A DNA stretch of 64,000 bases from Collimonas sp. PA-H2 (GTDB lineage Bacteria > Pseudomonadota > Gammaproteobacteria > Burkholderiales > Burkholderiaceae_D): the NCBI RefSeq assembly GCF_002564105.1, contig NZ_PDBX01000001.1, forward strand, positions 310,001-374,000, given 5' to 3'. This document shows, one piece after another, positions 1-64,000 of the stretch. The notes beneath the pieces were generated by a model that saw nothing but the letters and a program-made list of their open reading frames with translations, ran no database searches and was not told where the DNA came from. Position 1 is the first letter of the stretch, and every line of letters starts with the position of its first letter. Made by a program: the position numbers and the translations under genes.

Positions 1-299
1 ATGCGGAAATATTCCATGGTGCGCGCCAGCGCGAAGGAATTCGGCGGGATGATGCAGACGTCGCCGCTGAAATCGACAAACGATTTCTCGTCGAAATTCT
101 TGGGATCGACGATGGTCGAGTTGATGTTGGTGAAAATCTTGAATTCGTTGGCGCAGCGGATATCGTAGCCGTAAGACGAGGTGCCGTAAGACACGATCTT
201 CTGGCCGTTGGCCTCGCGCACCTGGCCGGGCTCGAAAGGCTCGATCATGCCGGTTTCCTGCGCCATGCGGCGTATCCATTTGTCGGATTTAATCGTCAT
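1..299 (-). CDS. dcd: dCTP deaminase, C-terminal part outside the window
   Basis: Translating the minus strand from the ATG at 297-299 gives a protein beginning [19 protein letters not shown], then [21 protein letters not shown] and, later, [20 protein letters not shown]. This is the N-terminal half of bacterial dCTP deaminase, which converts dCTP to dUTP for thymidylate synthesis. About 99 of the usual roughly 188 residues are present; the rest lies left of position 1. The catalytic glutamate region falls outside the window. The [10 protein letters not shown] signature makes the family call firm. Confidence 0.9.
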
Positions 300-410
300 T
301 GTCTTCTATCAATCAGTTGGTTTAGGTATATATTTTGCGCAATTTTACGCCAAATAGCCTTTAAAACGGCTATCTCGCCGGCTTCGCTTCAATCCTTGCA
401 ATTTTCCAGG

Positions 411-3400
411 CTAGCGCTGCATGGTTTCCCACACTTTTTGCAAGCGCTTGGCCGAGACCGGCATCGGCGTCTTCAGCTCCTGCGCAAACAGCGAGACCCG
501 CAACTCCTCCAGCAGCCAGCGGAATTCGTTCATCTTCGGATCGGAATTCTTGCTGCCACGGTCTTTTTGCGCCCGTTGCCAGGGTGTGGCGACTTGTAGC
601 CATTCCGTCAACAAGCGTCCATCGCGGGTCGGATCGGCCCTTAATTTCTCCAGCCTGACGTTAACCGCCTTCAGGTAGCGCGGGAAATGCGTCAGGTTGG
701 CGTAGTCGTTGTCGGCGATAAAACGCTTGCCGACCAGCGCCTGCAATTGCGACTGGATGTCGGCCACCGCCTGCGCATGGCCCTTGGCGCCCTGCAGTCT
801 CTTTGGCAAGCCGTGGTATTCCGCCAGGATCAGGCCCGCCAGACGGGCGATTTCATTGCATAGCAAACCCAGGCGCGACTTGCCTTCATCCTTGCGCTGA
901 GCGAACTGTTCCGCATTCCGGGGCAAGGGCATTTGCAGGCAGGCGCGTTCCAGTCCGGCGGAAATGATCTGGTCGCGCAACTCTTCCTGCGACCCCAGGG
1001 CCATGAACTGCATCCCCATCTGCTGCAAGCCCGGAATATTCTTTTCCAGGAATTTCAGCTGCTCTTTCAGCTGCAAGGCAAACAGGCGGCGCAAGCCGAG
1101 GCGGTGGATGCGTGCCGCTTCGTTAGGATCGTCGAATACTTCGAGATCGCAATGGCTCGCCTTGTCCACCAGCGCCGGGAAACCGATCAAGGTCTGCTTG
1201 CCCTGCTGGATTTCCAGCAGCTCCGGCAGTTCGCCGAAAGTCCAACTGGTCAGCATGCTGTACTGGCCGGCCGGCTTGGCTGGCGCAGCGTCCGCTCCTT
1301 TGGCGGCGGGCTTGCCAAGGCCAGTTTTCTGCACCCCCTGCTGCGCCGATACTTGTGCTGATACCTGCGCCACATCACTGGCCACCGCCGTGTTTTCCGC
1401 CAGCTTCTGGAAACTCTCGCGCGCCTGCCCGCCAAACTCATCCTGCAAGGACGACAGATTGCGTCCCATATCCAGCTGGCGGCCATGCTCGTCGACGATC
1501 TTGAAGTTCATCGAATGATGGGCCGGCAAGGTTTCCAGCTTGAAGTCCGTGCTGCGGGCAATCACCGTGGTTTCGCTGCGGATATCCGCCATCAGCGCAT
1601 CCAGCAGATTGCCGTGGCCGAACACGTGGCGAGCCTGGATGCGTTCGCAGAAGCCGGCCGCATAGTCAGGCAAAGGCACGCAATTGCGGCGGATTTTCTG
1701 CGGCAGGGATTTCAGCAGCAGATGGACTTTTTCCTTCAGCATGCCGGCCACCAGCCAGTCGCAGCGGTCGGCATACACCTGGTTGAGCGCATACAGCGGC
1801 ACCGTCAGGGTGACGCCGTCGCGCGGCGTGCCAGGTTCGAAGTGATACGACAGAACCATCTCGATGCCGGCCACCCGCATCACTTTCGGGAACAGTTCAG
1901 TCGTGATCCCGGCCGCCTCGTGCCGCATCAGCTCGTCGCGGTTGAGGAACAGCAGCTTGGGCGTCTGCAGGCTGACGTCCTTGTGCCATTTTTCAAAGCT
2001 GATGCCGTTGCAAATATCGGCCGGCAGCAGCTTGTCATAGAACGCCGCGATCAGTTCATCATCCACCAGCACGTCGAGACGGCGCGACTTGTGCTCCAGG
2101 TTCTCGATCTCGCGGATCAGTTTCTGGTTGTGGGCGAAGAACGGCGCGCGGGTATCGAACTCGCCGCCGACCAGTGCGTCGCGGATGAAGATTTCGCGCG
2201 CTTCGGCCGGATTGATCAGGCCGAAATTGATGCGCCGCTGGCTGTACACCACCAGCCCGTACAAGGTGGCGCGCTCGGACGCCGACACTTGCGCCGTGCG
2301 CTTTTCCCAGCGCGGCTCGCCATACGACTTCTTCAGCAGATGGGCGCCGACCTTTTCCAGCCACTCCGGCTGGATCTGGGCGATGCAGCGCGCGTACAGA
2401 CGGCTGGTGTCGACCAGCTCGGCCGCCATCACCCATTTGCCCGCCTTCTTCAACAGATGCGAACCTGGCCACAGGTAGAACTTGATGGCGCGCGCGCCGA
2501 GGTAATGCGGATCGTCGTCAGCCTTGAAGCCGACGTTGCCCAGCAAGCCGGTGAGCAAGGCGCAGTGCAATTGCTCGTAGGTGGCCGGCGCTTCGTTGAG
2601 GCGCCAGCCCTGCTCGCGCACGATCGTCAGCAGCTGCGAATGGACGTCGCGCCATTCCCGCAGCCGCAGCTGCGAGAGGAAATTGGCGCGGCAGTTATCC
2701 ATCAGCTGGCGATTGGTTTTCTTGTGTTCGATGGCGTCTTCAAACCATTTCCAGATCTTCAGGTAGCTGAGGAATTCGGATTTTTCATCGGCGAATTTCT
2801 TGTGCGCCAGGTCAGCCGCGCCCTGCGCTTCCATCGGGCGATCGCGTGGATCCTGCACCGACAGCGCCGCTGCGATGATCAGCATCTCGCTCAGGCAGAC
2901 ATTGTCCAGCGCCGCCAGGATCATGCGGCCGACGCGCGGATCCAGCGGCAGCTTGGCCAGCTGGCGCCCGGTCTTGGTCAGCAGGTTGTTGTCGTCCACC
3001 GCGCCCAGCTCTTGCAGCAGCTGGTAGCCGTCGGCGATGGCGCGGCCCGGCGGCGGTTCGATGAAGGGGAAGGTTTCGACATCGGTCAGGTGCAGCGATT
3101 TCATGCGCAAGATGACCGAGGCCAGCGACGAGCGCAGGATTTCCGGCTCGGTAAACTTCGGCCGCTGCAGGTAGTCCTGCTCTTCATACAGGCGGATGCA
3201 GACGCCCGCTGCCACCCGGCCGCAACGACCGGCGCGCTGGTTAGCGGCTGACTGCGCGATCGGCTCGATCTGCAGCTGCTCGACCTTGTTCCTGTAGCTG
3301 TAGCGTTTTACGCGCGCCAGGCCGGCGTCCACCACGTAGCGGATACCCGGCACGGTGAGCGAGGTTTCAGCGACGTTGGTAGCCAGCACGATGCGGCGCG

Positions 3401-4370
3401 CGTTGGACGCCTTGAACACCCGCTCCTGCTCCTGCGCCGAGAGGCGCGCAAACAAAGGCAAGATTTCGACGTGGGCTGGATGGTGCTTGCGCAGCGCTTC
3501 GGCGGCGTCGCGGATTTCGCGTTCGCCCGGCAGGAACACCAGCACGTCGCCGGAACCGATGCGCGCCAGCTCGTCGACGGCGTCGACCACGGCATCCATC
3601 AGATCGCGCTGCTCGCGGTCGCGCTGGGCCGCGCTTTGCGGCGCATTCGGCTTGGCTGCGGCAGCCGTATTGGCTGGGTTGACGCCGCTGCGGTCGGCAT
3701 TGTCGACCGGACGGTAGCGCACTTCGACTTCATACAGGCGGCCGGAGACCTCGATCACCGGCGCCGGCTTGTCGGCGCTGCCGAAATGGCGCGCAAAGCG
3801 GTCGGCATCGATGGTGGCCGAGGTGATGATGACTTTCAGATCAGGCCGCTTGGGCAGCAGCTGCTTCAGGTAACCCAGCAGGAAATCGATGTTCAGGCTA
3901 CGTTCATGCGCCTCATCGATGATGATGGTGTCGTACTGCCACAGCAAGGGATCGGTCTGGGTCTCGGCCAGCAGGATGCCGTCGGTCATCAGCTTGATCC
4001 AGGCGCCCTTGGTCAGGGTGTCGTTGAAACGCACCTTGTAGCCGACGTGCTCGCCCAGCGGCGAATTGAGTTCCTGCGCGATGCGCTTGGCGGTCGAGGA
4101 AGCGGCAATCCGGCGCGGCTGGGTATGGCCGATCATGCCGTGCAGGCCGCGGCCCAGCTCCAGGCAGATCTTCGGCAGCTGGGTGGTCTTGCCGGAGCCG
4201 GTCTCGCCGCAGACGATGATGACCTGGTTGGCGCTCAGGGCGGCAGAGATTTCCGCACGCTTTCCTGAAACCGGCAGTTCCTCGGGGAAGACGATGGTCG
4301 GCAAGGGATTGCGTTGCGGAGCCGGCATTTCGCGCGAGCGCGGTGATTTGATGGATTCTGGTGTTGACAT
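411..4370 (-). CDS. hrpA: ATP-dependent RNA helicase HrpA
   Basis: A protein of about 1319 residues, close to the usual HrpA length of about 1300. It is a DEAH-box helicase: Walker A GETGSGKT lies near residues 55-62, DEAH near 152-155, SAT near 184, and NVAETSLTVPG and QRAGRCGR follow in the second RecA domain. The rest is the helicase-associated domains and the long C-terminal DUF3418-type region. HrpA acts on ribosome-bound mRNA, notably on stalled or collided ribosomes. The reading frame stays open to 4460. I chose the ATG at 4370 (MSTPESIKSP) because it gives the family length, although no strong ribosome-binding site precedes it; the ATG at 4328 is an alternative. Confidence 0.93.
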   Translation of the reverse strand: MSTPESIKSPRSREMPAPQRNPLPTIVFPEELPVSGKRAEISAALSANQVIIVCGETGSGKTTQLPKICLELGRGLHGMIGHTQPRRIAASSTAKRIAQELNSPLGEHVGYKVRFNDTLTKGAWIKLMTDGILLAETQTDPLLWQYDTIIIDEAHERSLNIDFLLGYLKQLLPKRPDLKVIITSATIDADRFARHFGSADKPAPVIEVSGRLYEVEVRYRPVDNADRSGVNPANTAAAAKPNAPQSAAQRDREQRDLMDAVVDAVDELARIGSGDVLVFLPGEREIRDAAEALRKHHPAHVEILPLFARLSAQEQERVFKASNARRIVLATNVAETSLTVPGIRYVVDAGLARVKRYSYRNKVEQLQIEPIAQSAANQRAGRCGRVAAGVCIRLYEEQDYLQRPKFTEPEILRSSLASVILRMKSLHLTDVETFPFIEPPPGRAIADGYQLLQELGAVDDNNLLTKTGRQLAKLPLDPRVGRMILAALDNVCLSEMLIIAAALSVQDPRDRPMEAQGAADLAHKKFADEKSEFLSYLKIWKWFEDAIEHKKTNRQLMDNCRANFLSQLRLREWRDVHSQLLTIVREQGWRLNEAPATYEQLHCALLTGLLGNVGFKADDDPHYLGARAIKFYLWPGSHLLKKAGKWVMAAELVDTSRLYARCIAQIQPEWLEKVGAHLLKKSYGEPRWEKRTAQVSASERATLYGLVVYSQRRINFGLINPAEAREIFIRDALVGGEFDTRAPFFAHNQKLIREIENLEHKSRRLDVLVDDELIAAFYDKLLPADICNGISFEKWHKDVSLQTPKLLFLNRDELMRHEAAGITTELFPKVMRVAGIEMVLSYHFEPGTPRDGVTLTVPLYALNQVYADRCDWLVAGMLKEKVHLLLKSLPQKIRRNCVPLPDYAAGFCERIQARHVFGHGNLLDALMADIRSETTVIARSTDFKLETLPAHHSMNFKIVDEHGRQLDMGRNLSSLQDEFGGQARESFQKLAENTAVASDVAQVSAQVSAQQGVQKTGLGKPAAKGADAAPAKPAGQYSMLTSWTFGELPELLEIQQGKQTLIGFPALVDKASHCDLEVFDDPNEAARIHRLGLRRLFALQLKEQLKFLEKNIPGLQQMGMQFMALGSQEELRDQIISAGLERACLQMPLPRNAEQFAQRKDEGKSRLGLLCNEIARLAGLILAEYHGLPKRLQGAKGHAQAVADIQSQLQALVGKRFIADNDYANLTHFPRYLKAVNVRLEKLRADPTRDGRLLTEWLQVATPWQRAQKDRGSKNSDPKMNEFRWLLEELRVSLFAQELKTPMPVSAKRLQKVWETMQR

Positions 4371-4605
4371 GAGGATGGGATTATACAGAGCGTCATCCAC
4401 GGATGAGCATCTTATAGAGGCGCCGGCGGCGGATGCCTCCACGCCTGTCGATTCAGGCATTGCGCCAGGTAAATTCTTGCTGGCAAAACAACAGCAATAT
4501 GCTAACCTAAATTTCTCGGGAGTAACAGCAATTATCCCGACATCAATGCGTTCGCACTAGCTGGATTCTGTTTTCCAACCACTCTTACCGTGACGGAATG
4601 ACTAC

Positions 4606-4839
4606 ATGAAGACTATCCTGATGCTCGCCTTTGCCCTGCCGCTTTTGTCTGCATGCGCAAGCAGCAGCCCCACGGACGCCGACGAGGCGGCCAATGCCGA
4701 GCCCAAGCAATACGTCACCGGCTCGATCATTCCCACGCATGCCAGGAAGGCCAGCAGCGACCAGGATAGTCAGCCACTACTGCCCGCCAACTACGGGAGC
4801 AGCATGACGCCTTTCCCTGCCGGCGGAAAAACGCGCTGA
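4606..4839 (+). CDS. small putative lipoprotein
   Basis: A 77-residue protein with a short hydrophobic N-terminus (MKTILMLAFALPLLSACASS) ending in a lipobox LSAC, so it is probably lipidated at Cys17 and held in the membrane facing the periplasm. The mature part is short, polar and low in complexity, with no recognisable domain. A weak purine-rich site (CGGAATG) precedes the ATG. It is convergent with the phosphoesterase gene, whose stop lies 11 bases downstream. Function unknown. Confidence 0.6.
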   Translation: MKTILMLAFALPLLSACASSSPTDADEAANAEPKQYVTGSIIPTHARKASSDQDSQPLLPANYGSSMTPFPAGGKTR

Positions 4840-4849
4840 ACGGCGCCAT

Positions 4850-6271
4850 TCAAGAATTGACCTTGGTCGGTCGGCGCTTGAAGAAATCCACCGCATGCTG
4901 GCGCGTCTGGATCTTGGTCAGCGTGGCGCCAGGATCGAGGCCGAAACGCCGCGCCGAGCCGCTCACCAGGCTTTTCTGCAAATCGTTGAGCGGCGTTGAC
5001 GGCGGCGGCGCCAGCCAGTTTGCAGCCGGGGCGGCAATTTGCGGCAGGTCGGTGCGCGGCGCAGCCAGCGTCAATACCTGTTCCAGCGTCGGCGCGGCGG
5101 CAATGCGCTTGCTCGGCAACATGTCTGCCGCCGCTATGCCGATCCAGTCGCGCAAGGTCGCCAGTATCGAGGTGTGGTCGCAAGGAACGCCCGTGGCGGA
5201 GCGGAACACCGTGCCCGCGGCGATATAGGGCGAGACCAGCACCGCCGGCACGCGCACGCCGAAACGGTCGAAGCCGAAACCGGCATCGCCAGGCGCGCTG
5301 GCGGCATCCGGCGCCTGCGCAGCGGCCGGCGGCAGCACATGATCGTAGCAACCGCCGTGCTCGTCATAGGTAATGATCAACAGAGTCCTGTTCCAGCCCG
5401 GCGATGTGCTGACTGCCGTCCAGATGTCGTGCAGGAACGCCTCGCCCGCCTGGATATCGTGCGGCGGGTGCTGGTCGTTCGGTTCCAGCAGGAAGCAGGG
5501 CTCGATGAAACTGTAGGCCGGCAGCGTATCGCTGGCGCAGGCGTCGACAAACTCCGTAAACCGGCTGAAATGCGCGTTCAGCAGCGGGTCCCACAGCTTG
5601 GGAAACATGGTGCGCGTCAGCGACGGCGTCAACAGCGTATTGCTGTATACCGACCAGCTGCTGCCTATCGCTTGCAGCACGTTGTAGATGGTCGGCACGT
5701 CCCATTGAAACGGATCCGGCGGGCTGCCGTTGTTGATACGGCCGTTGGAAGTGCCGGCGTGCGCGAAGGCGCGGTTCGGCCAAGTCTGGCTGGGCACCGA
5801 TGCGAACCAGGCGTCGGATACCGCGTATTGCCGCGCCAGCGCCGCCAGCACCGGTATCTGGGCGCAATCGTGGCATTGCATGATCTGGCTCGCGTCCGTG
5901 GTCGTCGTGGTGGCGTAATTGACGACGAAGCCTTGCATCGGCCAGGACGGCGCGGCGGCTGCGCCCTGCGGGCCGTACAGCTGATAAGTCACGTTATCGA
6001 AGGTTTCCTCAGGGTCGGGATCGGGTATGGTGCCGCTGCTCGAGCCGCGCCCGACCAGCGCCTTTTGCGGCGGATCGCCGCCAAAATAGCCTGAATTCAC
6101 CGGATTCCACATATCTGCATGCAGGCCGTCGAACTGTTTGGCGCTTGCGTTCGGCAAAACCATTGCCGGCGAACTGCCGTTCGCATACAGCCAGCCCAGC
6201 ATATTGTCGAGAGAGCGGTTTTCGAGCATGACCACGACAATGTGCTCGACCTGCGGCAAGATCTTTCCCAT
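4850..6271 (-). CDS. phosphoesterase / phospholipase C family protein
   Basis: A 473-residue member of the phosphoesterase family that includes bacterial phospholipase C and acid phosphatase AcpA. The N-terminus has HIVVVMLENRSLDNMLGW (residues about 10-27), the metal-binding signature of the family. TWPNRAFAHAGTSNG and TYDEHGGCYDHVLPP, both typical of these hydrolases, follow. The frame is open far upstream, but the ATG at 6271 has an AAAGGAG site six bases before it, whereas the ATG at 6277 overlaps that site. I see no clear signal peptide, unlike classical secreted PlcN/PlcH. The substrate (phospholipid or other phosphomonoester/diester) cannot be told from sequence. Confidence 0.85.
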   Translation of the reverse strand: MGKILPQVEHIVVVMLENRSLDNMLGWLYANGSSPAMVLPNASAKQFDGLHADMWNPVNSGYFGGDPPQKALVGRGSSSGTIPDPDPEETFDNVTYQLYGPQGAAAAPSWPMQGFVVNYATTTTTDASQIMQCHDCAQIPVLAALARQYAVSDAWFASVPSQTWPNRAFAHAGTSNGRINNGSPPDPFQWDVPTIYNVLQAIGSSWSVYSNTLLTPSLTRTMFPKLWDPLLNAHFSRFTEFVDACASDTLPAYSFIEPCFLLEPNDQHPPHDIQAGEAFLHDIWTAVSTSPGWNRTLLIITYDEHGGCYDHVLPPAAAQAPDAASAPGDAGFGFDRFGVRVPAVLVSPYIAAGTVFRSATGVPCDHTSILATLRDWIGIAAADMLPSKRIAAAPTLEQVLTLAAPRTDLPQIAAPAANWLAPPPSTPLNDLQKSLVSGSARRFGLDPGATLTKIQTRQHAVDFFKRRPTKVNS

Positions 6272-6598
6272 AAGCATCTCCTTTGGGAAAAGTGTAGTAC
6301 GGCCACGGCGAAGATCAAGCAAACAGCACCTCCAGGCTGCGGCACCTGACATAAACAACAGTCGTCTTGATGCAATTTCGACATCGAATGCAGGCGCGGC
6401 TGGCGCCGCATGGCGTAAATCAGCCATGACGCCATCCGCAACGCGGGCGCCGGAAGCGTCAGCCGCGCTGTTACATACGTTATAATCGCGGGTTATTGGA
6501 AGCAAATGCTGCCCGCACAGCGGCAGTAGCCACGCTTGCCGTTTTCCCGTATCTCTATTTATCAAGGCAGGCGGCCGAGATCGCCTGAACCACGCATC

Positions 6599-8287
6599 AT
6601 GCAAGAACCCGTTTCCGAGCAGCCGGACCTGACCGGCGCTGACGCTGGCGCGGCCGATAGCGCCGACCTCATCGCCCACAATGTCTCCGTCGAACAGATC
6701 GCCAGCGAAGTGGCGCGCCGCCGCACCTTTGGCATCATTTCCCACCCGGACGCCGGCAAAACCACGCTGACCGAGAAACTGCTGCTGTTTTCCGGTGCGA
6801 TCCAGCTGGCCGGCACCGTCAAGGGCCGCAAGAGCGGCCGCCATGCGACTTCGGACTGGATGGACATCGAAAAGCAGCGCGGCATTTCGGTCGCCAGCTC
6901 GGTCATGCAGTTCGAGTACCGCGACCACGTGGTCAACCTGCTCGACACCCCGGGCCACCAGGACTTCTCGGAAGATACCTACCGCGTGCTGACCGCGGTC
7001 GACTCGGCGCTGATGGTGATCGACGCCGCCAAGGGCGTGGAAACCCAGACCATCAAGCTGCTCAACGTCTGCCGCATGCGCAACACGCCGATCATCACGC
7101 TGATGAACAAGATGGACCGCGAAACCCGCGATCCGCTGGAATTGCTGGACGAGCTGGAATCGGTGCTGAAGATCCAGTGCGCGCCGGTGACCTGGCCGAT
7201 CGGCATGGGCAAGACTTTCCGCGGCGTGTATCACCTGCTGCGCGACGAGATCTTGCTGTTCGCGGCCGGCAGCGATAAGGCTGACCAGACTTTTGAAGTC
7301 ATCAAGGGCATCGACAATCCGCGCCTGGATGAAATGTTCCCGCGCGAAATCGAACAGCTGCGCATGGAAGTCGAACTGGTGCACGGCGCCTCCCATCCTT
7401 TCGACCAGGAAGCTTTCCTGGCCGGCGTGCAGACCCCGGTCTTCTTCGGCTCCGCCATCAACAACTTCGGCATCCGCGAAATCCTCAATGCGCTGATCGA
7501 CTGGGCGCAACCGCCAGGCTCGCGCGACGCCACCGTGCGCACGGTGGAGCCGAAGGAAGCCAATTTTTCCGGTTTCGTCTTCAAGATCCAGGCCAATATG
7601 GACCCGGCCCACCGCGACCGCATCGCTTTCCTGCGCGTCTGCTCTGGCCACTTCCAGCGCGGCATGAAGATCAAGCACCTACGCCTGAACCGCGAAATCA
7701 AGGTCTCCAGCGTGGTGACCTTCATGGCGTCCAGCCGCGAGCAGGTGGAAGAAGCCTACGCCGGCGACATCATCGGCTTGCCGAACCATGGCAACATGCA
7801 GATCGGCGACAGCTTCTCCGAAGGCGAACTGCTGCAGTTCACCGGCATCCCCTACTTCGCGCCGGACTTTTTCCGCTCGGTGCGGATCCGCAATCCGCTC
7901 AAGATCAAGCAGCTGCACAAAGGCTTGCAGCAGCTCGGCGAAGAAGGCGCGATCCAGGTGTTCAAGCCGGTCACCAGCAGCGACCTGGTGCTGGGCGGGG
8001 TCGGCGTGCTGCAGTTTGAAGTGGTCGCCAGCCGCCTGCTCAACGAGTATGGCGTCGACGCCGTGTTCGAAGGCACCAGCATCAGCAGCGCACGCTGGAT
8101 CACCTGCGACGACAAGAAGATCCTGGCCGATTTCGAAAAATCCACGGCCGGCAACAATCTCGCTTACGATGCCGCCGGCAACCTGGCTTACCTGGCCACT
8201 TCCGGCGTCAACCTGCGCCTGACGCAGGAACGCTGGCCGCAGGTGGTGTTCCATGAAACGCGGGAGCATGCGGTCAAGCTGGGCTAA
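6599..8287 (+). CDS. prfC: peptide chain release factor 3
   Basis: A 562-residue translational GTPase. The G1 loop HPDAGKTT lies at about residues 49-56, G3 DTPGH at 116-120 and G4 NKMD at 170-173, followed by the EF-Tu-like domain 2 and the RF3 C-terminal domain. RF3 removes RF1 and RF2 from the ribosome after peptide release. The frame is open from 6536; I chose the ATG at 6599 ([10 protein letters not shown]), which still leaves an N-terminal extension of about 35 residues compared with E. coli RF3. A strong terminator follows the stop. Confidence 0.93.
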
Positions 8288-8306
8288 GCCGGCAAGCTGC
8301 AGATGT

Positions 8307-8340
8307 AAAAAAAGGAGATGCGATTGCATCTCCTTTTTTA
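8307..8340 (+). terminator. intrinsic terminator after prfC, probably bidirectional
   Basis: A perfect hairpin: GGAGATGC (8314-8321), loop GATT, GCATCTCC (8326-8333), with an A run before and a T run after. It lies between convergent prfC and dctA. The flanking A and T runs would let it stop transcription from either side, although dctA ends 55 bases further on. Confidence 0.9.
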
Positions 8341-8394
8341 TTTCTGGAATCCGGCGTAGGCGTAGCGTGGGCGTCAATGCCCACGCTGCCTGGT

Positions 8395-9723
8395 TTACGA
8401 ATGCTCGCGCTGGTCGGCCTGCGCCACCGCCGCATCATGCGCAACCAGTTCTTGCTCTGCATCCACTGCCTTGCCGTCCAGCTGGCGGTGCAGCTGCTGC
8501 TCATCCAGCTCGCCGGTCCATTTCGCCACCACCAGCGTCGCCACGCCATTGCCGATAGTGTTGGTCAGGGCCCGCGCTTCCGACATGAAGCGGTCGATGC
8601 CAAGGATCAGCGCCAGGCCCGCGACCGGCACGTGGCCGACTGCGGATAGGGTCGCTGCCAGCACGATGAAGCCGCTGCCGGTGACGCCTGCAGCGCCCTT
8701 AGAAGTCAGCAGCAAGACCGCCAACAGGGTCAACTGCTGCATCAGCGACATCGGCGTATCGGTCGCCTGGGCGATGAATATCGCGGCCATGGTCAGATAG
8801 ATCGAGGTACCGTCCAGGTTGAAGGAATAGCCGGTAGGGATCACCAGGCCGACCACCGACTTCTTGGCGCCCAGGTTTTCCAGTTTCCCCATCAGGCGCG
8901 GCAGCACCGATTCCGACGACGAGGTGCCGAGCACGATCAGCAGTTCTTCCTTGATGTACTTGACGAACTTCCAGACGCTGAAGCCGTGCACCCTGGCGAC
9001 CACGCCCAGCACGCCGAAGATGAACAGCAGGCAGGTCAGGTAGAACGCGCCCATCAGCTGACCCAGCGACAGCAGCGAACCGACACCGTATTTGCCGATG
9101 GTGAAAGCCATCGCGCCAAAGGCGCCGATCGGTGCGACCTTCATGATCAGGCCGACCATGCCGAACAGCACATGCGAGAATTTTTCGATGAAATCGAACA
9201 CCAGCGTGCCGCGGCCGCCGAATTTATGCAGCGAGAAGCCAAACAGTATCGCAATCAGCAGCACTTGCAGGATCTCGTTCTTGGCAAAGGCGTCGACAAA
9301 GCTGCCTGGAATGATGTGGAAGAAGAAATCGACCGTCGATTCCATCTTGCCGGGACCGGTATAGGCAGCGAGGCTCTTGGTGTCCAGTGTGGTGAGATCG
9401 ATGTGCATGCCGGTGCCTGGATGCCAGACGTTAACCACGACCATGCCCAGGATCAGCGCCACCGTGCTCATGATTTCAAAGTACAACAGGGCCAGGCCGC
9501 CGGTCTTGCCGACCTTCTTCATGTCTTCCATGCCGGCGATGCCGATCACCACGGTACAGAAAATCACCGGAGCGATGATCATCTTGATCAATTTGATGAA
9601 ACCGTCGCCGAGCGGTTTCATGGCCGCCCCGGTTTCCGGATAGAGATGCCCCAGCACGACGCCGATCACGATGGCGGTCAATACCTGTACATAGAGTGAT
9701 TTGTAGAACGCTGGTTTTGCCAT
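8395..9723 (-). CDS. dctA: C4-dicarboxylate transport protein DctA
   Basis: A 442-residue DAACS-family symporter that imports succinate, fumarate and malate with cations across the inner membrane. Visible family features are the N-terminal membrane segments ([16 protein letters not shown]), the serine-rich re-entrant segment near [13 protein letters not shown], and the transport core with [17 protein letters not shown] and [29 protein letters not shown] ribosome-binding site precedes the ATG. The gene stands alone, facing away from the ketone-body genes. No sigma-54 promoter of the kind used by DctBD-controlled dctA genes was evident upstream. Confidence 0.93.
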
Positions 9724-9966
9724 TTTTTGTCCTCTCCGATTAGATTACGTTCTTTTTAGAATATCGCCGCTGCCGAGATGACGGCGCCGGCGTTGATCTT
9801 ACTGCCTTGCTGCTTATCTTGTTGCGGGCACTGCTGTATTTTTGAGCCATCGATCCGCCAGCGCATCCTCCCCGACACCTGAAACCGAAAGATGGAAAAA
9901 AGAGCGCAACTTTATCTGATAACGCTACCACCGCTCAAGTTATTATTTAAGCGCATCGGCAGGAAA

Positions 9967-10037
9967 TTGCATTTTGTGCAATCATCTTGCAGTGCACAAC
10001 TTGAAACGGCGACAGTGAATATAATTGCATTCTGTGC
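9967..10037. promoter_or_regulatory. repeated TTGCATTYTGTGC motif with inverted repeats in the dctA/adc intergenic region
   Basis: The 565-base gap between divergent dctA (start 9723) and the acetoacetate decarboxylase gene (start 10289) has no convincing gene. It contains a 13-base direct repeat, TTGCATTTTGTGC at 9967-9979 and TTGCATTCTGTGC at 10025-10037, 58 bases apart. The first copy also forms TTGCA-N5-TGCAA (9967-9981) and one arm of TTGTGCA-N12-TGCACAA (9974-9999). Such spaced repeats look like binding sites of a transcription factor. Which of the two genes they control is unknown. Confidence 0.45.
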
Positions 10038-10288
10038 TGTATTGCTCTTCAAGTAAATTCCCGCATGAGATATTTGCCAAACGGGACTTGAGATAGTCTT
10101 GTCACAATGTGTGTGTATCTTGGGCCGTGGAGGCGCATATGTTCAATTTCAATTTAAGCAAGCTGCAATCGTGCTGTGCAACCGTAAACCGGCGCGCCGC
10201 GGGAGATGGAAAGTAATGGCAACCTTTCGCTTGTTCAAGCTGTCTCAGACAAGCCGTACAGCAGGTCTTTTCATAACGAGGAAGATAT

Positions 10289-11029
10289 ATGACTGAAAAC
10301 GATGTCCGCAAAAATGCCTTTGCGATGCCAATCCACAATCCGGCCTTTCCACCCGGTCCTTACCGCTTCGTCAATCGCGAATTCCTGATCATCACCTATC
10401 GCACCGATCCTGAAGCACTCAAGAAAATCATCCCGGCGCCGCTGCAGTTTGTCGAGCCCATCGTCAAGTTCGAATTCATCAAGATGCCGGACTCCACCGG
10501 CTTCGGCCACTACTGCGAATCGGGCCAGGTCATCCCGGTAACATTGGACGGCGTCGCCGGCGGCTATGTGCACAGCATGTACCTGAACGATCACCCGCCG
10601 ATCGCCGGCGGCCGTGAACTGTGGGGCTTCCCCAAGAAACTCGGCAATCCGGAACTGAAGGTCCATACCGATACCCTGATGGGAACGCTGGACTACAGCG
10701 ATTTCCGTATCGCCACCGGCACCATGGGCTTCAAGCACAAGACGCTCGACAACGACGTCATCAAGAAATCGCTGGAAACGCCAGCCTTCCTGCTGAAGAT
10801 CATTCCGCATGTCGACGGCACTCCGCGCATCTGCGAACTGGTACAGTACAGCCTGACCGACATCACCGTCAAAGGCGCCTGGAGCGGGCCCGGCGCGCTC
10901 GACCTGCATGCGCATGCACTGGCCCCTATCGCCGACCTGCCGGTGCTGGAAGTCATCTCCGCGGTGCACATCCTGTCCGACCTGACGCTGCCGCTGGGCA
11001 CCGTCGTTTATGATTATCTCGCCAAGTAA
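10289..11029 (+). CDS. adc: acetoacetate decarboxylase
   Basis: A 246-residue protein of the acetoacetate decarboxylase family, which makes acetone and CO2 from acetoacetate. The Schiff-base lysine motif [12 protein letters not shown] is present, with the catalytic lysine at about residue 116 and a glutamate at 77 matching the E76 partner in the clostridial enzyme. Length matches the family. A GAGGAAG site lies four bases before the ATG. The next gene, a 3-hydroxybutyrate dehydrogenase, starts 20 bases after the stop, so the pair is almost certainly one operon that links 3-hydroxybutyrate, acetoacetate and acetone. Physiological direction is not visible. Confidence 0.88.
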
Positions 11030-11049
11030 CCACATCAAAAGGGAATACC

Positions 11050-11832
11050 ATGTCACTCAAAGATAAAGTCGCACTGATCACCGGTTCCGCCAGCGGCATT
11101 GGCAAGGAAATCGCCATCGAATACGCCCGCGCCGGCGCCAAGGTCGTGATCGCCGACCTGGCGCTCGATGCCGCCACCGCAACCGCCAATGAAATCACGC
11201 AGTCGGGCGGCATCGCCATGGCGGTAGCCATGAACGTCACCGACGAAGCGCAGGTAGACAAAGGCATCGCCGACACCGTCGCCGCCTACGGCAGCATCGA
11301 TGTCCTGATCAGCAATGCCGGGATCCAGATCATCGCCCCTATCGTCGACTCGACCCTGGACAACTGGAAAAAAATGCTGGCGATCCATCTGGACGGCGCC
11401 TACCTGACGACCCGCGCCGCGATGCGCGAGATGATCAAAAAGGGCAACGGCGGTTCGATCATTTACATGGGCTCGGTCCACTCGCACGAAGCTTCGCCGC
11501 TGAAAGCGCCGTACGTCACCGCCAAGCACGGCTTGATCGGCCTGGCGAAAGTGGTCGCCAAGGAAGGCGCCAAGAATCAGATCCGCGCCAACGTCATCTG
11601 TCCCGGCTTCGTCCGCACGCCGCTGGTGGAAAAACAGATTCCGGAACAAGCCAAGGAACTCGGCATCACCGAAGACCAGGTGGTCAAGACTGTCATGCTG
11701 AAAGACACCGTGGACGGTGAGTTCACCACCACCCACGACGTCGCCCAGACTGCGATTTTCCTCGGCGGCTTCGAATCGAATGCGCTGACCGGCCAGTCGA
11801 TCGTGGTCAGCCACGGCTGGTTCATGCAGTAA
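11050..11832 (+). CDS. bdhA: 3-hydroxybutyrate dehydrogenase (SDR family)
   Basis: A 260-residue classical short-chain dehydrogenase. The NAD-binding [12 protein letters not shown] is at about residues 11-22, NAG at about 90, the serine of GSVHS near 142, and the catalytic YVTAKHG gives the Tyr-x-x-x-Lys pair near 156-160. The C-terminus, with [14 protein letters not shown], is typical of D-3-hydroxybutyrate dehydrogenase. It interconverts 3-hydroxybutyrate and acetoacetate, which fits its place directly downstream of acetoacetate decarboxylase. Role in polyhydroxybutyrate turnover is a reasonable inference. Confidence 0.88.
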
Positions 11833-11863
11833 TTATTACTACCTTGCAATCATTGGCGTGAAC

Positions 11864-11895
11864 AAAAAGGCAAGAAGCAGTTCTTGCCTTTTTTT
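11864..11895 (+). terminator. intrinsic terminator after bdhA
   Basis: A perfect 13-base-pair stem, AAAAAGGCAAGAA (11864-11876), loop GCAG, TTCTTGCCTTTTT, ending in a run of seven T. It closes the adc-bdhA operon. It also overlaps the earliest possible start of the downstream gene, which argues against that start. Confidence 0.9.
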
Positions 11896-11937
11896 ATCAA
11901 TGCGCGATGCTGCAAAACACTGATCCTGGAATTCATT

Positions 11938-12900
11938 TTGAGCGCATCTTATTATTTGCCCCGCACTGCCCGCCGTTTGCGGCTTACATGCTGCCTGTTA
12001 CTGCTGACCGGCAGCCCGATGCTGCCGGCAAAAAGCCTCCCGGCGAAAGCGCCCGCTTCTGCGTCCGCTACTGCGTCCGTTTCAGCGCCGGCATTCGCCA
12101 GCAGGCAGGCAGCGCTGGCCGCATTGCCGCCGCTGATGCTGTGGGTCTGGGAACGGCCCGACGACATCCGCTCCTGGCTTGCCAACAGCGCCAGATCCTC
12201 AAAATCCTCCGAAGCAGGCGACGCCGCAGGCGCCGACCTGCAAGCGCAACGCATAGGCGTCGCCGTACTGGACACCACCGTGCTGCTGCGCGACGGCAGC
12301 GCCACCGTGCGGCGCCGCCAGCAACCCTTGCGCCTGCCGCCGGAATGGTATGCCGCCGGCAACCTGCAGCCGAAAGCACCGGTAGTCCCCATCGTCCACA
12401 TCGACATGGCGCGCACGCCCCACAAGCCGGCTCTCAACGAGCGACAAAAACAGACCATCGTCAGGGCTATTGCAGCAGCCGCAAAGCGCAGCCCGAGCCA
12501 GGTAGTGCAGCTGGATTTTGACGTCGCACATAGCCAGAAACCGTTCCTGGCCGACGTCATCCAGCGCAGCCGGATTGCGCTGCCGGACAATGTCGCGCTG
12601 TCGATCACTGCGCAGGCATCCTGGTGCGTGGGTGACGCCTGGCTGGCCGACCTGCCGGTCGACGAGGTGGTGCCGATGGCGTTCCGCATGAGCGGCGACG
12701 TTAAGCGCACGCAAGAGATCCTGATCCACGACGGCCGCTTTCCGCGCCCGGAATGCCAGCCTAGCCTGGGGCTTTCGCTGGATGAACAGCCATGGCCTGA
12801 CAAGCTGCGCAGCCAGCGCCTCTACCTGTTCAACCGCGCAGCCTGGTCGGCCACGCCGATGGCAAGCTGGTCGGTGCGGCTGGGGGCGTTTCTGCCGTAA
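11938..12900 (+). CDS. DUF3142 domain protein, probably exported
   Basis: The conserved part begins at LPPLMLWVWERPDDIRSW, continues with RIGVAVLDTTVLLRDG and VVPIVHIDMA, and matches my memory of DUF3142 proteins, whose function is not established. The N-terminus is hydrophobic (RLTCCLLLLTG) followed by an Ala/Ser/Pro-rich linker, consistent with export. No ATG lies near the expected start: the frame is open from a TTG at 11884, inside the upstream terminator, so I prefer the TTG at 11938; a TTG at 11977 is also possible. The stop at 12900 lies 36 bases from the end of the convergent CNNM gene. Confidence 0.6.
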   Translation: MSASYYLPRTARRLRLTCCLLLLTGSPMLPAKSLPAKAPASASATASVSAPAFASRQAALAALPPLMLWVWERPDDIRSWLANSARSSKSSEAGDAAGADLQAQRIGVAVLDTTVLLRDGSATVRRRQQPLRLPPEWYAAGNLQPKAPVVPIVHIDMARTPHKPALNERQKQTIVRAIAAAAKRSPSQVVQLDFDVAHSQKPFLADVIQRSRIALPDNVALSITAQASWCVGDAWLADLPVDEVVPMAFRMSGDVKRTQEILIHDGRFPRPECQPSLGLSLDEQPWPDKLRSQRLYLFNRAAWSATPMASWSVRLGAFLP

Positions 12901-12936
12901 TTGATCAATAGCGCGGCTGTGGTGCCTACCTGCGCA

Positions 12937-14262
12937 TTAGCCGAGGTCGAGCGCGCGCGGCGCCGGATACACCTTCACCAGCACGATACGCGGACCGTTC
13001 ATTTTCTTGACCACAATGTCGAAGCCGTCGAATGCGATCTTCTGCCCTTCATGCGGCAGATCGCCGAGCTTGGCCATGATCAGGCCGCCGACCGAATCGA
13101 CGTCTTCATCGCCGTCGATGACGACGTCGATGCCGAGGATGCGTTCGAGGCTGAAGATCGGCAGGCTGCCCTTGCCCAGCAAGGTGCCGTCGTCGAGGCG
13201 GCTCCATTCATTGTCGTTGCGGCGGAATTCGTCGCGGATCTCGCCCACCATCGCGCCCAGTATGTTGTCGAGCGTGATGAAACCTTCCGGCTTGCTGCCC
13301 TTTTTGCCGATGATGGCGAAATGCGGCGCGCCGGTACGGAAACGGCGGAACAGTTCGAGCGCCGGCATGCGCGGCGAGACGTACTCCACCGGCCGCAGGA
13401 AAGCGTTCAGGCCGTCGATCGGCTTGCCTTCCTGCTGCGCGATGAACAAGTCCTTGAGATGGATCACGCCCAGCACGTTGACGCCGTCCTGGTCGAAGAA
13501 CGGGTAGCGGCTAAAGCGGTGGCGATAGATGGTCTGCAGGTTTTCCTGCAGGCTGGCGGCCTGGTGCAGCGCCGTGATCTCATTGATCGGGCGCATCAGG
13601 TCGGACACTTCCAGCTCGCTGAAGTCGAGCGACTGCGCCAGCACGTTCCATTCGTCGCGGTTGAATTTTTCGCCGATGTGGTGGCTGCCGCGCAGGATCA
13701 GCTTCAGTTCGTCGGCCGAATACTGCGCATCGTGGCCATGGGCGGCGGCCAGCCCGGCCACGCGCAGGATCCAGTTGGCGCTGGCGTTGAGCGCCCAGAT
13801 TGCGGGATACATGGCCCAGTAAAAGCCGTACAACGGCAGGGCGCACCACAGGCCGATGACTTCCGGGTTGCGGATGGCGACGGTCTTCGGCGCCAGTTCG
13901 CCGATCACGATGTGGAGGAAGGAAATCAGGAAGAAGGCGAAGAAAAACGAGACGCCGTGTATCAGTTCCGGCGAGCTGACGCCGAGCAGGCCGAACAGCG
14001 GCTGCAGCAGGCTGGCGAAGGCCGGCTCGCCGATCCAGCCGAGGCCGAGCGATGCAAGGGTAATACCGAGTTGGCAGGCGGACAGGTAAGCGTCCAGCTG
14101 GCGGTGCACGATGGCCAGGATGCGGCCGCGCAAACCTTGGGTCTTGGCGATGGCGCGGATGCGCGTCTGGCGTAATTTGACTAAACCGAATTCGGCAGCA
14201 ACGAAAAAACCGTTGAGGGCTACCAAAAATAATGCTGCGATAACCAGTAGCAGGTTGTTCAA
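12937..14262 (-). CDS. CNNM/CorC-type membrane protein with CBS domains
   Basis: A 441-residue protein with the layout of the hemolysin C/YfjD/CorB-like family. An N-terminal CNNM (DUF21) domain has about three to four membrane segments, starting NNLLLVIAALFLVALNGFFVAAEF and including SFLHIVIGELAPKTVAI. A pair of CBS domains lies around residues 205-335 (LMRPINEITALH, VLGVIHLKDLF) and a C-terminal CorC_HlyC domain ends it. Relatives are linked to magnesium or cation efflux; the name hemolysin is historical. No neighbour suggests a more specific role. Confidence 0.85.
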   Translation of the reverse strand: MNNLLLVIAALFLVALNGFFVAAEFGLVKLRQTRIRAIAKTQGLRGRILAIVHRQLDAYLSACQLGITLASLGLGWIGEPAFASLLQPLFGLLGVSSPELIHGVSFFFAFFLISFLHIVIGELAPKTVAIRNPEVIGLWCALPLYGFYWAMYPAIWALNASANWILRVAGLAAAHGHDAQYSADELKLILRGSHHIGEKFNRDEWNVLAQSLDFSELEVSDLMRPINEITALHQAASLQENLQTIYRHRFSRYPFFDQDGVNVLGVIHLKDLFIAQQEGKPIDGLNAFLRPVEYVSPRMPALELFRRFRTGAPHFAIIGKKGSKPEGFITLDNILGAMVGEIRDEFRRNDNEWSRLDDGTLLGKGSLPIFSLERILGIDVVIDGDEDVDSVGGLIMAKLGDLPHEGQKIAFDGFDIVVKKMNGPRIVLVKVYPAPRALDLG

Positions 14263-14386
14263 TGAATCTCTTTCACAGGTAATGACGGACCATTAGTATA
14301 GGCGAGCATGGCCATTTCGACAAAATCGGCGTTTTTACACATCACGAAGCCTGTTTGACAAAAGAGAAAAAGCCCGTCAATAAAAA

Positions 14387-14433
14387 TGGGGCAGAGTCAT
14401 TTACGCGCCATCAGCACATAAAACCCTGCCCCA
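14387..14433. repeat. inverted repeat TGGGGCAG / CTGCCCCA before hemY end
   Basis: Eight-base perfect arms (14387-14394 and 14426-14433) are separated by 31 bases, in the gap between the CNNM gene and the 3' end of hemY. It lacks a T run next to the stem, so it is a weak terminator candidate for the haem operon, which is transcribed toward it. Confidence 0.35.
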
Positions 14434-14474
14434 CCTCGGCGCCGCAAACAGTCGGCGCCTGATCATTTTTCCAG

Positions 14475-15671
14475 TTACAGTGCTGTCGCCAGCGCGCACT
14501 GCCGGTAGTGCTCGGCCGCCAGTTCCGGCTGCTCGATCGCTTCGTGCAACTGTCCCAGCCGCAGATGCGCCTCACGCACCGTGACCGGCGCTACCGCGTC
14601 CGACAAAGCCTGTTCCAGGTGACGCTGGGCCTTGCCCCACAATTTCTGCTTGAAACAGAAGCTGCCTAGGGTCAGCGCCAGCTCGGCGTCGTTCGGCGCC
14701 TTGGCGGCCCAGCGTTCGCAATGCTCGATCTGCGCCAGCAATTCCGGCGTACCTTCGGCAGCGACGGCGTCGCGGTAGGTCGCCAGCAGGCGCGGATCCC
14801 ATTCCGTCGCCATGGATTTTTCGACAATGGCACGTGCTTCGGCGTGCAGGCCGCACTTGTTGAAGGCGCCGGCGCCGCGCATGGCGATGAACGGCTTGCT
14901 GCGGTCTTCGTTAGGCACGGTGGCCCACAGGCGCGTGATCGATTCGGCATCGTGCACATCGTCCGACAGCAAACCGTCATAAGCCAGTTCGCGCAGGCGC
15001 GTCGACAATGCCGGATGCAAGGCATCATGCTTGTTCAGCGTACGCACCAGGCGCAACACTTCCGGCCAGTTCTTGGCTTGCTGGTTAGCCTTCAGCGCCA
15101 GCCGCAAGGCGTGGATATGGCGCGTGCCGCGTGCATTCAGCTCGCTCACGGCTTGCAGCGCCGCCTGCGACTTGTGTTCGTCCACCAGCAGATCCAGGGT
15201 GGTGATCAGGCGCGCGGTTTTCAGCGGCTCGTCGTCCTCGATGCTGGCCAGCCAGATATCGCGCCGCTCGGGTTGCCCCATGCGATGCGCGGCGCGAGCG
15301 CCGATCAGCGCCGCCACGCCCAGGTTGTCCTGCAGTTCGGCGGCACGCGTGGCGGCCTTTTCAGCCTGGCCGAAGCGGCCCTCAAACAGGGATTTGAGAG
15401 AATCGCGCAAGGCGTTGTTGGCTGTGGTCTCGCGCTTGTGGCGGCGATAGCCGATCACGCGCGCAGGCAGCTTCTGGGTCACGCGGATGGTGCGGATCAC
15501 CACATACAGGAGGATGAACAGAAGCAGCAGCAGGACGACAAAGAAATTCAATGACAGGTCGATCCGGTAAGGTGGGAAAAACAGCACCACGTTGCCGGGG
15601 TTGTAACGCGCCAACACAGCCAGGCCGATGGCGACCGCAAACAGAGCTACAAGCCGGAGAAAGAATCGCAT
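14475..15671 (-). CDS. hemY: HemY protein, TPR-containing membrane protein of the hem operon
   Basis: A 398-residue protein with two N-terminal membrane segments (residues about 4-22 and 40-62), a HemY_N domain and tetratricopeptide-like helices through the rest (for example ALTLGSFCFKQKLWGKAQRHLEQAL). It is the last gene of hemC-hemD-hemX-hemY, four bases after hemX. In proteobacteria this HemY is distinct from Bacillus HemY protoporphyrinogen oxidase; it is thought to influence porphyrin metabolism, but its biochemical role is uncertain. Confidence 0.9.
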   Translation of the reverse strand: MRFFLRLVALFAVAIGLAVLARYNPGNVVLFFPPYRIDLSLNFFVVLLLLLFILLYVVIRTIRVTQKLPARVIGYRRHKRETTANNALRDSLKSLFEGRFGQAEKAATRAAELQDNLGVAALIGARAAHRMGQPERRDIWLASIEDDEPLKTARLITTLDLLVDEHKSQAALQAVSELNARGTRHIHALRLALKANQQAKNWPEVLRLVRTLNKHDALHPALSTRLRELAYDGLLSDDVHDAESITRLWATVPNEDRSKPFIAMRGAGAFNKCGLHAEARAIVEKSMATEWDPRLLATYRDAVAAEGTPELLAQIEHCERWAAKAPNDAELALTLGSFCFKQKLWGKAQRHLEQALSDAVAPVTVREAHLRLGQLHEAIEQPELAAEHYRQCALATAL

Positions 15672-15675
15672 ATGA

Positions 15676-16875
15676 CTATGGCTTGCCTTTGTAAGTACGG
15701 ATCGCCGTGGGGCTGTCCAGCGCCGGCATGGTGATCGAAAGATTGCTGTTCTGGACCTGCTTCAGCATGGTCTGCACGGTCTGCGTCTGTTTGGCGCGAG
15801 TGTCGAAATACTTGGTGATGGTTTCCTGCGCCGCAATCAGGTCGCTGCGGAAAGCCGATTCATTGCGCGACAACAGACCCAGGCGCGCATTCAGCAAGCG
15901 CAGCTTCAGGTTCTCGCGGGCGTAGTAGGCCTGGGTCGGCGACAACAGCAAGGCATCCGGCGTCGCCACCGTGCGCACCCGTATCAGCTGGCTGATTTCG
16001 GTCCACATTTCAGAGCTCCAGCTTTGCCACAGGTCGTGCACGCGGTTTTTCCAGTCGGTCACGGCAGCGTCGGTGGCGGCCTGCGACTTGGCGATATTGG
16101 GGTTGGCGGCAGCCTTGGCCGGCTTGGCCTTGCTGCTGAGCGGCGCCTGGTTGCTCGGCTGGCTGACGCCGGCCACCGGCTTTTCATCCGACAGCAGCGG
16201 CATGCTGTCGATCTGGCCGATGACGCTGTCCAGGCGCACGGCGATGCCGGTCACGTCCAGCGTCGGCAGAGCCTTGAGTTTTTCGATATCGCTGGCGATG
16301 GCGCGCCGCACGATGATGAATTGCGGCTTGTCGGAGCGCGACAGGTTCTTGTCGGCGTTCTGCAAAGCGATCAGCGCGCCCTGGACATTGCCGGCCAGTT
16401 GCAGCTGCTGGCTGGCGGTCGACAGCACTTCTTCCACTTCCGACAAGGCTTGCTCATCGCCATTCTTCGACAGATCCTTGTACAGCTGCTCCAGCGCCAG
16501 TTGCTGGCTTTGCGACTCCAGCTGCTTGCTTTCCAAGACGCTGACCTTGCCTTGCAACTCCTTGGCGCCGTCCTGCACCGACTTCACCAGCACCTTGGTT
16601 TCGGTATTGGTGCTGTCGCCGGCTTGCAGGCGGCGCGCGATTTCCTGGCGCAGCTTGTTATTTTCGCTATGCATCACCCACCACTGGCCGGCCAGCAGCA
16701 CGGCCAGCAGCAGCAAAGCCAGGTACACCAGGCCCAGCGGCCTGCCGCCGCCTTTGCCGCTGTTGATCGGGTAAGGCTGCAGCACCGGCTGCGCTCCCGA
16801 GGACGGCGATGTCGCCGCACTGGCGGCGGGACCAGCGGACTGGTTCAATTCTGGAGTGGGTATCGATTCGTTCAT
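15676..16875 (-). CDS. hemX: HemX, membrane-anchored coiled-coil protein (uroporphyrinogen-III C-methyltransferase-like)
   Basis: A 399-residue protein with a Ser/Ala/Pro-rich cytoplasmic N-terminus, one membrane segment at about residues 48-66 (LGLVYLALLLLAVLLAG), then a long coiled coil (ENNKLRQEIARRL onward) and an extracytoplasmic domain ending in TMPALDSPTAIRTYKGKP. The architecture and place are those of HemX. Databases often label it a methyltransferase, but no SAM-binding domain is seen here. Its ATG overlaps the hemD stop by four bases (ATGA), so the two are translationally coupled. Confidence 0.88.
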   Translation of the reverse strand: MNESIPTPELNQSAGPAASAATSPSSGAQPVLQPYPINSGKGGGRPLGLVYLALLLLAVLLAGQWWVMHSENNKLRQEIARRLQAGDSTNTETKVLVKSVQDGAKELQGKVSVLESKQLESQSQQLALEQLYKDLSKNGDEQALSEVEEVLSTASQQLQLAGNVQGALIALQNADKNLSRSDKPQFIIVRRAIASDIEKLKALPTLDVTGIAVRLDSVIGQIDSMPLLSDEKPVAGVSQPSNQAPLSSKAKPAKAAANPNIAKSQAATDAAVTDWKNRVHDLWQSWSSEMWTEISQLIRVRTVATPDALLLSPTQAYYARENLKLRLLNARLGLLSRNESAFRSDLIAAQETITKYFDTRAKQTQTVQTMLKQVQNSNLSITMPALDSPTAIRTYKGKP

Positions 16876-17651
16876 AGCGGGAATTGTAACGCGGCTAGCA
16901 GCCGTTCGTCGCCTGAGCCGGTGAGAGTAACGTCGCTAAATCCAAGCGCATGTGCAGTTTCGGCAATACGGGCATGTGGCACAAGGAGATGCTGCTGTTG
17001 GATTTTTGCAACACCGCTGCCGCTTTCGACCTGCCGCACCAGCTCCAGCAGATGCCGCAGCGCCTCCGAACTGGTGATTATCCAGTCATTCCGGCTGTCC
17101 AGCAATTGCTGCAGCCGGGTTGCCAGCGCCTGGTCCAGCTGCGGCGCCTGGCGTCGATAGGCGGCAATCGCCTGCACCTGGATGCCGGCCGCCAGCAAGG
17201 CATCGGCAAAAAATTCGCGGCCGCTTTCGCCGCGCACCAGCAGCACTTTGGCGCCGCGCAAGGCGTCCAGGTCGAGCGCCTGCAGCAAGCCTTCCGAATC
17301 CGTGCGGGCCGGATCGGGCGGACTGAAGATAGTGGCGTTTTGCGCAGTCAGGCCGTACTGCGCCAGCGCTGCCCGGCTGCCCTCGCCGACGATGCCGATC
17401 GCCACCTGCCGCGGCCAGCTGGACACATGGCGCATGGCGGCGTCGATCGCGTTCGGACTGACGAACACCGCCAAGGCGTAGTCGTCGAGCCGCGCCAGCA
17501 CCGCCTGCAAAGGCGCGCTGTCGCGCAAAGGCAGGATTTCCAGCAAGGGGAAGACAATAGGCTGGCGGCCGCGCGCCGCAATCTGTTGCGCCAGCGCCGT
17601 AGCTTGCGCCGCCGGCCTGGTGATGATGATGGGAGATGGGCTAGGCGACAT
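16872..17651 (-). CDS. hemD: uroporphyrinogen-III synthase
   Basis: A 259-residue HemD protein, the usual length. It cyclises hydroxymethylbilane with inversion of ring D. Family features include IIITRPAAQATALAQQIAARG at the N-terminus, VFVSPNAIDAAMRH near residue 70 and the C-terminal DWIITSSEALRHLLELV. Sequence conservation in this family is low; position between hemC and hemX is strong support. The frame is open back to 17789, overlapping hemC, but the ATG at 17651 (MSPSPSPIIITRP) gives the family N-terminus and a 49-base gap to hemC. Confidence 0.92.
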   Translation of the reverse strand: MSPSPSPIIITRPAAQATALAQQIAARGRQPIVFPLLEILPLRDSAPLQAVLARLDDYALAVFVSPNAIDAAMRHVSSWPRQVAIGIVGEGSRAALAQYGLTAQNATIFSPPDPARTDSEGLLQALDLDALRGAKVLLVRGESGREFFADALLAAGIQVQAIAAYRRQAPQLDQALATRLQQLLDSRNDWIITSSEALRHLLELVRQVESGSGVAKIQQQHLLVPHARIAETAHALGFSDVTLTGSGDERLLAALQFPL

Positions 17652-17700
17652 AGATACTAGATGGCTGGCCGCACTGCTTGCGGGAATGGCATGTGGCGCA

Positions 17701-18642
17701 CTAGGCCTCCCGGCAAAGCGCGAGAATTGCCGCCGCACCCTGCGCCGCCAACTCCTCGGCAATTTTTCCGCCCAGCGCCTGCGCTGCATCGGCCGCGCCG
17801 CTGGCGTCGGCGGTCACCACATGTTTGCCGTCCGGGGTGCCGATCATGGCGCGCAAGCGCATCTGGCCGCCATCTATGGTGGCGAAGGCTGCCAGCGGAA
17901 TCTGGCAGCTGCCGCCGAAAGCACGCGACAAGGTACGCTCCGCTGTCACCGCCTGCGCGGTCGGCAAATGGTTCAAGGGCGCCAGGATGTGCTGCAGATC
18001 GGCGCGGTCCTCACAAATTTCAATCGCCATCGCGCCCTGCCCCGGCGCCGGCAAGCTCTGTTCCGGCTCGATCAGCGCCTTGATCCGGTCCGCCAGACCC
18101 AGCCGTTTCAGGCCGGCGGCGGCCAGGATGATGGCGGCGTACTCGCCGCGATCGAGCTTGGCTAGCCGGGTGTCGAGGTTGCCGCGCAAGGGCTTGATCT
18201 GCAAATGCGGAAAGCGCGCGGCGATCAGCGACTGGCGGCGCAGGCTGCTGGTGCCGACCACGGCGCCGGCCGGCAACTGTTCCAGTCCGGCGTAGTCATT
18301 GGAAACGAAAGCATCGCGCGGATCTTCCCGCTCCAGCACGGCCGCCAGCGCAAAGCCGGGCGGCAGATCCATCGGCATGTCTTTCAGCGAATGCACCGCC
18401 AGGTCGGCGCGGCCTTCCGCCATCGCCACTTCCAGCTCCTTCACAAACAGGCCCTTGCCGCCCACCTTGGACAAGGTGCGGTCAAGAATTTGATCGCCGC
18501 GGGTGGTCATGCCGAGGATTTCTATATTACAGTCTGGATATAATGCAGATAAGCGCGCACGCACGTGTTCCGCTTGCCACATGGCGAGACGGCTTTCACG
18601 CGATGCAATGATCAACTTGGAGGGGGAGGATATTTTCGACAC
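17701..18642 (-). CDS. hemC: hydroxymethylbilane synthase (porphobilinogen deaminase)
   Basis: A 313-residue enzyme that links four porphobilinogens into hydroxymethylbilane. Visible signatures are [16 protein letters not shown] near residues 13-28, [10 protein letters not shown] near 62-71, HSLKDMP with the catalytic aspartate near 84-90, GTSSLRRQ near 130-137, and the dipyrromethane cofactor cysteine in FGGSCQIP at about Cys246. First gene of the hem cluster, divergent from ppc with a promoter gap of about 250 bases. Confidence 0.96.
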
Positions 18643-18895
18643 AGGTTCTTTCAGGTATTAGCCATGCATCTTGATGCAGCAGACGTCGCCGGACAGAGTT
18701 ATCTGACCGCTAACAAGCCATATCAAAAACGCCCAACGAAATGCATTGTTTCCACTGCGGATTTTAACATGCGCTCCCTGTAGCCTCAGTTGTACATCCT
18801 ATATCGGAATAGTTATATCGCAAGCGTTTGACCCCTTAGCAACTGTTACACGCCCTTCGTCCCTCACCCCAGAAAAGCTGATTGCACTCGTTATT

Positions 18896-21775
18896 ATGGC
18901 AAAACAATTGAATTCTGCTGTCCAGGTAAAAAAATCCCCTCCCAACAAAGATGCGCCGCTCAAGGAAGATATCCGTCTGCTGGGCCGCTTGCTGGGCGAC
19001 GTGCTGCGCGAACAAGAGGGCGATGCGGTATTTGAAGTAGTAGAAACCATCCGCCAGACGGCCGTGCGTTTCCGCCGCGAGTCGGACCCGCAAGCCGGCG
19101 CCGATCTCGACAAGCTGCTAAAAAAACTCACCCGCGACCAGACCAATTCGGTGGTGCGGGCATTTTCCTATTTTTCGCACCTGGCGAATATCGCCGAAGA
19201 CCAGCATCACAACCGCCGCCGCCGCGCCCACCTGCTGGCCGGCTCGGCCGCGCAAGCCGGCAGCGTCGCCCATGCCTTGAGCAAACTGGATGACGCCGGC
19301 GTTTCCGGCGCCACCGTGCGCAACTTCCTCAAGGATGCGCTGATTTCACCGGTGCTGACCGCCCATCCGACCGAAGTGCAGCGCAAGAGCATCCTCGACG
19401 CCGAACGCGAAATCGCCCGCCTGCTTGCCGAGCGCGACCGTCCGCTGACCGCCAAGGAACTGCGCGATAATACTGAACTGCTGCGCGGCCGCATCGCCAC
19501 CCTCTGGCAGACCCGTATGCTGCGCTACACCAAGCTGACCGTGGCCGATGAAATCGAAAACGCCCTGTCCTATTACCGCATCACCTTCCTGCGCGAACTG
19601 CCGGCGCTGTACGACGACATCGAAGGCGAAATCGCCACCCAGTTCCCGACCCGCGGCCGCCAGGGCAGCACCGAACTGGCGCCGTTCGTGCAGATGGGCA
19701 GCTGGATCGGCGGCGACCGCGACGGCAATCCGAACGTCAACGCTGGCACCATGCAGCGCGCGCTGACGCGGCAATCGACCACCATTTTCGATTTCTACCT
19801 GGAAGAAGTGCACGCCCTCGGCGCCGAACTATCGGTCTCGACCTTGATGGTTAGCGTCAACCAGGAATTGCTGGCGCTGGCGGAAAATTCGCCGGACACC
19901 TCGGACCATCGTGCCGACGAACCCTATCGCCGCGCTCTGATCGGGATTTACGCGCGGCTGGCCTCGACCGCGCGCGAACTGGGCGCCACCAACATCTTGC
20001 GCCAGGAAGTCGGCGCCGCGGCCCACTATATGGCGCCGCAGGAATTCACCCGCGAATTGCAGATCGTCGAAGACTCGCTGCGCGCCCACCATGGCAGCGC
20101 CCTGATCAAGCCGCGGCTGGCGACGCTCAAGCGCGCCTCCGAGATTTTCGGCTTCCACCTGGCCTCGCTCGACATGCGCCAGAGTTCCGATGTGCATGAA
20201 CGGGTGCTGACCGAGCTGTTCGCGCAGGCGCAGGTGGAAGGCGCCTACGACAAGCTGAGCGAAGAACAGAAGATCGACCTGCTGTTGGCCGAACTGGCCA
20301 AGCCGCGCCTGCTGTACTCGCCGTATATCGATTACTCCGACGAGACCGTTTCGGAGTTATCGATCCTGCGCGCGGCAGGCGAGATGCGCAAGCGCTACGG
20401 CGCGCGCTCGATCCGCAACTACATCATCTCGCATACCGAAACCGTGTCGGACCTGCTGGAAGTGTTACTGCTGCAGCAGGAAACCGGCTTGCTGCGTCCT
20501 GAAGGCAAGGACAAGGCGAGCAAGGATGGCAAGGATAGCGGCACGCTGGAAGTGATGGTGATCCCGCTGTTTGAAACCATTCCCGACCTGCGCCGCGCGG
20601 CTGCGATCATGGAACAGTTCATGGCGCTGCCACCGGTGGCGCGCCTGATCGCCAAGCAAGGCAAGCTGCAGGAAGTGATGCTGGGCTATTCCGATTCCAA
20701 CAAGGACGGCGGCTTCCTCACCTCCAACTGGGAACTGTACAAGGCCGAGATCCAGCTGGTGCGCGTGTTCGACCAGGCCGGCGTCAAGCTGCGCCTGTTC
20801 CATGGCCGCGGCGGCACCGTCGGCCGCGGCGGCGGCCCAAGCTACCAGGCGATCCTGGCGCAGCCGCCAGGCACCGTCAACGGCCAGATCCGCCTGACCG
20901 AACAAGGCGAAATCATCGCTTCCAAATTCTCCAATCCGGAAATCGGCCGCCGCAACCTGGAGCTGCTGGTGGCGGCGACGCTGGAAGCCAGCCTGATGCC
21001 GAACACCGCCGACAGCAAGCAGATGAAAAAGCTGGGCGAGTTTGAAGAACTGATGGATGGCTTGTCGGAACGCGCCTACCAGTCGTACCGCAACCTGGTG
21101 TATGAAACCCCGGGCTTCACCGACTACTTCTTCGCCGCCACGCCGATCGCCGAAATCGCCGAACTGAATATCGGTTCGCGCCCTGCTTCGCGTAAATCGA
21201 CGCGCCGCATCGAAGACCTGCGGGCGATTCCATGGGGCTTTTCCTGGGGCCAGTGCCGCTTGCTGCTGCCGGGCTGGTACGGCTTCGGCAGCGCCATCGA
21301 AAGCTGGCTGGACGAAGATAACGACAGCGGCAAAGACGCCAAGCTGAAAAGCCAGAAACTGGCGACCCTGCGCGTGATGTACAAGGAATGGCCGTTCTTC
21401 GCCACCCTGCTGTCGAACATGGATATGGTGTTGTCGAAAACCGACCTGGCGGTGGCCTCGCGCTACGCCGGGCTGGTCACCGACCGCAAGCTGCGCAACA
21501 GCATCTTCAAGCGCATCGTCGATGAACATGAGCGCACCAGCAGCATCCTGTCGGCCATCACCGGCGCCAAGGACCGCCTGTCCGGCAATCCGCTGCTGGC
21601 GCGTTCGATCAAGAACCGCTTCGCCTATCTCGATCCGCTGAATCACTTGCAGGTCGAGCTGATCAAGCGCCACCGCAGCGTGACCGCTGCTGGCCGCACG
21701 ACAGAAGAGCGGGTCAAGCGCGGCATCCACTTGAGCATCAACGGGATTGCTGCGGGCTTGCGCAATACCGGCTGA
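18896..21775 (+). CDS. ppc: phosphoenolpyruvate carboxylase
   Basis: A 959-residue enzyme that makes oxaloacetate from phosphoenolpyruvate and bicarbonate to refill the TCA cycle. The first active-site histidine motif LTAHPTEVQRKS has His157; the second region GYSDSNKDGG and the glycine-rich FHGRGGTVGRGGGPSY loop are complete, and the C-terminus ends SINGIAAGLRNTG as expected. The frame is open from 18746, but the ATG at 18896 (MAKQLNSAVQ) fits the family length of about 880-960. Divergent from hemC. Confidence 0.95.
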   Translation: MAKQLNSAVQVKKSPPNKDAPLKEDIRLLGRLLGDVLREQEGDAVFEVVETIRQTAVRFRRESDPQAGADLDKLLKKLTRDQTNSVVRAFSYFSHLANIAEDQHHNRRRRAHLLAGSAAQAGSVAHALSKLDDAGVSGATVRNFLKDALISPVLTAHPTEVQRKSILDAEREIARLLAERDRPLTAKELRDNTELLRGRIATLWQTRMLRYTKLTVADEIENALSYYRITFLRELPALYDDIEGEIATQFPTRGRQGSTELAPFVQMGSWIGGDRDGNPNVNAGTMQRALTRQSTTIFDFYLEEVHALGAELSVSTLMVSVNQELLALAENSPDTSDHRADEPYRRALIGIYARLASTARELGATNILRQEVGAAAHYMAPQEFTRELQIVEDSLRAHHGSALIKPRLATLKRASEIFGFHLASLDMRQSSDVHERVLTELFAQAQVEGAYDKLSEEQKIDLLLAELAKPRLLYSPYIDYSDETVSELSILRAAGEMRKRYGARSIRNYIISHTETVSDLLEVLLLQQETGLLRPEGKDKASKDGKDSGTLEVMVIPLFETIPDLRRAAAIMEQFMALPPVARLIAKQGKLQEVMLGYSDSNKDGGFLTSNWELYKAEIQLVRVFDQAGVKLRLFHGRGGTVGRGGGPSYQAILAQPPGTVNGQIRLTEQGEIIASKFSNPEIGRRNLELLVAATLEASLMPNTADSKQMKKLGEFEELMDGLSERAYQSYRNLVYETPGFTDYFFAATPIAEIAELNIGSRPASRKSTRRIEDLRAIPWGFSWGQCRLLLPGWYGFGSAIESWLDEDNDSGKDAKLKSQKLATLRVMYKEWPFFATLLSNMDMVLSKTDLAVASRYAGLVTDRKLRNSIFKRIVDEHERTSSILSAITGAKDRLSGNPLLARSIKNRFAYLDPLNHLQVELIKRHRSVTAAGRTTEERVKRGIHLSINGIAAGLRNTG

Positions 21776-21781
21776 CCACGG

Positions 21782-22888
21782 TTAGCTGGAAGCGGCGGGC
21801 GGCTCAACGTCGGGATCGGTCGCTTTGACCGGCTCGGCGTCGAGCGCCGCGCGCAAGCGCGGCAGGCTCTCCGGATAGCGCCGGGCGATGAAAGCGATCA
21901 TCTCTTCACGAATGGCGCAGCGCAAGTCGAAGGCCGCGCCAGAATCCTTCGCGCTGACCAGCAAGCGTAACTGCATGGCGCGCTCGCTGGCGTCGGTCAC
22001 GTGCAGCACGCAAACTCGGCCATCCCACAATAGCGATTGTTTGCATATGCGCTCGAATTCGGCGCGCACGGCGGGCACCGGGACAGCGAAATCCAGCCAC
22101 AGGAAAACCGTGCCGAGGATGGTCGAGGATTTATGCGTCCAGTTTTCAAACGGGTTTTCTATAAACCATTGCAAAGGCACGATCAGGCGCCTTTCATCCC
22201 AGATCCGCACCACCACGAAGCTGCCGGTGATTTCTTCGACCCGCCCCCACTCGCCTTTGACGATCAAGACATCGTCGATGCAGATCGGCTGCGAAAACGC
22301 AATCTGCATGCCGGCAATGAAATTCCCCAGCACCGGCCGCGCCGCGATGCCGGCGACCAGGCCCGCTATCCCGGCGGAGGCCAGCAAGCTGGCGCCGAAC
22401 TGACGGGCGCCGGGCAAGGTCAGTAAAACGAAGCTCAAGCCGAGCAGGCCGGTAATGAAGTAGGCGCTACGCGTCAGCACCCTGGTCTGGGTCACGATAC
22501 GGCGGGCTTTCAGGTTATCGGCGGCACTGACGGGGTTGAGCTGGACCACGGTGGCGCTTAACGCCCGGATGCAGCGCATCGCCAGCCAGGTCAAGGCGGC
22601 GATCAGCGCTACCGAGGTCAGATAGGACAGCGGCAGCAGCCACGGAGTCTCGTCCGGCGCCCCGGTCAGCACCAGGCGGACCGCGAACAGGATCAGGCAC
22701 GCCTGGCTGGCGCGATAAGCGATAAAACTGGCATTCGTGAGGTAGGGACGGTTCCGGCCCATCCGCCGCAGCAGCATGATACCCACACGATGCAGCACGC
22801 CGGCCAGCAGCGCCGCTAACAAGGCAGCGCCAAGCACATAAAGGCCGGCTTCCAGGTATTGCAACTCGGGAAAAATGCTCAGATTCAT
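21782..22888 (-). CDS. MscS-family mechanosensitive ion channel
   Basis: A 368-residue protein with about four to five membrane helices followed by a cytoplasmic beta domain. The pore helix and following segment read GASLLASAGIAGLVAGIAARPVLGN, IAFSQPICIDDVL and VKGEWGRVEEITGSFVVVRIWDERRLIVP, all classic MscS features; GIAARPVLGNFIAGMQIAFSQP is the TM3-to-beta junction. The protein is a small-conductance osmotic safety valve of the inner membrane by family. Convergent with ppc, with six bases between the stops. Confidence 0.88.
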   Translation of the reverse strand: MNLSIFPELQYLEAGLYVLGAALLAALLAGVLHRVGIMLLRRMGRNRPYLTNASFIAYRASQACLILFAVRLVLTGAPDETPWLLPLSYLTSVALIAALTWLAMRCIRALSATVVQLNPVSAADNLKARRIVTQTRVLTRSAYFITGLLGLSFVLLTLPGARQFGASLLASAGIAGLVAGIAARPVLGNFIAGMQIAFSQPICIDDVLIVKGEWGRVEEITGSFVVVRIWDERRLIVPLQWFIENPFENWTHKSSTILGTVFLWLDFAVPVPAVRAEFERICKQSLLWDGRVCVLHVTDASERAMQLRLLVSAKDSGAAFDLRCAIREEMIAFIARRYPESLPRLRAALDAEPVKATDPDVEPPAASS

Positions 22889-22947
22889 CCAGGGACTCCA
22901 TTATTTGATCGAATCCGGCATCCCCGCTACTCACGGCCGGCGTCGGA

Positions 22948-23427
22948 CTAGAGTTTTTTCTGCAGCAGCATTGCCTTGCCCATGGCCGGATCCAGTTCAT
23001 AAGCGGCAAACCCGGTCGACTTATAGAGCGCCTGGGCACGCTGGTTGCCTTCCAATACCTCCAGGGTGATCTTGCAGCAGCCCAGTCCGAGCGCTACCTG
23101 CTCAACCTGCGCGATCAGCTGCTTCGAAATCCCGCGGCCGCGAAATTTCTCCGCAACCGCCAGATCGTGGATATTCAGCAGCGGCTGACAGGCAAAAGTC
23201 GAGAATCCCTCAATGCAGATCGCCACTCCCGCCGGCTCGTCGCCGGCAAAGGCCAGCACCACATGGACATCGTTTCTTTTGCCGAGGGTGGCGACCAGGT
23301 TGCTTTTGACGAAATTGGTGAGTTGCTGGCCGCCGCCCATGGCGTCCATTGCATAACCGTTCAACAGCTCCACAATTGCAGTGGCATGGCGCGCATTGGC
23401 GAAATCGGCGTTCACTATCTGAGTCAT
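22948..23427 (-). CDS. GNAT-family N-acetyltransferase
   Basis: A 159-residue single-domain GNAT protein. The acetyl-CoA-binding motif A is seen as IHDLAVAEKFRGRGISKQLIAQVEQVA (RGRGIS pattern near residues 96-101), followed by CKITLEVLEGNQRAQALYKSTGF, the usual motif B. The acceptor substrate cannot be predicted. It stands between the MscS gene (same strand, 59 bases downstream) and the divergent GntR regulator. Confidence 0.85.
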   Translation of the reverse strand: MTQIVNADFANARHATAIVELLNGYAMDAMGGGQQLTNFVKSNLVATLGKRNDVHVVLAFAGDEPAGVAICIEGFSTFACQPLLNIHDLAVAEKFRGRGISKQLIAQVEQVALGLGCCKITLEVLEGNQRAQALYKSTGFAAYELDPAMGKAMLLQKKL

Positions 23428-23563
23428 GTTCTTGATCCTGGTTCAGTATTGATGAATGTTTCTGATTTTATATCAATGCCGGCAATCCCCGGCAGGTGCC
23501 AAAAAAGCGCAGCTACTCCCTGTTTTAGTGACAATTATCGACAGCGCTTACCAATTTGGTGAG

Positions 23564-23601
23564 CTGATACATCAATCTTGTATATCAGATTGGTGCATCA
23601 G
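23564..23601. promoter_or_regulatory. candidate GntR operator, imperfect 14-base inverted repeat
   Basis: CTGATACATCAATC (23564-23577) and GATTGGTGCATCAG (23588-23601) form an inverted repeat with two mismatches around a 10-base centre. The centre and left edge contain TTGTATATCA. It sits 42 bases before the GntR gene, a usual place for an autoregulatory site that would also govern the downstream transporter genes. Confidence 0.5.
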
Positions 23602-23642
23602 TCTCAAATATCACCTGGCATACGACTTGCTGGTAGTCCGGC

Positions 23643-24380
23643 ATGACCGCCACCGCCAAATCCTCCACCCAGATCGCCGAACGGATCACCGAAGCGATGC
23701 TGGCGCGCAAACTTGCGCCCGGCACCCGTCTGGGCGAGCAGCAGCTGGCGGAATTGTTTGGCGTCAGCCGCACCCAGATCCGCGAAGCGCTGACGCGGCT
23801 GGTGACGCGCGGGATCGTTACGGTCAGCGCGCGCCGCGGCTGGTATGTGATCGAACCGACGCCGGAAGATGCGCGCGCCGCTTTTGAAGCACGGCGGGTG
23901 CTGGAACTGGGCCTGCTGCGCCATGCGCGGCCGATCAGCTCGGAAGCGATCCGTGCCCTGCGCCTGCATGTCGAGCGCGAACAGGCGGCGCTGGAAGGCG
24001 ACGACGTCGCCGGCCGCAGCTTCCTGCTGGGCGATTTCCACGTCTGCCTGTGCGAATCGTTCGGTAATCCATTGCTGGCCGACACGCTGCGCGACCTGAC
24101 CACGCGCACCACGCTGACCGCCATGCAATACCAGTCATCGCATCACGCCAGGCAATCCTGCGCCGAACACGTCGGCATCGTCGCCGCCCTGGAAAACGGC
24201 GACCTGGAGCAGGCGGAACAATTGATGCACAGCCATTTATGCAACGTTGAAGCGGGCCTGGAAGAGTCGCTGCATAGTGGCCGTGGCCCGCTGTCGCCGC
24301 TGCAGCAGGCGCTGGCGCCGCTCAATGAAAATTTCGACAAGCAGTCATTCGCAATACCACCCCAGCTGAAGGAGTTTTAA
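23643..24380 (+). CDS. GntR-family regulator, FCD (FadR) subfamily
   Basis: A 245-residue regulator with an N-terminal winged helix (residues about 10-72: RLGEQQLAELFGVSRTQIREALTRLVTRGIV) and a C-terminal FCD ligand domain. The metal-binding histidine pattern is partly visible (FHVCLCESFGNPLL, AEHVGIVAALENGD, LMHSHLCNVE). The gene ends one base before the binding-protein gene of an amino-acid ABC importer, so it is probably the local regulator of that operon and responds to its substrate or a breakdown product. Confidence 0.88.
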   Translation: MTATAKSSTQIAERITEAMLARKLAPGTRLGEQQLAELFGVSRTQIREALTRLVTRGIVTVSARRGWYVIEPTPEDARAAFEARRVLELGLLRHARPISSEAIRALRLHVEREQAALEGDDVAGRSFLLGDFHVCLCESFGNPLLADTLRDLTTRTTLTAMQYQSSHHARQSCAEHVGIVAALENGDLEQAEQLMHSHLCNVEAGLEESLHSGRGPLSPLQQALAPLNENFDKQSFAIPPQLKEF

Positions 24381-24381
24381 C

Positions 24382-25161
24382 ATGAAATTTCCCAAGATTC
24401 TGTTTGCCATGGTCGCCGTTACCGCCCTGTTCAGCAGCACCGCCCGGGCCGATGCGCTTGACCAGATCGTCAAGAGCGGTGTGCTGAAGGTCGCGGTGCC
24501 GCAGGACTTCCCGCCGTTCGGCTCGGTCACCAGCGATCTCAAGCCACAAGGCCTGGATATCGACGTCGCCACCCTGATCGCCAAGAAACTGGGCGTCAAG
24601 GTCGAACTGGTGCCGGTCACCAGCGCCAACCGCGTGCCTTACCTGCAAACCAAGAAGGTAGACCTGATCATTTCCAGCCTTGGCAAGAACCCGGAGCGCG
24701 AAAAAGTCATCGATTTCAGCGAAGCCTATGCTCCTTTCTATAACGGCGTGTTCGGCGGCGCCGATCAGAAAGTCGCCAGCGCGGCCGACCTGGCCGGCAA
24801 GACCGTGGGCGTGACCCGCGGCGCGGTGGAAGACCTGGAACTGAGCAAGATCGCTCCAGCCAGCGCCACTATCAAGCGTTATGAAGACAATAACGGCACC
24901 ATCAGCGCCTTCCTCTCGGGCCAGGTTCAATTGGTAGCAACCGGCAACGTGGTGGCGGCGGCGATCATCGCCAAGAATCCGCCGAAGAAGCCCGAAACAA
25001 AATTCCTGATCAAGAATTCGCCATGCTCGATCGGCCTCAACAAAGATGAGAAGAAGCTGCTCGACAAGGTCAACGCCATCCTGGCGGAAACCAAGAAGGA
25101 CGGCGAACTGAACGCGATCAGCGTCAAGTGGCTGGGACTGCCGCTGCCGGCCAACCTGTAA
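24382..25161 (+). CDS. polar amino-acid ABC transporter, periplasmic binding protein
   Basis: A 259-residue family 3 solute-binding protein. A signal peptide (MKFPKILFAMVAVTALFSSTARA) is followed by DQIVKSGVLKVAVPQDFPPFGSV, the standard start of this family; GLDIDVATLIAKKLGVKVELVPV and EREKVIDFSEAYAPFYNGVF follow. It captures a polar amino acid or related solute in the periplasm. An AAGGAG site precedes the ATG. First structural gene of the importer operon running to 27227. Confidence 0.88.
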   Translation: MKFPKILFAMVAVTALFSSTARADALDQIVKSGVLKVAVPQDFPPFGSVTSDLKPQGLDIDVATLIAKKLGVKVELVPVTSANRVPYLQTKKVDLIISSLGKNPEREKVIDFSEAYAPFYNGVFGGADQKVASAADLAGKTVGVTRGAVEDLELSKIAPASATIKRYEDNNGTISAFLSGQVQLVATGNVVAAAIIAKNPPKKPETKFLIKNSPCSIGLNKDEKKLLDKVNAILAETKKDGELNAISVKWLGLPLPANL

Positions 25162-25184
25162 TTGCCAGCTGCGGAACCAGTCTC

Positions 25185-25865
25185 ATGAGCTACCATTTTG
25201 ATTTCCTGGCCGCGTTCGACTATCCCGCCGTGCTCATCAAGGGCGTGCTGGTCACGATCGAGCTGATCGCCATCGGCGGTGTGCTCGGCATCACGGTCGG
25301 CATCTGTGCGGCCTGGGCCAAGACCCAGGGACCGCGCTGGCTGCGGCCGCTGGTCAGCGCCTATGTCGAGCTGATCCGCAACACGCCGTTCCTGATCCAG
25401 CTGTTTTTCATCTTTTTCGGGCTGCCCGGAGTCGGTTTGCAAATCTCCGAGATGGAAGCGGCCTTGCTGGCCATGGTGATCAACCTGGGCGCCTACAGCT
25501 GCGAAATCATCCGCGCCGGCATCGCCGCCGTGGCGCGCGGGCAGATCGAAGCCGGCCTCAGCCTGGCGATGACCCGCATGCAGATCTTCCGCCACGTGAT
25601 CCTGCCGCCGGCCTTGCAAAAGATCTGGCCGGCTCTGTCGAGCCAGGTGGTGATCGTGATGCTGGGTTCGGCGGTCTGCTCGCAGATCGCGGTGGAAGAA
25701 CTCGCTTACGCGGCCAATTTCATCCAGGGCCGCAATTTCCGTTCGTTTGAATCCTATCTGTTGTCCACCGCCATCTACCTGTTGCTGGCCATCGGCCTAC
25801 GCCAGTTATTGCACCTGCTCGGCAACCTGTTGTTCGGACGGCGGACGCCAAAGGGGGCTGCATGA
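25185..25865 (+). CDS. polar amino-acid ABC transporter permease
   Basis: A 226-residue inner-membrane permease of the HisM/GlnP type with about five membrane helices. The EAA loop EAGLSLAMTRMQIFRHVILPPALQ contacts the ATPase, and VELIRNTPFLIQLFFIFFGLPG is the family N-terminal motif. The ATG at 25185 lies 23 bases after the binding-protein stop. Its stop overlaps the next permease start by four bases (ATGA). Confidence 0.88.
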   Translation: MSYHFDFLAAFDYPAVLIKGVLVTIELIAIGGVLGITVGICAAWAKTQGPRWLRPLVSAYVELIRNTPFLIQLFFIFFGLPGVGLQISEMEAALLAMVINLGAYSCEIIRAGIAAVARGQIEAGLSLAMTRMQIFRHVILPPALQKIWPALSSQVVIVMLGSAVCSQIAVEELAYAANFIQGRNFRSFESYLLSTAIYLLLAIGLRQLLHLLGNLLFGRRTPKGAA

Positions 25866-26518
25866 TTTCGTTCTCACTGTGGGATATCGTGCGCAACCTG
25901 CTGCTGGCCTTGCGCTGGACCGTGCTGCTGTCGCTGGCCTCGTTTGCCCTCGGCGGCCTGCTCGGCCTGATCGTGCTGTTCCTGCGCACCTCCAAGCAGA
26001 CCTGGCTGCGGCGCGTCACCAAGATGTACATCGAACTGTTCCAGGGCACGCCGTTGCTGATGCAATTGTTCCTGGCCTTTTTCGGCCTGGCGCTGTTCGG
26101 CCTCGACGTTCCGGCCTGGCTGGCGGCGGGCCTGGCGCTGACCTGCTGGAGCAGCGCCTACCTGGCGGAAATCTGGCGCGGCTGCGTGGAAGCGATTCCG
26201 CGCGGCCAGTGGGAAGCATCGTCGTCGCTGGCGATGACCTATCTGCAGCAGATGCGCCATGTGATCCTGCCGCAAGCCTTGCGCATCGCGATTCCGCCTA
26301 CCGTCGGTTTCAGCGTGCAAATCGTCAAAGGCACCGCGGTCACCTCGATCATCGGCTTCGTCGAGCTGTCGAAAGCCGGCACCATGATCACCAACGCCAC
26401 CTTCCAGCCGTTCACGGTGTATGCCGTGGTCGCGCTGATGTACTTCGCGTTGTGCTGGCCGCTGTCCAAATACAGTCAGTCTCTGGAAAGGAAATTCAAT
26501 GGCACTCATCGCGATTGA
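25862..26518 (+). CDS. polar amino-acid ABC transporter permease, second subunit
   Basis: A 218-residue permease paralogous to its neighbour, with the same [25 protein letters not shown] motif and an EAA loop ([23 protein letters not shown]). The two probably form a heterodimeric channel. It overlaps the previous gene by four bases and the ATPase gene by 20 bases, showing tight translational coupling. Confidence 0.88.
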
Positions 26519-27227
26519 CAATGTAAAGAAGAGCTTCGGCGACAACCAGGTGCTGAAGGGCATCCGGCTGGACGTGGAAGCCGGCGAAGTGATCGCCATC
26601 ATCGGCAAGAGCGGCTCCGGCAAGAGCACCCTGCTGCGCTGTATCAACGGCCTGGAAAGCATAGACGAGGGCAATATCAGCGTCGGCGGCGCCCACCTGG
26701 GCAAGAGCGAGCTGGAACTGCGCGCGCTGCGCCTCAAGGTCGGCATGATCTTCCAGCAGTTCAACCTGTTTCCTCACCTGACAGTCGGCCGCAATGTGAT
26801 GCTGTCGCCGATGATCGTCAAAGGCACTAGCGAAGCGGCGGCTCGCAAGTCGGCGCAAGACAACCTGGCGCGGGTCGGCCTGGCGGAAAAATTCGACGCC
26901 TACCCGGACCAGCTGTCCGGCGGCCAGCAGCAGCGGGTAGCGATTGCGCGTGCGCTGACGATGCAGCCGCAGGCGCTGCTATGCGACGAGATTACCTCGG
27001 CGCTGGACCCTGAACTGGTGAACGAAGTGCTGACCGTGGTGCGCAGCCTGGCGGAAGAAGGCATGACCTTGCTGATGGTGACCCATGAAATGCGCTTCGC
27101 CCGCGAAGTCTGCGACCGTGTGGTGTTCATGCATCAGGGAAAAGTGCATGAAATCGGGCCGCCGGAAGAGATTTTTGCACATCCGAAAACGGCCGAGCTG
27201 CAGCAGTTTCTGGGGGCTGCCAACTGA
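26499..27227 (+). CDS. polar amino-acid ABC transporter ATP-binding protein
   Basis: A 242-residue ATPase of the GlnQ/HisP type. Walker [10 protein letters not shown] is at about residues 37-45, the Q loop in [14 protein letters not shown], the signature LSGGQQQR near 142-149, Walker [14 protein letters not shown] near 162-174 and the switch histidine in MVTHEM. Note EIT in place of the usual EPT after Walker B. A GGAAAGGAA ribosome-binding site lies inside the previous gene. Confidence 0.9.
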
Positions 27228-27305
27228 CGGCAGGCTGCCTGAAAATGGCAGCTTGTTGGCAAAAACGGGGGAACGCTTGCGCAATTCTGTAAAATTGCGG
27301 ATTAG

Positions 27306-28385
<1,080 letters not shown>

Positions 28386-28433
28386 TTCCGCTGGTTTAGC
28401 CGGCGCCGTTTGAGACGCTGGCGGACTTACCGC

Positions 28434-28467
28434 AACCCGCCTCGCCAGTCTGGCGTGGCGGGTTTTT
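28434..28467 (+). terminator. intrinsic terminator after the adenine deaminase gene
   Basis: AACCCGCCTCGCCA pairs with TGGCGTGGCGGGTT across a short GTC loop with one mismatch, followed by a T run. It lies just before the insertion sequence. Confidence 0.85.
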
Positions 28468-28493
28468 CATATGCGCGCCGCGGACAAAAAAAA

Positions 28494-29797
28494 GGTTCTT
28501 CACGGATTATCGGGAAGTAATCTAGAAATGGGAAAGCGGTGAAGTAAGTTTAAACTTGTTGTGCGACCAACAGTTTCTACCCAACCCCACCGCTTTCAAT
28601 GACGGATAATAATCTTGACCTCCCATTCTGGGAAGGCTTTCGCGTCTGGAATTTTGACCGACGCGACGACGACACTTGGATCAGCCTTGTGCCCACTGAC
28701 GGCGCGCCAATGATTTGCTCCGGCTGTGAGCAATCTTGTTCCCAAGTTCACGAGACCTCATACGTGACATGCCGATGCTCGGCGATTCTGTGTGGCTGCA
28801 GGTGAATCTTCGGCGGCTGCGCTGCGATTCCTGTGGCACACGCACCGAGCGTGTGAAGTGGCTGGATCGGCACGCACGCATTACTCAGCGTCTGGCCCAA
28901 TTCGTTGGTCTATGGTGCGAGAAGCTACCTGCGGCTCACGTCTGCAAGCTGTCCGGGCTGCACTGGGAAACGGTGCGCAAGATCGACCGACAACGCCTGG
29001 AGGGTAAATTGGCTGAGCTGCCTGACGCCCAGCCAACCAGGCTAGTGATGGATGAATTCGCGCTGTTCAAAGGACATCGCTATGCCACGGTTGTCCTCGA
29101 TGCCGACACGCGCCGCGTTCTCTGGGTTGGCGAGGGTCGTAGCAGAGAGGCAATTCGCGTGTTCTGTGAATGGCTAGGGCCGGCGCGTTGCGCCGATATA
29201 AAGGCAGTGGCCATGGACATGAATACGGCTTTCGACCTCGAAGTCCAGCTGCATTGCCCGCAAGCCAGAGTGGTCTACGACCTGTTTCATGTGATTGCCA
29301 AATACGGTCGGGAGGTGATCGACAGGGTGCGCGTGGACGAGGCCAATCGCCTTAAAGGCGATCTCCCTATGAGGCGTGTCGTCAAGCGCGCCCGATGGCT
29401 GTTGTTGCGCAATCGCAGCAACGTGCCGTCCGAGCAGCAGCCGAAATTGGACGAACTGCTAGCTGCAAACAAAGCATTGATGACGGTCTACATTATGAAG
29501 GCCAGTCTGAAGGAACTATGGCAGGCCACTAGCGCTTGGCATTGGCGCAACGCCTGGCGCGCCTGGCTAAAGATGGCCCATGACAGTAGCATCGAGCCAC
29601 TACAGAAATTTGCCAAAAAGCTCAAAATCTACTGGCGTGGAATCATAGCCAGGGTACGCTGGCCGATGCACACAGGGCAGCTCGAAGGAATTAACAATCG
29701 CATCAAAGTGATGAAGCGCATGGCATACGGATACCGGGATAGCGCCTTCTTCTTCCTGAAGATTAAAGCCGCCTATCCCGGTAATCCGTGAAGAACC
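28494..29797 (+). mobile_element. ISL3-family insertion sequence, 1304 bp
   Basis: The element is bounded by inverted repeats starting GGTTCTTCACGGATTA: the left end reads GGTTCTTCACGGATTATCGGGA and the right end, on the other strand, GGTTCTTCACGGATTACCGGGA, one difference in 22. It is flanked on both sides by eight A (28486-28493 and 29798-29805), matching the 8-base target duplication of ISL3 elements. It carries one transposase gene, frameshifted. The target is the A/T tract of a small-RNA terminator, described separately. Confidence 0.92.
28599..29791 (+). pseudogene. ISL3-family transposase, frameshifted
   Basis: The first part (28599 to about 28775) encodes MTDNNLDLPFWEGFRVWNF and the zinc-finger start CSGCEQSCSQVHET. 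The remainder (from about 28770) continues in another frame with IRDMPMLGDSVW, LRRLRCDSCGTRTERV, helix-turn-helix LSGLHWETVRKID and a DDE domain: DEFALFKGHRYATVVLD, MDMNTAFDLE ... VVYDLFHVIAK and GQLEGINNRIKVMKRMAYGYRD. The second frame runs open to 29791. Compared with my memory of ISL3 transposases, about three residues are missing at the junction, suggesting a deletion of around 10 bases. The catalytic residues lie in the intact downstream part. A sequencing error or programmed shift cannot be excluded, but there is no homopolymer there. Confidence 0.85.
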
Positions 29798-29864
29798 AAA
29801 AAAAAGCCCGCAGCGCTAAGGCTTGCGGGCTGAATCCAAACCTAGGAGGTGTTGGAGGAGACAG
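29798..29864 (-). ncRNA. anti-Shine-Dalgarno small RNA, copy A
   Basis: Read on the minus strand: a -10-like TATAGT (complement of 29870-29875), then about 67 nt beginning near 29864 with CACCTGTCTCCTCC and CACCTCCTA, the block GTTTGGATTCA, and a hairpin GCCCGCA...TGCGGGC followed by eight T. CTCCTCC and CCTCC are complementary to ribosome-binding sites. The T tract of its terminator is the target duplication of the adjacent ISL3 element, so the insertion left the terminator whole. The design resembles the betaproteobacterial toxic small RNA family; the assignment is by recall. Confidence 0.7.
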
Positions 29865-30069
29865 GTGTGACTATAGCAATACGACCCATGTTTGTATGCT
29901 TTATAGTTCACATACCTGATATTCGGGAAGTGCATAACAAAACTCAAAACCAGCGCTTGCATAGTCCTTGCCACCGGGACAGTTTGCGTACATCATTGAG
30001 AGGCAGCCAGATAGCCTGCCCTATCGATCCCGTCTGACTCTGCGCAACCGTATTATCGTGGAGAACATG

Positions 30070-30324
30070 ATGGACAACGTACTTGCTGCACCTCTTCTCA
30101 CTAAAGCCGGGATCCTGTTTTCGGTAACAGTCGAGTTCAAACAATATCAATGCCTGGTGCCGGCAACCACCCTTTCCGACCTGTCGCATTCGAAAGATCC
30201 CAAGCTCGACCTGCTCGATACCTATCGGGCTTTCCAGAGCAAGATCGAAGGCGTCGCCCGCCGCCTGATTAGCGCCGGCCTGGAAGGAAAACCGCTGGTG
30301 GTCAGCACCGGCTATTTTCAATAA
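30070..30324 (+). CDS. small DUF1488-like protein
   Basis: An 84-residue protein, MDNVLAAPLLTKAGILFSVTV then EFKQYQCLVPATTLSDL and YRAFQSKIEGVARRLISAG. The pattern of a short beta-rich start and a C-terminal helix IEGVARR resembles the small DUF1488 family, whose function is unknown; I am only moderately sure of the match. A GGAG site lies six bases before the ATG at 30070 (a preceding ATG at 30067 is too close to it). Confidence 0.6.
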   Translation: MDNVLAAPLLTKAGILFSVTVEFKQYQCLVPATTLSDLSHSKDPKLDLLDTYRAFQSKIEGVARRLISAGLEGKPLVVSTGYFQ

Positions 30325-30396
30325 TCCGGACGCTGCCCGGAATTCCTCAAGCCATCGCAGGCAATCACGGCCTGCAACGGCGGTTCACATTCCGCT

Positions 30397-30837
30397 TCAA
30401 TTGTTAAGCAGAGCGCGCCGCTTCAACAGCGCTTCGCGCAGCTTGTCGTAGCCCAGATTGAACAGGAAAGTATAGGGTAGGAAGAACATCAGTAAGCCGA
30501 TGTCGAGGATCAGTGCATCGAGCAAGCTCATGTCCAGCCACCACGCCACCAGCGGCACCACGATCGCCACCAGGCCCAGTTCGAACGTGACAGCATGCAC
30601 CGCCCGGACCGCCATGGTGCGGACTATGCGCCAATGCCGTTCGACGCGGTCGAACATGGCGTTGAAAATCATGTTCCAGCTCATCGCCACCAGCGAGATC
30701 ATCAGCGTCAGCGCGCCCGCGTGCGCCATCGGCATTTTCATTACCCACGACAAGACCGGCGCGGTCAGGCCGACTGCCAACGCTTCGAAAATCAGCGCGT
30801 GAGTGATGCGCTCACCCCAGGTTTTATTGGTATTCAT
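30397..30837 (-). CDS. PACE-family multidrug/biocide efflux protein
   Basis: A 146-residue inner-membrane protein made of two bacterial transmembrane pair domains, four helices in all. Family marks are WGERITHALIFEALAVG with the conserved glutamate (about residue 18), SWNMIFNAMFDRVERHW, RAVHAVTFELG and the C-terminal FNLGYDKLREALL. AceI of Acinetobacter, the founder, exports chlorhexidine and short diamines. GGAGG lies four bases before the ATG. A LysR regulator is divergently transcribed from a shared 109-base promoter, exactly as is usual for PACE genes. Confidence 0.9.
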   Translation of the reverse strand: MNTNKTWGERITHALIFEALAVGLTAPVLSWVMKMPMAHAGALTLMISLVAMSWNMIFNAMFDRVERHWRIVRTMAVRAVHAVTFELGLVAIVVPLVAWWLDMSLLDALILDIGLLMFFLPYTFLFNLGYDKLREALLKRRALLNN

Positions 30838-30912
30838 ATTGCCTCCGTTGCTTCAGAAATGTCTGATGCAAGGATTTTCTTCGATTAAGCTGATACTATA
30901 AAACTAGTTACC

Positions 30913-30927
30913 ATCGGTTAAACCGAT
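30913..30927. promoter_or_regulatory. LysR box, perfect palindrome between PACE and LysR genes
   Basis: ATCGGTTAAACCGAT is a perfect 7-1-7 palindrome with the T-N11-A form of LysR operators. It lies 20 bases before the LysR ATG and about 76 bases before the PACE ATG, with a TATAAA-like sequence (30895-30900) next to it. Probable autoregulation and inducer-dependent control of the efflux gene. Confidence 0.7.
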
Positions 30928-30946
30928 ACATTGGAGCCATTACGCC

Positions 30947-31816
30947 ATGCGCCATTCGCTGGAAACCCTGTTCATGTTTGTCGAAGCGGCGACGCTGGGC
31001 TCGTTTTCCGCGGCGGCGCGCAAATTGGGCAAGCAGCAATCTACCGTCAGCGAGGCCATCGCCAACCTGGAAATCGACCTCGGCCTGACCCTGTTCGACC
31101 GCGCCACCCGCCGTCCCAGCCTGACGCCCCAGGGCCAGGCGATGCTGGTGTACGCCCAGCAGGTGATCGAGGCCAGCGACCGCCTGGAACGCTCTGCCCA
31201 TCGGCTGGCCGACGGCCTCGAACCGCAGCTGACCCTGGTGCTGTCCGATACTTACCAGTCGGACCGCTTTGAAGAAATCCTCACCAGTTTTGAACAGCGC
31301 TATCCCGAACTGGAGCTGGAATGCCTGATTGCGGAGCGCAACGACGTGGTAGCGCTGGTGCAAGAAGGGCGCGCCCATCTCGGGCTGGTGGCGGCGCAGG
31401 CGGATTACCCGCCCGACATCGGCTTCGAATCGGTGCCCGACCGCTCGGCCATCGGCCTGTATGTCGGCAAGCAGCACCCACTCGCCAAGGCGCGCCACAT
31501 TACTACCGAAATGCTGCACAACGCGCGCGAGCTGCGTCTCAGCACCTATGGCGAAGACAGCGCCGACGCGGTGCAGCGCCGCCGAGGCCGCTCCTGGACT
31601 GCCTCCAGCTATCTGCTGCTGCTGGAAATGACAGAACTGGGCTTTGGCTGGGCCGAACTGCCGTACTGGCTGGCCAAGCGCTTTGCCGCCAACAGCCTGC
31701 TGGAACTGCAGGTGCGCGGCTGGCCGAAAAGCATACAGGTGGATGCAGTCTGGTCGCGCCGCCGCGGATTGGGGCCGGCCGGCAGCTGGCTGCTGGATAC
31801 GCTGATGGCGCGATGA
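30947..31816 (+). CDS. LysR-family regulator of the PACE efflux gene
   Basis: A 289-residue LysR protein. The N-terminal helix-turn-helix reads TLGSFSAAARKLGKQQSTVSEAIANLEIDLGLTLFDR (residues about 17-53), followed by the linker helix and a periplasmic-binding-like ligand domain. The second residue of recognition, QQSTVSEAI, is typical. Divergence from a PACE gene with a perfect T-N11-A site between them suggests it senses a PACE substrate such as a short-chain diamine. Confidence 0.88.
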   Translation: MRHSLETLFMFVEAATLGSFSAAARKLGKQQSTVSEAIANLEIDLGLTLFDRATRRPSLTPQGQAMLVYAQQVIEASDRLERSAHRLADGLEPQLTLVLSDTYQSDRFEEILTSFEQRYPELELECLIAERNDVVALVQEGRAHLGLVAAQADYPPDIGFESVPDRSAIGLYVGKQHPLAKARHITTEMLHNARELRLSTYGEDSADAVQRRRGRSWTASSYLLLLEMTELGFGWAELPYWLAKRFAANSLLELQVRGWPKSIQVDAVWSRRRGLGPAGSWLLDTLMAR

Positions 31817-31892
31817 ACGGCCGGGGTGAAGAATAAGCCTATCTGGCGCGAATTTTGCTCTGCTCCTGTATCACTCAGAAAGCCGACAAAAA

Positions 31893-32051
31893 ATGTTAAT
31901 CATCCTTGCCTCAGCCAGTTTCGCCGCCCTGCTCGCCGTTTTCCTGCTGCACAAAGAACTCAAGACGCGCGGCTTCCTCTCCAGCTATAACCGCAACGCC
32001 CGCTCCAATGCCCGCCTGCAGCGAAGCCGGACCGCCAAACCCCATCAGTAA
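31893..32051 (+). CDS. possible 52-residue membrane protein
   Basis: An ATG-TAA frame of 53 codons encodes a hydrophobic helix at residues 2-19 (LIILASASFAALLAVFLL) followed by a basic, polar tail rich in Arg, Asn and Ser. The codon third positions are mostly G or C, as in neighbouring genes. There is no clear ribosome-binding site. A single-pass small membrane protein is plausible but unproven; nothing around it suggests a role. Confidence 0.35.
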   Translation: MLIILASASFAALLAVFLLHKELKTRGFLSSYNRNARSNARLQRSRTAKPHQ

Positions 32052-32085
32052 GCAGCAACCACCACTCTCTCCTTTTGCAGCAGGC

Positions 32086-32151
32086 AAAAAAAAGCCCGCT
32101 GTACCTTGCGGCGCGGGCTGAATCCAATCCATAGGGGAGTTGGAGGAGACG
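32086..32151 (-). ncRNA. anti-Shine-Dalgarno small RNA, copy B
   Basis: Minus strand: -10-like TATAGT (complement of 32157-32162), then GTTTCGTCTCCTCCAACTCC, CCTATGGA, TTGGATTCA and the hairpin GCCCGCGCCGCAAGG...GCGGGC followed by eight T. It keeps the CTCCTCC anti-Shine-Dalgarno block and adds CTCCCC. The terminator loop CCGCAAGGT is shared with copies C and D. Confidence 0.7.
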
Positions 32152-32211
32152 AAACAACTATAAGGTGAAATATTGCGCACTGCAATATAGTAAAAATACG
32201 GTATCAGACGT

Positions 32212-32248
32212 AAAAAAAACCTGCGGCCACAAGGCAAGCAGGTTTTTT
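32212..32248. terminator. bidirectional terminator between sRNA copies B and C
   Basis: AACCTGC (32218-32224) and GCAGGTT (32237-32243) form a stem with an eight-A run on one side and a six-T run on the other, so it can work for either strand. On the minus strand it would stop read-through before the copy B promoter. A TCTTCTCCTG stretch lies just upstream on that strand (complement of 32262-32271), so a diverged relative of the small RNAs is possible. The surrounding 32249-32463 shows no gene. Confidence 0.6.
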
Positions 32249-32463
32249 GCATTCATCAATACAGGAGAAGATTCCCGAAACCCAGACCTATCTGGAAAGT
32301 GGTTCCGACGTGTAACGAATCTACTCTTGTATTGGCCCGTATCGTATTTATCTGTATTTTTACAGCTAAATGCGACAGGCGATTTCTGGATGCTACACAG
32401 CTTTTGCCAAGAAAGCAAGGTACATTCGCCGAATACTGCGAACTTGCCACAAACTCCCCAGAC

Positions 32464-32531
32464 AAAAAAAAGCCCGCGGACCTTGCGGTGCGGGCTTGAA
32501 TCCAAACCTTAGGAGGTGTTGGAGGAGACAG
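32464..32531 (-). ncRNA. anti-Shine-Dalgarno small RNA, copy C
   Basis: Minus strand: TATAGT (complement of 32537-32542), with TTGGCG 18 bases upstream as a possible -35; transcript start near 32531. The body CACCTGTCTCCTCCAACACC, TCCTAAGG, TTTGGATTCA is nearly identical to copy A, and the hairpin GCCCGCACCGCAAGG...GCGGGC is followed by eight T. Copies A and C share the first 25 bases without change, which marks that block as the functional core. Confidence 0.72.
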
Positions 32532-32606
32532 GTGCAACTATATAGAGCCGACCTGCAAGCCGCCAATTTATTTAACGCATAACAGTTATTCACATAAATG
32601 ATAGCG

Positions 32607-33662
32607 TTACCATTGCTCTGCAGCATAAGGCAGCCGGCGCCCTTCTTCAGCACTCTGGCGCGCCAGTTCAAGGATTTCGGCGACGCTGACGGCAGCGTCC
32701 GGCGCCACTGGAAACGGTGCGCCATCCTGTATCGATGCCGCCACTGCGCGATAAAACTCGACATACGCGCCATCCAGGGTGGCCAGTTCGCCGCGTACGT
32801 CGAGCACGCCGTCCACTTCCCGGATCAGGCCGGGCGGATTGCTGGCCCAGCCCGGCTGGCCCGGCCTCAGGCCAGCCTTGAGCTGGTCTTCCTGGCTGTC
32901 CAGGCCGGTTTTCAGGTAGCTGCCGCGGCGGCCATGCAGCACGAAGCGCGGCGCTTCCAGCGCGCTCAAGGCGCTGGCATGCAACACTACCTGCTTGTCG
33001 GGATAGCCCAGCTGCAGGTGCACATAATCGTCCGCCTCGGCATGTTCGCGATAGGCCGCCACGGTGGCGTTCACGCTGTGCGGCGCACCGAACAGCAGCA
33101 GCGCCTGGTCGACCAGATGCGGGCCGAGGTCGTACAGCAAGCCGCCGCCGCTGAGCGCATTTTCGCGCCAGCGCTGCCGCACGGCGGGCCGGAAGCGGTC
33201 GAAATGCGATTCAAAATGAGTGATGTGGCCAAGCCGGCCGCTGGCCAACAGCGCCTGCACCGTGCGGAAATCGCCGTCCCAGCGCCGGTTGTGGAACGGC
33301 GCCAGCAGCAGTTTGCTGTCGCGCGCGGCGCGCGCCAGGATGCGCGCCTGTTCTGCCGTCAGCGTGACCGGCTTGTCGACCACCACGTGCTTGCCGGCAG
33401 CCAGCGTGCGACGGGCGAAATCGAAATGGGTGTCGTTCGGCGTCGCAATGGCGATACAGTCGATGGCCGGATCCGCCAGCAAGGCATCCAGATCGGCGAC
33501 GATACGCGCCTGCGGCCAAGCTTGCCGGGCAATGTCCGGCTGGCTGCTGGCAATGGCGCTAACTTCGGTGCGGCCGGAGTGGCCGATCAGCGGTGCATGG
33601 AAGGTGGCGCCGGCAAAGCCGTAGCCTAGCAGGCCGATTTTCAACAGGGGCTTGGTATGCAA
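32607..33662 (-). CDS. Gfo/Idh/MocA-family oxidoreductase
   Basis: A 351-residue NAD(P)-dependent oxidoreductase. The Rossmann start is KIGLLGYGFAGATFHAP, the cofactor/active-site motif is VVVDKPVT (the family usually has EKP) and GGGLLYDLGPHLVDQALLLFG carries the catalytic histidine. It is closest to the YdgJ/scyllo-inositol dehydrogenase-like branch by memory; the substrate, likely a sugar or polyol, is not known. No ATG exists at the 5' end. TTG at 33662 has AGGAG seven bases before it and is preferred over the TTG at 33689. DnaA boxes lie 31-81 bases upstream. Confidence 0.82.
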   Translation of the reverse strand: MHTKPLLKIGLLGYGFAGATFHAPLIGHSGRTEVSAIASSQPDIARQAWPQARIVADLDALLADPAIDCIAIATPNDTHFDFARRTLAAGKHVVVDKPVTLTAEQARILARAARDSKLLLAPFHNRRWDGDFRTVQALLASGRLGHITHFESHFDRFRPAVRQRWRENALSGGGLLYDLGPHLVDQALLLFGAPHSVNATVAAYREHAEADDYVHLQLGYPDKQVVLHASALSALEAPRFVLHGRRGSYLKTGLDSQEDQLKAGLRPGQPGWASNPPGLIREVDGVLDVRGELATLDGAYVEFYRAVAASIQDGAPFPVAPDAAVSVAEILELARQSAEEGRRLPYAAEQW

Positions 33663-33692
33663 AGTCAGACTCCTAGCAAGATCAGACAAAGA

Positions 33693-33743
33693 TTATCCAC
33701 AGCAAAAGTTACCCACAGAAATTGTGGATAGTCCTGTGGATAA
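33693..33743. promoter_or_regulatory. cluster of four DnaA boxes
   Basis: Within 51 bases: TTATCCACA (33693-33701) and TTACCCACA (33709-33717) on the plus strand, then TGTGGATAG (33723-33731) and TGTGGATAA (33735-33743), which are DnaA boxes on the minus strand. Two match the strong consensus TTATCCACA exactly. The arrangement is two boxes facing two, forming a quasi-palindrome. It lies just upstream of the oxidoreductase start. No dnaA, dnaN or other origin genes are near, so a titration or transcription-control site is likelier than oriC. Confidence 0.6.
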
Positions 33744-33823
33744 CCATCAATGATTTCAATCAAGTCTTTGATTCATATAGATTTTTACCGAACGCACAAG
33801 CTTGATACTCCTGGCATAACTTG

Positions 33824-33854
33824 CCGGGCTTGTTTTTTACGGAAAACAAGCCGG
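33824..33854. repeat. inverted repeat CCGGGCTTGTTTT / AAAACAAGCCGG
   Basis: A stem-loop with one bulged base, located just after the stop of the minus-strand unknown gene that ends at 33877. It could act as that gene's terminator, although no T run follows the stem on the minus strand. Confidence 0.35.
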
Positions 33855-33876
33855 CCTTGCGCCTCGCGAACGGCGC

Positions 33877-34239
33877 CTAGCTGGCCGCAGAGTCAATATC
33901 CGCCAGCGATTCGCGCCCTTTATCGGTGATGTCGAAACCGTCGCCAGCCGGCCTGGCGCTGATGTGGCCCTTTTTGCCGAGGAACATGGCGACGTCGGCC
34001 GCCAGCTTGGCGCCGGGATCGTTCGCTACGGCGCGCAGGCCGTCTATGCAATTCCTGATGAACAGGGTCTGCTGCCCTTTCTCGGTCAATGACAGGCCGC
34101 CGTTTTTTTCATACGCGATGTATTTCAGTCCAGCCAGGCGCTTGGTATTCCTTGCCACGCAAGCGCTCACCCTGCCGTGCGCCCCCTTGCCTATCTGTCC
34201 CAGGGCGTCGTATTCATCTCTTGTCAAACCGTCGTTCAT
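33877..34239 (-). CDS. unknown 120-residue protein with winged-helix-like repeats
   Basis: The protein reads MNDGLTRDEYDALGQIGKGAH at the start, then KRLAGLKYIAYEKNGGLSLTEKGQQTLFI and later ISARPAGDGFDITDKGRESLADI. The two segments ending LTEKGQQTL and ITDKGRESL look like the wing and last helix of small winged-helix domains, so a DNA-binding role is possible, but I do not recognise the family. The frame is open to 34425; the ATG at 34239 is chosen for its AGAGGAAG site. It is divergent from the gene at 34428. Confidence 0.6.
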   Translation of the reverse strand: MNDGLTRDEYDALGQIGKGAHGRVSACVARNTKRLAGLKYIAYEKNGGLSLTEKGQQTLFIRNCIDGLRAVANDPGAKLAADVAMFLGKKGHISARPAGDGFDITDKGRESLADIDSAAS

Positions 34240-34427
34240 TACTGCTTCCTCTGTAGAATTTGCCATGCTGCGACCCTCATGGTACGCGCCGCAACGACCA
34301 GCGGCAATGGATAGCAGCAAAGCGGGGGAGGCGCGACGCAGGATGAATGCATTGATTACTACAACCGTGAAATAAAATCTGGTATCGTTACCGCAGGTAT
34401 TCCAACCTCGCGCACAAGGAGACATTT

Positions 34428-34649
34428 ATGGATTTAACAGAAAAATTCGACGCCAAAGGCAAAGAAACAGGGAACGCCTATCATGTCGAGTGCTATAAAG
34501 ACTCGATTGAAAGAGCGACTGCAAACGGCACCGTCGCCTCCCTGCCGGGACGTGAAATCTACAAGCTGGCTGACGGACGGGCGCTGACTCCGTATGCGGA
34601 AGGAAAATTTGTGATTGATCAGACCGGTGAAAAAATTGTACGGGTCTAG
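34428..34649 (+). CDS. unknown 73-residue protein
   Basis: A short soluble protein (MDLTEKFDAKGKETGNAYHV, later GREIYKLADGRALTPYAEGKFVIDQTGEKIVRV) with no recognised family. It has a good AAGGAG ribosome-binding site seven bases before its ATG and is followed by a clear terminator, so it is very likely expressed as a single gene. It is the divergent partner of the unknown gene at 33877-34239. Confidence 0.65.
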   Translation: MDLTEKFDAKGKETGNAYHVECYKDSIERATANGTVASLPGREIYKLADGRALTPYAEGKFVIDQTGEKIVRV

Positions 34650-34699
34650 GCGCCCCCCCGTCTAAGCAGCTTTAGACACCCGCTTTGGCCGACATCATG

Positions 34700-34733
34700 A
34701 AAGCCTGCGAACCGTGAGGACGCAGGCTTTTTC
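34700..34733 (+). terminator. intrinsic terminator after the 73-residue gene
   Basis: AAAGCCTGCG (34700-34709) pairs perfectly with CGCAGGCTTT (34721-34730), followed by further T residues. Confidence 0.88.
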
Positions 34734-34764
34734 ATTGGACCAGCAAGACTGGATTGGAACCGCT

Positions 34765-35013
34765 CTACGCTCGTCCACCCTCGCGCAGGGTCCGGATCAA
34801 CAGATCCGCCATGACATTGCCGTCAAACTCGCGGAATCCCCGCTGGTAGACCAGCGCGCCAACCGCTATCAGCCGGTACAGCTCTTCCTCTGTCAGCTTA
34901 TAGGACAATTTGGCGATTTCATTGGCGAACATCTGTACGATGTCGTCGTCGCTGGTCAGCGGCACCTGGCAACTCGCCCTACCCCACATTTCGATGATCT
35001 TGGCTGCCTTCAT
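34765..35013 (-). CDS. unknown 82-residue protein
   Basis: A small acidic, helical protein (MKAAKIIEMWGRASCQVPLT ... FANEIAKLSYKLTEEELYRLIAVGALVYQRG). No family recognised. The ATG at 35013 has GGAGG five bases before it, so I chose it over the frame start at 35055. It lies 75 bases after the phosphopantetheinyl transferase gene on the same strand. Confidence 0.6.
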   Translation of the reverse strand: MKAAKIIEMWGRASCQVPLTSDDDIVQMFANEIAKLSYKLTEEELYRLIAVGALVYQRGFREFDGNVMADLLIRTLREGGRA

Positions 35014-35088
35014 AAAAACCTCCAGAAGATTTCCAGTATAGATGCCGCACCGCAAATATCCAGTCGCTCGCAGCTATCGATCAGGCTG

Positions 35089-35844
35089 TCAGAATAGGCA
35101 AAGGGTGGCGATGTTATTGCTTGAATAACGGTAGCGGATACAATACTGGCTGCCTTTGACGCACTGCGGCGACAAGCTGCTCAGCAGTCTCAGCATGAGG
35201 CTGCCATGCGCCTCATCCAGCTCACACACCTCGACGTCGAGGAAGTCGAAGTAACGACCGACAAACGGATACAGTGCCTTGAACAGGCTTTCCTTTGCCG
35301 AGAACACCAGGCTCAGCCAGCGCTCCAGCGCCAAGCCGGCGGCGCTGCCGATGGCCAGTTCGGCTGCTGTCATCAAGTGCTCGACCAGCGGTTGCGCCGC
35401 CTCGCGGCTGAGCATGGTTTCGATATCGATGCCCAGGGCGTGCCATTCCTCGCTCGCGGCCGCCACTGCCACGGCCAGGCCGTCGCCATGGCTGACCGAA
35501 CCGATATAGCCCTGCGGCCAAAGCGGCGCCCGATGCTCGCCGATTGCCAGCGTCTCGGCTCCGGTATAACCTTGTTTTTGCAAGGCCCGCAGCGCACACA
35601 AGCGGCCGGCGGCAAACTCGACCTGGCGCTTCAGCACGGCGTTGGCCAGCGAAGCCGGCAGCACGATGCCGGCGGCTTTCAGGCCGGCCAGCTGGCCGCC
35701 ATCGACGGCATAGCGCAGCCCGGCCTGACTGACTGAGTCGGGCAGTAGCGGTAAACCGGCATCGGTCACAAGGTCTGCGGGAAATGGCATGGTTTTTCGA
35801 TCAAGGTCTGGGGTTGCGCCGCCGTCGCGCGGATGGTCAGACAT
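35089..35844 (-). CDS. 4'-phosphopantetheinyl transferase, EntD type
   Basis: A protein of about 251 residues that moves phosphopantetheine from coenzyme A to carrier proteins of siderophore, polyketide or non-ribosomal peptide synthesis. Family motifs are GEHRAPLWPQGYIGSVSHGDG, the metal-binding GIDIE and the C-terminal FSAKESLFKALYP. The frame is open to 35904. ATG 35844 (MSDHPRDGG) overlaps a TATAAT hexamer, so if that is the promoter the true start is 35790 (MPFPADLVTDAG). No synthase or siderophore gene is in the window. Confidence 0.85.
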   Translation of the reverse strand: MSDHPRDGGATPDLDRKTMPFPADLVTDAGLPLLPDSVSQAGLRYAVDGGQLAGLKAAGIVLPASLANAVLKRQVEFAAGRLCALRALQKQGYTGAETLAIGEHRAPLWPQGYIGSVSHGDGLAVAVAAASEEWHALGIDIETMLSREAAQPLVEHLMTAAELAIGSAAGLALERWLSLVFSAKESLFKALYPFVGRYFDFLDVEVCELDEAHGSLMLRLLSSLSPQCVKGSQYCIRYRYSSNNIATLCLF

Positions 35845-35890
35845 TATAGCGCCCGGGTGAATTCGCCCCCGGACACAGCCGCGATAACGC

Positions 35891-35920
35891 AAAAACCCGC
35901 ACACCTTGCGGCAGCGGGTT
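35891..35920 (-). terminator. terminator with the same CCGCAAGGT loop as the small RNAs
   Basis: On the minus strand AACCCGC...TGCCGCAAGGTGTGCGGGTTTTT forms a hairpin plus T run. The loop CCGCAAGGT is the one in small-RNA copies B, C and D, but the sequence upstream lacks the UUUGGAUUC block and any CCUCC. It may be a remnant of a fifth copy, or just a terminator upstream of the phosphopantetheinyl transferase gene. Confidence 0.6.
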
Positions 35921-36135
35921 CATTAGGCAACGGAATATCTGGTGCCGGTGATCGAGGCTACCGGCTAACCTGCTGATGGCAAGACACCCTTCGAAAAACA
36001 CGCATCCGGCTGGGTTCAGCTAAATTCGGCTTTATGAGTGAGCACTAAGTCAACACCTCGCATTTTACGCAGCCAAGATGACAGCGGCATGACGGCGGCA
36101 TGATCACTATCGCTCCCGGCCCCTGAAGCAGAGAC

Positions 36136-36201
36136 AAAAAAAGGCCCGCGATACCTTGCGGTCACGGGCCGAATCCAAACTCGGGGAGAGTGTAGAAGAC
36201 G
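36136..36201 (-). ncRNA. diverged small RNA, copy D, anti-Shine-Dalgarno block decayed
   Basis: Minus strand: -10-like TACAAT (complement of 36207-36212), then CTCCGTCTTCTACACTCTCC, CCGAG, TTTGGATTC and hairpin GGCCCGTGACCGCAAGG...CGCGGGCC followed by seven T. The 3' half matches copies A-C. The 5' half has GTCTTCTACAC in place of GTCTCCTCCAAC, so the strongest anti-Shine-Dalgarno segment is gone, although CTCCCC remains. Confidence 0.6.
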
Positions 36202-36235
36202 GAGTTATTGTAACTTCGCCGGAAAATCGGCACAG

Positions 36236-36251
36236 CTGTCAAAGTTGACAG
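36236..36251. promoter_or_regulatory. palindrome CTGTCAA-AG-TTGACAG
   Basis: A 7-2-7 perfect inverted repeat between the promoter of small-RNA copy D and the MHS transporter gene. It could be an operator for either. A tandem repeat of TGTAAGTTTC (36285-36304) lies between it and the transporter start. The 35921-36135 stretch has no gene I can support. Confidence 0.4.
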
Positions 36252-36380
36252 GAGGCAACTAATAATAGTTAGACATTTCTTCCGTGTAAGTTTCTGTAAG
36301 TTTCAAGCAAGTCCCGCGTAAGGTTCGGGCCGCACACTCCGGATTAGCTGTACCAAATATAAATATCCTAGGAGACCAGC

Positions 36381-38066
36381 ATGGCTACACTACAACCTAC
36401 CGCAGGCGGGATTAAACCCGCCAACCGCGGCCTGACCTCAGAGGAGCGCAAGGTTATTTTTGCGTCGTCCCTGGGCACTGTGTTCGAATGGTACGATTTC
36501 TACCTGTACGGCTCGCTGGCGGCAATTATCGCCAAACAATTCTTTTCCGGCACCGATCCTAATACCGGCTTCATTTTTGCCCTGCTGGCATTTGCCGCAG
36601 GCTTCATCGTGCGGCCGTTTGGCGCGCTGGTATTCGGCCGCCTGGGCGACATGATCGGCCGCAAGTTCACCTTCCTGGTGACCATCCTGATCATGGGCGC
36701 CTCGACGTTCATCGTCGGCCTCCTGCCTAATTACGCCTCGATCGGCATCGCCGCGCCTATCATCCTGATCACCCTGCGGATTTTGCAGGGTCTGGCTCTG
36801 GGCGGCGAATACGGTGGCGCCGCCACCTATGTCGCCGAACATGCGCCGAACGACAAACGCGGCGCGTTCACCTCCTGGATTCAAACCACCGCGACCTTGG
36901 GCCTGTTCCTGTCGCTGCTGGTGATCCTGGGCGTACGCAGCGCCGTTGGCGAAGAAGCGTTTTCAGCCTGGGGCTGGCGTATTCCCTTCCTGGTCTCCGT
37001 CATCCTGCTGGCGGTTTCGGTCTGGATCCGCCTGTCGATGAATGAATCGCCGGCGTTTGCCCGCATGAAAGCAGAAGGCAAGACTTCCAAGGCGCCACTG
37101 ACAGAAGCCTTCGGCCAATGGAAAAACCTGAAGCTGGTGATCCTGGCGCTGATCGGCCTGACCGCCGGCCAGGCTGTGGTCTGGTACACAGGCCAGTTCT
37201 ATGCCCTGTTCTTCCTGACCCAGTCGCTCAAGGTCGACATGTCGACCGCGAACATCCTGATCGCACTGGCGCTGTTGCTGGGTACGCCGTTCTTCGTGAT
37301 CTTCGGCACGCTGTCCGACAAGATCGGCCGCAAGCCGATCATCATGGCGGGTTGCCTGATTGCCGCGCTGACCTATTTCCCTATCTTCTCCGGCCTGACT
37401 CACTATGCGAATCCTGCGCTGGAAGCAGCGTTGAAAAGCGCGCCGGTGATTGTCACCGCCGATCCAGCCGCCTGCCAGTTCCAGTTCAACCCGACCGGCA
37501 CCAAGAAATTCACATCGTCCTGCGACATCGCCAAAGCCAAGTTGTCAGCGGCTTCGGTCAACTATGAAAACGTCGTCGGCGAAGCAGGTTCGGTAGCTAC
37601 TATCAAGATCGGCGACAAGATCCTGACTTCGTACGATGCCAAGGGCCTGTCGAAAGAAGACGCCGCTGCCAAGGACAAGGCTTTCTCGGCCGAACTGTCG
37701 GGCGACATCAAGGCAGCCGGCTATCCGACCAAGGCCGATCCGGAACAGATGAACAAGCCGATGGTGCTGTTGCTGCTGTTCATCCTGGTGATCTACGTCA
37801 CCATGGTGTATGGCCCGATCGCCGCGATGCTGGTTGAAATGTTCCCGACCCGCATCCGCTACACCTCTATGTCGATGCCTTACCACATCGGCAACGGCTG
37901 GTTCGGCGGCTTGCTGCCAACCACGGCGTTTGCGCTGGTGGCCTTCAAGGGCGATATCTACTACGGTTTGTGGTATCCGATCGTGATTGCAGCTGCCACC
38001 TTCGTCATCGGCATGCTGTTTATCAAGGAAACCAAGGACTACGATATTTACCAAGCCGAGCGCTAA
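36381..38066 (+). CDS. MFS transporter of the metabolite:H+ symporter (MHS) group with a large loop
   Basis: A 561-residue transporter. N-terminal SSLGTVFEWYDFYLYGSLA, RPFGALVFGRLGDMIGRKF and ILQGLALGGEYGGAATYVAEHAP are MHS signatures (relatives carry shikimate, proline/betaine, citrate, oxoglutarate). After GTLSDKIGRKPIIMAG an insertion of about 110 residues (near residues 345-455) interrupts the usual 430-residue fold; it is polar and contains two cysteines (near QFQF and SSCDIAK). The final helices are GPIAAMLVEMFPTRIRYTSMS onward. A TCCTAGGAG-type site precedes the ATG. Substrate unknown. Confidence 0.88.
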   Translation: MATLQPTAGGIKPANRGLTSEERKVIFASSLGTVFEWYDFYLYGSLAAIIAKQFFSGTDPNTGFIFALLAFAAGFIVRPFGALVFGRLGDMIGRKFTFLVTILIMGASTFIVGLLPNYASIGIAAPIILITLRILQGLALGGEYGGAATYVAEHAPNDKRGAFTSWIQTTATLGLFLSLLVILGVRSAVGEEAFSAWGWRIPFLVSVILLAVSVWIRLSMNESPAFARMKAEGKTSKAPLTEAFGQWKNLKLVILALIGLTAGQAVVWYTGQFYALFFLTQSLKVDMSTANILIALALLLGTPFFVIFGTLSDKIGRKPIIMAGCLIAALTYFPIFSGLTHYANPALEAALKSAPVIVTADPAACQFQFNPTGTKKFTSSCDIAKAKLSAASVNYENVVGEAGSVATIKIGDKILTSYDAKGLSKEDAAAKDKAFSAELSGDIKAAGYPTKADPEQMNKPMVLLLLFILVIYVTMVYGPIAAMLVEMFPTRIRYTSMSMPYHIGNGWFGGLLPTTAFALVAFKGDIYYGLWYPIVIAAATFVIGMLFIKETKDYDIYQAER

Positions 38067-38113
38067 TGAAAAATATGGCATATCCTTACGGCTATGCCTG
38101 AGCAGCGCAAACG

Positions 38114-38143
38114 AAGCCGCCGGATGATTCTGGCGGCTTTTTT
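38114..38143 (+). terminator. intrinsic terminator after the MHS transporter
   Basis: AAGCCGCC (38114-38121) pairs with GGCGGCTT (38132-38139), followed by a T run. Confidence 0.88.
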
Positions 38144-38329
38144 CATTTTGCCAACTGTCCACGCGCCTCGATTTTTGGTATTGTCAGGCGTTGGCAGCCG
38201 ATAACCTTGAACTGAACCTGTAGCCCGCCGCTTTTAGATTAGAAACCTCCCTCATACGCCTCATCGCTGCCACCACTCACCTTATCCATGACTATCGCGC
38301 TGCTTAACGCCGCGCTCCTCTTTTCCAAT

Positions 38330-39541
38330 ATGAAGACACCAACCAGAATCGGTACCCCGCTTTCCCCTTCCGCCACCAAAGTCATGCTGCTGGGCTCCGG
38401 CGAACTCGGCAAGGAAGTCATCATCTCGCTGCAGCGCCTGGGCGTTGAAGTGATTGCCGTCGACCGTTACCCGAATGCGCCTGGCCACCAGGTTGCGCAT
38501 CGCTCGCACGTCATCAACATGGCCGACGGCGCCGCGCTGGAAGCGCTGATCGCGCAAGAACAGCCGGACCTGATCGTGCCGGAAATCGAAGCCATCGCCA
38601 CCGAAACCCTGGTCGCCCTGGAAGCCGCCGGCAAGGTTAAGGTGATTCCTACCGCGCGCGCCGCCTGGCTGACCATGAACCGCGAAGGCATCCGCCGCCT
38701 GGCCGGCGAGACGCTGGCGCTGGCGACTTCGCCTTACCGCTTCGCCAACAACCTGGATGAATTGAAGGCCGCCTGCTCGGCCATCGGCTTTCCATGCGTG
38801 ATCAAGCCGGTGATGTCGTCTTCCGGCAAAGGCCAGTCGAAGATCGACAGCGCCGCTGAAGTGGAAGCCGCCTGGACCTATGCCGCCGCCGGCGGCCGGG
38901 TCGATTCCGGCCGCGTGATTGTCGAGGGCTTCATCGATTTCGATTATGAAATCACCTTGCTGACGGTTCGCGCATTGCAGCAGGACGGCAGCGTCGCCAC
39001 CCATTTCTGCGAGCCGATCGGCCATATCCAGGTGCAGGGCGACTATGTCGAATCCTGGCAGCCGCACCCGATGCATCCGGAAGCGCTGCTCAAGGCGCGC
39101 GATATCGCCAAGAAGGTCACCGACAACCTGGGCGGCCTCGGCCTGTTCGGCGTCGAACTGTTCGTCAAGAACGACATGGTCTGGTTCTCCGAAGTCAGCC
39201 CGCGTCCGCACGACACCGGCATGGTCACCATGGCCAGCCAGCAGCAAAGCGAATTCGAACTGCACGCCAAGGCCATCCTCGGCCTGCCGGTCAATGTCGC
39301 CTTGCGTACGCCGGCGGCATCGGCAGTCATCTACGGCCAGCACGACGCCAAGGGCATTGCCTTCGAAGGCGTGGCCGATGCGCTGCGCGTGCCGGGCGTG
39401 GATATCCGCCTGTTCGGCAAGCCGGAATCGTTCGCACGGCGCCGCATGGGCGTCGCCCTCGCTTGCGCGGACGACGTCGAGACCGCTCGCATCCGCGCCA
39501 AACAGGCGGCGGCCAAGGTGAAGCCGGTGATCGCCGGATAA
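38330..39541 (+). CDS. purT: formate-dependent phosphoribosylglycinamide formyltransferase
   Basis: A 403-residue ATP-grasp enzyme that formylates GAR with formate and ATP, the folate-independent route in purine synthesis. N-terminal [25 protein letters not shown] is the PurT signature; ATP-grasp segments include [37 protein letters not shown] and [17 protein letters not shown]. The frame is open to 38288, but the ATG at 38330 matches the family start. E. coli PurT has 392 residues. No strong ribosome-binding site is visible. Confidence 0.94.
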
Positions 39542-39589
39542 AACCGCATCAGGCAGCACCGCAGTAAAGGATAGGTAATAGATAGAGAC

Positions 39590-39617
39590 ATCGCCCCGAG
39601 CATCAGCAAGGGGCGAT
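39590..39617 (+). repeat. hairpin ATCGCCCC / GGGGCGAT in the nadB leader
   Basis: Perfect 8-base arms (39590-39597, 39610-39617) with a 12-base loop, ending 31 bases before the nadB ATG and 49 bases after the purT stop. No T run follows, so it is not a typical terminator. It could be a leader structure or protein-binding site that adjusts nadB. Confidence 0.4.
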
Positions 39618-39648
39618 ACCCGATGAAAACAATAACCAACAATTCGCC

Positions 39649-41259
39649 ATGAAATTCGATGTCGCCATTATCGGCAGCGGCCTAGCCGGCCTGTCAGTCG
39701 CCCTGCACCTCGCCGAGACCAGCAAGGTCGCGGTCATTTCCAAACGCGCCCTGCTGGACGGCGCCAGCAACTGGGCCCAGGGCGGCATCGCCGCCGTGCT
39801 CGATTCCGGCGACAGCCACGAAGAACACATCAACGACACGTTGGTGGCCGGCGCCGGCCTGTGCGACGAAAGCGCGACCCGCTTCATCGTCGAAAACGGC
39901 AAGGCCGCGATCGAATGGCTGATCGAACAAGGGGTGCCGTTCACGCCCGACGCCAGCGCCGAAATGGGTTTCCACCTGACGCGCGAAGGCGGCCACAGCC
40001 AGCGCCGCATCATCCACGCCGCCGACGCCACCGGCCATGCGGTGCAGGTGACACTGGAACAGAAAGTACGCGCGCATCCCAACATCACGCTGCTGGAAGA
40101 TCATTACGCGATCGACCTGATCACTTCCAAGAAAGTGGCCACCGGCGCAGACGGCAAGAATGCGCCGCGCTGCCTCGGCCTGTACGCCAAGAATGTCAAG
40201 ACCGGCAAGGTGCTGACGCTGGCCGCCAGCCACACGGTGCTGGCCACCGGCGGCGCCGGCAAGGTCTACCTGTACACCACCAATCCCGACAGCGCCACCG
40301 GCGACGGCATCGCCATGGCCTGGCGCGCCGGCTGCCGGGTCGCCAACATGGAATTCATCCAATTCCATCCGACCTGTCTGTACCATCCTTACGCCAAGTC
40401 CTTCCTGATCACCGAAGCGATACGCGGCGAAGGCGGCGTGCTGAAACTGCCGGATACCGAAGGCGACGACGCCGGCCTGCGTTTCATGCCAGCGCACGAT
40501 GCACGGGCCGAACTGGCGCCGCGCGACGTGGTGGCGCGGGCGATCGACTTCGAAATGAAAAAACGCGGCCTCGACCATGTCGACCTCGACATAACCCACA
40601 AGTCGCCGGAATTCCTGAAAGAACATTTCCCCACCATCTATGCGCGCTGCCTGGAGCTGGGCATCGACATCACCAAACAGGCGATCCCGGTGGTGCCCGC
40701 GGTGCACTTCACCTGCGGCGGCATCGTCACCGACCTCAGCGGCCGTACCGACCTGCCCGGCTTGTATGCGGTCGGCGAGACCGCCTATACCGGCCTGCAC
40801 GGCGCCAACCGCCTGGCCAGCAATTCGCTGCTGGAATGCGTGGTGATCGGCCGCGCCACCGCCAAGTTCATCGAGCAGCAGGAGAAGCCGGCAGCCGTGC
40901 CGCTGCCTGCCTGGGATGAAAGCCGCGTCACCGACGCCGACGAGGAAGTCGTGATCTCCCACAACTGGGACGAACTGCGCCGCTTCATGTGGAATTACGT
41001 CGGCATCGTGCGCACCAACAAGCGCCTGGAGCGGGCCCAGCATCGCATCCGCCTGCTCAAGGAAGAAATCGATGAGTACTACGCCCACTTCCGCATCAGC
41101 CGCGATTTGCTGGAACTGCGCAACCTGGTGCAGGTGGCGTCGCTGATCGTCGAAAGTGCTTTGTCGCGCCATGAAAGCCGCGGCTTGCACTACAGCCAGG
41201 ACTATCCGGAAACGCTGGCCAAGGCCCTACCCACCGTGCTGACGCCGCAACGCCACTAG
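39649..41259 (+). CDS. nadB: L-aspartate oxidase
   Basis: A 536-residue FAD enzyme that makes iminoaspartate, the first step of de novo NAD synthesis. The FAD-binding start is [66 protein letters not shown] and [18 protein letters not shown] are family signatures shared with and distinct from succinate dehydrogenase. Its partners nadA and nadC lie about 5 kb downstream on the other strand. Length is as expected. Confidence 0.95.
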
Positions 41260-41365
41260 TTCAGGCATCAACCGGCGCGCATGCGAATTGCGCGCCAGGA
41301 AACGGAGTGTCGGCTGCCGGCATCGGCACTACACTTCCGTTACCTCAGAAAACCGTAAGAAATTC

Positions 41366-42586
41366 ATGACTTCAAAACTTCCACGCGCCCTGGTCGCCCT
41401 TACCTGGTCCAACCTGGCGGCGCAATCGGCCGAGCAACTAAGCCTGGCGGCCACGCCCATCATGGCGGTGCTACTGCTGGGCGCAGGCCCGGGCGAGATC
41501 GGCACCCTGGCCGCCGTGCAATCCCTGCCATTCCTGCTGCTGTCGATACCGTTCGGCCTGCTGGCCGACCGCACTTCGCGCAAGCGCCTGATGGTGATCG
41601 CCGAGGCGCTGCGCATGCTGGCCTTGCTGGGCGTGCTGGCGGCGCTTCTGTCCAACCATCTGTCGATACCCTTGTTAGCGGTGCTCGGCTTCATCGGCGC
41701 AGTCGGCACCGTCGGCTTCAGCGTCGCCGCGCCGGCCATCGTGCCGGCGCTGGTGGAGCGCGAGCATTTGGCGAAAGCCAACGGTCGCCTGGAGCTGGCC
41801 CGCAGCGCCGCCTTTGCCGCCGGCCCCGCCCTGGGCGGCGCGCTGACCTCATGGGCCGGCGCCCCGACCGCGTTCGTGCTGGCGGCCATGCTGTCCGGCT
41901 CTGCCGTGGTGCTGTTGCTGCAACTGCGCGAACCGCAGCGCGCAGCTGCAGCGCCGCGTCATCCATTGCTCGAACTGCGCGACGGCGCGCACATGGTCTG
42001 GCGCGACAATTTGCTGCGGCCGATCCTGCTGACTGCCGTGGCCTGGAACATTTCCTGGTTCGTGCTGCAGGCCGCTTATGTGCCCTATGCAGTGCGCAAG
42101 CTCGGCCTCAGCGCCGGCGAAGTGGGCTTGACTCTAGGCGCCTATGGCGTCGGCATGATGCTGGGCGCCCTGCTGACGCCGCGGATCGTAGCAAAGCTGC
42201 CGTTCGGCCGTGCGATCCAGCTCGGCCCGGCTGTCTCGGTGCTGGCGGCGCTCACCATGGTGGCGACGCTGGCCGTGCCTAGCGGCGTGCTGGCAGCCTT
42301 GTCCTTCTTCCTGTTCGGCGTCGGTCCGATCATCTGGGTGATCACCTCGACCACGTTGCGCCAGACTGTCACGCCTGGCGCCATGCTGGGGCGGGTGTCA
42401 GCCATTTTCCTGACCGTCAATACCGGCGCCCGGCCGATCGGCGCCGCACTCGGCGGCCTGGTCGGCGCCCGTTGGGGCGAAGCGGCCTGTCTGGTGCTGG
42501 CGCTGGCCGGGTTCGTGGTGCAAGCCTGGATCATCTACGATTCCGAAGTGCGCGTATTGCAAAGGCTGCCGGCGCCGGCGGGGTAA
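41366..42586 (+). CDS. MFS transporter
   Basis: A 406-residue, 12-helix major facilitator protein. LPFLLLSIPFGLLADRTSRKRLMV is the conserved loop 2-3 motif, and PAIVPALVEREHLAKANGRLELARSAA resembles the EntS/DUF894-like MFS branch that exports drugs or siderophores. The frame is open to 41288; the ATG at 41366 (MTSKLPRALVALTWSN) is the first credible start, though its ribosome-binding site is weak. Substrate not predictable. Confidence 0.8.
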   Translation: MTSKLPRALVALTWSNLAAQSAEQLSLAATPIMAVLLLGAGPGEIGTLAAVQSLPFLLLSIPFGLLADRTSRKRLMVIAEALRMLALLGVLAALLSNHLSIPLLAVLGFIGAVGTVGFSVAAPAIVPALVEREHLAKANGRLELARSAAFAAGPALGGALTSWAGAPTAFVLAAMLSGSAVVLLLQLREPQRAAAAPRHPLLELRDGAHMVWRDNLLRPILLTAVAWNISWFVLQAAYVPYAVRKLGLSAGEVGLTLGAYGVGMMLGALLTPRIVAKLPFGRAIQLGPAVSVLAALTMVATLAVPSGVLAALSFFLFGVGPIIWVITSTTLRQTVTPGAMLGRVSAIFLTVNTGARPIGAALGGLVGARWGEAACLVLALAGFVVQAWIIYDSEVRVLQRLPAPAG

Positions 42587-42668
42587 ATCGGACAGGCGGC
42601 CGCCGCAGCGGTGTCGTTTTCCGCTCATCTCAGCTATGCTTAGGGCGAGACCATCATAAGGAAAAACG

Positions 42669-43979
42669 ATGAATACTGTGTCGCAGCAAATCGCATCCGC
42701 CGCCCCGGCAAGCAATAGCGCAAGACGAGTGATCTTTGCCAGCTTCATCGGCACCGCCATCGAATTCTACGATTTCTATGTGTATGCAACCGCTGCCGCG
42801 TTAGTCATCGGCCCGGTATTTTTTCCCCACGATTCGCCGACGGCGCAAGCCTTGTCGGCCTTCGTCACTTTCGGCATCGCCTTCATCGCGCGCCCGGTCG
42901 GCGCCTTTCTGTTTGGCCACTTCGGCGATCGCATCGGCCGCAAATCGACGCTGGTGCTTTCGCTGCTGGTGATGGGCGTCGCCACCACGCTGATCGGCTT
43001 CTTGCCAGGCTACGCTTCGATTGGCGCGCTGGCGCCGGTCCTGCTGTGCGTGCTGCGCTTCGCGCAAGGCATAGGCCTGGGCGGCGAATGGGGCGGCGCG
43101 GCGCTGCTGGCAACCGAGTATGCCCCTGCTGGAAAGCGCGGCAGATACGGCATGTTCCCGCAGCTCGGCCCTTCGGTCGGGTTCCTGATGGCGAACGGCC
43201 TGTTCCTTGCTCTGGCCTTGAGCTTGTCGGATGAACAGTTCAAAAGCTGGGGCTGGCGCATCCCTTTCATTTTTAGCGCGGTGCTGGTCGTGCTGGGCCT
43301 GTATGTGCGGCTGAAGATCGCTGAAACGCCGGTGTTTGCCGCCGCGCTGGAGAAACGCGAGCGCGTCAAGGTGCCGGCCGTCACCCTGTTCCAGCACCAC
43401 TGGCGTCCGGTGCTGCTGGGCTCGGTGGCAATGATTGTCTGCTACACCTTGTTCTATATTGCGACCGTATTCTCGCTGTCCTACGGCGTTAGCACCCTGC
43501 ACATCCCGCGCCAGGAATTCCTGGCGCTGCTGTGCCTGGCGGTGGTGTTCATGGCTTTGGCGACACCTTTGTCGGCACTGGCCAGCGACCGCTTCGGCCG
43601 GCGTCCGGTGCTGATCGCCGGCACCGTCGCAGCCATCGCAGCGGGCTTTACCATGCAGCCGCTGTTCGGCAGCGGCAATACGGTAGAGATCGCGCTGTTC
43701 CTGATCATCTTCCTGTTCCTGATGGGCGTCACCTTCGCGCCCATGGGAGCCTTGCTGCCGGAACTGTTTCCCACCAGCGTACGTTATACCGGCGCCGGCG
43801 TGTCATATAACATCGGCGGCATCCTCGGCGCATCTGTTGCGCCCTATATCGCGCAACTGCTGGCGCAGCGTGGCGGCCTCGCTTATGTCGGCGCTTATGT
43901 GTCGGTGGCCGCGGCGCTCAGCCTGGCGGCTGTACTGTGCATGCGCGAGACACGCCACGACAATCTGCAGAATGTCTGA
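42669..43979 (+). CDS. MFS transporter of the metabolite:H+ symporter (MHS) group
   Basis: A 436-residue transporter with normal MHS length: VIFASFIGTAIEFYDFYVYATAAALV, RPVGAFLFGHFGDRIGRKSTL and FAQGIGLGGEWGGAALLATEYAPAGKRG, then a C-terminal half with FGRRPVLIAGT and PMGALLPELFPTSVRYTGAGVSYN. AAGGAAAAACG precedes the ATG. A paralogue of the longer protein at 36381 but without its loop. Substrate unknown. Confidence 0.87.
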   Translation: MNTVSQQIASAAPASNSARRVIFASFIGTAIEFYDFYVYATAAALVIGPVFFPHDSPTAQALSAFVTFGIAFIARPVGAFLFGHFGDRIGRKSTLVLSLLVMGVATTLIGFLPGYASIGALAPVLLCVLRFAQGIGLGGEWGGAALLATEYAPAGKRGRYGMFPQLGPSVGFLMANGLFLALALSLSDEQFKSWGWRIPFIFSAVLVVLGLYVRLKIAETPVFAAALEKRERVKVPAVTLFQHHWRPVLLGSVAMIVCYTLFYIATVFSLSYGVSTLHIPRQEFLALLCLAVVFMALATPLSALASDRFGRRPVLIAGTVAAIAAGFTMQPLFGSGNTVEIALFLIIFLFLMGVTFAPMGALLPELFPTSVRYTGAGVSYNIGGILGASVAPYIAQLLAQRGGLAYVGAYVSVAAALSLAAVLCMRETRHDNLQNV

Positions 43980-44065
43980 TGACACTTGAGACAGGAATCG
44001 CCGGCTGTTTTTTGCAGTCAATATGATATTATTTAAACAACAAATAACAAGTCGGAGACAAAAAC

Positions 44066-45358
44066 GTGAAACGAACACCCTCTTCCCTGGGAAAAAATCT
44101 GCTGGGCGCGCTGGTCTTTTCGACGCTGGCTTGGAGTGCCGGCCTGGCGCAGGCGGCTCCGGTAGCCCCGGTGTACGAGCTGGCGCAAAAAGAAAAGCCG
44201 GCGATGATGGATTCCATGCGCGACCTGGTGAACATCGAATCGGGCAGCGGCGACCTCGAGGGCCTGGCCAAGATCGCCAGCCTGATCCGCGATCGCCTGA
44301 CACAGCTGGGCGGCAAGGCGGAGCTGCTGGACGCGCCTGAAATCTACCGCATGGGCGATACGCCGGAAAAAATCGGACAGATCGTCCATGCCGAGTTCAA
44401 AGGTACGGGCAAGCGCAAGATCATGCTGATCGCCCACATGGATACGGTCTACCTGCGCGGCATGCTGAAGGACCAGCAATACCGCGTCGACGGCGACAAA
44501 GCCTACGGCCTTGGCATTGCCGACGACAAGCAAGGCGTCGCCACCATCCTGCATACCATCGCGATCCTGCAGAAAATCGGCTTCAAGGATTACGACACCC
44601 TGACGGTGCTGATCAATGGCGACGAAGAAATCAGCTCGCCCGGCGGCCGCAGCCTGCATACCAAGCTCGGCGCCGAACAGGATGCGGTATTCTCGTACGA
44701 AGGCGGCGGCCCGCAAGGCCAGCTGCGGCTGGCGACCAGCGGCATCGCTGCCGCCTATCTGACGGTCGAGGGAAAATCTTCGCACGCCGGCGCCGCGCCG
44801 GAAAAAGGCATCAACGCCTTATACGAACTGTCGCACCAGCTGCTGCAGCTGCGCTCCCTGTCGCAACCGGAGCGCGGCTTGAAACTGAACTGGACCGTGG
44901 CCCAGGCCGGCACCAACCGCAACGTAATCCCGGCCAGCGCCAGCGCACAAGCCGATGCCCGCGCCTTGAAGATAAGCGATTTCGACCAGCTACAGACGCA
45001 GCTGCAGGAAGGCGTCAAGAAACAGCTGATCCCGGATGCCAAGGTCCACATGAAGTTTGAAATGCGGCGGCCGCCGCTGGAAACCAACGCCGCCTCGCGC
45101 GCCGTATCCGCCTATGGCAAGAAGATTTATCAGGAACTCGACCTGCCGATGACCATAGTGGATGTCGCCAGCGGCGGCGGCACCGATGCGGCATTCGCCG
45201 GGCTGAAATCGAAAGCCGCGGTGATCGAAGGAATGGGCTTGACCGGCTACGGCGCGCACTCGAACGATGCCGAGTTTGTCTTGCTGAACAGCATTGTTCC
45301 GCGTTTGTATTTATCGACGCGGCTGATTATGGATTTTGCGCAAGGTAAAATCCAATAA
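44066..45358 (+). CDS. secreted M20-family glutamate carboxypeptidase-like peptidase
   Basis: A 430-residue zinc peptidase with an N-terminal signal peptide (LLGALVFSTLAWSAGLAQAA). Metal and catalytic motifs are MLIAHMDTVYLRG, GLGIADDKQG, NGDEEISSPGG, SYEGGG and GYGAHSNDAEF near the C-terminus. It resembles carboxypeptidase G2 (CPG2), which removes C-terminal glutamate, for example from folates; the exact substrate is inferred. It starts with GTG at 44066 behind a CGGAGA site. Confidence 0.87.
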   Translation: MKRTPSSLGKNLLGALVFSTLAWSAGLAQAAPVAPVYELAQKEKPAMMDSMRDLVNIESGSGDLEGLAKIASLIRDRLTQLGGKAELLDAPEIYRMGDTPEKIGQIVHAEFKGTGKRKIMLIAHMDTVYLRGMLKDQQYRVDGDKAYGLGIADDKQGVATILHTIAILQKIGFKDYDTLTVLINGDEEISSPGGRSLHTKLGAEQDAVFSYEGGGPQGQLRLATSGIAAAYLTVEGKSSHAGAAPEKGINALYELSHQLLQLRSLSQPERGLKLNWTVAQAGTNRNVIPASASAQADARALKISDFDQLQTQLQEGVKKQLIPDAKVHMKFEMRRPPLETNAASRAVSAYGKKIYQELDLPMTIVDVASGGGTDAAFAGLKSKAAVIEGMGLTGYGAHSNDAEFVLLNSIVPRLYLSTRLIMDFAQGKIQ

Positions 45359-45480
45359 ATCCGTTGGTAAACCGGGTGAGCAGGAGCCTGCCACCCGGCA
45401 CTATAAGCGAAAGCCTTAAGCTAGCCATTCTCGCCACCGGGATGCTTGATTACACGATAATCTGGCGTTACCATCATTGT

Positions 45481-45678
45481 ATGGAAACCAGAATCATCAA
45501 ACTTGAAGAGTTTGCAGAAGAAGCCCGCGATCGCCTGGCGCGGATAGAAACTCGCCTGGACCATATGGCCACCAAGGAAGACGTGTCCAAGCTTGAATCC
45601 ACCCTGCTCAGGTGGTTCATCGGAACCGCCATCTCCCTGACCGCCCTGGCATTCACGGCGGCAAAGCTCATTCATTAA
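45481..45678 (+). CDS. small coiled-coil membrane-anchored protein
   Basis: A 65-residue protein: an N-terminal amphipathic coiled coil (IIKLEEFAEEARDRLARIETRL, MATKEDVSKLESTLL) and a C-terminal membrane helix (IGTAISLTALAFTAAKLI). This layout is like small DUF1640-type or XhlA-like proteins, but I cannot assign it. Convergent with nadC, 45 bases away. No clear ribosome-binding site. Confidence 0.5.
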   Translation: METRIIKLEEFAEEARDRLARIETRLDHMATKEDVSKLESTLLRWFIGTAISLTALAFTAAKLIH

Positions 45679-45723
45679 GAATGTGAGATTGAGCCATGCG
45701 CCCGCATGGCCCTGCAATCCCGC

Positions 45724-46614
45724 TTATTCGATGATCCGCAGCGAATAGTCGGTCGCCCGGATATCCTTGGTCAGGCTGCCTATCGAAATCCGGTCGACGC
45801 CGGTCTCGGCAATTGCCTTCACGCTATCCATGTTGATGCCGCCGGAAGCTTCCAGCAGCGCCCTGCCGTCGGTCAGCCTGACCGCATCGCGCATGGCGTC
45901 GAGGCTGAAATTATCGAGCAGGACCGAGGTGGCGCCGGAACTCAAGGCTTCATCCAGCTGCACCAGGTTTTCCACTTCGACCTGGATCGTGACATCCGCA
46001 TCCAGACTCAGCGCCGCCTTCATCGCAGCTGGAATGCCGCCGGCTGCCGCAATATGGTTTTCCTTGATCAAGATGCCGTCATACAGCGCCAGCCGCTGGT
46101 TGTGGCCGCCGCCGACGCGCACCGCATACTTCTGCGCCAGGCGCAGGCCAGGCATGGTTTTACGCGTATCCAGGATATGCGCGCGGGTATGAGCCACGGC
46201 GTTGACGTAAACCCGGGTGGCGCTGGCCACGCCGGAGAACAACTGCAGGAAATTCAAGGCGCAGCGCTCGGCCGTCAGCAAGGCCCGGGCCGGCGCATCG
46301 ATCAAGCAGACTTCGCTGTCGGCGCTCATCATGTCGCCTTCGGCATAACGCCAGTCGATGCGGATGCGCGCATCGAGCCGCTGCATCACCGCTTCGAACC
46401 ACGGCGCGCCGCACAGCACTGCGGCTTCGCGCACGATCACGCGCGCCCGCACCATCTGCTGCTCGGGCACCAGCTTGCCGGTAAGGTCGCCGCTGCCGAC
46501 GTCTTCCGCCAGGGCGATGCTGATATTGCTCTCAAAAGCCGCTTGCAAGGCCGCGTCAAACGGCGCGAAACGATTCACTAAATTGCTGACTGACTGATGG
46601 GAAGAAGTACTCAT
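45724..46614 (-). CDS. nadC: nicotinate-nucleotide diphosphorylase (quinolinate phosphoribosyltransferase)
   Basis: A 296-residue enzyme that turns quinolinate and PRPP into nicotinate mononucleotide. Signatures: [15 protein letters not shown] near residue 35, [61 protein letters not shown] and the C-terminal [24 protein letters not shown]. Its ATG overlaps the nadA stop by four bases (ATGA), so nadA and nadC are coupled. Confidence 0.95.
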
Positions 46615-47762
46615 GCGGGTCCGATTCCTGAAAACAGTTTTTGTTCTTGCGCCAGGTCGCTGGACGGGCGCACATTGGCTTTGCGCTGGGCCGCGAAGTC
46701 CAGCATGCGGTCGATGCAGACCACCGCCTTGCGGCCGGTTTCGGCATCGACATGGATTTCGTTGCTGCCGGATTCCAGCACGTCGGCCAGGTTCTGCAAG
46801 CCGTTCATCGCCATCCACGGGCAGTGCGCGCAGCTCTTGCAGGTGGCGCTGTTGCCGGCGGTGGGCGCATCGATGAAACGCTTGCCCGGCGCTGCCATTT
46901 TCATCTTGTGCAGGATGCCGTTGTCGGTGGCGACGATGAACTCGTCGGCATCCAGCGTCTGGGCGGCGGCGATCAGCTGGGTGGTGGAGCCGACCACATC
47001 GGCTTGCGCTACCACCGCTGCCGGCGATTCCGGATGCACCAGGATCTTGGCGCGCGGATGCTGCTGGCGCAGCAATTCCAGCTCCACGCTCTTGAATTCG
47101 TCATGCACCAGGCAGGAGCCCTGCCACAACAGCATGTCGGCGCCGGTCTTTTTCTGGATGTAACCGCCGAGGTGCTTGTCCGGCGCCCACAGGATCTTTT
47201 TGCCCTGCGCATGCAGGTGGGCGACGATGTCGAGCCCGATCGATGATGTCACCATCCAGTCGGCGCGCGCCTTGACGGCGGCGCTGGTGTTGGCGTAGAC
47301 CACCACGGTGCGGTCCGGATGCTGATCGCAGAACGCCGCAAACTCGTCTGCGGGACAGCCGAGGTCGAGCGAACAGGTGGCGTCCAGGTCCGGCATCAGC
47401 ACGCGCTTGTGCGGACTCAGGATTTTCGAGGTTTCGCCCATGAACTTGACGCCGGCCACCACCAGCGTCTTGGCCGGGTGGTCGCGGCCGAAGCGGGCCA
47501 TTTCCAAAGAGTCTGAAACGCAGCCACCTGTTTCTTCTGCCAGGTCCTGCAAATCGGCATCGACGTAATAATGGGCGACCAGCACCGCCTGCTGTTCTTT
47601 CAGCAAGCGTTTGATGCGCTCCTTGAGCGCTGTCTTCTGTTCTGGCGTGGGGGTTTCGGGGACGCGAGCCCAGGCATGCGCTGTGCCGCAGGTAACTGAA
47701 CTGCTGCCTAGCTCCATGTGGGGCCGCTCGAATTCAACGGTTTTGATGGCTTGGGATTGCAT
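46611..47762 (-). CDS. nadA: quinolinate synthase
   Basis: A 383-residue 4Fe-4S enzyme that joins iminoaspartate and dihydroxyacetone phosphate to quinolinate. Seen: [62 protein letters not shown] and the cluster-binding [17 protein letters not shown]. The frame is open to 47843 with an ATG at 47801, but [14 protein letters not shown] (47762) is the start I recall from relatives. The cysteine set for the cluster is complete. It acts with nadB at 39649. Confidence 0.94.
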
Positions 47763-48048
47763 AGTGATGGTGGCTGCGGATGAGATGGAAGAGATCGACA
47801 TGTGCTGCAGTAAAACGTCATGATACGACAGAAGCCGCGGCAAGATATTTTGCGGTAATTTATTCGCGTGGAAATCTGGAGGAGAATTCTACCGCCATCT
47901 CTGGAAGATTGCCTCAACATTACCTTATTGCAACTTTGAGTGAACTACCGTACTATTATTTCACAATTGTCAGAGAAGATTGTCACAGAAATATGGCTTG
48001 TGAGGCTTCGGGCATATTTCGGACGTATTAGAAGAACACAGGGACATC

Positions 48049-48639
48049 ATGATTATTTTCGACAAGACGGAGCGCGGCCGTACAGAAATAGCAACCCGCG
48101 GCCAGACTGTTGCGCCTCGTTTGCGCACACTGCTGTTGCTGGTGGACGGCAAAACCAGCAGCGACGAACTGCTGAGGAAGGTGGCCGGCCTCGGACTGGG
48201 CCAGGAACACCTGGAGGAGTTGCTGCAAGCCGGCCTGATCCAGGCCAGCGGCGACGATGGCGCCGCCGCCGTCTCGACTGCGGCAACAGCGACAACAGCG
48301 GCAGTCCCGGCCGCGGCTCCCGCGCCTCAGGCTGCAGCCGCGCCCGCCAAGAGCATCGCTCCCGCCGCCCCCATCCCGCTCGAGCAGATACTCCCTCCCG
48401 GGCAAACCCAGTTTGAAGCGATCTATCATTTCTATAACGACACCATCAAAAGCATGATCGGCCTGCGCGGCTACGGCCTGCAGCTGAAGGTGGAACGCGC
48501 CAGCAGCGTGGAGGACTTCCGCGAACTGCGCCAGGCATACCTGGAGGCGGTGCTCAAGGCCAAGGGCGAAGAAATCGCGCGCAGCCTGCGCGGCCGTCTG
48601 GATCAGTTGCTGTACCTGGGCGAACGGCCGCCGCTATAA
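48049..48639 (+). CDS. unknown two-domain protein with Ala/Pro linker
   Basis: A 196-residue protein. Residues 1-75 (TERGRTEIATRGQTVAPRLRTLLLLVDGKTSSDELLRKVAGLGL ... LEELLQAGLI) look like a small helical, winged-helix-like domain. Residues about 76-110 are an Ala/Thr/Pro linker, and residues 115-196 form a helical C-terminal domain (FYNDTIKSMIGLRGYGLQLKVERASSVEDFRELRQAYLEAVLKAKGEEIARSLRGRLDQ). I recall similar proteins in related genera but no assigned function. Single gene with its own terminator. Confidence 0.7.
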   Translation: MIIFDKTERGRTEIATRGQTVAPRLRTLLLLVDGKTSSDELLRKVAGLGLGQEHLEELLQAGLIQASGDDGAAAVSTAATATTAAVPAAAPAPQAAAAPAKSIAPAAPIPLEQILPPGQTQFEAIYHFYNDTIKSMIGLRGYGLQLKVERASSVEDFRELRQAYLEAVLKAKGEEIARSLRGRLDQLLYLGERPPL

Positions 48640-48652
48640 ATCCGCTGCAATG

Positions 48653-48691
48653 AAAAAAAGCGTGGCAGATAATATCCGCCACGCTTTTTTT
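48653..48691. terminator. bidirectional terminator between the unknown gene and the ABC-F gene
   Basis: AAAAAAAGCGTGGC (48653-48666) and GCCACGCTTTTTTT (48678-48691) form a perfect stem with an A run and a T run, placed between two convergent genes. Confidence 0.92.
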
Positions 48692-48731
48692 GTATCAGGG
48701 CGCAGCGCTTGCCGCCCTTGATCCAGGAGAT

Positions 48732-50333
48732 TTATTCAATACCTTGGCTGCTCAGGTAATCCTCGTAAGAACCCTGGAAGTCGACTACTTCGTTTTCCTT
48801 GACTTCCAATACCCGCGTCGCCAGCGATGAAACGAACTCGCGGTCGTGCGAAACGAAAATCAGCGTGCCGGCATATTTTTCCAGCGCGATGTTCAGGGAT
48901 TCGATCGATTCCATGTCCATGTGGTTGGTCGGCTCGTCCAGCAGCAGCACATTGTGGCGGCCCAGCATCAGCTTGCCGTACATCATGCGGCCCTTCTCGC
49001 CGCCCGACAGCACCTTGACCGATTTCTTGACGTCATCGCCGCTGAACAGCAAACGGCCAAGGCTGGAACGCACTGCCTGGTCGTCGTCGCCTTCCTGGGT
49101 CCACTGACCCATCCAGTCGGTCAGCGTCTTGTCGGTCGCAAAGTCTTCGGTCGGATCTTGCGGCATGTAGCCGACATTGGCGTTTTCCGCCCACTTGACC
49201 ATGCCGCTGTCGGCATCCAGGCCTGCGATATCGTGGCCGCCGATGCTGCGCAACAGCGTGGTCTTACCCGCGCCGTTGGCGCCGATGATGGCGATTTTTT
49301 CGCCGGCTTCCACCATGATGCTGAAATGCTTGAACAGCGGACGGTCATAGGCCTTGCTGATGCCTTGCACTTCCACCGCCAGCCGGTGCAGCTTTTTCTC
49401 GCCGTCGAAACGCACGAACGGATTGGCGCGGCTGGATGGCTTGACATCCTCGACCTTGATCTTCTCGATCTGCTTGGCGCGCGAAGTAGCCTGGCGCGCC
49501 TTCGACTTGTTGGCCGAGAAGCGGCGCACGAAATCCTGCAGCTCGGCGACCTTGTCCTTGGCCTTGGCATTTACCGACAGTTGCTGCGCGCGGGCTTGCG
49601 AGGAAGCCAGCATGTAGTCGTCGTAGTTGCCCGGATAAACTTTCAAGGTGCCGTAGTCCATGTCGGCCATGTGGGTGCACACCTGGTTCAGGAAGTGGCG
49701 ATCATGGGAAATGATGATCATGGTGGAGTTGCGCTGGTTCAGCACATCTTCCAGCCAGCGGATGGTGTTGATGTCGAGGTTGTTGGTCGGCTCATCCAGC
49801 AGCAGGATGTCCGGATTGGAAAACAGCGCCTGCGCCAGCAGCACGCGCAGCTTCCAGCCGGGAGCAACGCTGCTCATCAGGCCCTGGTGCTGTTCGATCG
49901 CCACGCCCACGCCCAGCAGCAGTTCGCCGGCGCGCGCTTCCGCGGTATAGCCGTCGTATTCGGCGAACTTGGCTTCCAGGTCGGCCGCCTTCATGTAATC
50001 GTCGTCGGTAGCTTCCGGATTGGCGTAGATCGCATCGCGCTCTGCCATCGCCGCCCACATTTCGGTGTGGCCCATCATGACCACGTCCAGCACGCGCATC
50101 TCTTCAAACGCAAACTGATCCTGACGCAGCTTGCCCAGGCGCTCGTTCTGGTCCAGCATCACGTTGCCGGCCGACGACTCGAGGTCGCCGCCCAGGATCT
50201 TCATGAAGGTGGACTTGCCGCAGCCGTTGGCGCCAATCAGGCCGTAACGGTTGCCATCGCCGAATTTGACGGAAATGTTTTCAAACAGCGGCTTGGGGCC
50301 GAACTGCATCGTGATATTTGCGGTGGACAGCAT
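48732..50333 (-). CDS. ybiT: ABC-F ATPase, YbiT type
   Basis: A 533-residue protein with two ABC domains and no membrane segment. Walker A motifs are GANGCGKST (near residues 35-43) and GANGAGKTT; Walker B/ABC signatures are [16 protein letters not shown] ... [11 protein letters not shown] and [16 protein letters not shown] ... [11 protein letters not shown]; both switch regions read [13 protein letters not shown] in place of LSGG in the first domain, and the linker, are typical of YbiT. ABC-F proteins act on the ribosome; the exact YbiT role is less clear than that of EttA. Confidence 0.9.
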
Positions 50334-50481
50334 CTAATATGGTTCTTTTCTTAATTGAATCATGGGGTCAGGTAATGTGGCGGCATTATACAGTATCCGC
50401 ATTTGTGCACCGCATGAGTCCATATAAAACAACGACTTACCGCCACATTTCCCACAATTCAGCCCTGATCGGCGGTAAACG

Positions 50482-51387
50482 CTAAAGCGCCGGCGCCGCC
50501 AGAGATGCCGCCAGCCGCCCGACCTGGGCATGCACCGCATCGCGCGCGGCAGCCGGCGCCGGCGCGCCGGTCAGGTAACTGGCCACCAGCAGCGGCGCAC
50601 GGCCCGGCGGCAACAGCATGCCGATATCGTTCGCGGTGCCTTGGTCGCCGGTGCCGGTCTTGTCCGCTACCCGCCAGCCGGCTGGCAGCAGTGCGCGCAG
50701 GCGTTTGTCGCCGGTCTTGTTTGCCAGCAGCCAGTCCGTCAGCTGCTCGCGCGAACTGGTGGATAAATTCCTCCCAAGCAAGATCTCCCGCAAGCTGGAC
50801 ACCATGGCGCTTGGCGTGGTGGTATCGCGCGGATCGCCCGGAGCGGCCTCGTTCAGATGCGGCTCGATGCGATCCAGGCGGGTCATCTTGTCGCCCGATG
50901 CGCGCATATAGGCAGTCAGTTGCGCCGGCCCGCCGAAGCTGTGCAGCAGCAGGTTGGCGGCAGTATTGTCGCTTTGCGTGATGGCGGCCTCGCATAGTTC
51001 GGCCACCGTCATGCCGCCGGCGCCGGTATGCTGTTCCGTCACCGGCGAATAGGGCACCAGGTCGGCCTTCTGGTAGCGGATGCGCCGCGCCAGCTGTTCC
51101 TTGCCCTGGTCGACACGCTTCAAGACCAGCGCCGACGCCAGCAGCTTGAAGGTGCTGCACATGGGGAAACGTTCGCCGCCGCGATAGGCATAGGTTTGTC
51201 CGGAGCCGCTGTCGAAGATGGCGACGCCGAGCCGGCCGCCGCTCTTGGCTTCGATCTGGCGCAGCTGTTCAACGATTGCGTCCGTTGCAGGATTGCTGGT
51301 GGCGCCCCAGGATTTCTGTGTATAGGCGCCAATGGCCAGCGCGCCGAATGCCATGCCGATATTGCCGGCGAATTCACGTCGATTCAT
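50482..51387 (-). CDS. class A beta-lactamase
   Basis: A 301-residue serine beta-lactamase. The active-site sets are complete: STFK (Ser78, Lys81), SDN (139-141), EPHLN with Glu175 on the omega loop, and KTG (243-245). The N-terminus NRREFAGNIGMAFGALAIGA is a twin-arginine-like signal. MCSTFK has a cysteine just before the catalytic serine, as in some carbapenem-hydrolysing enzymes, but the partner cysteine after KTGT is absent (KTGTGD). Spectrum cannot be told. AGGAG precedes the ATG. Divergent from an AmpR gene with overlapping promoters. Confidence 0.94.
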   Translation of the reverse strand: MNRREFAGNIGMAFGALAIGAYTQKSWGATSNPATDAIVEQLRQIEAKSGGRLGVAIFDSGSGQTYAYRGGERFPMCSTFKLLASALVLKRVDQGKEQLARRIRYQKADLVPYSPVTEQHTGAGGMTVAELCEAAITQSDNTAANLLLHSFGGPAQLTAYMRASGDKMTRLDRIEPHLNEAAPGDPRDTTTPSAMVSSLREILLGRNLSTSSREQLTDWLLANKTGDKRLRALLPAGWRVADKTGTGDQGTANDIGMLLPPGRAPLLVASYLTGAPAPAAARDAVHAQVGRLAASLAAPAL

Positions 51388-51420
51388 ATTTCCGCTCCTA
51401 ATTCGATGGACAAGGCGCTC

Positions 51421-51449
51421 ACGATAAGCATTCGCTCACAATCACTCAA
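51421..51449 (-). promoter_or_regulatory. promoter of the beta-lactamase gene
   Basis: On the minus strand TTGAGT (complement of 51444-51449) and TATCGT (complement of 51421-51426) are exactly 17 bases apart, with the start expected near 51414 and the ATG at 51387. A TACAAT (51452-51457) on the plus strand may be the -10 of ampR, so the two promoters overlap in the 115-base gap, as in classical ampR-bla regions. Confidence 0.6.
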
Positions 51450-51502
51450 GCTACAATATCCTAGTGAAGCCATAAGAAAAATTAGGTCTTTAAGGAAAAA
51501 TC

Positions 51503-52369
51503 ATGCATCTTCCATTGAATGCGCTGCGCGCTTTTGAAGTCTCGGCGCGCCTGCTCAGCTTTACCCGCGCCGCTTCGGAACTGAACGTCACCCAGGCGGC
51601 GATCAGCCAACAAGTGAAAAACCTGGAAGAACGCATGGGGGTCCAGCTGTTCCGCCGGCTGCCGCGCGGCCTGGCGCTGACAGCCGAGGGCATCGCGCTG
51701 CTGCCGGTGCTGGCGGAATCCTTCGGTCGCATAGCTTCGGTGCTGGAACAGTTCCAGGACAGCCGCGGCCGCTCGCGCGAGGTATTGACGGTGGGCGCGG
51801 TCGGCACCTTCGCGGTCGGCTGGCTGATTCCGCGCCTGCGCGATTTCCAGCAAGCCCACCCGTTCGTCGATTTCCGCCTGTTCACCAACAATAACCGGGT
51901 CGATATCGCCGGCGAAGGCCTCGATTATGCGATCCGCTTTGGCGACGGCGCCTGGCACGGCACCGACGCCGAAGCATTGCTGGAGGCGCCGCTGTCGCCG
52001 ATGTGCTCCCCTGCTCTGGCGCCCTACCTGCGCGAGCCGGCCGACCTCGGCAACCAGATGCTGCTGCGTTCTTATCGCAGCGACGAGTGGGCCATCTGGT
52101 TTGCAGCCGCCGGCCAGGCTTGTCCGGTATTGCGAGGCAGTGTGTTCGATTCCTCGCTGACCATGGCGGAAGCCGCGGCCCAGGGCGCCGGCGTAGCGCT
52201 GCTGCCGGCGCGCATGTTCGCCCGGGAGTTACAGCAGGGACGGTTGATACGGCCGTTCGAGGTGGAGATAGGCAGCGGCAGCTACTGGCTGACCCGCCTC
52301 AAGTCGAAGCAGGTAACGCCGGCCATGCAAGTCTTTCAGGAGTGGCTGCACCACGCGGCAGCCCAGTGA
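51503..52369 (+). CDS. ampR: AmpR-type LysR regulator
   Basis: A 288-residue LysR protein with the AmpR/GcvA-type start LPLNALRAFEVSARLLSFTRAASELNVTQAAISQQVKNLEERMGVQLFRRLPRGLALT. The effector domain has LRSYRSDEWAIWFAAAGQACPVLRGSVFDSSLTMAEAAAQGAGVALLPARMFARELQQGRL, close to known AmpR proteins. AmpR senses cell-wall muropeptides and UDP-MurNAc-pentapeptide to switch beta-lactamase expression. Divergent position beside a class A enzyme strongly supports the name. AAGGA precedes the ATG. Confidence 0.9.
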   Translation: MHLPLNALRAFEVSARLLSFTRAASELNVTQAAISQQVKNLEERMGVQLFRRLPRGLALTAEGIALLPVLAESFGRIASVLEQFQDSRGRSREVLTVGAVGTFAVGWLIPRLRDFQQAHPFVDFRLFTNNNRVDIAGEGLDYAIRFGDGAWHGTDAEALLEAPLSPMCSPALAPYLREPADLGNQMLLRSYRSDEWAIWFAAAGQACPVLRGSVFDSSLTMAEAAAQGAGVALLPARMFARELQQGRLIRPFEVEIGSGSYWLTRLKSKQVTPAMQVFQEWLHHAAAQ

Positions 52370-52420
52370 CGGCGCCGGCCGCGCTGCCTGTACAGCTGGC
52401 CGGTCGCGCTGTTCAAGGCT

Positions 52421-53835
<1,415 letters not shown>

Positions 53836-53891
53836 TCAAGGGGTAAACTTAATCGAAAAAAAGCGCGAAAAACAGCGCAAAAGGACAGCGA

Positions 53892-54341
53892 TCAGCGGTC
53901 TTCGGAAATCTCGGCCCAGCAATTCGGCGTTTCATGCAGCACCAGTTTTTGCAGATGCAGGCCGGTGCCGAAGTGATCCTTGTAGGCAGCTTTCAGGATA
54001 TCGAAAGCCGTACGCGCCAGGTTCTCGACAGTCGGGATGCGGTCGATCACGACCGTCTTGTGATTCGGCAGCGTGGCCAGGAAATCGCGTACCGCGGCAT
54101 CCTTTTCGTAGACCAGGAAAGCATGGTCCCAGACATCCACCAGATGCTGCTTGGCCAGCGTCTTGATATCGGAGAAGTCCATGATCATGCCGTTGTCGGA
54201 ACTACCTTCGACTTCAATGACCGCCCCCACCAGAGTGATTTCCAGGGTGTAGCGGTGGCCGTGCAGATTGCGGCACTGGCTCTTGTGGTCGGGAATCCGG
54301 TGTCCGGCATCAAATTCCAGTTTGCGGGTGATGGTCAGCAT
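53892..54341 (-). CDS. queD: 6-carboxytetrahydropterin synthase
   Basis: A 149-residue QueD protein for the second step of queuosine/7-deazaguanine synthesis from GTP. Zinc-binding His14 (DAGHRIPDH) and His27, His29 (NLHGHRY), with Cys23 (SQCRN) as the catalytic thiol, are present; LENLART ... VLHETPNC is typical of the family C-terminus. It lies 27 bases downstream of queE on the same strand. Confidence 0.93.
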   Translation of the reverse strand: MLTITRKLEFDAGHRIPDHKSQCRNLHGHRYTLEITLVGAVIEVEGSSDNGMIMDFSDIKTLAKQHLVDVWDHAFLVYEKDAAVRDFLATLPNHKTVVIDRIPTVENLARTAFDILKAAYKDHFGTGLHLQKLVLHETPNCWAEISEDR

Positions 54342-54368
54342 AGGTAATCGTTTCTTTATAAAATCGGT

Positions 54369-55004
54369 TCAGGGAATCTGCAGCAGCTTGTGCGTCTGCA
54401 GACTCAGTTTCCATTTCGGATTGCGTTTGCAGGTCTCGATGGCCAACTGGACATTCTGCGCCTGTTGCGGGCCATCCATGGCCTGCACATAGAAATGATC
54501 GAAATCAAGCGATTCATATGCCGCCAGCGACTGGCCGAGCTGCGGAATCACGACTTTCAGTTCATTTCCCTTGCGCAGCTTGAGCACCGAACCCATCTTC
54601 GGGCTGACGCAAATCCAGTCGATGCCCGGCGGCGGCTCCAGCGTGCCGTTGGTTTCGATGGCGATTTCAAAGCCAGCCGCGTGCATGCTGTCGACCAGCG
54701 CCGCGTCCAGCTGCAGCAAGGGTTCGCCGCCGGTAAACACCACGAACTTGCTGCCAGTGTAAGTCGTCGGCCAGAGCGCATTGATGGTGTCGGCCAGCGC
54801 AGCGCTGGTCTTGAACTTGCCGCCGCCCTCGCCGTCGGTTCCGACGAAATCGGTGTCGCAGAACTGGCAGACCGCCGTGCTGCGGTCTTCTTCCCGCCCG
54901 CTCCACAAATTGCAGCCGCTGAAACGGCAAAACACCGCAGGACGGCCGGCATGCGTGCCTTCGCCTTGCAGTGTGTAGAAGATTTCCTTGATGCTGTAAG
55001 TCAC
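54369..55004 (-). CDS. queE: 7-carboxy-7-deazaguanine synthase
   Basis: A 211-residue radical SAM enzyme. TYSIKEIFYTLQGEGTHAGRP starts it; the cluster motif is CX14CX2C (Cys31, Cys46, Cys49), the variant known from Burkholderia QueE, in place of the common CX3CX2C. FTGGEPLLQLD and ETNGTLEPPPGIDWICVSPK follow. The start codon is GTG at 55004. It makes the deazapurine ring from QueD's product; queC and queF are not in the window. Confidence 0.93.
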   Translation of the reverse strand: MTYSIKEIFYTLQGEGTHAGRPAVFCRFSGCNLWSGREEDRSTAVCQFCDTDFVGTDGEGGGKFKTSAALADTINALWPTTYTGSKFVVFTGGEPLLQLDAALVDSMHAAGFEIAIETNGTLEPPPGIDWICVSPKMGSVLKLRKGNELKVVIPQLGQSLAAYESLDFDHFYVQAMDGPQQAQNVQLAIETCKRNPKWKLSLQTHKLLQIP

Positions 55005-55061
55005 TGTGTAAACTCTTGCTTTCTATTTGCCGGGGGCGGTCGCCCTCGGACATGCAATTCA

Positions 55062-55277
55062 TCATTCATCATAGGCCGACCCACAACGCAATGCCTGGCA
55101 TTCACATGCCTGCAACAGGAAACGGGGCGAAATACGGCGCTGACGAATCGGCTTGACCAGACGCCGCATGCAGAAACGTTGGCCTACGGCCTCTCGCTGC
55201 CACGCAAACACTGAATATAGGTCATGTAGCCAAGGTGGATAACGCCAGCCGGATATGCCGATGCAGATTTCCCCCAT
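55062..55277 (-). pseudogene. remnant of a DUF72 protein
   Basis: A 71-codon frame begins MGEICIGISGWRYPPWLHDLY. IGISGWRYPPW is the N-terminal signature of DUF72 proteins (about 240-300 residues), after which only scattered similarity remains (QRE, RF) and the frame soon stops. It is best read as the decayed start of a lost gene. Apart from this the 583-base stretch 55005-55587 holds no gene I can support; the short frames overlapping it on the minus strand have atypical composition. Confidence 0.4.
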
Positions 55278-55587
55278 CGGCCCAGTATAAATGCAAACCT
55301 GAAGTGTGGATGCCAGCGTGATATGCGTGCAAAACGAAGTGCGAGATTATACAGACAGCCGCTGTTGCCGGTATCGGGATGGCCGAAATTGCCGTAAATC
55401 CGGTAAAAAACCACATGCAATTTGAACAGCTCGCTGCCGAAAGCGAGAAATATTTGCCATAATGAAACTATTTAGCGAGATGTATTCGAGCATCTTTCCC
55501 GGCGTCGCCACGACAGCGCAACAGCCTGCGTCGGCAAAACGACGCCATGGGTAGCTTGCAGCGGCCTCAGGTAAAGGAGATAGCAGA

Positions 55588-56712
55588 ATGGCGTCACCTG
55601 GCATTTCAAGATCAAAAAAAATTTCCCGCACCTTGAGCGCATTCGGAAGCGCGCTAATCCTGGCGGCCACGTTGGCGCCTGCGATCAAGGCACGGGCGCA
55701 GGACAAACCGCCCAGTCCGGCGGCCTTATGGAGCGCGCCGGCATCGACATCGCCCACGGTGACGGAAGAGCATTTCAATAACGGCCAGGTCGAACTCAGC
55801 GGGACGCTTTACGTTCCGCAGCTGCCGGACAAAGTAGCGGCCGTGGTGGTCTTGCATGCCGCCTCGGTGCCGACCCGGGATCAGGCACTCTATCGCCATG
55901 TGATACAGGCCCTTCCTGCGCTCGGCGTCGCCGTATTTGTTTACGACCGGCGCGGCAGCGGAAAATCGGGCGGCACGCTCGCCGACAGCGGCTATGACAC
56001 CCTGGCGGACGACGGCATCGCGGCGCAGCGGATGCTCGCGCAGGATCCGCGGATCGACCCCAGGCGCATCGGCTTTTGGGGACTTAGCCAAGGAGGATGG
56101 CTATCGCTGCTTGCCGCGGCCCGCAATCCGGAAACCGCCTTTGCCATTTCCATTTCGGCGCCGATGACCACGCCGGACGTGCAGATGAATTTCGCGGTAG
56201 CGAACATATTGCGGATAAAAGGCTATTCGGAAGCCGATGTAGGCATGGCTGTCGCAGCGCGGACAGCGGTCGACGAATTCGAGCGCGGCAGGCTCGATCG
56301 CGCGACCGCACAGGCCAGGCTCGATGCCGTCGTCGACAAGCCATGGTTTGACCTTACCTATCTTGACAAGACCTTCCAGGATCCCGAAAAATCTCGCTGG
56401 GCGAAAGAAATCAGGCACGACCCGTTAAGGACGCTCAGTTCCGTGCACGCGCCTGCCCTGGTTATTTATGGCGCAAACGACCCATGGGTGCCGGCCAGAC
56501 TGTCAGCGGAGATCCTGCGGAAAAACGCATCTCAGCATCCCAATATCGACACCGCGGTGATCGCCGGCGCGGATCACGACATGATGCTGTCCGCACCGCT
56601 CGAATTCCAGATCGACCCCAAGGCATTCAGCGCCCAGGCGCCTGATGCGCCAGAATATTTCAGCCTGATGGCGGCATGGCTTACCGCGAAGGGATTTGCG
56701 CGCACTCCCTAA
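55588..56712 (+). CDS. secreted alpha/beta hydrolase
   Basis: A 374-residue hydrolase with an N-terminal signal peptide (SAFGSALILAATLAPAIKARAQ). The fold marks are VFVYDRRGSGKSGGT, the nucleophile elbow GFWGLSQGGWLSL (Ser near residue 170), LVIYGANDPWVP with the acid, and GADHDMM with the histidine. AAAGGAGATAGCAG precedes the ATG. The general fold is clear; the substrate is not. Single gene, convergent with the cupin/DUF2867-like gene. Confidence 0.82.
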   Translation: MASPGISRSKKISRTLSAFGSALILAATLAPAIKARAQDKPPSPAALWSAPASTSPTVTEEHFNNGQVELSGTLYVPQLPDKVAAVVVLHAASVPTRDQALYRHVIQALPALGVAVFVYDRRGSGKSGGTLADSGYDTLADDGIAAQRMLAQDPRIDPRRIGFWGLSQGGWLSLLAAARNPETAFAISISAPMTTPDVQMNFAVANILRIKGYSEADVGMAVAARTAVDEFERGRLDRATAQARLDAVVDKPWFDLTYLDKTFQDPEKSRWAKEIRHDPLRTLSSVHAPALVIYGANDPWVPARLSAEILRKNASQHPNIDTAVIAGADHDMMLSAPLEFQIDPKAFSAQAPDAPEYFSLMAAWLTAKGFARTP

Positions 56713-56723
56713 TCCTGCAAGCC

Positions 56724-58145
56724 TCAGGCCGGCGCCAGCCGGCTGTGCATCTGAAAGTCCTCCACCTCCCCCAACGCAAATTCCACCGCCAGCCTTAGCA
56801 TGGCTGGCGCGACGTAGCGGCGATGGGTGTAGGCAATAGCGTTCATGTAAAACCTGCCGAACAGATTCTTGCAGTGGACACGGGTGCCAAGGGTTATGTC
56901 TACATGATGCTCGTCAACGATTTCAACGGCGACGCATGACCTGAACAGCAGATGCTTGTCGTTGGCGCCAAGAATGACTTGCGCCCGCGTGTCGGCCGGA
57001 TTGAGCGACTGGTCGAAAACCGGATAACGCTTAGCAAATAATGTATCGATATCGGCGGACAGGAGCGATGAAACCGGACATCCCAGCGGAGAAGTACGCA
57101 AGCCCAAAGGCTTGACCAAGGCATTCCGCAACGCCATCAGGCTGGATACGCCACCTGGCCGGTTAAGCAAAAAACCTTCCAGGACAGAGGCCAGCAATTG
57201 CGCGGCGCTGGCGTCTTTGAAACTGGCGCCCGTGATCCGCAGGGAAAATGTATCATCATGATGCACCGGCATGCCGGCCAGCTGCTGGTTCAGCAAGGAG
57301 CCCGCGGGCGCAGCCTTGAGCTCCTTGACGGCGCGGCCCGATCCGCCGTAAGACAAGAAACCGGAAGCTCCCTGCCACGAACTCCATGCTCCGCGCAGCC
57401 AACCCACGCTGCTCCTTGCCGCATTGCAGAGCACACGCCGCAAAGTTCCTGGCGGCGCCTCCAGCGACAGGGTCGTCGCGGGGATCGACGCCGCATCAAA
57501 TTCTTGCGCCTCAAGAAGCGCCGCAACCTCAGGTGGCAGCAGTTCGGTCAATGCCGGAATGCTGGCCTCATTAGCCAGGACCTTTTGTTTCAAGTCATGC
57601 GGCAAATTCCCGCCCAGCTCATTGGTATGGCAAGAAAGCGCAAAGAATGCCGGATGCATGGATTTGCGGGACAAAGGAGAAAACTGATGCCAGGTTTCAC
57701 CCCCGAAACGTACCGTGAACATGCAGTCAGGAGGAATATTGATAAAACGCAAGGCCCTGACGAAATTGTGCGGATCCTCTGCAATCTGCTGCGTCGATAC
57801 GCTGGAAAAGCGCAGCTGCGCACCGCCGCTGCCAGACACTGCGGTAAAAATCCGATGGCCGGCATGGCGGTGAAACGGATGTCCAGCGGGTCCGACCACA
57901 AACGAATACAGGGAAGTGGCGTCGCCTTTGAGAAAATTGGTCCCGCCCAGTTTGACGGAGGGTTCATCCAGCTCATCCACAAAAGCGCCATGCTGCCGCT
58001 GCCTGGAAGCTACACTTGCAAACAGGTGGCTGCCCGCACCGTGGCCCATTTGAGCGATCAAGCACACTTCTACGGCTAAGCCACCAGATTCAGAGGGGAT
58101 CCGGACGGAGGGAAAGGTATCGACAGTCTGAGTCAGGCTTGGCAT
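56724..58145 (-). CDS. cupin plus DUF2867-like protein of unknown function
   Basis: A 473-residue protein. The N-terminal half has cupin-like HPFHRHAGHRIFTAVSGSGGAQLRFS (near residues 85-112) and FGGETWHQFSPL. The C-terminal half, from about residue 300, has DDTFSLRITGASF, MALRNALVKPLGLRTSPLG, LGANDKHLLFRSCVAVEI and AIAYTHRRYVAPAML, which resembles DUF2867. I do not recognise this pairing as a known enzyme. The ATG at 58145 lies 13 bases after the ArsR stop, so the two form an operon. Confidence 0.7.
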   Translation of the reverse strand: MPSLTQTVDTFPSVRIPSESGGLAVEVCLIAQMGHGAGSHLFASVASRQRQHGAFVDELDEPSVKLGGTNFLKGDATSLYSFVVGPAGHPFHRHAGHRIFTAVSGSGGAQLRFSSVSTQQIAEDPHNFVRALRFINIPPDCMFTVRFGGETWHQFSPLSRKSMHPAFFALSCHTNELGGNLPHDLKQKVLANEASIPALTELLPPEVAALLEAQEFDAASIPATTLSLEAPPGTLRRVLCNAARSSVGWLRGAWSSWQGASGFLSYGGSGRAVKELKAAPAGSLLNQQLAGMPVHHDDTFSLRITGASFKDASAAQLLASVLEGFLLNRPGGVSSLMALRNALVKPLGLRTSPLGCPVSSLLSADIDTLFAKRYPVFDQSLNPADTRAQVILGANDKHLLFRSCVAVEIVDEHHVDITLGTRVHCKNLFGRFYMNAIAYTHRRYVAPAMLRLAVEFALGEVEDFQMHSRLAPA

Positions 58146-58158
58146 TGGACACTCTCGT

Positions 58159-58485
58159 TTATTCAGCCTTGCGGCGTTTGGCAATGACGCGGGATTCCTG
58201 CTTGAGCGGACGGCCTACTGGACAGAGTTCCAGCGCATAACCGGTGAGACTGTTGACCAGGCTGTCAGCGTTGAGCTTGTAGAGGACGAACTGTCCTTTG
58301 CGTTCGCTGGTTACCAGTTCGGCCGCTTCCAGCACCGACAGATGCCGCGAAATCGCCGGCGCGCTCATCGAAAAGCGCTCGGCAAGCTCGGAGGTACTGA
58401 GTTCAGCCTCGGTAAGGTAAGCCAGGATCTGGCGTCTTGGCGACGAAGCCAGCGCTTCAAAGATCTTGTCGAGAGATGCTGCCAT
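58159..58485 (-). CDS. ArsR-family transcriptional regulator
   Basis: A 108-residue winged-helix regulator: MAASLDKIFEALASSPRRQILAYLTEAELSTSELAERFSMSAPAISRHLSVLEAAELVTSERKGQFVLYKLN. It lacks the ELCVCDL metal-binding motif of arsenic sensors, so it belongs to the SdpR-like non-metal branch. It is cotranscribed with the cupin/DUF2867-like gene and divergent from the methanethiol oxidase operon; either or both may be its targets. Confidence 0.88.
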   Translation of the reverse strand: MAASLDKIFEALASSPRRQILAYLTEAELSTSELAERFSMSAPAISRHLSVLEAAELVTSERKGQFVLYKLNADSLVNSLTGYALELCPVGRPLKQESRVIAKRRKAE

Positions 58486-58502
58486 TTTTCACCAACCAAT
58501 CT

Positions 58503-58520
58503 ATTAACTTATTTGTTAAT
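58503..58520. promoter_or_regulatory. candidate ArsR operator ATTAAC-N6-GTTAAT
   Basis: A perfect 6-6-6 palindrome 17 bases before the ArsR ATG, in an AT-rich stretch. Size and position fit an ArsR operator for autorepression. Confidence 0.55.
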
Positions 58521-58560
58521 TATCTTAATCGTGAAAAAATAAAGAATCAAGCTATTTATC

Positions 58561-58596
58561 GATCAGATTCGCGATCAGATTCGCGATCAGATGTGC
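58561..58596. repeat. three 12-base tandem repeats of GATCAGATTCGC
   Basis: GATCAGATTCGC occurs at 58561-58572 and 58573-58584, and as GATCAGATGTGC at 58585-58596, followed by a partial GATC. Each unit has a GATC. It lies in the arsR-mtoX intergenic region, between the ArsR palindrome and the mtoX start. Confidence 0.85.
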
Positions 58597-58764
58597 GATC
58601 GTCAGCCGCAACCAGGCAGGTTGCTGAACCAGCGTTTGCCAACAGAGGCGGCACCTGTCAAATCTGGCAGCTATGATGACAATATGATACGAGCTAGTAT
58701 TGCCTCGATTTCGATCCAAGAAATCCAAGAGATTCATCCTATTCATTGATTTCAAAGGCAGGCA

Positions 58765-60072
58765 ATGGCTAACAGCTACTTCGGGAAATACTCTCTCGCA
58801 GCGACCTTGAGTTGCGCGGCGATTCTTGTTTGCGGCACATTCGCCAGCCGGCCGGCTACGGCTGATGAAACCTGCAACTCCCCCTACATGTCCAATCTGA
58901 TCAAGGGCCAGGAAGACTTTGCCTATGTCTGGACACTCGGCGTGCGCGGCTTGGGAGACGGCTTCGACAAACTGGTGACGGTGGACGTCAACCCATCCTC
59001 GAAAAACTACGGCAAAGTGATAGCCACCATTTCCGTCGGCGCGCGTGGCGAAGCCCATCACACCGGCTTTACCGACGACCGGCGCTTTCTCTGGGCCGGT
59101 GGCCTGGATGACAACAAGATCTACGTGTTCGATATCCACAGCGATCCGGCCAGGCCGAAACTGGTCAAGACCATCGGCGACTTTGCCGGTAAATCGGGGC
59201 TGGTCGGACCGCATACCTTCTATGCGCTGCCGGGCCGCATGCTGGTCGGCGCGCTCTCCAACAGCAAGGATCACGGCGGCGCCACCGGCATGGCGCTGTA
59301 CAACAACAAAGGCGAATTCCTGAGCAAGTACAACATGCCGACCACGCAGGGCGGCGATGGCTACGGCTACGATATCGGCGTCAATCCCGCCATGAACGCA
59401 CTGCTGACATCCAGCTTTACCGGCTGGAATAACTACATGATGGATTTCGGCAAGCTGCTCAAGGATCCGTCAGCCATGAAACACTTCGGCAACACCATGG
59501 TGATGTGGAACCTGAAAACCATGCAGCCGGAAAAAATCATGCAGGTGCCGGGAGCCCCGCTGGAGGTGCGCTGGTCGCTGAAGGATGGCGACGACTGGGC
59601 GATCACCGCCACGGCGCTGACCTCGAAGCTGTGGCTGGTGAAGAAAGATGCGCGCGGCGAATGGCAAGCCAAGGACGTGGGGAACATCGGCGACCCGGCC
59701 AAGGTGCCGCTGCCGGTCGACATCTCGATCAGCGCCGACGGTAAAGGCTTGTGGGTCAATACTTTCATGGATGGCATGACGCGCTACTTCGACCTCCGCA
59801 ATCCGGAAGCGCCGAAGGAAATCTATGCCAAGCATACCGGGGCGCAAGCGAACATGGTATCGCAGAGCTGGGACGGCAAGCGCGTCTACGTCAGCAGTTC
59901 CCTGCTCGCCAACTGGGACAAGAAGGGCGCGGATGACGAACAATTCCTGAAACTGTTCAGCTGGAACGGCAAGCAGCTGCAGGAACAATGGTCGCTCGAC
60001 TTCTACAAGCTGAAACTGGGCCGGGCGCACCATATCAAGTTTGGCGCCAAGTCCTCCCAGGACGTCTCTTGA
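58765..60072 (+). CDS. mtoX: methanethiol oxidase (SBP56/selenium-binding protein family)
   Basis: A 435-residue beta-propeller protein with a signal peptide (LSCAAILVCGTFASRPATA) and CNSPYMS, the family cysteine, at about Cys37. Histidine-rich sites GEAHHTGF, GPHTFYALP and GRAHHIKFG fit copper binding. Periplasmic relatives oxidise methanethiol to formaldehyde, hydrogen sulphide and peroxide. The next two genes, an SCO-like and a MauG-like protein, are the same partners known from mtoX clusters in other bacteria, which supports the specific call. Its stop overlaps the SCO start. Confidence 0.87.
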   Translation: MANSYFGKYSLAATLSCAAILVCGTFASRPATADETCNSPYMSNLIKGQEDFAYVWTLGVRGLGDGFDKLVTVDVNPSSKNYGKVIATISVGARGEAHHTGFTDDRRFLWAGGLDDNKIYVFDIHSDPARPKLVKTIGDFAGKSGLVGPHTFYALPGRMLVGALSNSKDHGGATGMALYNNKGEFLSKYNMPTTQGGDGYGYDIGVNPAMNALLTSSFTGWNNYMMDFGKLLKDPSAMKHFGNTMVMWNLKTMQPEKIMQVPGAPLEVRWSLKDGDDWAITATALTSKLWLVKKDARGEWQAKDVGNIGDPAKVPLPVDISISADGKGLWVNTFMDGMTRYFDLRNPEAPKEIYAKHTGAQANMVSQSWDGKRVYVSSSLLANWDKKGADDEQFLKLFSWNGKQLQEQWSLDFYKLKLGRAHHIKFGAKSSQDVS

Positions 60073-60809
60073 GCTTCGGCATTTTCCTGCAGCATCTGCA
60101 CCATGGAAGCAGCAGTGTCCGTTCCGTCCCGCAAGGCTGCCGGCTACCGGCTGCGGCCATGCTGGCGCTCTCGCTCACTCTGCTGGCTTGCACAAGCAGT
60201 ACACTGGCGCTGGAGCGTAGCGGCTTTGCCACGCCTCCAGCCGGCAGTTATCGGCTGCAACGGATCCTGGGCACGCCCGAGGGACTGGTGCTCGACAGCG
60301 ACGGCAGCCGGCAAAAATTGTCGCGGTATACCACCGGCAGAATCACGCTCTTCTCTTTCATCTATACCTACTGCACCGATGCCCAAGGCTGTCCGCTGGC
60401 TTACGCGACCTTTCACAATCTGAAAAAAACCATCGAAGGCAGCCCCGGCATGCGCGACAAGGTGCGCTTTGTCAGCATGAGTTTCGATCCGCAATACGAT
60501 ACGCCGGAGGCCATGCGCAACTATGGCGGTAAAGATGCGCGCGATACCATGGGCGTGCCATGGCATTTCCTGACCAGCCGCACGCGCAGCGATTTGCTGC
60601 CGCTGCTGGAAGGCTTCGGGCAAGATGTTTCGGTGGCAGCGGCGCAACCCGATGGACAGCGGATTCCAATGCTGAGCCATATGCTCAAGGTGTTCCTGAT
60701 CGATGCGCACGGCCAGGTCCGCGAAATATACAGTCCGGCCTTCCTGCGGCAAGAAATGATGTTCAACGACATCCAGACCTTGCTGATGGAGCAGAACATC
60801 AAACGATGA
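60069..60809 (+). CDS. SCO1/SenC-like copper chaperone, lipoprotein, in the mtoX operon
   Basis: About 246 residues from a TTG at 60069 that overlaps the mtoX stop (TTGA); the ATG at 60159 (MLALSLTLLAC) is an alternative. LLAC forms a lipobox. The thioredoxin-like SCO fold is seen in RITLFSFIYTYC, RFVSMSFDPQYDTPEAM and SHMLKVFLID with the copper-binding histidine. The cysteines are spaced CX5C (YCTDAQGCPL), not the usual CX3C. It probably delivers copper to the methanethiol oxidase. Confidence 0.83.
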   Translation: MSFGIFLQHLHHGSSSVRSVPQGCRLPAAAMLALSLTLLACTSSTLALERSGFATPPAGSYRLQRILGTPEGLVLDSDGSRQKLSRYTTGRITLFSFIYTYCTDAQGCPLAYATFHNLKKTIEGSPGMRDKVRFVSMSFDPQYDTPEAMRNYGGKDARDTMGVPWHFLTSRTRSDLLPLLEGFGQDVSVAAAQPDGQRIPMLSHMLKVFLIDAHGQVREIYSPAFLRQEMMFNDIQTLLMEQNIKR

Positions 60810-61987
60810 AATTCCTGCTTGTCGTGCTCTGCCTGCTGGCAAGCAGCTTGAGCGCATGCCGGCGCGCAGATGAAAAAATTCCGGCGCATGCCGCCGTTCC
60901 GGATAGCATGCTCGGCCTGCCGCCGCTCATGCCGCCAGCCGCCAATTTTCCATCGCCAGCAAAGATCGCACTGGGCCGCAAGCTGTTCATGGACAGGCGC
61001 CTGTCGTATAACAACACCATGTCTTGCGCCATGTGCCACCTCCCTGAACAGGGATTCACATCCAATGAGCTGGCGACTCCGATCGGCTTCGAAGGACAAA
61101 GCCTGCGCCGCAACGCCCCTACCCTGCTTAACGTCGCTTATGTAAGGCAGCTGTTTCACGACGGCCGGGCAGCCAGCCTGGAAAGCCAGGCCTGGGGCCC
61201 CTTGCTGGCAGCCAATGAGATGGCGAATCCTGGCGCCGATCATGTGATCCGTAAAATCAAAGCCATGACGGATTACCGGGACATGTTCGAAACCGCATTC
61301 AACGGATTTGGAGCCAATCAGGAAACCATTGCCGCCGCCCTTGCGAGTTATGAACGTACCCTGCTATCGGGGAATTCCCGTTTTGACCGCTGGTACTTCG
61401 GCCAGGAGAAAGCCGCCATGAATAGCAGCGAGCAGGCCGGCTTCGGGATTTTTTCCGGCAAGGCCAACTGCATCGCCTGCCATGGCATCGGCGAGAAAAG
61501 CGCGTTGTTTGCCGACGGCCGCTTTCACAACACCGGGATCGGCTGGTTGCGCAGCATGGAAAAAACCGCGGAAAAGCACAGCATCCAGCTCGTGCCCGGC
61601 TTGCGCGTGGACGTGGACGAGCGCACCTTGCAGAGCGTGTCCGAGCCAACGCCAAGCGACACCGGCCGCTATGAGGTCACGCACAACGCCGCCGACCGCG
61701 GGGCCTACCGCACGCCGACCTTGCGTAACATTGCGCTCACGGCTCCCTATATGCACGATGGCTCGCTGACCACCCTGGAACAGGTTGTCGAGTTCTATGA
61801 GCGCGGAGGCATAGATAATCCCGGCAAAGACAACTTGCTTAAGCCGCTGCACTTGAGCGTGGATGAAAAACGCGATCTGGTCGCCTTTCTCGGCGCACTC
61901 AACGGCGGCAACGTAAAAAAACTGGAAATCCAGGCTCGCACCGAAGCCGCCGCCATCGAGCATCGCAGCGCGATCAGAAAACCTTGA
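60806..61987 (+). CDS. MauG/dihaem cytochrome c peroxidase-like lipoprotein
   Basis: A 393-residue periplasmic dihaem protein. Lipobox LSAC at Cys18, haem sites CAMCH (74-78) and CIACH near 220, with FHDGRAASLESQA, RNAPTLLNVAY and YRTPTLRNIALTAPYMHDGSLTTLEQVVEFYERGG typical of MauG/CcpA. The ATG overlaps the SCO-like stop by four bases. In mtoX clusters this partner may mature or modify the oxidase; that role is inferred from the neighbourhood. Confidence 0.88.
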   Translation: MKFLLVVLCLLASSLSACRRADEKIPAHAAVPDSMLGLPPLMPPAANFPSPAKIALGRKLFMDRRLSYNNTMSCAMCHLPEQGFTSNELATPIGFEGQSLRRNAPTLLNVAYVRQLFHDGRAASLESQAWGPLLAANEMANPGADHVIRKIKAMTDYRDMFETAFNGFGANQETIAAALASYERTLLSGNSRFDRWYFGQEKAAMNSSEQAGFGIFSGKANCIACHGIGEKSALFADGRFHNTGIGWLRSMEKTAEKHSIQLVPGLRVDVDERTLQSVSEPTPSDTGRYEVTHNAADRGAYRTPTLRNIALTAPYMHDGSLTTLEQVVEFYERGGIDNPGKDNLLKPLHLSVDEKRDLVAFLGALNGGNVKKLEIQARTEAAAIEHRSAIRKP

Positions 61988-62495
61988 TTTTCAACTGGAA
62001 AGACAGCGCGCCGTACAGCCTGTCCTTATAGCTGGGAATGATCGCCAGATTCAAGCCGACCTGTTTGTACTCGAAGCTGGCAACCGGAATCGCCGCCAGG
62101 AACCAGTCGCCATGCCGCATTTTCGGATAGCCGTTGAAGCCGCCGGCAACCACGCCCAGGCGCACCGGCCCGATATATACCGGCTGGTAGTACACGCCGA
62201 CGTAATTTGAATATTCCCGGTCGCTGTTGTAGAACCTGCCGGCAGTGGCCGACGCCACGGTAGAAAACCGGTATTCGCCGCCAAGGCCGTAATTATTGTT
62301 GTTCAATCCCTTGTCGCGATCGAAGTGCTCGGAATAGAAGCCGCCATTCAGCCATGCTTCGCTGATCGGCTGGCTCTCTATCAGGCCAAACAGATTGCCT
62401 TGCTCTGCCTGCGCATCGGTAGCGGCACAGGCAAGAAACATCAAAACCACTCTATAGCACCGCCCTAAAGTAAGCATCAGCGTCCTATCCATCAA
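61974..62495 (-). CDS. small outer-membrane beta-barrel protein
   Basis: A 173-residue protein with a signal peptide (RVVLMFLACAATDAQA). The mature part alternates hydrophobic and polar residues and is rich in Gly, Tyr and Phe (NYGLGGEYRFSTVASATAGRFYNSD, YVGVYYQPVYIGPVRLGVVAGG) and ends in phenylalanine (KIKVF), as outer-membrane barrels do. It has a faint PagP-like look but no clear identity. Its last 14 bases overlap the end of the convergent MauG-like gene. Confidence 0.65.
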   Translation of the reverse strand: MMDRTLMLTLGRCYRVVLMFLACAATDAQAEQGNLFGLIESQPISEAWLNGGFYSEHFDRDKGLNNNNYGLGGEYRFSTVASATAGRFYNSDREYSNYVGVYYQPVYIGPVRLGVVAGGFNGYPKMRHGDWFLAAIPVASFEYKQVGLNLAIIPSYKDRLYGALSFQLKIKVF

Positions 62496-62684
62496 GATTT
62501 TCGCAGTTCATCCCGGATGCGTCTGGCATCGGCATAATCGTGCGTCCGGCAGTCCATCGCATAGGGCGTATGCCTGGATGCAAGACGCGATCACGCGGAG
62601 CATTTTAAAGCAACTATGATGCAGGCAGTGCTAGAACCAGGAAAGATATGGGAATCCCAAAAGACGCCTCGGAAAAAGCAGCGC

Positions 62685-63404
62685 TTATAAAAGCATCTCG
62701 TTTCCAGCGTCAGCAGCTGACTCGTGCTTTGCGCTCAGATCAAACTTGCCGGCAGGCTGGAACAGCCAGTCAAACACCACGGCAGCGCAGCTTGCCCCCG
62801 TGATTTGGGCGACAACAAAGCCGGCCACGTCGGCCGGCCGAATGCCGGTAAACGTATTGCTCATCGCCCGCGCCAGCGTCGCCGCCGGATTGGCGAAGGA
62901 AGATGAAGAAGTAAACCAGCACGCCGCCACGATGTAGGCGGCAACCGCAAAAGGCGTTGTCGCCGGACGTCTGCGCGAACAGCCGACAATCACAGCAATC
63001 AGGCCAAAGGTGGCGATAAATTCACTCCACAGTTGCGGCCAGTCGGATTTGACTTGCGTCGCCGCCGAGAAAACCGGCAATCCAAACATCACATCAACCG
63101 CAGCCACGCCAGCACAGGCGCCAATCGTCTGCGCAGCGATATACGGCGGCACATCACGCCACGGCATTTTTCCTTGCCACACTTCCAGCAATGTCACGAC
63201 AGGATTGAAATGCGCACCGGAAATCGGGGCGAAAGTGAGTATCAAGGTCATCAGCGCCAGGCCGGTGGCCAAGGTATTGGCCAGCAAGGCGAGGCCCTCG
63301 CTCGCGCCGGACAGGCGCGCGGCCATGATGCCGGAGCCGACGATGGCAGCAAGCAGGAAAGCAGTGCCGATTGCCTCGGCAGCCAAACGGCGCGATAGGG
63401 TCAT
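62685..63404 (-). CDS. MIP-family channel (aquaporin, AqpS-like)
   Basis: A 239-residue six-helix channel. The first pore loop reads GAHFNPVV (NPV at 67-69, not NPA); the second is FANPAATLARAMSN (NPA 172-174) with the selectivity arginine near 179. Relatives of this length carry water or small solutes; some AqpS homologues move arsenite or methylarsenate, but there is no ars gene set next to it. The frame is open to 63542; the ATG at 63404 (MTLSRRLAAEAIGT) fits the first helix. Confidence 0.82.
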   Translation of the reverse strand: MTLSRRLAAEAIGTAFLLAAIVGSGIMAARLSGASEGLALLANTLATGLALMTLILTFAPISGAHFNPVVTLLEVWQGKMPWRDVPPYIAAQTIGACAGVAAVDVMFGLPVFSAATQVKSDWPQLWSEFIATFGLIAVIVGCSRRRPATTPFAVAAYIVAACWFTSSSSFANPAATLARAMSNTFTGIRPADVAGFVVAQITGASCAAVVFDWLFQPAGKFDLSAKHESAADAGNEMLL

Positions 63405-63584
63405 GGAAAATATAGCGATTGAGCGAGCCGGATAGGACTTGGATGCCCCCCCTCCCGCAGTCGGGAAAGAAGGGAAAACGCGCCATTGTAAATTCCAGCA
63501 GGGCTTTTGATAGCAACGCCCGCCTATACCTGCTATTTCCAAATCTGCATTATCCGTCCCTCCCTGGAAGGAAACCTGGCGTTC

Positions 63585-64000
63585 CTAGCGAAATGCAAAC
63601 TTCAATAGCTGCTTGCCGGCCACGTCGCCGTTTGCCAGCTGGTGCCGCGGAACGACCATGACCAGCTCTCCGCTTGCATCATCGTTCCCATGAAGATTGA
63701 TCGTCATTTTCAATTGTTGATCCAGGGCCACGAAAACATTCGGTGCAGTAGCGACAATGGCATGCCGTCCTTGGTCTTCCACTTCGGCATAAAGCTGCGG
63801 CCCTCTGTAGAACAGGCCTAGCGTCATGCCATTTGAAAGACTGTATGAACGCAGGTAGTCATGGGCTTCGTCGGCTTGCATCCGATGATAGTGATTGGGG
63901 AGTTCGATGCGCAGCGCTGGGCCGGTGACATTCACAGTCTGATTGTCCGGCGCCGTCTGTGCTGAAGCCGCCAATGCAAACACGCTTATTATAGAAATAA
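63585..64000 (-). CDS. unknown exported protein, N-terminus outside the window
   Basis: The minus-strand frame runs off the right edge without a start or stop: the last visible codons read ISIISVFALAASAQTAPD, the end of a signal peptide with an ASA-Q cleavage site. The mature part (VNVTGPALRIELPNHYHRMQ ... EAHDYLRSYSLSNGMTLGLFYRG ... GELVMVVPRHQLANGDV) has about 120 residues and no recognised domain. A GTG at 63983 is an internal candidate start but lies within the signal peptide. Confidence 0.7.
   Translation of the reverse strand, partial: ISIISVFALAASAQTAPDNQTVNVTGPALRIELPNHYHRMQADEAHDYLRSYSLSNGMTLGLFYRGPQLYAEVEDQGRHAIVATAPNVFVALDQQLKMTINLHGNDDASGELVMVVPRHQLANGDVAGKQLLKFAFR

Follow-up and report, generated by a model that had tools for sequence, protein, structure and literature searches.

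Four small RNA elements in Collimonas: probable RF02278 members with ribosome-binding-site complementarity, and a diverged relative

The closest described relatives of the elements studied here are the double-hairpin RNAs ncS03, ncS05, ncS27 and ncS62 of Burkholderia cenocepacia. These belong to RF02278 (Betaproteobacteria_toxic_sRNA in Rfam), a family that reportedly owes its name to cloned copies proving toxic to E. coli, whose growth they inhibited. Overexpressing ncS27 is reported to slow growth in Burkholderia, and 55–80% of the predicted contacts of the double-hairpin RNAs are described as lying at the start region, over the ribosome-binding site; what regulates their accumulation was unknown according to the paper describing them. 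The Bordetella pertussis RNA S17 is reported to depend on Hfq, to repress a target and to leave exponential growth of E. coli unimpaired, with targets that are largely uptake and catabolic genes bearing sites to which its tail or loop anneals. Two more distant systems also bear comparison. The Neisseria sibling RNAs (the NmsR pair), likened to the Burkholderia RNAs by Sass 2017, are paralogues with two CU-rich unpaired stretches directed against ribosome-binding sites; they lie in tandem whereas the Collimonas set is scattered. MmgR of Sinorhizobium meliloti (alpha-r8 family) is an alphaproteobacterial RNA, reported as short, Hfq-dependent, tied to PHB and under negative control by AniA (PhaR), with a dyad that sits between −35 and −10.

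The window analysed here, 64,000 nt from the genome of the soil bacterium Collimonas sp. PA-H2, contains four elements, A–D, on the minus strand (Table 1). Direct reading placed all four where the initial annotation had put them, with ends agreeing to within one base, and bore out its account of the −10-like hexamers, of a GC hairpin with a U run at every 3′ end, and of CUCCUCC in A, B and C; D lacks CUCCUCC and has GUCUUCUACACUCUCCCC. The hexamers lie 5–6 nt upstream of the inferred 5′ ends. The −35 boxes of A–D look weak. With the RF02278 covariance model (gathering score 50), A–C reached the gathering score at E-values of 1e-8 to 5e-8 over the window, and D, with an E-value of 2.7e-4 over 8 kb, did not. 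Membership in the toxic-RNA family, as proposed initially, therefore holds for A–C, and D is termed a diverged relative because it falls below the cut-off. Our own model R1, built from 13 rows that include A and D themselves, gave 78.3 bits for A and 61.8 bits for D. The RF02278 scores together with the folding z-scores (A −4.0, B −2.6, C −4.0, D −3.8; predicted fold energy of A, −25.3 kcal/mol) argue that the four elements did not arise by chance. At E ≤ 1, the only families matched by A–D were RF02278 and, weakly, RF02837 (anti-hemB), the latter of which was rejected at 20.6 bits for A against a gathering score of 49.5.

Table 1 Features at and around the four small RNA elements
Feature	Position	Strand	Remarks
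ISL3-family insertion sequence	28494..29797	+	Lies within the terminator U-run of A; outside the sRNA itself
sRNA copy A	29798..29863	−	Double hairpin, 66 nt; class I; RF02278 56.6 bits
−10-like hexamer TATAGT of A	29870..29875	−	From sequence; kept in 7/7 A orthologues
Upstream element of A, GAATATCAGGTAT ... AAAGCATAC	29888..29924	−	Kept in 7/7 A orthologues
sRNA copy B	32086..32151	−	RF02278 53.9 bits; present in 9/9 loci
−10-like hexamer TATAGT of B	32157..32162	−	From sequence
TTGC(A/G)N(T)GC upstream of B	32173..32185	−	Looks like a PhaR half-site
sRNA copy C	32464..32530	−	Class I; RF02278 54.2 bits; present in 9/9 loci
−10-like hexamer TATAGT of C	32537..32542	−	From sequence
Class I operator GAATAACTGTTATGCGTTAAATAAA of C	32567..32591	−	Strict pattern search
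sRNA copy D, diverged relative	36136..36201	−	RF02278 35.4 bits (below cut-off 50); orthologue in 9/9 loci
−10-like hexamer TACAAT of D	36207..36212	−	From sequence
Palindrome CTGTCA-N4-TGACAG	36236..36251	−	Between D and divergent transporter gene 36381-38066

The likeness of A–C to the B. cenocepacia RNAs covers the two hairpins, the 5′ UGUCUCCUCC tail, the CU-rich core, the U-run terminator and the scattering of paralogues, and the 5′ end of S17 as published is nearly identical to that of this family. Across 40 distinct sequences, 220 of 240 cells of hairpin 1 were paired, compared with a shuffle mean of 186 (maximum 198 in 2,000). The two-hairpin fold was recovered with compensatory changes in hairpin 1 (a C–G/U–A exchange at pair 3 and several types at pair 5), a hairpin that is rearranged in D. 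The block UUUGGAUUC, ascribed initially to every copy, occurs in A, C and D but not in B, which has AUUGGAUUC; judged from sequence, it is the 3′ arm of hairpin 1 and not a separate target block, the conserved anti-Shine–Dalgarno modules being the 5′ tail and the CU-rich core. UCUCC is found in the 5′ tail of 38 of the 40 sequences, and A–C have the unpaired CU-rich tail, D having CUUC in its place. The anti-Shine–Dalgarno reading of the initial annotation finds support.

The genome carries 13 RF02278-type copies, distributed around the chromosome; this genome-wide count, which the initial annotation had suggested making, leaves out nine R1 matches below 40 bits (among them those at 898843, 3726631, 2266257 and 345887). 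The four copies do lie together, but the 'local cluster' was only part of the picture, with 4 of the 13 in the window. Thirteen of the 14 congeners searched have 9–15 copies, compared with at most 4–5 in genomes of other families of the order and with the reported 3–5 in Burkholderia and 4 in Herbaspirillum seropedicae. All nine Collimonas loci first compared contained B, C and D, and seven of them contained A. In 33 of 34 cases a cluster copy was closest to its positional orthologue, which marks the set as old; the one exception is the A copy of locus L056, whose 3′ half resembles C of the same strain. Within orthologue groups, identity was 90–95% over the sRNA, 67–87% over the first 65 nt upstream and 33–59% just downstream.

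The upstream regions of A–D are of four differing types, each conserved between species. A strict search for the class I operator, which C carries, returned 19 occurrences in 15 Collimonas genomes, all of them 61 nt upstream of an RF02278 copy, and none for the reversed pattern; within this search, confined to Collimonas, the operator distinguishes the set from its RF02278 relatives, as does the divergence of D. The upstream element of A occupies the class I operator position in a variant form that the strict pattern does not match in this genome. The TTGC element of B has two mismatches to TTGCNNNGCANCA, and TTGCRNYGC is present in 9 of 9 B orthologues; all nine D orthologues retain the palindrome CTGTCA-N4-TGACAG. 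S17 is reported to be a 190-nt transcript cut to 67 nt by RNase E, whereas in A–D promoter-like elements stand directly before the short form; at one further copy, at 1.756 Mb in L005, the promoter-like element lies farther upstream.

We consider it highly probable that A–C are trans-acting RF02278 sRNAs, with D a diverged relative, that mask ribosome-binding sites on mRNAs for uptake and catabolism. Each copy would be transcribed from its own promoter, starting near the 5′ end U/CGUCUCC (CGUCUUC in D), and would close at its intrinsic terminator to give an RNA of ~66 nt. Two parts of the RNA, the unpaired tail UGUCUCC and the CU-rich core within hairpin 1, could then pair, probably assisted by Hfq, with purine-rich ribosome-binding sites and lower the translation of nutrient-uptake and catabolism genes. 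In Collimonas the family has grown to its present number of paralogues under several distinct promoters, with C, and A in variant form, under an operator found only at such sRNAs. What the analysis shows is the sequence, the fold and its compensatory changes, the copy number, the conservation of the regions upstream of A–D and the exclusivity of the operator; transcription, the part of Hfq, repression and its targets we infer.

Consistent with such targets, GGAGGAGAC before ATG gave 79 matches in 15 genomes, compared with 11 when the pattern was reversed; the genes that follow often belong to transport or catabolism as classed by our own judgement. The recurrent candidates are the 5′ regions of a Peripla_BP_6 protein, MFS, DcuC and CstA. 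The control start pattern ATAAGGAAA is a single arbitrary one, and because sites were picked by complementarity and starts were called with a Shine–Dalgarno term, the stronger tail–start binding observed is partly built in. Between two Collimonas genomes (G000 and G007), we found no orthologous pair among the genes with GGAGGAGA starts (15 loci each, frames >40 aa, leaving out 5 further places in G000 and 3 in G007). Beside the low score of D, its lack of CUCCUCC, the weak-looking −35 boxes and the unimpaired growth reported with S17, two observations count against this reading: the second anti-Shine–Dalgarno stretch in A and C is mostly paired, leaving a loop of 3–4 nt, and upstream conservation reaches beyond the promoter, to −66 to −130, in B (85%) and C (78%).

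The initial annotation had offered dosage or copy-by-copy diversification of targets as reasons for the cluster. Dosage or separate control fits A and C, which share a hairpin core and have the sRNA-only operator (C) or a variant of it (A). Diversification, in which each paralogue has its own set of mRNAs, is plausible for D, where all nine loci retain the UCUCCCC loop and the tail reads GUCUUC in 6 of 9 and GUCUCC in 3 of 9; the class I and class II cores also differ. Against it, 12 of the 13 genome copies retain a GUCUCC or GCCUCC tail, and differences between paralogues are greatest upstream of the RNA and in the terminator loop. As the four differing upstream regions are each conserved, separate control is favoured over new targets, and diversification is unlikely as an account of the whole set.

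A general block of translation by a toxin-like or decoy RNA, kept in many copies for dosage (at growth arrest, for example), is less likely still. In its favour, the family takes its name from toxicity in E. coli, the tail and loop match Shine–Dalgarno sequences, and CACCUCCU in A and C equals the 16S 3′ end. GGAGACA, the extended tail match, occurs at only 3 of 230 starts, which argues that the tail selects few genes and leaves this motif unsupported as a general Collimonas ribosome-binding site. The distinct, conserved upstream regions also speak against general blocking, as does the report that S17 left exponential growth of E. coli unimpaired.

It is quite improbable that the copies serve mainly as terminators with no function in trans, whether at the 3′ ends of longer transcripts from the minus strand or as a dispersed terminator repeat. 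An intrinsic terminator closes each copy, but conservation and covariation extend to the 5′ half, which plays no part in termination, the upstream regions persist across Collimonas species, and 5′ ends are reported as mapped for the Burkholderia and Bordetella relatives. No gene on the same strand lies close upstream of A, B or D, a layout that makes them unlikely to be mere 3′ ends; for C, which sits 76 nt downstream of the end of a same-strand oxidoreductase gene, such an origin is less unlikely. Recent amplification by the ISL3-family element that abuts A (22-bp inverted repeats, PF01610 transposase, a run of eight A on both sides) is virtually excluded by the empty site in Collimonas humicola, which has A, and by the pairing of cluster copies with positional orthologues. 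An IS-borne sRNA was rejected on the empty site, and general gene conversion on the pairing.

For trans-acting sRNAs of this kind, the order-wide promoters offer a lead on control. The published PhaR motif YTKNTGCRNYGCANMAR was found, at ≤3 mismatches, at 35 of 45 order-level RF02278 copies compared with 164 of 965 control windows, in many promoters at −35 or −10, and was mostly missing from RF02278 promoters in five PhaR-less genomes. PhaR is encoded in the present genome (PF07879 at contig C2:94990-95172, in a 192-aa open frame). At its 13 copies, however, the motif showed no excess (3 of 13 at ≤3 mismatches, compared with 330 of 2,017 control windows), and TTGCNNNGCANCA at ≤1 mismatch was present at 5 of 13 compared with 127 of 2,017. 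Unlike the order-wide promoters, A–D have no intact PhaR site (mismatches: A, 4; B, 4; D, 5; C, 3, at −99). The best match of B to the full 17-nt motif lies elsewhere than its half-site-like TTGC element. That of C is at a level reached by 16% of control windows; an exact box before C was likewise set aside, both lying within the oxidoreductase gene end and being unconserved in C orthologues. As a positive control, an exact box within 400 nt upstream of phaR itself was found at only 2 of 30 phaR loci, which speaks against easy transfer of the motif.

From these sequence patterns, the chance that RF02278 sRNAs in Burkholderiales act as the RNA arm of a PhaR circuit seems close to even, though slightly short of it. 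PhaR would keep the sRNA promoters shut until PHB granules draw it away; the freed sRNAs would then cover ribosome-binding sites of genes for uptake and catabolism, and carbon uptake would stop in cells whose stores are full. In lineages without PhaR, the site may have been replaced by the palindrome ATTAG-N6-CTAAT, and part of the enlarged Collimonas set, including A and C, may have moved to the sRNA-only operator. MmgR, the precedent for this lead, would be the alphaproteobacterial counterpart.

If this holds, a granule-sensing repressor acting on an RNA that blocks translation would couple the storage of carbon to its uptake, and the PhaR–sRNA link known for MmgR in Sinorhizobium would be more general. 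RF02278 sRNAs are widespread in the order, and the pattern of PhaR sites gives a concrete lead on what may turn them on. The enlarged set in Collimonas, where similar RNAs stand under differing promoters, offers a natural system for asking why a dozen similar sRNAs are kept.

The four minus-strand elements A–D are small RNAs of a known kind, rightly recognised as such in the initial annotation. Direct reading of the sequence found all four where they had been placed, each with one −10-like hexamer 5–6 nt upstream of the inferred 5′ end and with the proposed GC hairpin and U run; each also has a first hairpin. Scanned against RF02278, the Rfam model of Betaproteobacteria toxic sRNA (double-hairpin RNAs), A, B and C scored above the gathering score of 50 bits and D below it, and all four are more stably folded than shuffled sequences.

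Features of the window, with RF02278 scores and folding stability relative to shuffles
Feature	Position	Strand	RF02278 (bits)	Folding z
sRNA A	29798-29863	minus	56.6	-4.0
sRNA B	32086-32151	minus	53.9	-2.6
sRNA C	32464-32530	minus	54.2	-4.0
sRNA D	36136-36201	minus	35.4	-3.8
ISL3-family insertion sequence	28494-29797			
Terminator-like hairpin between B and C	32212-32250			
Conserved block of about 60 nt, terminator at its end	35887-35995	minus		

To define the structure we took 67 sequences, 13 from this genome and 54 from 45 others. After we dropped three in which the pattern missed the 3′ arm (L051 and one copy each from L086 and L087), 40 distinct tail-plus-hairpin sequences remained, B being retained with the wrong 3′ arm taken by the pattern. 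Of the 240 cells of pairs 1–6 in hairpin 1, 220 were canonical; the 2,000 shuffles, in which relatedness among the sequences remained, averaged 186 and reached at most 198. Pair 3 was C-G in 28 sequences and U-A in 12, and pair 5 was A-U in 10, C-G in 11, U-A in 12, U-G in 4 and other in 3. Because these pairs are canonical with compensatory types, UUGGA is the 3′ arm opposite UCCAA. The UUUGGAUUC block singled out initially is thus present as the 3′ arm of hairpin 1, and the constant parts lie elsewhere, namely in the tail (UCUCC, 38/40) and in a CU-rich core (CUCC, CCUC or UCCC, 40/40). In the folds of A and C this core is mostly paired, leaving a loop of 3–4 nt.

The Collimonas form of this sRNA is an enlarged set with diversified promoters. 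Genome-wide, 12 places exceeded the RF02278 cut-off, with D and some weaker places below it, and R1, a covariance model built from 13 copies of this genome, returned those same 13 at 55 bits or more, the next place scoring 38. Among 14 congeners, 13 have 9–15 copies (RF02278, E ≤ 0.01); one copy was found in a genome of 1.7 Mb, and 0–13 in nine genomes from other genera of the family. An order-wide search, with stricter filters than the congener search, found at least one copy at E ≤ 1e-4 in 136 of 250 genomes, with at most four outside the family among the matching genomes listed (one has five at a looser cut). Published accounts of RF02278-type RNAs mention 3–5 copies in Burkholderia and four in H. 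seropedicae. The 13 copies are all oriented away from dnaA (2.305 Mb on contig C1) and lie on the leading strand, provided that replication starts at dnaA.

B, C and D are present at all nine loci compared (the window and eight named loci from Collimonas) and A at seven; five further Collimonas genomes (R1, E ≤ 0.1) have B and C in 5/5, D in 4/5 and A in 2/5. Within an orthologue group the sRNAs are 90–95% identical. Identity over the first 65 nt upstream is 85, 87, 85 and 67% for A, B, C and D, over the following 65 nt 63, 85, 78 and 47%, and downstream 33–59%. Fresh amplification of the set is ruled out, since the groups are conserved and the positional orthologue is the closest relative of 33 of the 34 cluster copies. 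At L056, the 3′ half of that strain's copy A (8810–8876) resembles C, possibly through gene conversion between the two.

Core and upstream regions separate class I (A, C and the copies at 893, 3825 and 5060 kb) from class II (128, 167, 183 and 2296 kb). Of 15 Collimonas genomes, 12 contain the strict pattern of the class I operator, the element upstream of C, with 19 matches in all, each starting exactly 61 nt upstream of an RF02278 copy; reversed, the pattern never occurs. Here it precedes C and the 893-kb copy, A having a close variant. B has an upstream region of its own kind, and D is preceded in 9/9 loci by the palindrome CTGTCA-N4-TGACAG, with its loop UCUCCCC kept in all nine and its tail reading GUCUUC in six and GUCUCC in three. 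The 1756-kb copy has a promoter-like element far upstream, as do copies from other families, and resembles in this the relatives ncS27 (Burkholderia) and S17 (Bordetella), for which a far-upstream promoter is reported.

Neighbouring genes encode an ISL3 transposase, a BTP-type efflux protein, a LysR regulator, a Gfo/Idh/MocA oxidoreductase, a phosphopantetheinyl transferase and an MFS transporter. Encoded between A and B, the LysR protein shares 98% identity with one from Collimonas humicola, and the seven following matches are all from Collimonas. The contig is 5.57 Mb long, and the window covers its positions 310001-374000. A simple frame caller places the 13 copies between longer genes, four of them overlapping predicted frames of 63–112 amino acids that have no other support. 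The ISL3 element targeted the eight-A run corresponding to the terminator U-run of A, which is still whole because the target was duplicated on insertion. The hairpin between B and C is flanked by T runs on both sides and is present upstream of B in the compared Collimonas loci. The conserved block before the phosphopantetheinyl transferase gene has a counterpart in 8/8 named loci and is perhaps another sRNA or a leader.

For candidate targets, we found GGAGGAGAC 1–11 nt upstream of ATG 79 times, against 11 for the reversed pattern, in 15 Collimonas genomes, part of the 79 being sRNA loci on the opposite strand. A frame of at least 100 amino acids followed in 21 of 30 loci examined; 16 of these were scanned with Pfam, and the other five share starting residues with a scanned frame. 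The frames of L167 and L191 (chemotaxis-receptor signalling domain alone) and L183 (beginning inside a dehydrogenase domain) thus probably start at intragenic ATGs. The remaining candidates are carriers (two MFS, one DcuC), porins (OprD, Porin_4), an ABC binding protein (Peripla_BP_6, loci of five genomes) and enzymes (amidohydrolase in two genomes, an alcohol-dehydrogenase-type enzyme, D-serine dehydratase), together with FG-GAP, chalcone-isomerase-like, alpha/beta hydrolase and lectin proteins outside uptake and catabolism. A control pattern, an arbitrary start-site motif, gave four clear uptake or catabolic genes and five without a Pfam match among 16 of 30 loci scanned. Under the GGAGGAGA pattern, CstA and an SBP_bac_3 protein join the candidates of this genome, and others those of G007, another Collimonas, with no orthologous pair found common to the two lists. 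On sequence grounds, uptake and catabolic genes are predicted targets in Collimonas, in line with what has been predicted in print for Burkholderia and with S17, for which direct repression is reported. Separately, seven Collimonas genomes have GGAGGAGACTCTGACATG ahead of a very short frame (4–27 amino acids in L179, L185 and L190; four more places), which may point to a leader peptide or to some other regulatory site.

Upstream of many families' sRNAs we had spotted TTGC(A/G)N(Y)GCA(C/G)(A/C)A, which resembles a site for PhaR, the PHB-granule-sensing repressor, before consulting published motifs. The stretch protected by H. seropedicae PhbF/PhaR contains TG[N]TGC[N]3GCAA (first motif), and R. 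eutropha PhaR sites are summarised as YTKNTGCRNYGCANMAR (second motif). These published motifs were scored on the same sequences in which ours was noticed, in 45 upstream stretches of 120 nt (best sRNA per genome) and 965 control windows from the same loci. The reverse complement of the first motif matched exactly in 17/45 versus 4/965 and with up to one mismatch in 31/45 versus 77/965; the second matched in 9/45 versus 4/965, 26/45 versus 35/965 and 35/45 versus 164/965 at up to one, two and three mismatches, three being the limit of the source paper.

PhaR (PF07879) is encoded in 41 of 46 genomes, this one included. Genomes with PhaR had the second motif more often than those without at three mismatches (34/40 versus 1/5, Fisher 0.006), with 25/40 versus 1/5 (0.09) at two and 9/40 versus 0/5 (0.31) at one; the first motif gave 17/40 versus 0/5 (0.08) exactly and 30/40 versus 1/5 (0.03) with one mismatch, the five PhaR-less genomes not being independent cases because three belong to one family. 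Four of these five (L127, L128, L133, L048), and none of the 40 others, have the palindrome ATTAG-N6-CTAAT upstream of the sRNA. In another genus of the family, six related sRNAs lie on one strand within 16 kb (L086, G019:C113:123001-142500), all with a PhaR-like palindrome at −25/−26 (five with three mismatches, one with four); its constant place is the better evidence, because 29 of 162 windows there reach three mismatches. A third genus has a three-copy cluster in which the palindrome occupies that place in only one copy, with three mismatches.

The box overlaps a TTGCAT-type −35 in long-leader copies, as in the mapped S17 promoter, and part of its conservation may therefore be that of the −35; for short copies the overlap is with the −10. 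The exact box was rare upstream of phaR itself (2 of 30 regions). In this genome the full motif showed no excess (3/13 at three mismatches versus 330/2017 control windows) and no intact site was found at A–D, whereas TTGCNNNGCANCA with one mismatch was in excess (5/13 versus 127/2017), the match before C, one of the five, being set aside. A TGC...RNYGC half adjoining the −10 is kept in the 3825-kb copy and among orthologues of those at 893 and 5060 kb.

A whole-word search of the main texts of papers naming RF02278 found no mention of PhaR, and none of the matches listed for paired sRNA and PhaR terms dealt with PhaR together with this family; we did not find the link to RF02278 in print. A review section places the Sinorhizobium sRNA MmgR under negative control by AniA (PhaR), so a PhaR-controlled sRNA is already known elsewhere. 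That PhaR may control RF02278 sRNAs is a testable new idea, drawn from the upstream motifs of the family rather than from copies A–D.
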